Shown here in pieces: positions 1 through 28,454 of a stretch of 28,454 nucleotides of DNA. The translations under genes were made by a program, and so were the position numbers. The stretch is from an uncultured Oscillospiraceae bacterium (GTDB lineage Bacteria > Bacillota > Clostridia > Oscillospirales > Acutalibacteraceae). The first letter of the stretch is position 1. Every line of letters starts with the position of its first letter. The stretch lies in assembly GCA_900546785.1 (NCBI GenBank), contig URED01000033.1, forward strand, positions 1 through 28,454, written 5' to 3'. Below the pieces are notes generated by a model. The model had not been told where the DNA came from. It saw only the letters and a program-made list of their open reading frames with translations, and did not search any database.

Positions 1-1198
1 CATATGAGATCTCATTTTCCCCATCCGTGATCTGTGTTAGCTGCCTGCCGCGCCATGACAATTCCCGGTCATCTACTGAAACCGGATTGCCGATCTCATC
101 ATAGGTTATGGTATACCCGTTAAACTGTGTGACTAGATCGCTCCATACGCCGTCGCCATACTGCCAGGTTTGTGTATCCACTGCTTCTCCAAGCTCGCCG
201 GTAGTATAGGCATATTCTTTCATTTCTGTTATATTGCCGTTGGAGTAAGAATAGGTGTAGGTCTTTCCCGCCCGCTCATCATTTGCGCGGACAAGCTGAT
301 TCAGGGAATCATACTCATAACTTGAGGTATATGTGCCGTCTGTTACGCTTAAGATATTTCCGATATTATCGTAAGTATAACTGTAGGTTCCGGCAGGGGT
401 TGATACGGATTTTACAAGGGTAGTGGTTTTATCCGATCCCACATCCTCATAGGTATAAGCATTGTTGAAAGAGCCGATCTTTCTATTCGTCAGTCTGCCG
501 AGCGGATCATATGTATAGCTTACCTTTTCCGCGCCATTCCACGTTACGCCGTAGATCTGATCCGGCATCTCCCCTTTGGAGATCGTGCCGTACCGATAGC
601 CGATATTCTGCGTGCCCAGCGGCGAATAATGCCTTATGCCGGTCAGATAATTCGTTTTACTTGCATAGGTGAAATCCGTGTAGGAACGCAGGGTACCTCC
701 GCTCATTGCCGTGCCCGTATATTCACGCTGGGAAACAACCCGGTCTGCAAGGTCATACACAAATCTTGTATTCGTATTTGTATAATAATCCGTTATCTGC
801 GCAACGCTGCCGTTATTGCCGTAAGAATAGGTTACTCTTTGGCTGTTATTTCCATTGTACCTTGTTTGCGTCTGCCGGTCAAGACTATCATAAGAAAATT
901 CAATATAATCTCCGTTTCCGTAAGTCTGTTTTGTCATTAATCCTGCGTCATTATACTGAATGGTTGAGAGCGTGCGCCAATTCGTGCCGTTGCCGACGTA
1001 ATTTGCCGTTGTTTTGCCGAAGTGGTCATACGCAAACTTATACTGAAGATGATCGTTGACATTTATGCTTTGCAGCAGATCATTGGAATACGAATAATGA
1101 TTTGTTACGCCGCCGGAAGATACGGAAAGCAGGGCATCGTTATTTGCATCATAGGTATACTGCGTTAACAGGTTGCCGATCTGCTCGGACACACGACT
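1..1198 (-). pseudogene. RHS/YD-repeat protein, 5'-truncated fragment running off the window
   Basis: The minus strand is open without interruption from position 1198 to the left edge (about 399 codons). It reads as a chain of YD repeats: motifs such as QYTYDANN, SYDSLDRQTQ, YTYDPLGRLTN, YTYDNIGN, YEYDSLNQL and TYDEIGN recur every 20-25 residues. This is the shell-forming part of RHS proteins, which are large secreted or cell-surface proteins that often carry a C-terminal toxin. An in-frame TGA lies at 1199-1201 and no convincing start or ribosome site follows it, so the N-terminal part is missing. The break coincides with the integrase remnant on the other strand. The C-terminus lies outside the window, so whether a toxin domain is attached cannot be said. 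The repeat identity is clear; the fragment status is an inference from the missing 5' end. Confidence 0.85.
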
Positions 1199-1276
1199 TC
1201 AGAAATTACCGAAATGTATTATGTAAAGCGAAATGATGAAATGCTGAAAGGCATCACCGATGGGTTTGAGATATAA
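1172..1276 (+). pseudogene. Tyrosine recombinase (integrase) C-terminal remnant
   Basis: The plus strand reads LLGHTTSEITEMYYVKR followed by 15 more residues to a TAA at 1274-1276. This matches the last conserved box of phage and integrative-element tyrosine recombinases, LGHxxxxxTxxYY. The His-turn is present and the catalytic tyrosine is one of the two adjacent tyrosines. An in-frame stop occurs just upstream (1166-1168), so only about 35 residues survive. The rest of the gene has been replaced by RHS sequence reading the opposite way. The remnant marks a recombination breakpoint and shows that an integrative element once ended here. Confidence 0.7.
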
Positions 1277-1296
1277 CTTATTGCAAAAACATAATG

Positions 1297-1860
1297 TTAA
1301 TTATGCCACAACCATTTTCCCTTAATTCCAGATAAATAATAGTAAAGTGCATCTCCATCAAGTGAACTTGGATACGCTTCCACATATAAGTAATATTTTT
1401 CACCATATATATCAGTAAAACATCTAACGGGTTCAGATGTATTTTCTTTTCTTGAATAAAAAGAGGTCAGCAATTCATCATATACGAAATACACCTTCTC
1501 TTCATTCAGATAATTTTTAGGAAATGCTTTTTGCAGTGTTTCTTCATAAATTTTTTTGCTTAGAAGAAAGAATGTAGTGTCATACTGCCAATTCCATATA
1601 ATTCTTCTTACATCAAACCATTTATCAATAGTTTTAAGTGCGCCTATATCTAAATTATCGTCTAAAAAATGCTTTACATTTATAAAATAATTTACTGTTT
1701 CAGCAATATGTTCACTATCAGTTATCTTTAAAAAATTAACATTTGGATGTACGTGAATACATCCACTGCAATCTTTTATTACATCTTCGTAACAGTTTTT
1801 AATTAAATTGTTTTGATTGACCATAGACTTAAGTTGTGACTCAAAATCAGCACAGTTCAT
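1297..1860 (-). CDS. Hypothetical protein, 187 aa
   Basis: I do not recognise this family. The frame could start at 1926, but the ATG at 1858-1860 is preferred because a GAGGA ribosome site lies 7 nt upstream and none precedes the longer form. The product is soluble, with no signal peptide or membrane segment. It is rich in Asn, Asp and aromatic residues, and contains a CSGCIHVHPN stretch near residue 30 and a Trp/Tyr-rich C-terminus. It is AT-rich compared with the core genes to the right. It stands alone between an RHS fragment and attachment-site remnants. Immunity proteins for RHS toxins are often orphan genes of this size, but nothing in the sequence proves that role here. Confidence 0.6.
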   Translation of the reverse strand: MNCADFESQLKSMVNQNNLIKNCYEDVIKDCSGCIHVHPNVNFLKITDSEHIAETVNYFINVKHFLDDNLDIGALKTIDKWFDVRRIIWNWQYDTTFFLLSKKIYEETLQKAFPKNYLNEEKVYFVYDELLTSFYSRKENTSEPVRCFTDIYGEKYYLYVEAYPSSLDGDALYYYLSGIKGKWLWHN

Positions 1861-2087
1861 AATGATTTCCTCATTTTCACATAAAATATTCTTAACTTGT
1901 TGTTTAAGAACAAGTTCATTATACACAATTCATTTTGTATTGTAAACTAAATTGATGCTTTATTGATGCTATACAGGACGGAAAGGTTGGATTTAACGGA
2001 AAAGTTGGACTGTTTGAAGACTGTTTTGAGCATCAAAAAAGGGCGTGCAGACCGCGCGCCGTAAGGAAATTGAGAAATATATAAAAC

Positions 2088-2156
2088 AAAAAAGAGCCTT
2101 GAAACCGCGCGGTTGAGCGAAATTTCGAGGCTTTTGTTTTTGGCAGGGGCAGAAGG
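2088..2156 (-). repeat. tRNA 3'-end remnant A plus Rho-independent terminator
   Basis: On the minus strand, CCTTCTGCCCCTGCCA (2156-2141) is the 3' side of a T-stem, the acceptor strand and CCA. It is followed at once by a long hairpin (arms around AAAAGCCT and AGGCTCTTTT) ending in a run of six T. The rest of the tRNA is absent. It is the same 16-nt end as in remnants B and C, but the hairpin sequence differs, so the three are not simple copies of one block. Confidence 0.65.
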
Positions 2157-2326
2157 CAGTCTATGCCCTCTTGCGGCGACCCGGAAAAATCGGCGGGCTT
2201 GCGCTTTTCCTTGATTTTTCCGACCGCTGCGCCAACAAACGCTCCCTTCATCTGCCACCGGCAGCGGTCGCGTGTGTTGCCCGGCACGCGCGTGCCTCGT
2301 TTCAAGAATTTTACGCACAGACAAAA

Positions 2327-2382
2327 AAATACAGGCACCGCAAAAGCGATGCCTGTATTTCTGGCAGGGGCAGAAGGACTTG
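2327..2382 (-). repeat. tRNA 3'-end remnant B plus Rho-independent terminator
   Basis: CAAGTCCTTCTGCCCCTGCCA occupies 2382-2362 on the minus strand: a partial T-loop, T-stem, acceptor strand and CCA. It is followed by a strong terminator whose 11-bp outer stem (AAATACAGGCA/TGCCTGTATTT, 2350-2360 with 2327-2337) encloses CGC-AAAA-GCG and is followed by seven T on the minus strand. Sequence upstream of the T-loop no longer matches a tRNA. Confidence 0.65.
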
Positions 2383-2547
2383 GCGTATGCTGCGGCGTTG
2401 CCTTGCATACTGATGGCTCGGCGACCGAAATTCTGCGAATTTCAGTACCCGCCTCACCGCTCTTCGCTAAAAACAGTTCACCGAACTGTTTTCTTAACGC
2501 TCAGACCCTCTCGGGTTCAAGTCCTCCAATCTTTCTAACGAAAATCA

Positions 2548-2625
2548 AAAAGAGCCGCAATTTGCGACTCTTTCTGATTTTGGCAGGGGCAGAAGGACTT
2601 GAACCCTCGGCACGCGGTTTTGGAG
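2548..2625 (-). repeat. tRNA-Trp-like 3' half (att-site remnant C) plus terminator
   Basis: Minus strand 2625-2581 matches the 3' half of a bacterial tRNA-Trp from the anticodon loop (CTCCAAA, anticodon CCA) through the anticodon stem, variable loop, T-arm (GAGGG-TTCAAGT-CCTTC) and acceptor to CCA. A terminator hairpin (AAAGAG...CTCTTT plus T run) follows at 2573-2548. The 5' half with the D-arm is absent, so this cannot be a working tRNA. Similarity starting inside the anticodon loop is what tyrosine-recombinase integration into a tRNA gene leaves behind. Confidence 0.65.
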
Positions 2626-2693
2626 TGGGACGCGGTCTTTAGAACCGCGTGTCGATTTTTACAAGGATTCAAGCCAAATTTAGATAAAAAATT

Positions 2694-2723
2694 AAGCATC
2701 AATCCTGCGATTGATGCTTTTTT
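2694..2723. terminator. Bidirectional Rho-independent terminator after the HipA-like gene
   Basis: An 11-bp perfect stem (AAGCATCAATC/GATTGATGCTT) with loop CTGC is flanked by T-rich sequence in both directions. It lies 20 nt downstream of the minus-strand kinase gene and is the natural end of its transcript. Confidence 0.75.
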
Positions 2724-2742
2724 GATGCTATTGAAAAATTCA

Positions 2743-3807
2743 TTATTGATTATTTAACAAATCAAATATTCTTTTCTGTCCGTTAAGTATGAATTCTGAA
2801 ATTTTGTCTCCGTCAACATCAAATGGAGTTTCGGAAATACATTTCCTTATAAGTTCATCGGTGATTACAGGAATATTGAGATTACTAAACAGCCTAAACG
2901 CCTCTGCATTACTCTCTAACAAATCGATAAACAAATCAATGAGCGTATCGTTTTTACGCTCTATAAACCTTGGGTATCCACGGGAAATTAAAGCAATATT
3001 GTTATCATAATTTGGGGCAAGCTTTACTATATCCCCTGTTTTGGGATCTCTTAAAACGCCGTAATTTTTTGTATGGCGATCCATATTCATACAAACCGTA
3101 TCAAGGTAAATGAGTTTCAAATAATCTTCTGTCAGATCCTTTGAAATACTATAAAAAACATCAAAGTTTTTGGCGTAATCCTCATCATCACCTACAAGAG
3201 ATTCTGCCGACTCAAAATTATATCTGCCGTTTTCGGTAAAATCCTTTGTTCTGATATAGCCACCATCCAACTCATAATACGCCATATTAAAGCCCAATGA
3301 CGAGCCCAATTTGCAAATAAATAACTCGGAAAACAATTCGTTATCACTGCCGGACTTATACATCCACCAAGCGCCGTCAATAAGGCGCCAGCACTTCTCA
3401 TAACTTCCGATATTAGTGAGTTCCGGCGTCCTTGACGGCTTTTGATTGAAACTGTCCGGATCACCGCGAAGCGCAAGACTGTCGAAATAATTCTCTTTAA
3501 AATAGACATCATCCCAAGTTAAATCAGAGCCGTCTTCACAAAACCAAAAATTATCCGTAATTGTAACGGCATTAACCGCAAGCACCGTACTTATCTCATC
3601 TTTATTCTGTAGGCGAAGTGCTTTCTTCAAGAGCCTTGAATTTGCACGATGAGAATCAATGGCGCGACCTTTTAACCAAACAAAAACATCATCACATCTG
3701 TTGAAAAATAAGGGCGCAAGTTTCTCATTTTTATCAACCACAACACCATTTTTTATCGTGACAACAGGAATATCCGCTGACAAGATTTTTCCATTAAGGT
3801 TTTGCAT
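2743..3807 (-). CDS. HipA-like serine/threonine kinase domain protein (toxin family)
   Basis: The 354-residue product has the features of the HipA/CtkA kinase fold. A candidate nucleotide-binding lysine sits in WWMYKSG (about residue 150). The catalytic loop NMDRHTKNYG has its Asp near residue 243. APNYDNN stands in the place of the metal-binding DFG motif. HipA kinases phosphorylate translation components (E. coli HipA targets glutamyl-tRNA synthetase); the target here is unknown. The start at 3807 is chosen because GGTGGTGAG lies just upstream. A TTG at 3822 would give five more residues but would use that ribosome site as coding sequence. No HipB-like DNA-binding antitoxin is encoded next to it. 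The N-terminal 130 residues are unlike classical HipA, and such proteins are sometimes mis-labelled excisionase. It sits beside two Fic genes in an apparent toxin cluster. Confidence 0.8.
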   Translation of the reverse strand: MQNLNGKILSADIPVVTIKNGVVVDKNEKLAPLFFNRCDDVFVWLKGRAIDSHRANSRLLKKALRLQNKDEISTVLAVNAVTITDNFWFCEDGSDLTWDDVYFKENYFDSLALRGDPDSFNQKPSRTPELTNIGSYEKCWRLIDGAWWMYKSGSDNELFSELFICKLGSSLGFNMAYYELDGGYIRTKDFTENGRYNFESAESLVGDDEDYAKNFDVFYSISKDLTEDYLKLIYLDTVCMNMDRHTKNYGVLRDPKTGDIVKLAPNYDNNIALISRGYPRFIERKNDTLIDLFIDLLESNAEAFRLFSNLNIPVITDELIRKCISETPFDVDGDKISEFILNGQKRIFDLLNNQ

Positions 3808-3832
3808 TGTTCTCACCACCAATCTTTTCTAC

Positions 3833-3861
3833 ATTATAACATCAGTTGATAATGTTAGCAA
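3833..3861 (-). promoter_or_regulatory. Promoter of the HipA-like gene with an operator-like inverted repeat
   Basis: On the minus strand a -35 TTGCTA (3861-3856) and a perfect -10 TATAAT (3838-3833) are exactly 17 nt apart. An inverted repeat with arms TAACAT and ATGTTA (3837-3842 and 3852-3857) fills the spacer, where a bound repressor would block RNA polymerase. The start codon lies 26 nt past the -10. Confidence 0.7.
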
Positions 3862-3922
3862 GTTATATTCGTCTAATGAAATTCACTTTAATACTAAACA
3901 AGACAGAGGTGCAAAATTCGAT

Positions 3923-3988
3923 CCACCCCTACCTTATATTTTGATGAGTAACAATATAAAAGTCATTTTGAATTTTAAACTTTAATAT
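3923..3988. repeat. 66-bp direct repeat, copy 1
   Basis: About 59 of 66 positions match copy 2 at 5074-5139, in the same orientation. The copies flank the antitoxin-Fic module. This copy covers the stop codon of a decayed frame resembling the end of the larger Fic gene. Confidence 0.8.
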
Positions 3989-4133
3989 GAGTCCACTTTT
4001 TTCTTTTTCAGATTTTTAGTCCGTTCTGCTCAATACTCTTACTCATCAATACTTTCAATTTCGCCTGCCGCTTTCATATCGGACACGCTGTACTGATGCA
4101 ATGGTAGCGCTAAGGATAGGGATTAATAAAATA

Positions 4134-4166
4134 AAACAAAAAATAAGCCTGCTTGAATGGGCAGGC
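4134..4166 (-). terminator. Rho-independent terminator of the antitoxin-Fic operon
   Basis: On the minus strand the stem GCCTGC/GCAGGC (4166-4161 with 4152-4147) has an 8-nt loop and is followed by TTATTTTTTG. It lies 6 nt beyond the Fic stop codon. Confidence 0.75.
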
Positions 4167-4172
4167 AAAAAG

Positions 4173-4769
4173 TTATTTTGACTTTTTAATATTATTATAA
4201 AAAATATCTTTAAGATAGTCAACTATACCATTAGCGGCATGGATAGTTGCTATCATAAGTTCATCCTTATCAATCGATGAAAAATCGATATCATAATTAT
4301 TAAATCGAATAAGCTGTGAAATAAATAACCTTTGTGTTCTTCCGTTCCCCTCTCTGAAAGGGTGGATCATATTTGTAACACAGTAGAAATCAACAATATT
4401 ATCAATAAATTCATCAAATGATTTATTTTGAAAATAATCGTTATCTTTCAAACGCATAAAGCATGCGTTCATTAAATCAGAAATCTGATCTGCCGAAGCA
4501 AACTTTGTTCCTTTTTTACTGATATTAACAGTTCGGTATTCACCTGCCCAATCATAAATATCTTCAAATAAATATTTGTGAATTAACTTGTAATGTTCAA
4601 CATCAAAAGTATCACTGATAGGATTGAGTTCAAGTTCGCTTGCTTTTGCAAAAGTCACAGCGCCCTCAAACTCTTTGAGTTTGTTTTCATCAGTAATACC
4701 CAATTTATTTATTAAGCAGGTTGTGCCCTCATAACAATTACTTGTGGAAGAATCAATGCTATAACTCAT
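4173..4769 (-). CDS. Fic-domain toxin (AMPylator), class I, FicT/VbhT type
   Basis: This 198-residue protein is a single Fic domain. The full catalytic motif HPFREGNGR begins at His136, with the flap region upstream (GEYRTVNISKKGT). Fic enzymes transfer AMP or other phosphate-containing groups to hydroxyls of target proteins; known FicT toxins inactivate DNA gyrase and topoisomerase IV. The protein has no inhibitory helix of its own. That helix is supplied by the small protein encoded just upstream, so this is a class I module. The start codon shares one base with the antitoxin stop (TAATG), implying translational coupling with antitoxin made first. A terminator follows directly. The intact motif argues that it is active; its target is unknown. 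Confidence 0.92.
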   Translation of the reverse strand: MSYSIDSSTSNCYEGTTCLINKLGITDENKLKEFEGAVTFAKASELELNPISDTFDVEHYKLIHKYLFEDIYDWAGEYRTVNISKKGTKFASADQISDLMNACFMRLKDNDYFQNKSFDEFIDNIVDFYCVTNMIHPFREGNGRTQRLFISQLIRFNNYDIDFSSIDKDELMIATIHAANGIVDYLKDIFYNNIKKSK

Positions 4770-4939
4770 TATACGTTAATATCCTGATGATTTTTAATGA
4801 TCTCAATATACTGCGCCATAGTTATTTCTTTATTAAGAAGTTTTTTGCACAGCTCTTTATAATCATCAGAGATGACAAAGCCTTCCATTTCAAGAGAAGC
4901 TGCGGCGCTGTTTATCGCCTTTTCATTTGAAATATACAA
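4769..4939 (-). CDS. VbhA/FicA-family antitoxin
   Basis: This small protein (56 aa from the TTG at 4939) carries the inhibitory helix of Fic modules, [S/T]xxxE[G/N], seen here as SLEMEG at residues 15-20. The glutamate of that helix blocks productive ATP binding in the partner Fic enzyme. The second half (LLNKEITMAQYIEIIKN) matches the helical tail of VbhA-type antitoxins, which resembles an antitoxin-like repeat of roughly 50 residues. The TTG start is chosen because GAGGG lies 6 nt upstream; a TTG five codons earlier (4954) is possible but has a poorer ribosome site. It is first in a two-gene operon with the Fic toxin. Confidence 0.85.
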   Translation of the reverse strand: MYISNEKAINSAAASLEMEGFVISDDYKELCKKLLNKEITMAQYIEIIKNHQDINV

Positions 4940-4968
4940 AACAATCCCTCGCAACTTTATTTTAGTTT

Positions 4969-4997
4969 ATTATAAAACAAATCTGCTGATTTATCAA
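4969..4997 (-). promoter_or_regulatory. Promoter of the antitoxin-Fic operon inside a hairpin
   Basis: On the minus strand the -35 TTGATA (4997-4992) and perfect -10 TATAAT (4974-4969) are 17 nt apart. An interrupted inverted repeat, AAATCTG-x-TGAT/ATCA-x-CAGATTT (about 4979-5005), covers the -35 and spacer. It can serve both as an operator and, as RNA followed by GTTTTAT, as a terminator for the upstream Fic gene. Confidence 0.65.
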
Positions 4998-5073
4998 CAG
5001 ATTTTCATTTTATTTATGACTATAACCGAGTCAATTGCATCCAAAAACTCTTTGACTAAGTTCATATACTTTA

Positions 5074-5139
5074 CCACCCCTGCCTTATATTTTGATGAGT
5101 AACAATATAAAAGCACTTTGAAATTTTAACCTTTAATAT
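5074..5139. repeat. 66-bp direct repeat, copy 2
   Basis: This is the partner of 3923-3988. It includes the stop codon (5126-5128) and last codons of the larger Fic gene, so the repeat unit derives from the 3' end of such a gene and its downstream DNA. Confidence 0.8.
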
Positions 5140-6100
5140 ATACCCAGGTCTTCCCTTTTCTGATCTTGACAAGTTTACCCATCGATACAAATCCTGATAA
5201 GATTCGATTAGCTGTCGCGGATGAAACATTTAAAAGTCTTCTAACATCTGCATTTAGGATATAGTTATTTTCATTTAAGAAATCAGAGATTACGCTCCAT
5301 CGGTAATCATTTTTGTCTGTACCGGACTTATTAGGCTTATTGCCGTCCATAGTTTCAAGCAAAGCGTCTTTTATTGCAGACAGCATAAATTCGATAAAAG
5401 CCGTAGAATCCGCGGCGTCATTGGAATCATTGATAGCCTTGTAGTATTCGCTTTGCCTGTCATGAATGATGGATTCCACAGGAATCCACGCAAAGATCGG
5501 ATTCCATTTAGATAAGAGCAGCGTATGCCACAATCTGCCGACTCTGCCGTTGCCGTCTGAAAACGGATGTATCACTTCAAACTCATAATGAAAAACGCAG
5601 CTCTTAATGAGCATCGGCAACGCACTGTTTTTGACCCATGAAAGCAATTTCATTACCAAATCGGGAACATACTGCGGTAAAGTACCAAAATGAAGCACAT
5701 TCCCTTTTGCATCAACTACGCCTACAGGTTTGGTGCGAAACATACCGGATTCGCTGACAAGACCGCGCATCATGATACCATGCGCAAACAGCAGAGCGTC
5801 CACCGAATAAGGATCAAACTCATCGAGATGTTCATATATCTCATAAGCATTTTTTACCTCTGCAATATCTTTTGGCGGAGCGATTACTCTTTTGCCTGAA
5901 ATTACAGCGGTTACCAGATCTATGCTTAAAGTATTTTGTTCTATGGCAAGGGACGAATAGATTGTATTGATTCGGTTAGTTCTTCTTAAAGTAGGACTGA
6001 TTGTCAACTTTGAACTGACGCTTACTATTCCGACAAGACGAGATATTTCGGTTACTTCGTTTAATATCCTGTCTGTAATTTTAAACGGATATTCGTTCAT
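5126..6100 (-). CDS. Fic-family protein with winged-helix domain (class II, self-inhibited type)
   Basis: This 324-residue protein has an N-terminal inhibitory-helix region (SSLAIEQN, residues 49-56), a Fic core with the complete motif HPFSDGNGR from His178, and a C-terminal winged-helix DNA-binding domain (about 265-324). In class II Fic proteins the helix glutamate (here Glu54) blocks ATP binding and is relieved by oligomerisation or self-modification. The residue after that Glu is usually Gly or Asn but here is Gln. The start ATG has GGTGAT 4 nt upstream. The winged helix and the long inverted repeat across its promoter suggest it regulates its own transcription. Targets are not predictable from sequence. 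Confidence 0.9.
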   Translation of the reverse strand: MNEYPFKITDRILNEVTEISRLVGIVSVSSKLTISPTLRRTNRINTIYSSLAIEQNTLSIDLVTAVISGKRVIAPPKDIAEVKNAYEIYEHLDEFDPYSVDALLFAHGIMMRGLVSESGMFRTKPVGVVDAKGNVLHFGTLPQYVPDLVMKLLSWVKNSALPMLIKSCVFHYEFEVIHPFSDGNGRVGRLWHTLLLSKWNPIFAWIPVESIIHDRQSEYYKAINDSNDAADSTAFIEFMLSAIKDALLETMDGNKPNKSGTDKNDYRWSVISDFLNENNYILNADVRRLLNVSSATANRILSGFVSMGKLVKIRKGKTWVYIKG

Positions 6101-6115
6101 ATTATCACCGATTCA

Positions 6116-6179
6116 AGTATACCATTTCATCAATCAAAAATCAACTCATCAATCATTTTATGTTGATTGATGAGTTGAT
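6116..6179 (-). promoter_or_regulatory. Fic/winged-helix gene promoter with 15-bp inverted-repeat operator
   Basis: On the minus strand the -35 TTGATT (6144-6139) and -10 TATACT (6121-6116) are 17 nt apart, predicting a leader of only about 9 nt. A perfect 15-bp inverted repeat (6140-6154 and 6165-6179, 10-nt spacer) overlaps the -35. A third copy of its core TCATCAATC sits at 6127-6135 inside the promoter spacer. This arrangement fits autorepression by a dimeric DNA-binding protein. Confidence 0.75.
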
Positions 6180-6200
6180 CTCATTTTACGAACTTTAAAT

Positions 6201-6698
6201 TTAATACCATTTATTGATCCACCCATCAGCATCAGTAGCGGACTGTGTTGTAGTATCACTGGCAGGAACCGTTGTAGGCTCTGTTGTGGTTGTATTCTTT
6301 GTAGGATTTTCTGAAGTTGTATTTTCATCTACATCGGGTTCAAATACAACCTCATTATCATCTGAGGAACCACCGCTGCTTGAATGACCATTTGTATTGC
6401 TTGATGTGTTTTGATTTGAAAACACTGTAGTTTCTTCTTTAGTAACAAATTCGCCGTTGCTTTTTGTTACAGCAGTTCCGTCAGCATTAGTCTCGATTTC
6501 GGCAAATACCTTTTCTCCGTTCTGTGCCGTAACAGTTTCTCCGTTTTCATCCGTTACAGTTTCATAGAAGTGAGTTGAGCCTTCATTATCCGTAACAGCA
6601 GTAGTTGAAATATTTTCACTACTGCTGTTTACGGAACAGGAAACTAAGGCGCCGCATAACAACACTAAAGAAAATATAATGATTAGTTTCTTTTTCAT
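6201..6698 (-). CDS. Thr/Ser-rich lipoprotein
   Basis: The 165-residue product starts with a lipoprotein signal: charged MKKK, a hydrophobic core and the lipobox LVSC, with Cys21 as the predicted lipidated residue. The mature part has no recognisable domain. It contains short repeats of the type TDENGETVTAQNGE followed by a Ser/Thr/Asn-rich low-complexity stretch that would act as a flexible wall-spanning stalk, and ends in WINKWY. AGAGGT lies 5 nt before the ATG. It is the third gene of an operon with the giant subtilase and a 38-residue peptide, only 9 nt after the peptide stop. Its function is unknown; a surface anchor or partner for the other two is an inference. Confidence 0.8.
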   Translation of the reverse strand: MKKKLIIIFSLVLLCGALVSCSVNSSSENISTTAVTDNEGSTHFYETVTDENGETVTAQNGEKVFAEIETNADGTAVTKSNGEFVTKEETTVFSNQNTSSNTNGHSSSGGSSDDNEVVFEPDVDENTTSENPTKNTTTTEPTTVPASDTTTQSATDADGWINKWY

Positions 6699-6707
6699 TT
6701 GTACCTC

Positions 6708-6824
6708 TTATCCGAACGGCCAAGTAGTTGGATTATCATCAGTCGGTCCGCTTGTTGTTATAACATCAACCGTTTTAAATTCATTTATTTCGGTTTCCGG
6801 CTTTTCGTAATATTCCTTTTTCAT
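6708..6824 (-). CDS. 38-aa peptide with DVITTSG motif, between protease and lipoprotein
   Basis: This short frame begins MKKEYYEKPE and continues through EFKTVDVITTSG to a tail of Asp, Asn, Pro and Trp ending WPFG. It has no signal peptide. GAGGAGGTG, a near-perfect ribosome site, lies 5 nt before the ATG and is formed by the last codons and stop of the protease gene, so translation is coupled. The layout KPE...EF...DVITTSG followed by a variable polar tail resembles small peptides often annotated as hypothetical in gut Firmicutes, and resembles a leader-plus-core precursor. The family is not named here. The strong ribosome site and tight spacing on both sides are the main evidence that it is real. 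Confidence 0.75.
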   Translation of the reverse strand: MKKEYYEKPETEINEFKTVDVITTSGPTDDNPTTWPFG

Positions 6825-6826
6825 GA

Positions 6827-9800
6827 TCACACCTCCTCATATAGTTTTGCAAGCGTGTTCTTCGTGTTTTGATCTATTTCGTCATCCGCAAGAACGGCGT
6901 TTGCAACCTGGTTGAAGCTGCGTGTTGTAACATCGGAGTAGAAGTATCTGCCGTCTATCTTAACATACGCTCTTGCCGTTACTTCCGTATCATAGGACGC
7001 CTGCGGAATATCCGTAAACACAAGATTAAACGTTGTTGTCTCGTCCTCATGCGTTAAGCGGTTGTATGCAACAAGTTGCAATACGCTTTCACCGTCTATC
7101 TGTTCAACCGTCAGGTCATTTCCGTCCTGCTCACCGGCGGCATAGACAAAGCCATATTCCTCAACCTCTTTTTTCTGCGTATCATAGAATGAATAGCCGA
7201 ACCTCAGACCGGCATCGGTAACCCTTATTGATCCGCCCATAGCGTTAACATCAATAAATTCAAGACCGTTTGATTCTGCATATTTCTCTCCGTATGAACC
7301 TTTATCACCTTGAATTGTCAACGTTGTATTTTGGGGCACATAAGTGCAGTTTGTTAATTTATCAGATACCACAACTACAGCATTTTCTGTCACAGGCAGA
7401 CTTTCAGCCGTTTCAAGTTCAGGAGCGTAAAGATAATTTACACCGCTCTCATACAATGCGTTTTCTCCTATTGTTTTAAGATTAGGCAAATCAAGCTCAG
7501 TAAGTCCGCTTGTATAAGCCAAGGTTTCATCTGATAAAGTTTTCAGTATTGGCGCATATATAGTTTTTAAATTTGTATTTTGTGCATAAGTATCATTCCA
7601 AGTACTATATGAAGCAAAAACCTTATTTCCCATTGTTTCCAAGTTTGGAGCATACAATTCACTTGCAGTACTGTTAACAAACACTTCATCACCCAAAACT
7701 TTTAGTGAATCAAATTGGATATTTCCTAACGAATATGTGTCATAGAATGCCTGATAACCAATCTGCTTGACCTTTGGCATATTTATATCAGACAGCATAT
7801 AACAGCACATAAAGGTTTGCTCTGGTGTATTTTGAAGTTTGGGCAAATCTATCTTCGTTAAAGTTGAACACCATTCGAAATTACATTTACCATCCATTCT
7901 TAAAAGGTTTGGCAATGAAATCTTTCTTAGATTGTCACAGTATGCAAAGCCCATGTCACCCATAATTTCAACGTTAGGCGCATAAACATCCCTTAAAAAC
8001 CAGCAGTTTTCAAAAGCGCTACTTTGAAGTTCAACCGCGCTGTCAAGTTGCACCTCTTCTAAACGATAACAATTATTAAACACTGAATTGGGTGCAACAT
8101 TAAGAGACGGCATTTTTACTTTTGTTAAATATTTATTCTCACTAAATGAGGCATAACCGGCATAAGTCAGTTTCGGCAGATCAAGTTCGAACAAATTTGA
8201 ATAATTCAAGCCTAAATCTTCAATTTTCTCGATATTTGGCGCATTTAAATAAACCAGAGGAGTACTCAGACCGGCTTCGCCGATGATTTTAAGACCCGGT
8301 GCAGTAAAATATCTGAGTATGAAACTGAAAAAAGCATAGTCTTCAATTTCCTTGACGGTATTTGGAAGAACAATTCCGAGAAGATGTTCTGATATATCCC
8401 ATGCCTGCTGCGATTCTTCCATTTCTGCCGGATCAAAGTCATCATAAAACGCGTATTCTGCTACGCCTTTAACTGTTGTACCGTTTATCGTTTCAGGAAC
8501 GATAATTTCATTTTTTTCGCCCGTATATCCTGTTATATATCCTCTATCGTCTATGGTGAAGTCGCTTTCATCAGCATAATATTCCATTTTGTACACTGCT
8601 GATGACGAAACACTTTTTGTTTTTCCGTCACTATAAGCAACAGCACGAATAGAGGTTGTTGATGAAACGGTCAAAGGCTCGGTATACAGTTCAGAGCGTT
8701 CCGCCGTTGGATAAGAGCCGTCAGTTGTGTAATAGATTTCTGCACCCGTATCAGAAGATAGTGAAAGTTCAAATTCATCATGGTAAGTTCCTGATGATAC
8801 GGAAAATTCCGGTGCGGAGCAAACCTCATCCATTCCCACAATCTTCTGCATTTGTGGCATACCGTAGCCGTAATACAGATCTTCCGATTCTGCTTTTTCA
8901 CCTAAATTACCGAAAGTAAAGCCAGACAATGAACTGTCTTTTATTTCAACATCTCTTAAATAAGGGCTTGAATAAGCGAGGTCATTTTTTGTAACACACG
9001 AATCTATTAGGACCTGTTTAATCTCTTCTACAGAATAATCCGGATATATGGTTAATGCCGCCGCGCTTGCCGCGGCTATAAATGGAGCAGCAAAGGAAGT
9101 GCCGTTTACATACTGCGGTTCATCAAGCGAAGCATTATATCCGTAAACCTCTACCTGATAACCCGGCGCCACAAAATCAATCTCCTCTCCGTAATTGGAA
9201 AGATAGCAGGGATTGCCTCTATAGTCTATAGCGCCAACGGTAAACACTTCGTCCATATTCGCAGGATAGTAATACTCAGCATCATCATTGTCATTCCCTG
9301 CCGCTACTACACAGATTACGCCGTTGCTGTATGCATCCTGAATTGCTTCTTTAATCAAAGAAGGTGTTTCGCCAATTCCATTCAGGCTTAGATTGATTAT
9401 ACCCGCGCCGTCTTCAACTGCTTTCTGAATAGATGCAGATATGGCAGAAACTGTACCGTATCCATCTCTGTTCATTGCTTTGTAGCCGATGATATTCACA
9501 TTGGAAGCGGTATTATCAAGTAAGATGCTGGTAATATGAGAGCCATGATATACACTGGAAGGGCTTCCTACATCTGCCTGCGCAGTCTCTTCCTCTCCCG
9601 TATCACTGAGATTTATACCTGAATCAATAACACGGTTCGTAGATTGAAAATCTACTTTATGAAAGTTAATTCCTGTATCAATTAATGCAATATTAATTTC
9701 CGGTGCATCTATCGTTTCAAGATATTGCTTTGCATACTTACTGCCAAGCATGTCTGCGCCGTAAGAAAAGGTTTCATCCGCATTATATGAAGAACTTTGA

Positions 9801-9892
9801 CTTTCAACGATTCCGTCCGTTTCAGCCCATTTAACATAATTTAGGGAATCATAATATTTAAGGGCGCCGGCTGCTTCTTCCGCTGTTTCGTA
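6827..9892 (-). CDS. Giant subtilisin-like (S8) serine protease with chitobiase-like and leucine-rich repeats, part downstream of an in-frame TAG
   Basis: Counted from the first internal ATG (9751), the S8 triad is complete: Asp25 in ALIDTGI, His69 in YHGSH and Ser219 in NGTSFAAP, with the oxyanion Asn in AAGND. A chitobiase/beta-hexosaminidase C-terminal-like domain follows (AEIYYTTDGSYPT, about 310-390). Then come roughly ten BspA-type leucine-rich repeats (IVLPNTVKEIEDYAF, LTKIDLPKL; about 400-790) and a beta-rich C-terminal domain. The frame is open for 47 codons upstream of that ATG, reading as an I9-like prodomain end (YETAEEAAGALKYYDS), until a TAG at 9893-9895. The same frame continues beyond that TAG into the signal peptide. 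Without readthrough the protease would lack its signal peptide, so the gene is either a recent pseudogene or recoded. It is the first gene of an operon with the 38-aa peptide and lipoprotein. Confidence 0.85.
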   Translation of the reverse strand, partial: YETAEEAAGALKYYDSLNYVKWAETDGIVESQSSSYNADETFSYGADMLGSKYAKQYLETIDAPEINIALIDTGINFHKVDFQSTNRVIDSGINLSDTGEEETAQADVGSPSSVYHGSHITSILLDNTASNVNIIGYKAMNRDGYGTVSAISASIQKAVEDGAGIINLSLNGIGETPSLIKEAIQDAYSNGVICVVAAGNDNDDAEYYYPANMDEVFTVGAIDYRGNPCYLSNYGEEIDFVAPGYQVEVYGYNASLDEPQYVNGTSFAAPFIAAASAAALTIYPDYSVEEIKQVLIDSCVTKNDLAYSSPYLRDVEIKDSSLSGFTFGNLGEKAESEDLYYGYGMPQMQKIVGMDEVCSAPEFSVSSGTYHDEFELSLSSDTGAEIYYTTDGSYPTAERSELYTEPLTVSSTTSIRAVAYSDGKTKSVSSSAVYKMEYYADESDFTIDDRGYITGYTGEKNEIIVPETINGTTVKGVAEYAFYDDFDPAEMEESQQAWDISEHLLGIVLPNTVKEIEDYAFFSFILRYFTAPGLKIIGEAGLSTPLVYLNAPNIEKIEDLGLNYSNLFELDLPKLTYAGYASFSENKYLTKVKMPSLNVAPNSVFNNCYRLEEVQLDSAVELQSSAFENCWFLRDVYAPNVEIMGDMGFAYCDNLRKISLPNLLRMDGKCNFEWCSTLTKIDLPKLQNTPEQTFMCCYMLSDINMPKVKQIGYQAFYDTYSLGNIQFDSLKVLGDEVFVNSTASELYAPNLETMGNKVFASYSTWNDTYAQNTNLKTIYAPILKTLSDETLAYTSGLTELDLPNLKTIGENALYESGVNYLYAPELETAESLPVTENAVVVVSDKLTNCTYVPQNTTLTIQGDKGSYGEKYAESNGLEFIDVNAMGGSIRVTDAGLRFGYSFYDTQKKEVEEYGFVYAAGEQDGNDLTVEQIDGESVLQLVAYNRLTHEDETTTFNLVFTDIPQASYDTEVTARAYVKIDGRYFYSDVTTRSFNQVANAVLADDEIDQNTKNTLAKLYEEV

Positions 9893-10156
9893 CTAATAAA
9901 TGTACACATCATCCGTACCATTTATCTTTTCAGCGCTGCCATAAGTTTCCGGCTCAATATTTGCCTTAACAATGACACGGCTGGCGGCGGAATCTTCAAT
10001 GCTTTTATCCTCTTCCGCCTCCTCTTGATACAATTCCGATAATTCATCCACAACTGTATCAACTGCCGCGCCCGTATCGGCAAACACCGGGAAAGCGGTA
10101 CTCAGTGAAGTTACGATCATCGTTAACGCTAACAATAAACTTATGGACTTTTTCAT
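9893..10156 (-). CDS. Signal peptide and prodomain start of the giant S8 protease, cut off by TAG
   Basis: An 87-codon frame starts at the ATG 10154-10156, with AAGGGGTG upstream, and encodes a classical signal peptide (MKKSISLLLALTMIVTSL, cleavage likely after PVFA). A charged, Glu-rich propeptide follows and ends ...DDVYIY-stop. The codon after Tyr is TAG (9893-9895). The next codons continue in the same frame with typical prodomain sequence, so this is one gene of 1109 codons interrupted once. A single C-to-T change from CAG would explain it. A longer frame upstream to 10312 is rejected because it lacks a ribosome site and would bury the signal peptide. Confidence 0.75.
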   Translation of the reverse strand: MKKSISLLLALTMIVTSLSTAFPVFADTGAAVDTVVDELSELYQEEAEEDKSIEDSAASRVIVKANIEPETYGSAEKINGTDDVYIY

Positions 10157-10349
10157 AACCAACACCCCTTTATTAAACAAATTCTTTAAAAAGTTAAAAT
10201 ATCCCAACTTTATTAAAGCAGAAACACGGGGACTTGCCAATCGCTTTGCATAAAACGGTATATCGCAATACGAAACAGGGAAAATATTTAAAGCTTTCGC
10301 GCGAAGCTGCAATGAGTATTAATAATCTTAAAACTTATATAAAAAACTG

Positions 10350-10378
10350 TTGTAATTATGGGCTTGAAGTGGTAAAAT
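10350..10378 (+). promoter_or_regulatory. Promoter of the carboxyltransferase operon
   Basis: The -35 TTGTAA (10350-10355) and -10 TAAAAT (10373-10378) are separated by 17 nt, about 55 nt before the start codon. The rest of the 10157-10432 intergenic region shows no gene and presumably also holds the divergent protease promoter, which I could not place. Confidence 0.55.
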
Positions 10379-10432
10379 ACCAAAGAATGGATAAATATAT
10401 TCATAACAAAGTTTAATAAGGAGGATATTCGT

Positions 10433-11752
10433 GTGAGTGAACTTGCAATAAAAGATACCGAAGCGCGTAAAAGGCTCGTTTCACTGTTTGACGAAGGTAT
10501 TTTTACCGAGATAGACGCTTTTGCAAAATCGTCAAACGGCGATGTAGAGGCAGCCGCCGGTTTCGGTACCGTAAACGGAGCTCCCGTATATGCGTTTTCA
10601 CAGGATGTGTCGGTAAACGGCGGTTCCGTAAGCGTTGCTCAGTGTGCGAAAATCAAAAAGATCTATGATCTGGCTGCAAAAACGGGCTGCCCCGTTGTTG
10701 GTATCTATGATTCCAACGGCATGAGCCTCAAAGAGGGCTTTGAAGGGCTTTCCGCTTACGGAGAGATCGTTAAGGCGTCTACCCGTGTTTCGGGCGTTGT
10801 GCCGCAGATCTCCGTCATAGCCGGCGCGGCTGTAGGCACTACGGCGCTTATCGCCGGTATGGCAGATGTTGTTGTTGCCGTTAAAGACGCGGATTTCTAT
10901 GTTACCGCTCCGTCTGAAATAACGGCGGAGGAATGCGCCAAAGAGGGTACGGTGGATATTCTTGCGGATGATTTTGATTCGGCAGTAAATGCCGTAAAGG
11001 AACTGATAACGCTGATTCCCTCAAATAATCTGAGCATTCCGCCCGTATATGATTTTACAGATCCTGCGTCTGCGGCAGATACCGGTGCAACGGCTTCTCA
11101 GATCATTGCCGCGTGTGCAGATGAGGGTTCCGTTCTTGAGCTGAAAGCGCTTTATGCGCAGAATTGCATAACCGCGCTTGCAACGGTTGCCGGTTCTACG
11201 GTCGGCTTTATCGGGTATGACGGCAAATCCGTGTGCCCGTCCTGCGCCTATAAGGCGGAGGCTTTTGTTAAGCTGTGTGACGCTTTCAATATCCCGGTAG
11301 TAACACTGCTCAATGCAGACGGCCTGCGCAAAGAGCGTGAAAATCAAATGCTCACCGCGGCTGAAAAGCTTACCGCCGCATACGCTTCGGCAACCTGCCC
11401 CAAGCTTTCCGTAATTACGGGCAACGCCGTGGGCGCCGCGTATATCATGCTTGCCGGCAGAGGCTCCAATGCGGATCTTGTTTATGCGTGGGATACTTCA
11501 GTAGTTTCTCCGCTGGATACAAAAGCAGCCGTTGCTTTCCTTTATAATGACAGGCTTGCAAACGGCGAAAACAGGGAAGCGCTTGAAAAAGAGTATGAGG
11601 ATACCCTCGCGTCTCCGTTTACTGCCGCAGCCTGCGGCGCGGTGGACGATGTATTCGTCCCTGCCGAAACAAGGGCTAAGATCATTGCCGCGCTCGATGT
11701 GCTGGCAGGCAAAAGGGAAACCACCCTTCCAAGAAAACATTCTGTTAAATAA
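10433..11752 (+). CDS. Carboxyltransferase subunit (transcarboxylase 12S / MmdA / PccB-like)
   Basis: The 439 residues cover both halves of the crotonase-like carboxyltransferase fold that moves CO2 between biotin and an acyl-CoA. Family marks are GFGTVNGAPVYAF and VNGGSVS near residues 64-85, KLCDAFNIPVVTLL near 280, YAWDTSVVSP near 350 and the PRKH ending. It is shorter than typical PccB or MmdA (about 510). The paired glycines of both oxyanion regions are altered: AVGTTA and AVGAAY instead of the usual GG pairs. The start is GTG with AAGGAGG 8 nt upstream. It is the first of three genes with a biotin carrier and an OadA/5S-type subunit, so it probably hands carboxyl groups to or from that carrier. 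The acyl-CoA substrate cannot be told from sequence. Confidence 0.85.
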   Translation: MSELAIKDTEARKRLVSLFDEGIFTEIDAFAKSSNGDVEAAAGFGTVNGAPVYAFSQDVSVNGGSVSVAQCAKIKKIYDLAAKTGCPVVGIYDSNGMSLKEGFEGLSAYGEIVKASTRVSGVVPQISVIAGAAVGTTALIAGMADVVVAVKDADFYVTAPSEITAEECAKEGTVDILADDFDSAVNAVKELITLIPSNNLSIPPVYDFTDPASAADTGATASQIIAACADEGSVLELKALYAQNCITALATVAGSTVGFIGYDGKSVCPSCAYKAEAFVKLCDAFNIPVVTLLNADGLRKERENQMLTAAEKLTAAYASATCPKLSVITGNAVGAAYIMLAGRGSNADLVYAWDTSVVSPLDTKAAVAFLYNDRLANGENREALEKEYEDTLASPFTAAACGAVDDVFVPAETRAKIIAALDVLAGKRETTLPRKHSVK

Positions 11753-11771
11753 TCTCAGGAGGATATAAATT

Positions 11772-12209
11772 ATGAAAAGATATACTGTTACCGTAAACGG
11801 CGTTGCTTATGACGTTACCGTTGATGAATCAAACGGCGCACCTGTTGCAGCTCCCGTTGCAGCACCTGTTGCAGCACCTGTTGCAGCTCCCGTTGCAGCA
11901 CCTGCCGCAGCCCCGGCTCCTGCTCCCGCTGCTGCCGCCGCTCCCGCTCCGGCAGAGGAAAAGCCCGCAGCTCCGGCTCCCGCAGGTACGCAGGGCGCTG
12001 TTTCCGTAGACGCTCCCATGCCCGGAACCATTCTTGATGTTAAGACCTCAGTTGGTGCATCCGTTAATGCCGGCGATGTGCTCGTTATCCTTGAAGCCAT
12101 GAAGATGGAAAATGAGATCGTTGCGCCGCAGGCTGGCACGATTGCATCCGTTAATGTTTCCAAGGGAGACAGTGTTGAGGCCGGTCAGGTCATCATTACA
12201 ATGAACTGA
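11772..12209 (+). CDS. Biotin carboxyl carrier protein of the transcarboxylase/decarboxylase complex
   Basis: This 145-residue protein has three parts: a short N-terminal strand region ([17 protein letters not shown]), a long flexible Ala/Pro linker (about residues 23-70), and a biotinyl domain whose EAMKMEN motif supplies the biotinylated lysine. The swinging biotin arm carries CO2 between the two carboxyltransferase subunits encoded on either side. The linker is encoded by tandem 12-bp repeats. AGGAGG sits upstream, and the gap from the previous gene is 19 nt. The architecture matches the 1.3S subunit of transcarboxylase and the carrier (gamma/MmdC-like) of biotin-dependent decarboxylases. 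Confidence 0.93.
11838..11909 (+). repeat. Six tandem 12-bp repeats encoding the Ala-Pro-Val-Ala linker
   Basis: Six units of the type GCACCTGTTGCA / GCTCCCGTTGCA run head to tail in frame, giving five APVA blocks and one APAA. Such arrays can gain or lose units by slippage without breaking the frame, changing the reach of the biotin arm. Confidence 0.9.
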
Positions 12210-12291
12210 TCTCTTTACGGAATTTCTTTCGCGCCCCGCAAGGCTGCTGCCGGGCGCGCAGCTTGTTTAAATAAGCAGCCGGAAAGGCTAT

Positions 12292-13698
12292 GTGAATCAA
12301 ATGGCAAAAATCGGCATTACCGAAACCGTGCTCAGAGACGCGCATCAGTCCTTGATCGCGACCCGTATGAGAACGGATGAATTTGAGGGCATCCTGGAAA
12401 AAATGGATAAGATCGGTTACCATTCCCTCGAATGCTGGGGCGGCGCAACTTTTGATACCTGCCTCCGCTTTCTGGATGAAGATCCATGGGACAGATTACG
12501 TCTTATCCGTAAAAAATGCCCCAATACAAAGCTTCAGATGCTGTTCAGAGGTCAGAATATGCTCGGCTACCGCCATTATGCTGATGACCTTGTAGATTAT
12601 TTTGTAAAAAAGAGTATCGATAACGGCATTGATATTCTTCGTATATTTGACGCGCTCAATGACGTGCGCAATTTGGAAACGGCGATTAACGCCGCCAAGA
12701 AATACGGCGGCCACGTTCAGGCGGCTATCTCCTATACAACAGGCCCTGTTTTTGATATCGAGTATTACTGCAATTATGCAAAACAGCTTGAAAATGCAGG
12801 CGCTGATTCCATCTGTATCAAGGATATGGCAGGTCTGTTGACGCCTTACGGCACTTATGATCTTGTCAAAGCGCTTAAAGAGACTGTAAAGATCCCGATC
12901 CAGCTCCATTCCCACTATACCTCGGGTCTTGCCTCCATGGTGCACCTTAAGGGCATAGAGGCCGGCGTAGATGTTATAGATACTGCCATCAGCCCACTTG
13001 CAATGGGTACTTCTCATCCTGCAACCGAATCCATGGTGGCAGCGCTTCAGGGCACGCAGTATGACACAGGACTTGATCTGAAAGCGCTTACCGAGATTCG
13101 CGATTTCTTTAATCCGCTGCGTGAGAAATATATTGCAGAGGGTATGCTCAATCCCAAAATGCTCGGCGTAGACGCAAATACGCTTCTTTATCAGGTGCCC
13201 GGCGGCATGCTTTCCAATCTGCTCAGCCAGCTCAAGCAGGCAGGTAAGGAAGACAAGCTTGAAGAGGTGCTTGCAGAGGTTCCGCGCGTTCGTAAAGACA
13301 GCGGTTATCCGCCCCTTGTTACGCCTACTTCGCAGATCGTCGGCACACAGTCCGTTTTCAATGTTATCCTTGGCGAACGCTATAAGATGGTAACTAAGGA
13401 ATTCAAGGATATGGTTGCCGGCAGATACGGAAAAACGCCGTGCGAGATCGATCCCGATTTCAGAAAGAAGATCTGCGGCGACGAGGAGATCATCGATTGC
13501 CGCCCTGCCGATCTGCTCAAGCCGGAGCTTGATAAGTTCAGAGATGAGATCGCAGAGTATTACGAGCAGGAGGAAGATGTTCTTTCCTATGCGCAGTTCG
13601 GCGATGTTGCCGTTAAATTCTTCCAGAAGAGAAGAGATAAAAAATACGGGCTGGACGGAAAACATCAGGATTTTGAAAATAAAGTACATCCCGTTTGA
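12292..13698 (+). CDS. oadA: Oxaloacetate decarboxylase alpha / transcarboxylase 5S-type carboxyltransferase
   Basis: The 468-residue product is a TIM-barrel carboxyltransferase of the pyruvate/oxaloacetate type. Conserved marks are TETVLRDAHQSL with the metal-binding Asp, the GGATFD and LFRGQN loops, the lysine in CIKDMAG that is carbamylated in the family, and LHSHYTSG with metal-ligand histidines. A C-terminal carboxylase-associated domain follows (about 320-468). Unlike full-length OadA it has no biotin domain; that domain is encoded separately upstream. The start is GTG at 12292 with GGAAAGG close by; the ATG at 12301 is an alternative. With its two neighbours it can shuttle CO2 between pyruvate/oxaloacetate and an acyl-CoA. 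Neither a biotin carboxylase nor a sodium-pump beta subunit is encoded in the window. Confidence 0.92.
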   Translation: MNQMAKIGITETVLRDAHQSLIATRMRTDEFEGILEKMDKIGYHSLECWGGATFDTCLRFLDEDPWDRLRLIRKKCPNTKLQMLFRGQNMLGYRHYADDLVDYFVKKSIDNGIDILRIFDALNDVRNLETAINAAKKYGGHVQAAISYTTGPVFDIEYYCNYAKQLENAGADSICIKDMAGLLTPYGTYDLVKALKETVKIPIQLHSHYTSGLASMVHLKGIEAGVDVIDTAISPLAMGTSHPATESMVAALQGTQYDTGLDLKALTEIRDFFNPLREKYIAEGMLNPKMLGVDANTLLYQVPGGMLSNLLSQLKQAGKEDKLEEVLAEVPRVRKDSGYPPLVTPTSQIVGTQSVFNVILGERYKMVTKEFKDMVAGRYGKTPCEIDPDFRKKICGDEEIIDCRPADLLKPELDKFRDEIAEYYEQEEDVLSYAQFGDVAVKFFQKRRDKKYGLDGKHQDFENKVHPV

Positions 13699-13710
13699 TG
13701 TGTAAAAAAA

Positions 13711-13744
13711 GCGCGCTCCGATTTGCACGGAGCGCGTATTTTTT
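13711..13744 (+). terminator. Rho-independent terminator after the carboxyltransferase operon
   Basis: A 10-bp GC-rich stem (GCGCGCTCCG with CGGAGCGCGT, one wobble pair) with loop ATTTGCA is flanked by an A run and followed by six T, 12 nt after the stop codon. Confidence 0.9.
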
Positions 13745-13777
13745 GGCGTTTTTGCTCCTTTTTATTTGCTTTAGTTG

Positions 13778-13806
13778 TTGACGATTTTGCCTTTAGGTGC
13801 TATAAT
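13778..13806 (+). promoter_or_regulatory. Strong sigma-A promoter of the epimerase-like gene
   Basis: TTGACG (13778-13783), a 17-nt spacer and a perfect TATAAT (13801-13806) lie 46 nt before the start codon, right after the previous operon terminator. Confidence 0.85.
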
Positions 13807-13851
13807 CTTTTTATAAACTTTTTATAAATTAATACATGGGGGTACATTGTA

Positions 13852-14895
13852 ATGAAAGTACTTATGATTGGCGGTACAGGCCTTCTCGGTTCTGCCGCTG
13901 CGCAGATTTTTGTAGACCGCGGAAATGAGATCAAAACGCTCGCTCTTCCGCCTCTTCCGGAGGGCGCTCCGCTTCCTAAAGAGATGGAGATCGTTTTTCA
14001 GGATGCCAATAAGCTTTCCGATGATGAAATGATCGAAATGATGAAGGGCTATGATATGTTCGTTTTCGCTACCGGCGTAGACGAAAGAGTTGAATTTCCG
14101 GCGCCGGTTTATGATTATTATTATAAGTATAATATTGCACCGCTGGAGAGATATCTGCCTCTTGCTAAAAAAGCAGGCATGAAAGGCGCTGTTGTATGCG
14201 GTTCCTATTTCGCTTGGCTTGCCAAGGAGCGCCCGGATATGAAGCTTACAGAGAAGCATCCTTATATCAAGAGCCGTATTGAGCAGGAAAAGGTTTGTGA
14301 AAAATATTCCGCTCCCGATTTTCAGGTAGGCGTTTTGGAGCTTCCTTACATATTCGGCACGCAGCCGGGCAGAAAGCCGGTTTGGGTAATCCTTATCGAG
14401 CAGCTTCAGAGATTTGAAAAAATGCCCTTTACAATGTATCCGGCAGGCGGTACCGCAATGCTTACCGTTCGTCAGGTAGGCGAGGCTATGGTAGGCGCCG
14501 CAGAGCAGGCTTATGAGGCTGCTTCTAAGGGCGAGGGCAAGTTCCGCGCCTACGGCATCTCCTGCTATAACTACACTTGGCGTAAATTCCTTAAGATCGT
14601 TTACAGAGCAATGGACGGTATTCCGGATAGAAAGATCGTGGATTGCCCCAAATGGGCTTTCCAGGCATTCGGTCTTGTTATGCGCAAGGATTACGCAAAG
14701 AGAAATGTTGATTCCGGTATAGATCCGGTAGGTCTTGCAGAGATCATGGGCATGAACCTTTTCATCCCGCTTGATGATTGTAAAGAGCTCGGATGTACGC
14801 CGGACGATATCGAAAAGGCGATCTTTGATTCCATCAAGCTTTCCAAAGATTCTTTTGAGGGCAAGGCAAAGCTTGTTGAGATGAAAGGCGAATAA
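13852..14895 (+). CDS. NAD(P)-binding epimerase/dehydratase-family protein (extended SDR-like)
   Basis: The 347-residue protein opens with a Rossmann dinucleotide motif (MIGGTGLLGS, GxxGxxG) and follows the extended short-chain dehydrogenase layout. The usual YxxxK catalytic pair appears to be changed: the candidate site is PYIKSR, so it may be an atypical member or a binding protein rather than a classical sugar epimerase. A nearby VVCGSYF could give the catalytic serine. The C-terminal half is family-specific. GGGGGT lies 8 nt before the ATG. It is a single-gene unit between two terminators with its own strong promoter, which suggests high, housekeeping-like expression. The substrate is not predictable. 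Confidence 0.8.
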   Translation: MKVLMIGGTGLLGSAAAQIFVDRGNEIKTLALPPLPEGAPLPKEMEIVFQDANKLSDDEMIEMMKGYDMFVFATGVDERVEFPAPVYDYYYKYNIAPLERYLPLAKKAGMKGAVVCGSYFAWLAKERPDMKLTEKHPYIKSRIEQEKVCEKYSAPDFQVGVLELPYIFGTQPGRKPVWVILIEQLQRFEKMPFTMYPAGGTAMLTVRQVGEAMVGAAEQAYEAASKGEGKFRAYGISCYNYTWRKFLKIVYRAMDGIPDRKIVDCPKWAFQAFGLVMRKDYAKRNVDSGIDPVGLAEIMGMNLFIPLDDCKELGCTPDDIEKAIFDSIKLSKDSFEGKAKLVEMKGE

Positions 14896-14920
14896 TATTA
14901 TTATAAATATATTGCTAAAA

Positions 14921-14949
14921 CGGCTGAGCATTGTCTCAGCCGCTTTTTT
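14921..14949 (+). terminator. Rho-independent terminator after the epimerase-like gene
   Basis: The stem CGGCTGAG/CTCAGCCG with loop CATTGT is followed by CTTTTTT. A second small inverted repeat (TATGCTA/TAGCATA, 14949-14967) follows directly and may be a binding site for the next gene. Confidence 0.9.
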
Positions 14950-14992
14950 ATGCTAAAATATAGCATATTTTAATTTTTTTCAGAATTTTTTA

Positions 14993-15026
14993 ACTTTTTT
15001 CTTCAAATAAGGAATATATATTATGA
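14993..15026 (+). promoter_or_regulatory. Shared upstream block, copy 1 (before the ECF sigma gene)
   Basis: This 34-nt block has the form ACTTTTTT, 9 nt, AGGAAT, then TATA.TATGA. It matches 16245-16278 at about 27 of 34 positions with identical spacing. It may be the -35/-10 pair read by the ECF factor itself. In this copy AAGGA and ATG also serve as ribosome site and start codon, so the promoter role is uncertain. Confidence 0.35.
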
Positions 15027-15547
15027 CAGCCTTTTTAACGCTAATTGAATCAGAGCAGGATAAATCACGGTTTTGCCTGTTGTATGAAAAATATATCGCT
15101 ATGGTCATAGCCATTTGCAGAGCAAAGCTTAAGGACAATCAAAGTCTTGCAGAGGAATGCGCGCAGGAAACCTTTTTGTATCTTGCAAAAAATTTCTTCA
15201 AGGTCGGCGATATATCCTCGCCGCAAACGAAAGCATTTGTGGGTGTTGTTGCGTCAACCTATGCCATAAAGTGCTTTCACAGGGAAATAGAAAAAAGCTC
15301 ACTAATAGAGCTTTCATTCAAAGAAAAAGAGATCAATACCGAAGTATTTGACCGTTTTTCAAGTGTAGAGCTTAAATGCGCAGTTGATTCGCTTGATGAG
15401 GAATTGCGTAATCTCATTTATTTAAAATACTTTTTCGGCTTAACCAATAAAGAAATATCTCAGCTTACAGGCGATTCCGAATATAAAGTAAGATCCAAGC
15501 TTGCCCGGGCGCTTGCTGCCGTCAAAAAGAATTTAAAGGAGGATTGA
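15023..15547 (+). CDS. ECF-type RNA polymerase sigma factor
   Basis: The 174-residue protein has sigma region 2 (SLAEECAQETFLYLAKNFF, about residues 45-63) and region 4 with its helix-turn-helix (LIYLKYFFGLTNKEISQLTG, about 130-150). There is no region 1 or 3, as in ECF factors. It would direct RNA polymerase to a small stress or envelope regulon. The ATG has AAGGA 9 nt upstream. The next gene starts 4 nt after the stop and encodes a membrane protein with a cytoplasmic N-terminus, the usual layout for a sigma factor and its membrane-bound inhibitor. Which signal it responds to is unknown; the following secreted and membrane genes are plausible regulon members. Confidence 0.92.
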   Translation: MTAFLTLIESEQDKSRFCLLYEKYIAMVIAICRAKLKDNQSLAEECAQETFLYLAKNFFKVGDISSPQTKAFVGVVASTYAIKCFHREIEKSSLIELSFKEKEINTEVFDRFSSVELKCAVDSLDEELRNLIYLKYFFGLTNKEISQLTGDSEYKVRSKLARALAAVKKNLKED

Positions 15548-15551
15548 TACC

Positions 15552-16193
15552 GTGTCAAACTTTGAAAAAGCCGTCAGTCAGTCCTGCCTGGAGTGGGCGT
15601 CGTCTTTGCCTGAAACGTGCGAATATACGCTTTCGGCCGCCTCGGAAAAATATTTTGATAAGCTGCTCAAACGCATGGAGCACGGCGGATTCCGCCCTGT
15701 TTCCAAACATACTTTGCGCTTTATTCTCATTGCCGCAATAATAGCCGCTCTTCTTGCAGCAATTACAATAGGGGCTAATATCGGCGAACAGTCTTTTGAA
15801 ATCATCCCAAACGGCGATATGGCGCAGTATTCGGTCATTGATCCTGCAGAGCCGTTGCTTGCAACAGATCTTACGGTCAATTACACGGTTCCCGGTTTTA
15901 AGTTAAAAGATACGATGTATGATCCCAATGATAAGATCTCCGGCTATGAATATGCTGCTGATAACGGTAAGCGTTATTATATTGACCGTTGTCAAAGTGC
16001 AAGCGTAATACATATAAACAATGAAGGATCAGGTTTCAGTTCATTTGAACATAACGGAATCACATTTGTATATTACCCGGCTGATAACGGATATATAGGC
16101 CTAATGTGGAATTACAGCGGCTATGTCTATTCTGTTGATGGTCAGATTTCTTTGGATGAAGCCTTAAAGGTAGCAGATTCTATAAATTATTAA
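15552..16193 (+). CDS. DUF4367-type membrane protein, probable anti-sigma factor
   Basis: The 213-residue protein has a cytoplasmic N-terminal helix region (about 1-50), one membrane segment (FILIAAIIAALLAAITIGA, about 57-75) and an extracytoplasmic beta-rich domain of the DUF4367 kind (GFKLKDTMYD, YYIDRCQSAS, DGQISLDEALKVADSI). The start is GTG with AAAGGAGG upstream; that ribosome site lies inside the sigma gene, so the two are coupled. By analogy with other ECF operons, the N-terminal region would hold the sigma factor at the membrane until an outside signal acts on the DUF4367 domain. This is an inference from topology and position, as no zinc-binding anti-sigma motif is present. Confidence 0.8.
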   Translation: MSNFEKAVSQSCLEWASSLPETCEYTLSAASEKYFDKLLKRMEHGGFRPVSKHTLRFILIAAIIAALLAAITIGANIGEQSFEIIPNGDMAQYSVIDPAEPLLATDLTVNYTVPGFKLKDTMYDPNDKISGYEYAADNGKRYYIDRCQSASVIHINNEGSGFSSFEHNGITFVYYPADNGYIGLMWNYSGYVYSVDGQISLDEALKVADSINY

Positions 16194-16244
16194 ATGATTT
16201 ATTGTATAAATTGACGAAAATTATAATTTTACAAATATTTTTTC

Positions 16245-16278
16245 ACTTTTTTTCTCAATACAGGAATTTATAGTATGA
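16245..16278 (+). promoter_or_regulatory. Shared upstream block, copy 2 (before the secreted-protein gene)
   Basis: This is the partner of 14993-15026 with the same ACTTTTTT-to-AGGAAT distance and the same TATAGTATGA-like end. Here a separate ribosome site (GGGGAGGTG) and ATG (16295) lie downstream, so the block is free to act as a promoter. Confidence 0.4.
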
Positions 16279-16294
16279 GAGGGGAGGTGAAATT

Positions 16295-16702
16295 ATGTCA
16301 AAAACAGTTGTTAAAAGACCGCTTTATGTTTTGCTCTGTGTTTTTATATTGCTTTCTGTTTTTGCTCCGCAAAATGTTTTGGCTTCGGAGCAAAACAACG
16401 AAATACAGATTTTGTCTGTATACTTACAAAAGACAAATCATTATATATCTATAAGCGGTATTACAGCAACTTGCAGTGCTGAATTGAAGTCGAATAGCTC
16501 TTTACGTCTTACAATAAAAATGGAACTGCAAAAGAAAAAATCCGGCGTGTATGAAACAATCAAAACATGGTCTGCCGGCAAAACCGGCACCGCGCTTTCG
16601 GTATCCGAAAAGCGTGCAATAAACCTGCTGTCTGATTATCGCTTAAAAACAACCTTTACCGCCGGGTCCGAAAACAAGGTCGCCTATGCGTACCCCAATT
16701 AA
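16295..16702 (+). CDS. Small secreted protein, DUF6147-like
   Basis: The 135-residue product has a signal peptide (hydrophobic stretch about 9-25, cleavage likely after VLA). The mature domain is beta-rich, with Ile/Ser/Gly repeats and the pattern LTIKMELQKKKSGVYETIKTW seen in small secreted Firmicute proteins of the DUF6147 kind, a tentative assignment. GGGGAGGTG lies 5 nt before the ATG. It follows the ECF sigma pair and is preceded by the block shared with the sigma gene, so it is a candidate member of that regulon. Its biochemical role is unknown. Confidence 0.7.
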   Translation: MSKTVVKRPLYVLLCVFILLSVFAPQNVLASEQNNEIQILSVYLQKTNHYISISGITATCSAELKSNSSLRLTIKMELQKKKSGVYETIKTWSAGKTGTALSVSEKRAINLLSDYRLKTTFTAGSENKVAYAYPN

Positions 16703-16726
16703 ATTATTAAATTAAAGAGAATTCTT

Positions 16727-17200
16727 ATGAAGATATTAAAAAGATCTTTACTTATTGTATTGTGTTTAATCATGTCCATTTGCAGTTGTACCACTGCTTA
16801 TGCTGCTGATACGAATATCGGTGTTACCGCAAATCCAACATATTTATCTGATGATGGCATGCAACTCTATGGCACAAGTGAACCGAAAAATGAATGGAAT
16901 TTGGCAACGAAAGGCAAGTATGAATTTAAAGGCAGCGCAAATTATGACGATTTATATTCGAATTATTATTTTACCGGGGTTTCAAGAGCAAAAATTGTTG
17001 TATATAACTATCGTTCTTCCACATTAACCGTTACTGTGCTGAAAAAAGGCATTTTTAACACAACGGTGCAGACGAATCAAGTTGCCGGAAATACGACATC
17101 AAATCCGGCTGAGTTCTATGTTAATCTTGATTCTTCTAAAAAATATATATTGAATTTTGATGCTCCGTCTAATTTCAGCGGATATATACAAAAGGCGTAA
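16727..17200 (+). CDS. Secreted protein of unknown function, 157 aa
   Basis: This protein has a clear signal peptide (MKILKRSLLIVLCLIMSICS, cleavage likely after AYA near residue 26). The mature part is about 130 residues, rich in Tyr, Asn, Ser and Thr, with alternating hydrophobics that suggest a beta-sandwich (YYFTGVSRAKIVVYNYRSS, TLTVTVLKKG). Only AAAGAGA precedes the ATG, a modest ribosome site. It lies 24 nt after the previous secreted-protein gene and 26 nt before the VanZ-like gene, so the three are probably cotranscribed. I do not recognise the family. Confidence 0.75.
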   Translation: MKILKRSLLIVLCLIMSICSCTTAYAADTNIGVTANPTYLSDDGMQLYGTSEPKNEWNLATKGKYEFKGSANYDDLYSNYYFTGVSRAKIVVYNYRSSTLTVTVLKKGIFNTTVQTNQVAGNTTSNPAEFYVNLDSSKKYILNFDAPSNFSGYIQKA

Positions 17201-17226
17201 GTCAAAAAATTCTTGTGAGGCTGCTT

Positions 17227-17814
17227 ATGATGAATCTTATTTTAGAAGCACTGCTTAGTGCGGTTGCCGTTATGCTCTTTTATATTCTTTTAAGAGCCAT
17301 ATACTGTATATCAAATAAAGCCGAATTCCATATCAGGCAGGAGATCCTGCCGTGCCTTTTTTCACTGTATATCGGCATGCTTGTATTCCTGTTGCTAACA
17401 AAAAATATGCACTTCTATTTTGAAAATATAGAAGGCGCCATGTTTCTTCGTATATTTATAGGCAGCAGCATATCAAGAAATTTAAATCTTGAGCCGTTTA
17501 AAACAATTCTGCAGCAGCTTGGCGATCTGCGGCAGGGGAATATGCAGTTTTTACCGTTGCTGAATCTGCTCGTTAATCTTATTCTATTTGCGCCTATGCC
17601 TATATTTATAAAACTGTCAAATCGAAAAATCGGCAGTATTGCGGCCGTGTTTATAACTTTCCTCAGCATTGTTTTGGTGGAAACAATACAGTATTTTACA
17701 GGGCGCGCAGCTGATATTGACGACGTTATACTCAATACAGTCGGCGCGATCCTCGCCGTGCTGATATTTGATTTTATAGTTAAAAAGCGTCTGTCCAAGA
17801 AGCGTACTTCTTAA
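17227..17814 (+). CDS. VanZ-family membrane protein
   Basis: The protein has four to five membrane segments and the VanZ signature: NLEPFKTI after the second segment, NLLVNLILFAPM, and the C-terminal VETIQYFTGRAADIDDVILNTVG. VanZ proteins are linked to low-level teicoplanin and lipoglycopeptide resistance, but most family members have no proven role. The start at 17227 is preferred because GTGAGG lies 6 nt upstream; a GTG at 17215 would add four residues. It is the last gene of a run that begins with the ECF sigma factor and is followed by a terminator. Envelope function fits that context. Confidence 0.88.
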   Translation: MMNLILEALLSAVAVMLFYILLRAIYCISNKAEFHIRQEILPCLFSLYIGMLVFLLLTKNMHFYFENIEGAMFLRIFIGSSISRNLNLEPFKTILQQLGDLRQGNMQFLPLLNLLVNLILFAPMPIFIKLSNRKIGSIAAVFITFLSIVLVETIQYFTGRAADIDDVILNTVGAILAVLIFDFIVKKRLSKKRTS

Positions 17815-17825
17815 AAAGACTTGTT

Positions 17826-17853
17826 CCGGTGGTTTGATGCCGCCGGTTTTTTT
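17826..17853 (+). terminator. Rho-independent terminator after the VanZ-like gene
   Basis: The 7-bp stem CCGGTGG/CCGCCGG (one wobble pair) with a 7-nt loop is followed by seven T, starting 11 nt after the stop codon. Confidence 0.85.
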
Positions 17854-17892
17854 GTTGTAATTTGCAAAAACATATGTTGTTTTTATATTGAA

Positions 17893-18117
17893 AGTACATA
17901 TCAGGCGTTTGCAGAAACCCTGCAGCAGGAAATGTCTGTATACGAAAGGATAACGCAGCGCGGCGTAAACGACGAGGAGAGCGGCAGCCTTTCGTGGGAT
18001 GCAGGCGATCTTTCACTTTATACTTTCTATGAGCGCACGGGTTCGCTGGGCAGCAGTAATCTTTACAATGTATATGCTTGTGCAGAGTGGCACAATTGGG
18101 AATCAATGCCGACTTAA
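17893..18117 (+). pseudogene. 3' fragment of an unidentified gene
   Basis: From about 17893 to a TAA at 18117 the frame reads as plausible protein (TYQAFAETLQQEMSVYERI, ending CAEWHNWESMPT). Upstream the same frame runs into the terminator and has no start codon with a ribosome site. It looks like the C-terminal end of a gene whose beginning was deleted. The family is not recognised. Confidence 0.4.
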
Positions 18118-18122
18118 GCCGC

Positions 18123-18287
18123 ATGGAAGATCAGATGCAAATAACGAGCGGAACATACAGCCTCATTTTGCTTGTCTGCGTTTTTGCTATTCTCGTTATT
18201 CTGTGCACATTTACAATCATTAAAAAGCATAGATCAAATCGAAGAAATAAAAGTAATAATGCAATTAATAATGAAACGGCAGTGTAA
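18123..18287 (+). CDS. 54-aa single-pass membrane protein
   Basis: This short frame has a polar N-terminus (MEDQMQITSGTYS), one strongly hydrophobic segment (about 14-32) and a basic tail (KKHRSNRRNK). That pattern is typical of small regulatory or accessory membrane proteins. No good ribosome site precedes the ATG, which lies 5 nt after the stop of the gene fragment, so it may have depended on coupling to that lost gene. The stop codon sits in the loop of the terminator that follows. Whether it is expressed is uncertain. Confidence 0.5.
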   Translation: MEDQMQITSGTYSLILLVCVFAILVILCTFTIIKKHRSNRRNKSNNAINNETAV

Positions 18288-18305
18288 AACACTGCCGCTT
18301 TTCTT
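18277..18305. terminator. Terminator between the small membrane protein and the 6S-like RNA
   Basis: The 8-bp stem CGGCAGTG/CACTGCCG with loop TAAAA is followed by CTTTTCTT on the plus strand and by TTTCATTATT on the minus strand. It can end the plus-strand transcript well, and the minus-strand RNA less well. Confidence 0.8.
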
Positions 18306-18489
18306 AAGAGAATCCGCACATCCGCCGGGGATTGAAGATAACCTGCTCTCTACGCAGGGTGGGTTTCATCCGCGCTGTTTTGTGCTCCCAGCTTCCGCAG
18401 AATGCGGGAGGTCTGCAAACCTGCAGCACGAGCGTGAATCCCTTTTTAAAACTTGTTCGGGTTATTTAAATCCCCGGTTGTCGAGATGC
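18306..18489 (-). ncRNA. ssrS: Candidate 6S RNA
   Basis: On the minus strand this stretch without a gene folds by eye into the 6S plan. A closing stem CCGGGGATT/AATCCCCGG (18477-18469 with 18333-18325) is followed by ATAACC/GGTTAT. Next is a large open bubble whose 3' strand carries a small hairpin (CTGC/GCAG). An apical arm is built from GGG-x-TTCA/TGAA-x-CCC, GTGCT/AGCAC and a terminal CCGC/GCGG hairpin. A TATACA -10-like element at 18501-18496 would start the RNA near 18489, and the terminator at 18305-18277 ends it. 6S RNA mimics an open promoter and binds the housekeeping RNA polymerase. The identification rests on fold and size, not on a database match. Confidence 0.5.
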
Positions 18490-18529
18490 ACAGACTGTAT
18501 ACATATTTTATATTTAACACGCTTGAATA

Positions 18530-18850
18530 TTATTGCTCGGTGTCGTCGTAATATTCAACGTCATATTGCTCTTCCACCATTTTCATAAGAATATCCGAAA
18601 CGCGGTTGAATTCATTTTCATCCTCTATCTCTTCAAGATATTCCTCGTCGCCGTCATTGATTACTTTCAGTATAATAACCTCATAATCGCCGTCAACGAT
18701 CTCTTCCTCATCGTCGCGGTATTCGGTTATGGCAACGTATACGCCGTTTTCATCTTCATATCTTTCAAGCAGCTCAAATAATATCTCTTCGCCGTTTTCA
18801 TCGGTAACGGAAATAATATCCGGCTCGTAAAGCTCTTTGTCATCTGCCAT
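18530..18850 (-). CDS. DUF1292 (YrzB-family) acidic protein
   Basis: The 106-residue, strongly acidic protein carries the DUF1292 pattern: DIISVTDENGEEILFELLERYE at the start, then a YVAITEY strand, an acidic loop, and EVIILKVINDGDEEYLEEIEDE. The family is widespread in Firmicutes; B. subtilis YrzB is a member, and no function is established. The ATG has AGGAGGG 8 nt upstream and a near-perfect promoter. It is a single-gene unit, divergent from the large RNA described below and upstream of the 6S-like RNA on the same strand. No signal peptide or membrane segment is present, so it is cytoplasmic. Confidence 0.88.
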   Translation of the reverse strand: MADDKELYEPDIISVTDENGEEILFELLERYEDENGVYVAITEYRDDEEEIVDGDYEVIILKVINDGDEEYLEEIEDENEFNRVSDILMKMVEEQYDVEYYDDTEQ

Positions 18851-18873
18851 AAGATCAGCCCTCCTAAATCAAT

Positions 18874-18902
18874 ATTATAATATGTAATCCGCATTTAGTC
18901 AA
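18874..18902 (-). promoter_or_regulatory. Promoter of the DUF1292 gene
   Basis: On the minus strand, TTGACT (18902-18897), a 17-nt spacer and a perfect TATAAT (18879-18874) lie 24 nt before the ATG. CCGCAT/ATGCGG arms (18890-18895 and 18910-18915) bracket the -35. Confidence 0.85.
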
Positions 18903-18960
18903 TAGATTTATGCGGCTGTCTAAAATTTACAAAAAAAATAAAAAATGTTGAAAAAAACTA

Positions 18961-18989
18961 TTGACAAATAACAAAAAGTATGATATTCT
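18961..18989 (+). promoter_or_regulatory. Promoter of the large structured RNA
   Basis: A perfect -35 TTGACA (18961-18966), a 17-nt spacer and TATTCT (18984-18989) predict transcription from about 18996. No credible start codon with a protein-sized frame follows for more than 900 nt. Confidence 0.75.
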
Positions 18990-18995
18990 TTAGAT

Positions 18996-19828
18996 GAACT
19001 TAAGAGGTGGCTGGTAAATCGCAGGGTTTCCGCTAAAGCCGCATGTGCATATAACTGAAAGCCAAATAAAGGTTTGGATTTATATGCTGAGCAGCCAGGC
19101 CAAACGGTACGGTGTGCGTCTTTATGGTAAATGTAGACCAAGGATAACCAAAAGCGAAATATAAGTAACCTAAGGGTGTTCGAAAAAGCAAAATGCCAAA
19201 TGCTGATAAGCTGTATTAAGCAATTTAACGAATTGTAAAATCAAAGTCTGGTAATACAGCAAAACAAAATTGATTTCATCGGGTGAAAGACGTTGAGATC
19301 TATATCGCACGGCAATGGCTAAATTGCAAACATCAGTCACAAAGTTCAACTGGATTTTATAGAAAAGGAGGCATTTGTCCAATGGATGTAGAACCTGTTC
19401 AGACAAACGCCTGCAAGGTGTCCGGGTAATATAACGGTGAATTGTATCGACAGAGTCTGCCGGAAGTAGTGGCAGAGGCGGATACGGGCTTTATGAAGTT
19501 TCTTAAGAAGTTATGGCAGGAAACCCAAAAAGGGCACTCAGGCGTCTAAAAAATTTAATTTTAAGATCATATATCTTTAAATGATTTGGCTTAGCCTGCA
19601 AAAGCCTGAAGAGTTATCTTCAAATAATTTCTTTAAATATAGTAAAGGAAATTAATCCAATGGGCTAGATTATTTTAAATCATACAATTTTTAATTGATT
19701 TTAAAGAGGTGGTTCCTATGTTAAGGAAATTCATCCGATTGATTAAATAATTATATGAGGTAAGTCCAATGTACAGTTAAATTGAATATTCAAGGCTCCC
19801 GATGCGAAAACGCATCGGGAGTTTTTTT
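18996..19828 (+). ncRNA. Large structured non-coding RNA, about 830 nt (ROOL/GOLLD/OLE-like candidate)
   Basis: A promoter and a perfect terminator bound about 830 nt with no protein gene on either strand. Complementary arms occur throughout: TGGCTG/CAGCCA (19008-19013 with 19092-19097) enclosing GCATATAA/TTATATGC (19047 with 19087) and CCAAA/TTTGG; GCTGTATTA/TAATACAGC (19210 with 19260) enclosing CAATT/AATTG; GTTGA/TCAAC enclosing GCAAT/ATTGC (19292-19350); GGCATTTGTC/GACAAACGCC (19370 with 19411, one mismatch); TCTGCC/GGCAGA (19456-19476); and ATGATTT/AAATCAT (19581 with 19683) enclosing AGCC/GGCT and GAAGA/TCTTC. Nested, multi-branched helices at this length are the mark of the giant ornate bacterial RNAs. 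I see no signature of RNase P, tmRNA, SRP RNA or a group II intron domain V. The family assignment is an inference. Confidence 0.7.
19796..19828 (+). terminator. Strong Rho-independent terminator of the large RNA
   Basis: An 11-bp perfect stem (CTCCCGATGCG/CGCATCGGGAG) with an AAAA loop is followed by seven T. Confidence 0.95.
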
Positions 19829-19837
19829 GCGTTTTTG

Positions 19838-19866
19838 TTGCTTTTGGTCTGTCAGTAATATATAAT
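19838..19866 (+). promoter_or_regulatory. Promoter of the uxaB-uxaA operon
   Basis: TTGCTT (19838-19843), a 17-nt spacer and a perfect TATAAT (19861-19866) lie 48 nt before the uxaB start. The leader contains GGGGTAAGTCCC, a small hairpin. Confidence 0.7.
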
Positions 19867-19914
19867 TGTAACGGGGTAAGTCCCAATTCTATAGAAATAT
19901 GCAGATTCTCGGTT

Positions 19915-21375
19915 ATGAAAAAGATTATAGATTTAGATATTGATGATTATTCCGCTCTGCCCGTAAAGGTTTTGCAGTTCGGAGAAGGCAATTTTCTGCG
20001 TGCGTTTGCAGATTACATGATTCAAAAAATGAATGAAAACGGAATTTTTAATGCAAGCGTGGCTATGGTCAAGCCTACTGCAAGTGCGGCACGCCATGAT
20101 TTTCATGCGCAGAATTGCCGCTATACCGTGCTGGAACGCGGCCTGGAAAACGGCAGGAAGATCGATAAAGCAACGGTCATTACAAGTGTTTCCGAATATC
20201 TGAGCGCGTATGACGATGCGCATCAGCTGCTCAGCCTTGCCGCGTCAAATGAATTGCAGGTTGTTATTTCAAATACCACGGAGGCGGGTATCGTTTATGT
20301 TAAAGGGGAAAGTTTTGATGATTTTCCCAAGGTTTCCTATCCTGCTAAGCTTTGCCGCCTGCTTTATGAACGCTATAAAATCCTCGGCAAAGGCAGCGGA
20401 CTGCTGATCCTCCCCGTTGAGCTGATAGAAAATAACGGAACTGCACTGAAAAACTGCATTCTTGCCTATGCTGCGGATTGGAATTTGGGTGCCGGTTTTG
20501 AGGATTATATAAAGTATGACTGCAAATTCTGTTCAACATTGGTGGATCGGATCGTGACCGGCTTCCCTGCAAAGGACGCAGAGCAGATATTTTCAAAGCT
20601 CGGGTTTACGGATGATCTTGCCGTTGCCTGCGAGCCTTATATTTCCTGGATCATAGAGGGCAGGGAGGAATGGAAACGGATCTTTCCTGCCGATAAGATT
20701 TTCAGCACCGTTAAATGGGTCGATGATTGTGCGCTTTACAGAGAACGCAAGGTAAAGATCTTGAACGGTGCGCACACACTTTCCGTCCTTGCCGGTCATC
20801 TCTGCGGTTTCAGTATTGTGCGCGATATGGTCAGCGATCCTGATTTTAACGCGCTTCTGAATCGTGCAATAGATAATGAGATCATTCCTACGATCGATAT
20901 GGATAAAACAGAGCTTGCGGCATTTAAAAACAGCGTTTTGGAGCGTTTTATGAATCCGTTTATAGATCATAAGCTGCTGGATATATCGCTCAACAGCGTG
21001 TCAAAATTTACTGCGCGCTGTCTTCCGTCCGTTATTCAGTATTCGCAAAAATTCGGTTCCGCTCCGCCGCTTTTGTCTTTTTCATTTGCCGCGCTGATCA
21101 AATTCTATAACGGTTCATTTGATGAAAATGGTGATTTCGTTTCAAATGCACACGGCAAAGATTATGTGATTCGGGATTCGGCGGATAATCTCAAGGCTTT
21201 TGAGGCTGCGTTTAAGACCAATGACCCTGTTTTGCATATTATGAAAAATATATCGCTTTGGGGTTCTGATCTTACCGATATCAAAGGCTTTTATGAAAAA
21301 GTTTCAGACTGTTTTGCGGATATCTGCACAAGCGGCGTGCGCTTAGCGCTCAGAAAGGCATTGGGCAATGAATAA
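19915..21375 (+). CDS. uxaB: Tagaturonate reductase (altronate oxidoreductase)
   Basis: The 486-residue enzyme belongs to the mannitol dehydrogenase superfamily and reduces D-tagaturonate to D-altronate with NADH, a cytoplasmic step of galacturonate breakdown. The length matches E. coli UxaB (about 480). Visible marks are the N-terminal FGEGNFLRAF (about 22-31), SNTTEAGI (about 119-126) and the C-domain catalytic block RKVKILNGAHT (about 279-289) with the family lysine. The ATG has no good ribosome site, which is unusual in this window. The stop overlaps the uxaA start by 8 nt, giving a coupled two-gene operon. The isomerase UxaC and a uronate transporter must be encoded elsewhere. Confidence 0.93.
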   Translation: MKKIIDLDIDDYSALPVKVLQFGEGNFLRAFADYMIQKMNENGIFNASVAMVKPTASAARHDFHAQNCRYTVLERGLENGRKIDKATVITSVSEYLSAYDDAHQLLSLAASNELQVVISNTTEAGIVYVKGESFDDFPKVSYPAKLCRLLYERYKILGKGSGLLILPVELIENNGTALKNCILAYAADWNLGAGFEDYIKYDCKFCSTLVDRIVTGFPAKDAEQIFSKLGFTDDLAVACEPYISWIIEGREEWKRIFPADKIFSTVKWVDDCALYRERKVKILNGAHTLSVLAGHLCGFSIVRDMVSDPDFNALLNRAIDNEIIPTIDMDKTELAAFKNSVLERFMNPFIDHKLLDISLNSVSKFTARCLPSVIQYSQKFGSAPPLLSFSFAALIKFYNGSFDENGDFVSNAHGKDYVIRDSADNLKAFEAAFKTNDPVLHIMKNISLWGSDLTDIKGFYEKVSDCFADICTSGVRLALRKALGNE

Positions 21376-22843
21376 ACTTTTTAAGATAAATGAGAAAGAT
21401 AATGTTGCCGTTGCGCTGTGTGATCTGAAGAAGGGGTATAATGAAAACGGTGTTACGCTCAGCCGTGATGTTCCTTTCGGCCACAAGGTATTGCTGGAAG
21501 ATGTAAAAGCAGAGCAGGATATCATCAAATACGGGTATCCTATAGGCTGTGCAAAAGAGGATATCGCTGCCGGCGAATACGTGCACGCGCATAATTTGAA
21601 GACCAAACTCGGCAAAGGGCAGGTTTCCTATTCTTATAGGGGAGATTCGTGCAAATACACTCCCCGGCTTACGGATCTTACTTTCAGCGGTTATGAAAGG
21701 GAAAACGGCGAAGTCGGCATACGAAATGAGATATGGATCATTCCTACCGTTGGCTGCGTCAATACGCTTTGCGAGGCTTTAAAACAAAACGCGCTTCGTA
21801 CATTTGGGGCAGACCCGGCTGAGATCAAGGTGTTTGCTCACCCTTACGGCTGTTCGCAGCTCGGCGGGGATATTCGCGCCACGCAAAAAATACTTGCTTC
21901 TCTTGCCGCTCACCCGAATGCGGGCGGTGTACTCATCGTTTCTCTTGGCTGCGAAAATAATAATCTCGGCGAATTTCTGCCGCTGTTGGGCAATTATAAT
22001 AAAGACCGTGTCAAGTTCCTCGTTGCGCAGAATGAAAAAGACGAGCTTGCCGCCGGTATGAAACTGCTCAAAGCGCTTTTTGATTATAAAAACGCTTTTA
22101 AACGTACGCAGCTTCCCGTCAGTAAGCTGAAAATTGGGTTGAAATGCGGCGGGTCCGATGCTTTCTCCGGTATAACTGCAAACGCGCTTTGCGGCAGAAT
22201 AACCGATTATTTTACTTCTTTGGGCGCCGCATGCGTATTAACGGAAACGCCCGAAATGTTCGGCGCCGAATTTCTTTTGATGAGCCGGGCTGAAAATGAA
22301 AGTGTGTTCCGAGATATCGTTGCTATGATAAACGGCTTTAAAGCGTATTTTACTTCGCATAACCAGCCCGTATATGAAAATCCCTCCCCGGGCAACAAGG
22401 CGGGCGGAATAACCACACTGGAGGAAAAAAGCCTCGGCTGCGTTCAAAAGGGAGGCAGTGCAGTTGTAACCGGCGTTACTGCCTACGGAGACCGGGTGCA
22501 GGGCGGCGGACTTCAGCTTTTGACCTCTCCCGGCAACGATATCGTTTCTTCCACTGCGCTCACTGCCGCCGGCGCGCATATTTTATTGTTTACAACAGGG
22601 CGCGGCACGCCGCTCGGCGCGAATGTGCCTACACTTAAGATCTCATCGAATTCGGCTCTTGCCGCAAAAAAACCGGCATGGATAGATTTTGACGCCGGCG
22701 TGTTGCTGAGCAGCACGGATTTTGATTCGGCAAGGAACAGCCTTACGGAGCTTATTCTAAAAACGGCGTCAGGCGCAAAAACGAGAAACGAGCAAAACGG
22801 ATATTTTGATTTTGCAATTTGGAAAAACGGCGTTACGATGTAA
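21368..22843 (+). CDS. uxaA: Altronate dehydratase
   Basis: The 491-residue enzyme removes water from D-altronate to give 2-keto-3-deoxygluconate, the step after UxaB in galacturonate use. It has the family's two-part build: an N-terminal SAF-like domain (about 1-100, ending AGEYVHAHNLKT) and a large metal-dependent dehydratase domain with GYERENGEVGIRNE, PYGCSQLGGD, SLGCENNN, GLKCGGSDAFSGITAN and FTTGRGTPLG. The Cys and His residues in these motifs are candidate metal ligands. Length and order match E. coli UxaA. The ribosome site lies within the end of uxaB. No terminator is seen before the promoter of the T-box leader 8 nt downstream. Confidence 0.95.
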   Translation: MNKLFKINEKDNVAVALCDLKKGYNENGVTLSRDVPFGHKVLLEDVKAEQDIIKYGYPIGCAKEDIAAGEYVHAHNLKTKLGKGQVSYSYRGDSCKYTPRLTDLTFSGYERENGEVGIRNEIWIIPTVGCVNTLCEALKQNALRTFGADPAEIKVFAHPYGCSQLGGDIRATQKILASLAAHPNAGGVLIVSLGCENNNLGEFLPLLGNYNKDRVKFLVAQNEKDELAAGMKLLKALFDYKNAFKRTQLPVSKLKIGLKCGGSDAFSGITANALCGRITDYFTSLGAACVLTETPEMFGAEFLLMSRAENESVFRDIVAMINGFKAYFTSHNQPVYENPSPGNKAGGITTLEEKSLGCVQKGGSAVVTGVTAYGDRVQGGGLQLLTSPGNDIVSSTALTAAGAHILLFTTGRGTPLGANVPTLKISSNSALAAKKPAWIDFDAGVLLSSTDFDSARNSLTELILKTASGAKTRNEQNGYFDFAIWKNGVTM

Positions 22844-22850
22844 TGCTCTC

Positions 22851-22879
22851 TTGACAAGTTTGGTTTTATTTGTTAATAT
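22851..22879 (+). promoter_or_regulatory. Promoter of the T-box-valS unit
   Basis: A perfect TTGACA (22851-22856), a 17-nt spacer and TAATAT (22874-22879) begin 7 nt after the uxaA stop codon and predict a start near 22886. Confidence 0.8.
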
Positions 22880-22885
22880 TATTTC

Positions 22886-23117
22886 AATATATAACGGCTG
22901 GGAAAAAGAGGAGTATTTTTCCGCTTGCTTTCAGAGAGCAGCCGGCAGGTGCAAGGCTGTAAGCAATGAAAAAGAAGGTAGCTTTTGAGCCGGCGGGGTG
23001 AAACCGAGTAGCCTCGTCCGTTTTTCCGCGTTAAGGAAAAGAGCGGCGCTTTTAGCGCAATTTGAGTGGTACCGCGGAATGTTGCTTTCGTCTCATCTTG
23101 GGGCGAAAGCTTTTTTG
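22886..23117 (+). promoter_or_regulatory. T-box riboswitch (valine specifier) controlling valS
   Basis: Stem I begins with AGAGGAGTA (near 22908) and carries CAGAGAG (22932-22938). The specifier region GAAGGTAGC contains GTA (22978-22980), a valine codon, agreeing with the valS gene downstream. The T-box proper, GAGTGGTACCGCGG (23064-23077), pairs with the free CCA end of uncharged tRNA-Val. The terminator GCTTTCG/CGAAAGC with six T follows (23084-23116). Uncharged tRNA-Val stabilises the antiterminator and lets valS be transcribed. Confidence 0.95.
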
Positions 23118-23166
23118 TTTTATATCAGTAAAATTTTAGCGGCTGTGCCGCACAGGAGTTGATTTT

Positions 23167-25791
23167 ATGGCTAAAGAACTTGCAAAGCAGTATAACCCTG
23201 CGGATGTAGAGGACCGTACCTATAAATTCTGGTGCGATCATAAATATTTCCATGCAGAGGTGGATAAGTCCAAAAAGCCCTATACGATCGTGATACCTCC
23301 GCCGAATATCACCGGTCAGCTGCATATGGGCCATGCGCTTGATAATACGCTTCAGGATATCCTGATCCGCTGGCGCAGAATGCAGGGCTATGAGGCGCTT
23401 TGGCTGCCCGGTACAGACCATGCCTCCATCGCTACGGAGGCCAAGATTGTAGAGGCAATGCGTAAAGAGGGCGTTACGAAAGAAGAAATCGGCAGAGAAG
23501 AATTTTTAAAACGCGCCTGGGCGTGGAAAGAGCAGTACGGCTCAAGAATCATAGAGCAGCTCAAAAAGATGGGTTCTTCCTGTGATTGGGACAGGGAACG
23601 CTTTACAATGGACGAAGGCTGCTCAAAAGCCGTTAAAGAAGTTTTTGTAAATCTTTATAATAAAGGTCTTATCTACCAGGGCAAAAGAATGGTAAACTGG
23701 TGCCCGCATTGCCGTACAACGATTTCCGATGCGGAGGTTGAATATGAGGATCAGGCGGGCCATTTCTGGCATCTGCGCTATCCGTTTAAGGACGGCAGCG
23801 GGTATGTTGAGCTTGCCACCACAAGGCCGGAAACCATGCTCGGCGATACGGCGGTTGCCGTAAATCCAAATGATGAGCGTTATAAAGATATCGTCGGCAA
23901 AACCCTTATACTGCCTATTGTTCACAGGGAGATCCCCGTGGTTGCCGATGATTACGTTGATGTGGAATTCGGAACCGGCGTTGTTAAAATAACGCCTGCC
24001 CATGATCCGAACGACTATGAAGTAGGCTTGCGCCATAACCTTGAAATCATAGATGTTATGACGGATGACGGCCATATTGCAGATGGCTGGGGCAAGTACA
24101 GCGGCATGGACCGCTACGAGTGCCGCAACGAGATCGTTAAGGATCTCGAGGCAGAGGGCGCGCTTATCAAGGTGGAAGATTATAACCACAACGTTGGTAC
24201 CTGCTATCGCTGCCATTCCACGATTGAGCCGCGCCTTTCAAAGCAGTGGTTCGTTAAAATGGAGCCGCTTGCAAAGCCGGCGATTGAAGTGGTGAAAGAG
24301 GGCAAAGTTAAATTCGTTCCCGAAAGATTCAGTAAGATCTATTACCACTGGATGGAGAATATTAAGGATTGGTGTATCTCGCGCCAGCTCTGGTGGGGTC
24401 ATCGAATCCCGGCGTATTACTGCGCGGATTGCGGCGAGGTTACCGTGTCAAAAGAGGATGTCCACGTTTGTCCCAAGTGCGGCTCAAAGCATATCGAGCA
24501 GGATCCCGATACGCTCGATACATGGTTCAGCTCGGCGCTTTGGCCGTTCAGCACTTTAGGCTGGCCGGATAAAACACCGGAACTTGAATATTTTTACCCC
24601 ACAAATACGCTTGTAACCGGGTATGATATCATCTTCTTCTGGGTTGCAAGAATGATATTCTCGGCGGTGGAGCATACCGGCGAAGTGCCGTTTGATACCG
24701 TGCTGATCCACGGCCTTGTTCGTGATGCCCAAGGCAGGAAAATGAGTAAATCACTCGGCAACGGTATCGATCCCCTTGAAGTTATAGACGAATACGGCGC
24801 GGACGCCCTTCGGTTTACGCTTGCTACGGGCAATTCCCCGGGAAATGACATGCGCTTTTCCGATGATAAAGTTAAGGCCTCGCGCAATTTTGCAAACAAG
24901 CTTTGGAACGCCGCAAGATTCGTTCTTATGTATCTTGGTGAGGATTATGAATTTCCGGGTCTGCCGAAAGCGCTCAATCTCGAAGATAAGTGGATCATCT
25001 CAAAAGTCAATACGCTTTCCAAAGAAGTAACCGCCAATCTTGAAAAATTTGAACTCGGCGTTGCAATACAAAAGCTTTATGATTTTATCTGGGATGTTTT
25101 CTGCGATTGGTATATTGAGATATCCAAGATCAGGCTCCAAAGCGGCGAGGGCGCGGAAACCGCCAAAGCCGTGCTCGTATATGTATTAACGGATATTTTG
25201 AAGCTGCTCCACCCGTTTATGCCCTTTATCACGGAGGAGATCTACCAGGCTATCCCGCATGATACGGATTCCATAATGATCTCAAAATGGGTCGAGTATG
25301 ATGAAGCGTTGAACTTTGCCGCAGAGGAAGAGCAGATAGAAAAGATCATGCAGGCGGTAAGGGCCATCAGAAACCGCAGAGCGCAGATGAATATCCCGCC
25401 AAGCAGAAAAGCCGCCGTGTTTGTTGAAACGGACGACAGTGCTACGTTTGAATACGGCGTGGAATTCATCAAGCGCCTTGCCTATGCTTCCGAAGTAACG
25501 GTTTCCGGATCTTTTGATGATCTCGGCAACGTTGTCACTATGGTTACGGACAGCGCCAAGATCTATATTCCCATGGGTGAGCTCGTTGATTTTGAGGCGG
25601 AAAGAAAACGCCTTGAAAAAGAGCTTGCCGCCGCGCAGGATAAGCTTGATTTTATCAATAAAAAGCTGTCAAATCCCGGGTTTGTCAATAAGGCGCCGGA
25701 AAAGGTCGTGAATCAGAATCGGGAGGATGCCGCCAAGCTTGAGGAAAAGATCGCGGGCATCAAAGAATCTATAGCTTCTATCGGGCAGTGA
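23167..25791 (+). CDS. valS: Valyl-tRNA synthetase
   Basis: The 874-residue class I synthetase charges tRNA-Val with valine in the cytoplasm. The HIGH motif appears as HMGHA (from residue 53) after PPPNITGQL, and KMSKS is at about residue 525. Between them lies the editing domain that removes mischarged threonine ([12 protein letters not shown], then the [15 protein letters not shown] block). A zinc-knuckle-like CADCG...CPKCG is near residue 420. The C-terminus is the coiled-coil arm typical of ValRS (about 810-874). AGGAG lies 8 nt upstream of the ATG. It is controlled by the T-box leader and followed within 4 nt by folC. Confidence 0.98.
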
Positions 25792-25795
25792 TAAA

Positions 25796-26896
25796 ATGGA
25801 TATTGAATCGGCAATAAAGTTAATGGAAAAAAAGCAGAGCCTCGGCGTCAAGCCGGGGCTTTCAAGCGTAAGCAAACTGCTTGCAAAAATGGGCGATCCG
25901 CAGGAAAAATTGAAGATCATACATATCGCCGGCACAAACGGCAAAGGTACGGTTGCCAATATCATTGCAGCCGCTCTGTGTGCCTGCGGTTTTAAGGTAG
26001 GTCTTTTTACTTCGCCTTGGGTCGTTGATTACAGGGAGCAGATACAGATCAACGGCAACTATATCCCAAAGGATAAATTTGCAGCTTACGTTTCTGCGTA
26101 CGCTGATGAAAATGTAACGGAATTCGAACTGCTTACTGCAATCATGTATCAATATTTTGCAGATGAACAGGTTGATTATGCTGTGGTTGAATGCGGCATG
26201 GGCGGCGCGCTGGATGCTACCAATGCCTTTGCACGCCCAAAACTAGCCGTTATAACATCCGTTTCCATGGATCATACTGCGTTTCTCGGCAATACACTCA
26301 ATGAGATTGCAGAGCAGAAAGCGGGAATCATAAAGGAAAACTGCGTGTGCATCCTTTATCCGAATCCCCGCTGTGAATCTGTGTTTGAAGAGAGATGTGC
26401 TAAAACAAACAGTACCCTTATAAAGGTGCCGAACCGCAATGATTTTAAAAAGAATAATTTGGCCGTTGCCCGTGAATGCGTTGCCTATCTGCATCTGTGC
26501 GCGCATATTGAGTATCCGTCTCTTCCGGCAAGGCAGGAGAATTTCGGGCGAGTTATGCTGGACGGCGCGCATAATATAAACGGCGCGTTTGCTCTTTTGC
26601 AAGCCTTTCCTTTTGAGCATATAACCGCTGTTATCTCAATGATGGCGGATAAGGATTGTGACGGGTATTTAAAATTGATCGCACCGCGCTGCCGAAAGAT
26701 CATTGCAACCGAAACGCCGAATCCGCGCACCCTACCCGCTGAAAATCTTGCAGAGATTGCGGGCAGGTACTGTAATCATGTTCGTGCGGAAAAGGATCCG
26801 CATAAAGCGCTTCAGCTTGCAAAAGCCGAAAATATGTTTACCCTTGTATGCGGTTCGTTTTTTCTTGCAAGAGAAATCAGAAAAGATTTGATTTAA
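25796..26896 (+). CDS. folC: Folylpolyglutamate synthase / dihydrofolate synthase, short form
   Basis: This Mur-ligase-fold enzyme adds glutamate to folates (and possibly to dihydropteroate). Conserved marks are the P-loop HIAGTNGKGTVAN (about 42-54), LFTSPWVVDYREQI, VVECGMGGALDATN, SMDHTAFLGNT, QKAGIIK and the C-domain entry MLDGAHNING. At 366 residues it is shorter than the usual 420-440. The missing part lies between the central domain and LPARQENFG, where most homologues have a longer linker and a PGR motif; here the equivalent is PARQENFG. It starts 4 nt after valS with no ribosome site of its own, so it depends on coupling, and ends at a strong terminator. Confidence 0.9.
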   Translation: MDIESAIKLMEKKQSLGVKPGLSSVSKLLAKMGDPQEKLKIIHIAGTNGKGTVANIIAAALCACGFKVGLFTSPWVVDYREQIQINGNYIPKDKFAAYVSAYADENVTEFELLTAIMYQYFADEQVDYAVVECGMGGALDATNAFARPKLAVITSVSMDHTAFLGNTLNEIAEQKAGIIKENCVCILYPNPRCESVFEERCAKTNSTLIKVPNRNDFKKNNLAVARECVAYLHLCAHIEYPSLPARQENFGRVMLDGAHNINGAFALLQAFPFEHITAVISMMADKDCDGYLKLIAPRCRKIIATETPNPRTLPAENLAEIAGRYCNHVRAEKDPHKALQLAKAENMFTLVCGSFFLAREIRKDLI

Positions 26897-26921
26897 TTTC
26901 ATATTTCGCTAAATTATTTAT

Positions 26922-26970
26922 ATCCGCTTTGATATAGTAAAGCCAATGGCTGTCAAAGCGGATGTTTTTT
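26922..26970 (+). terminator. Rho-independent terminator between folC and the spoIIA operon
   Basis: An 11-bp perfect stem (ATCCGCTTTGA/TCAAAGCGGAT) has a 20-nt loop that itself holds AGCCA/TGGCT, and is followed by GTTTTTTA. It contains the ATG at 26946, which argues against that codon as the spoIIAA start. Confidence 0.9.
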
Positions 26971-26984
26971 ATGGAGTGAAAAAT

Positions 26985-27302
26985 ATGAATGTTACAATCG
27001 AATCAAGCGGCAATTTAATGATAGCTTACTTGATAGGAGAGCTGGATCATCACAGCGCCGGCGAAGTGCGGTCCAAGATCGACGCAGCGGTGTGCAGCCA
27101 AAAACCAAATCATCTGATTCTTGATTTTAAAAATATCTCATTTATGGACTCAAGCGGAATAGGCCTTGTCATGGGCCGCTACCGCCTTATGCAAAATCAT
27201 CACGGCAGCGTGGAAATCAGAAATGTCACCCCGCAGACTAAAAAAATAATGGAGCTTGCCGGCTTGGGCAGGATCGCCATCATCAACGAAACAAAAGATT
27301 AA
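26985..27302 (+). CDS. spoIIAA: Anti-sigma-F factor antagonist SpoIIAA
   Basis: The 105-residue STAS-domain protein carries the conserved phosphorylation site in MDSSGIGL (Ser near residue 57). Dephosphorylated SpoIIAA binds SpoIIAB and frees sigma-F in the forespore; SpoIIAB phosphorylates and inactivates it. The start at 26985 is chosen because GGAGTG lies 6 nt upstream, and because the alternative ATG at 26946 falls inside the folC terminator. It is the first gene of the classical spoIIA operon, 20 nt before spoIIAB. No sigma-H-type promoter could be placed with confidence. Confidence 0.96.
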   Translation: MNVTIESSGNLMIAYLIGELDHHSAGEVRSKIDAAVCSQKPNHLILDFKNISFMDSSGIGLVMGRYRLMQNHHGSVEIRNVTPQTKKIMELAGLGRIAIINETKD

Positions 27303-27322
27303 TAAAGCAAAGGAGCGTATAT

Positions 27323-27751
27323 ATGCAAAACGAATTCAGGCTTACCGTCAGCAGTAAAAGTGTGAACGAAGGCTTTGCAAGAGTGGTGGTATCGGCATTC
27401 GCAGCACCCCTTGATCCCACTCTTGAGGAGCTTGCAGATCTGAAGACCGCCGTTTCCGAAGCCGTCACAAACTGTATCGTTCACGGTTATAAAGATCGGT
27501 ACGGCAAGATATACATAACCGGAAGAATAGAAGATTCAACCGTCAAGATCATCGTGCGTGACAAGGGCTGCGGAATAGAAGATGTCAAGCAGGCTATGCT
27601 CCCGCTTTATACAACAGGCGAGGGTGAGCGTGCCGGACTCGGCTTTACGGTTATGGAAAGCTTTTGCGATAAGGTTACCGTCCGCTCAAAAGTGGGCGGC
27701 GGCACCAGCGTTACCCTTGTCAAAAAAATCGAAGGGAAAAGTAAATGGTAA
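27323..27751 (+). CDS. spoIIAB: Anti-sigma-F factor / serine kinase SpoIIAB
   Basis: The 142-residue GHKL-fold protein binds and holds sigma-F, and phosphorylates SpoIIAA with ATP. The nucleotide site is visible as the N-box region EAVTNCIVHGY (about 48-58), the G1 box RDKGCGIED (about 84-92) and the G2 lid GERAGLGFTVM (about 107-117). Length is close to the B. subtilis protein (146). AAGGAGCG precedes the ATG. The gene overlaps the sigF start by 7 nt, which keeps inhibitor and sigma factor in step. Confidence 0.97.
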   Translation: MQNEFRLTVSSKSVNEGFARVVVSAFAAPLDPTLEELADLKTAVSEAVTNCIVHGYKDRYGKIYITGRIEDSTVKIIVRDKGCGIEDVKQAMLPLYTTGEGERAGLGFTVMESFCDKVTVRSKVGGGTSVTLVKKIEGKSKW

Positions 27752-28401
27752 AAGAACGCCGCAATCAAATGATTGAGGAGAATATCGGTCTTGTCCATTC
27801 AATCGCAAAACGTTTTACGGGCAGGGGCGTGGATTATGAAGATCTTTTCCAGACCGGCTGCATTGGGCTGATAAAGGCAGTCGATAATTTTGATGAAAGT
27901 AAAGGCTTCCGTTTTTCAACATATGCCGTTCCCGTCATTATGGGCGAGATACGCCGTATTTTCCGTGACGGCGGCGCAATCAAGGTCAGCCGCGCGCTTA
28001 AGGAAAAATCCGTAAAAGCACAGCGCCTCAGGGAATTGTTTGCAAAAAAAGAGCTGCGCGAGCCAACGCTCAGCGAACTGTCCGATATGCTGGGCTGTGA
28101 GGCGGATGAAACGGCGGAGATATTGAACGTCATCAACCCCATGCTGTCATTAAATTCGTTCGGCGAGGACGGTAACGAGCTTCTGGATGTGCCTGTTGAT
28201 AACAGAGAAGAGCTGTTTGAGCATATCTCTCTGCTTCAGGGCATGGAAAAGCTGTCGCCGGAAGAACGGTTTATAATAGATTCGCGCTACTATAAGGGCA
28301 AAACGCAAAGCGAAACGGCTTCGGCGCTCGGCGTATCTCAGGTGCAGATCTCCAGAAAGGAAAAGGAAATTTTAAAAAAACTCAGAATAATGCTGAAATA
28401 A
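27745..28401 (+). CDS. sigF: Forespore sigma factor SigF
   Basis: The 218-residue sigma-70-family factor has region 2 (YEDLFQTGCIGLIKAVDNF and FSTYAVPVIMGEIRRIFRD, about 31-75), a region 3 helical part (EPTLSELSDMLG, about 106-117) and region 4 with its helix-turn-helix (GKTQSETASALGVSQVQIS, about 188-207). It directs early forespore transcription after asymmetric septation and is held inactive by SpoIIAB until SpoIIAA is dephosphorylated. AAGGG lies 8 nt before the ATG, inside spoIIAB. The complete three-gene operon shows that the organism belongs to a spore-forming lineage. Confidence 0.97.
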   Translation: MVKERRNQMIEENIGLVHSIAKRFTGRGVDYEDLFQTGCIGLIKAVDNFDESKGFRFSTYAVPVIMGEIRRIFRDGGAIKVSRALKEKSVKAQRLRELFAKKELREPTLSELSDMLGCEADETAEILNVINPMLSLNSFGEDGNELLDVPVDNREELFEHISLLQGMEKLSPEERFIIDSRYYKGKTQSETASALGVSQVQISRKEKEILKKLRIMLK

Positions 28402-28454
28402 AGACCCGGCATGCGCTTGGACGGCTACCGCAGAAACAGAAAAATGCTAAACGC

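Follow-up and report, generated by a model that had tools for sequence, protein, structure and literature searches.

In bacteria, proteins are known to silence ribosomes, and 6S RNA (ssrS, RF00013) silences RNA polymerase, which it binds by imitating a promoter. The two-codon minigene, of which lambda bar is an example, consists of a Shine-Dalgarno sequence, an AUG, one sense codon and a stop codon. Sponges of the CsrB/RsmZ type have several copies of a short motif, a GGA hairpin for CsrA, and the number of copies varies between species; dual-function RNAs of the RNAIII/SR1 type run to hundreds of nucleotides with a short ORF, encode a defined peptide and pair with targets. ROOL, GOLLD and OLE are large structured RNAs devoid of a long ORF. 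Two-codon minigenes of the same composition are described for axe-txe (mg2) and for the B. subtilis ycbK leader, where they stand singly or in pairs in the leaders or coding regions of other genes (PMC8708949).

The locus described here shares something with each of these systems and departs from each. Comparison across a genus shows a unit with the apparent layout of an autonomous RNA gene, kept at one locus, with a covarying core and two to five detected Shine-Dalgarno sites with a start codon per RNA. In contrast to the two-codon minigenes, these sites form an array within a structured, separately transcribed-looking unit that is kept across a genus. The repeated motif is an extended Shine-Dalgarno sequence with AUG and stop rather than a GGA hairpin; unlike in RNAIII and SR1, peptide conservation was not detected and the motifs are purine-rich; and ribosome-binding-site modules set the RNA apart from ROOL, GOLLD and OLE. 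The gene for 6S RNA belongs to the same syntenic block, with a single gene in between, and the proposed logic of the two RNAs is alike, namely mimicry of the nucleic-acid substrate of a core machine, although the target would be the ribosome instead of RNA polymerase. The reading to which we incline, with more doubt than conviction, is that the RNA is an array of mRNA-start mimics that would engage 30S subunits, acting as a decoy or reservoir for ribosomes and so as the counterpart of 6S RNA on the translation side. No like class appeared among the matches listed in literature searches on tandem minigenes, start-stop elements, sponges for 30S subunits and ribosome decoys akin to 6S, as judged from titles and abstract openings.

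The unit lies on the plus strand of the window, by which is meant the whole analysed stretch of 28,454 nucleotides. Its boundaries, its first arm and its upstream neighbours are as follows.

18307..18499, minus strand: 6S RNA gene (ssrS), beyond the DUF1292 gene; RF00013 at E 6.6e-07 and 40.1 bits, below the gathering score of 46.4
18530..18850, minus strand: DUF1292 protein gene, divergent neighbour of the RNA; PF06949 at E 2.2e-13
18961..18989, plus strand: predicted promoter TTGACA-17-TATTCT from a sequence scan, with TG preceding the -10
18996..19001, plus strand: 5' strand of helix P1, GAACTT, at the inferred RNA start; partner at 19342-19347
19002..19341, plus strand: expanded arm of P1, window lineage only
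19792..19828, plus strand: intrinsic terminator, a perfect 11-bp core that extends to 15 pairs

The original prediction had read this stretch as a large structured RNA with a TTGACA/17/TATTCT promoter, a perfect 11-bp terminator, no protein gene and at least ten complementary arms. Both boundary signals are present, and both recur among relatives. Of 32 sequences (the window and its 31 homologues), 30 have the form TTGACN-N17-TANNNT at this position, L078 and L093 having been left out of the scoring because their extracted pieces start within the -35 box, and a terminator-like hairpin is the 3' end of all 32 extracted sequences, with the script overrunning the expected place for L079, L084 and perhaps L093. 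The absence of a protein gene holds to the extent that the longest ORF within 18996-19828 has at most 78 aa, that the five ORFs examined there have no Pfam match and that the longest spurious ORF of the unit found no match in a protein database search; it has to be qualified by four short ORFs with Shine-Dalgarno sequences. Gene callers would probably overlook the unit. The complementary arms were weak as first claimed. The single sequence without its terminator folds with z = -2.14 on the plus strand and -2.05 on the minus strand (40 shuffles), and by our estimate chance alone would give about five perfect complementary pairs of 8 nt in 833 nt; only an alignment of homologues tells real helices from random ones. 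Structure is unconvincing when judged from the window sequence by itself, and z-scores and repeat lists were dropped as helix evidence because real and chance helices are inseparable by them; some helices of the repeat lists were later backed by covariation. For helices of the expanded arm, three homologues were available for comparison.

The best proteins related to uxaB, the gene downstream, are 71% identical, the best among 398 sampled genomes 43%, and uxaB is of limited use for placing the window. Similarity of valS led to the genus of the window (G754 at 86%), in which 47 of 80 genomes gave a match to a DNA search at E <= 0.01, the weakest of these matches being short and possibly due to chance; the other 33 genomes gave no match at this threshold, which does not imply absence of the RNA. 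One of the 47, G839, has a valS 97% identical to that of the window over 350 aa. The homologue set comprises 31 of the 47 genomes, 30 with loci returned plus G754. L078, which contains a run of N, was dropped from alignment A3, the long-range-helix count and the mini-ORF count, leaving 31 sequences (30 homologues plus the window); L067, L076, L078 and L084 were dropped from alignment A4, and L070, L087 and L088 from the ORF1 codon block. DNA searches of 24, 37, 398, 197 and 4 genomes of other groups yielded no credible match, the longest being 67 nt, and seven loci of the 398-genome search and one (L046) of the 197-genome search were rejected by eye as coding or terminator matches. Phages and plasmids gave no relatives by blastn. 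Two pattern searches of viral contigs were without matches; an unspecific pattern matched at least 120 times and another in three contigs, and the RNA cores aligned to none of these loci.

It is clear from these relatives that the window carries an unusually long member. The usual RNA length is 455-592 nt (25 sequences, a range that excludes the four-member window clade and L079, L084 and L093, where the terminator search ran long), and that of the window is 833 nt, of which about 340 (19002-19341) are an enlargement of one hairpin arm. For 27 of 32 sequences an exact partner of 5-6 nt was found for the 5' strand of P1, the pairing being either GAACUU/AAGUUC or GAACAA/UUGUUC. The long form of P1 occurs in 4 of 32, the window and L067, L068 and L069, the three relatives that align to the RNA of the window end to end; most other relatives align from the promoter to about 19010 and resume at about 19357, skipping about 345 nt. 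The distance from the RNA start to the ORF1 Shine-Dalgarno sequence is 35-104 nt in 28 of 32 sequences and 367 nt in the window. On this comparison the 833 nt stem from an apparent lineage-specific expansion of a 5' hairpin arm, which reverses the earlier idea of a roughly 560-nt class with a 3' extension: the class is about 455-590 nt, and the addition lies in the 5' arm. The expanded arm shows local hairpins and the pair UAUGG/CCUAAG, which resembles an 11-nt tetraloop receptor.

Size and the absence of a long ORF are what a known giant class (ROOL, GOLLD or OLE, as originally suggested) or a circularly permuted group II intron would show, and for the latter GUGUG at 19112-19116 and UAUGG/CCUAAG in the expanded arm were noted by eye. 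Rfam 15 has no family at gathering score within 18996-19828. At E up to 10 there are eight weak matches, seven of them at the terminator and none to ROOL, GOLLD, OLE or a group II family, and a scan of 19 of the 31 homologue loci gave only the T-box and 6S; the RNA itself has no RF00013 match, 6S being a separate neighbouring gene. The intron was rejected after comparison with pTT8 and seven Thermus plasmids: the alignment score to the pTT8 copy is 89 against a shuffle mean of 90.5, and inspection of the window by eye did not reveal the D5 segment conserved in Thermus. Among the group II features considered (D5 with AGC triad and tetraloop, D6 near the 5' end, AY, GUGYG), no such D5 was seen by eye in 18996-19120 and GUGUG was the only one found, and the region of resemblance (19003-19180) falls within the lineage-specific arm. 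No AcpG-like ORF was noticed on reading the window's ORF list; in PMC8637638, acpG is described as frequently near circularly permuted group II intron RNA and as sometimes absent. At the sensitivity of these comparisons, a giant class or such an intron is extremely improbable.

The helices and short ORFs that can be followed across the homologues lie downstream of the expanded arm.

19364..19371, plus strand: ORF1 Shine-Dalgarno sequence AAAGGAGG, followed by UCC at 19378-19380
19374-19379 / 19402-19407, plus strand: ORF1 hairpin UUUGUC/GACAAA, with the ORF1 start codon in its loop
19382..19429, plus strand: ORF1, a Shine-Dalgarno ORF of 15 codons plus stop (MDVEPVQTNACKVSG)
19407..19413, plus strand: 5' strand ACGCCUG of the 7-bp long-range helix P_LR
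19444-19448 / 19481-19485, plus strand: covarying core helix GUAUC/GAUAC with an inner hairpin
19539..19545, plus strand: 3' strand CAGGCGU of the 7-bp P_LR
19660..19668, plus strand: ORF2, two codons, AUG-GGC-UAG; Shine-Dalgarno AAAGGA at 19644-19649, UCC at 19656-19658
19718..19750, plus strand: ORF3, 10 codons (MLRKFIRLIK); Shine-Dalgarno AAGAGGTGG at 19704-19712
19769..19780, plus strand: ORF4, AUG-UAC-AGU-UAA; Shine-Dalgarno GAGGT at 19757-19761, UCC at 19765-19767

RNAalifold on 31 sequences (30 homologues plus the window) gave 10 pairs, 9 of them with double changes. Alignment A3, with the ORF1 hairpin added, has 16 pairs, 93.5% of cells paired and 12 pairs with double changes, and its covariation score is 0.508 against 0.205 +/- 0.017 in shuffles. 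None of 500 shuffles reaches A3 on four of five measures and 3 reach it on the fifth, the number of pair types; because the sequences are kin, these counts are not probabilities. Slid versions of the A3 helices are 31.7-42.3% paired. In the ORF1 hairpin (helices 1-2) 94.4% and 95.2% of cells are paired, with double changes at 3 of 6 pairs, and in core helices 3-4 98.1% and 87.2%, with double changes at 9 of 10 pairs; invariant stretches of the core include AGUUAU and CAG. P_LR is paired along its full 7 bp in 26 of 31 sequences, and 6 of its 7 positions show compensatory pair types; its partner was picked as the best complement, which in two sequences sits at another distance. Collecting homologues and examining their helices, the course proposed with the original prediction, supports an independent, large structured RNA: compensation is clear, and conservation of the codon type, which would have spoken against the prediction, was not detected. 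By these compensatory changes the candidate is a structured RNA class, and, taken with the Rfam result, a conserved one outside Rfam 15, which agrees with the new class that had been listed among the original options.

Two points were absent from that prediction, the linkage to 6S and DUF1292 and a series of ribosome-binding sites in which a stop follows the start almost directly. ORF1, with its Shine-Dalgarno sequence and 15-19 aa, is at the same place in 31 of 31 homologues and ends in TAA, TAG or TGA; ORF3, about 10 codons with ATG or TTG as start, was found in 20 of 32 sequences and not found in 12, a gap that counts against the decoy. Both are longer than the remaining sites, in which a Shine-Dalgarno sequence, usually a UCC or ACC, and a start codon are followed by a stop within 2-6 codons. 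Shine-Dalgarno ORFs of at most 6 codons in the 3' region number 63 in 31 sequences (30 homologues plus the window; one, in L073, lies inside ORF3), which is 2.03 per RNA; Markov controls give 0.21, and the highest of 200 reaches 0.58. AUG-X-stop units account for 45, or 1.45 per RNA against 0.04 in controls (highest 0.19), and 29 of 31 sequences have at least one, with the sequence make-up of a two-codon minigene. In 18 cases the third codon is a sense codon, and in 12 of these a stop follows at codon 4, one of the 12 (L073) again inside ORF3. Just before the AUG stands UCC in 52 of the 63, and their stops are TAA in 50, TAG in 10 and TGA in 3. The sense codon X is NNC in 42 of 45 units, a regularity that we count against the decoy. 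Copy number varies, with 1-4 mini units detected per RNA, and most modules sit in the AT-rich 3' half. In L092 (1001-1578) a mini-ORF module of about 56 nt, bearing an MF unit in each copy, is tandemly duplicated, which shows one route to a change in copy number.

A polycistronic micro-mRNA whose products are the peptides of ORF1 (15-19 aa) and ORF3 (10 aa) was favoured at first, on the strength of open frames, ORF1 being open behind a Shine-Dalgarno sequence throughout the homologues, swaps among stop codons and between ATG and TTG starts in ORF3, and 3-nt insertions. It was weakened by a codon test. The synonymous fraction of ORF1 is 0.180 against a column-shuffle null of 0.166 (P 0.40; 24 distinct rows, 12 codons, low power) and that of ORF3 0.156 against 0.140 (P 0.35; 17 distinct rows, 9 codons, low power), and since the ORFs in this test were chosen as open, their lack of in-frame stops is partly built in. 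As amino-acid conservation is not above the null, the evidence favours sites and stops rather than peptides; two-codon ORFs, in which X varies, could hardly encode a meaningful product. We regard peptides as quite unlikely to be the point of the RNA, which we infer to act through contact with the small subunit. The same units raise the question of a toxic minigene RNA like lambda bar, which under some condition would cause peptidyl-tRNA drop-off and deplete a tRNA. Two codons, a strong Shine-Dalgarno sequence and a prevalence of UAA are features linked to toxicity in PMC8708949, where mini-ORFs are said to recruit ribosomes and to be potentially toxic. Set against this are the housekeeping locus and the near-consensus promoter, hard to square with a toxin, as well as an X that is not one fixed codon and mini sites that are mostly not especially strong, and this explanation is very improbable.

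The strength of the sites was gauged against an assumed 3' tail of 16S rRNA, of which AAGGAGGUGAUCC is the complement; the tail of these genomes may differ, a point against the decoy. The sites combine an AGGAGG/GAGGU part with UCC, and UCC or ACC could extend the modelled pairing with the tail. Predicted duplex energies average -16.9 kcal/mol for ORF1 (32 sites), -15.2 for ORF3 (20) and -11.4 for the mini sites (62), all chosen regardless of UCC, against -9.1 +/- 3.0 kcal/mol for the gene starts that a simple script predicts in G829 (236); 2.7%, 2.5% and 24.9% of these genes, respectively, bind as well. In the window the ORF2 site is weak (-10.0 kcal/mol, with 37% of genes binding as well), and the corresponding share for ORF4 is 19%. 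The mini sites are only modestly above gene starts, which weighs against the decoy, so that the term over-strong suits ORF1 and ORF3 alone. Each RNA has on average 3.3 duplex peaks of -11 kcal/mol or lower (32 RNAs, range 1-5), and a 500-nt segment of the genome has 0.45 (150 segments, highest 3). A search of 360 kb of G829, apart from the chunk that contains the RNA, gave 0 copies of the full module of Shine-Dalgarno sequence, UCC and AUG-X-stop, and TCCNATG stands at 0 of the 236 predicted gene starts. Elsewhere in G829 plain Shine-Dalgarno-AUG-X-stop without UCC occurs 6 and 5 times against 8-10 expected per strand, which counts against the decoy.

These last figures bear also on the idea that the repeated motif sponges another partner, either CU-rich small RNAs that would pair with AGGAGG or an RNA-binding protein after the manner of CsrB and CsrA. 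In its favour, UCC before the AUG is no general feature of start sites in G829, and the mini sites have only modest pairing with the 16S tail and vary in copy number (the L092 duplication included). Copies that keep the flanking motif and lack an AUG, met in a genome outside the genus (G658), point the same way. With X so regularly NNC, the start and stop could belong to an RNA- or protein-binding motif that ribosomes do not read, a point to be held against the decoy. The spacing of the AUG and the in-frame stops, with the stop moving to codon 4 in most cases in which codon 3 is sense, suit ribosomes, and no candidate protein or small RNA was identified; a sponge of this kind is unlikely.

The neighbourhood is stable upstream and variable downstream. 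Of the 31 homologue loci, 28 have DUF1292 upstream in divergent orientation, and in the other three (L074, L084, L091) less than 140 nt of contig precedes the RNA. Beyond DUF1292, a 6S at or above the gathering score is present in 6 of the 19 homologue loci that were scanned, as well as in L240 and L330, and the below-threshold call in the window is supported by synteny with the above-threshold 6S of relatives. Between the 6S gene and a VanZ-family gene, at window 17800-18300, are short, broken-looking ORF remnants. Downstream in the window is uxaB, named from homologues and beginning at 19915, and the core-gene setting between DUF1292 and uxaB described originally is supported. Among the 31 homologues, surveyed to about 1.5 kb except in L060, the downstream gene is uxaB in 11, valS without uxaB in 7 and uxaA in L067, with 12 not identified; L060, one of the 11, has valS further on. 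Since the downstream gene varies while the RNA stays, the RNA does not belong to any single gene as its leader. Its position ahead of uxaB on the same strand, with a terminator at its end, would suggest a long leader or attenuator; besides the lack of a fixed linkage, uxaB has a plausible promoter of its own past that terminator and valS its own T-box leader (window 22891-23098, 132.9 bits), and a leader is highly improbable. The uxaB promoter, TTGCTT-17-TATAAT at 19838-19866, was seen by eye; its first hexamer has 3 of 6 matches, and the scan did not list it. The string GGTAAGTCC occurs at the ORF4 site (19759-19767) and again at 19875-19883 just upstream of uxaB, there without a start codon. 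Elsewhere in the window, a partial YD/RHS-repeat-like protein at 2-1192 is cut by the window edge (by eye, from the ORF list), and a folC-like ORF of 366 aa at 25796-26896 has longer gapped alignments to relatives, possibly reflecting an internal deletion.

Two loci outside the 80 genus genomes, in G459 and G658 (valS 71% and 72%), extend the comparison; each is a single locus inspected by eye once synteny had been found, and no significance is attached to them. The search covered 1.546 of about 1.9 Mb of G459 and 0.366 Mb of G658. Neither the covariance model nor BLAST matched in the 1.546 Mb of G459, and in the loci searched the covariance model R1 had no match outside the genus apart from one at E 0.8 inside G829. 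As synteny revealed a counterpart in G459 that R1 had missed, R1 stops at the genus and its silence says little. In G459 a motif scan pointed to the DUF1292 locus, where a unit divergent from DUF1292, with 6S beyond, has TTGACA-17-TATAAT, an ORF of 22 codons behind a Shine-Dalgarno sequence, an ORF of two codons (ME), a final MYRE ORF and two further short ORFs. Its ORF1 gives the sole clear duplex peak (-16.0), with a second at -11.5 inside ORF1 and two weaker later sites, and no terminator was seen by eye in 861 bases; both observations count against the decoy. ORF1 of G459 has only a short EEP stretch in common, a further point against peptides. The G658 unit, about 290 nt beside DUF1292 and 6S, has TTGACA-17-TATAAT, a terminator-like hairpin and five Shine-Dalgarno sites, three of them with GGTGAGTCC; three sites have an AUG (MYT, a 15-codon ORF, MYS), and two have none, which is likewise counted against the decoy. 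No counterpart of the core was noticed in it by eye. It seems that the layout persists after the sequence has diverged, and that the Shine-Dalgarno part is kept longer than the AUG.

These units matter for a further explanation, in which ribosomes are parked in cis: the mini-ORFs would serve only to retain ribosomes that shield the RNA from RNases, so that the structured core, which would do another job, survives. It draws on a precedent, ribosome-bound mini-ORFs that protect transcripts, reported for axe-txe and EHEC LEE4 in PMC8708949, which also cites strong Shine-Dalgarno sites that re-initiate in place, and it would suit the concentration of modules in the AT-rich 3' half and a core with invariant AGUUAU and CAG. 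In G658, however, Shine-Dalgarno sites persist in a unit of about 290 nt with no visible core, so that the sites seem to outlive the core, and two of these sites have no start codon. We consider it a rather unlikely explanation, though a serious one.

Under the favoured reading as a ribosome decoy or reservoir, the RNA would imitate several mRNA start sites at once and would hold 30S subunits, or else ribosomes that begin translation, terminate immediately and restart in place, much as 6S RNA holds RNA polymerase. The immediate stops would keep ribosomes from traversing and unfolding the core. As the ORF1 start codon lies in a covarying loop and the ORF1 coding stretch supplies a strand of P_LR, there may be a coupling between how the core folds and whether the first site is occupied. 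A broader proposal is that a single locus, kept beside 6S and DUF1292 in the genus and in at least two genomes outside it, encodes decoys for RNA polymerase and for the ribosome, with over-strong sites at ORF1 and ORF3; this we regard as possible, though doubtful. The linkage to 6S makes the decoy idea directly testable.

Even under another mechanism, the locus adds a covarying RNA class, absent from Rfam 15, that preserves its start and stop codons with no detected selection on the peptides. If the favoured reading is true, an RNA that silences 30S subunits by mimicking mRNA starts would be a new kind of regulator.
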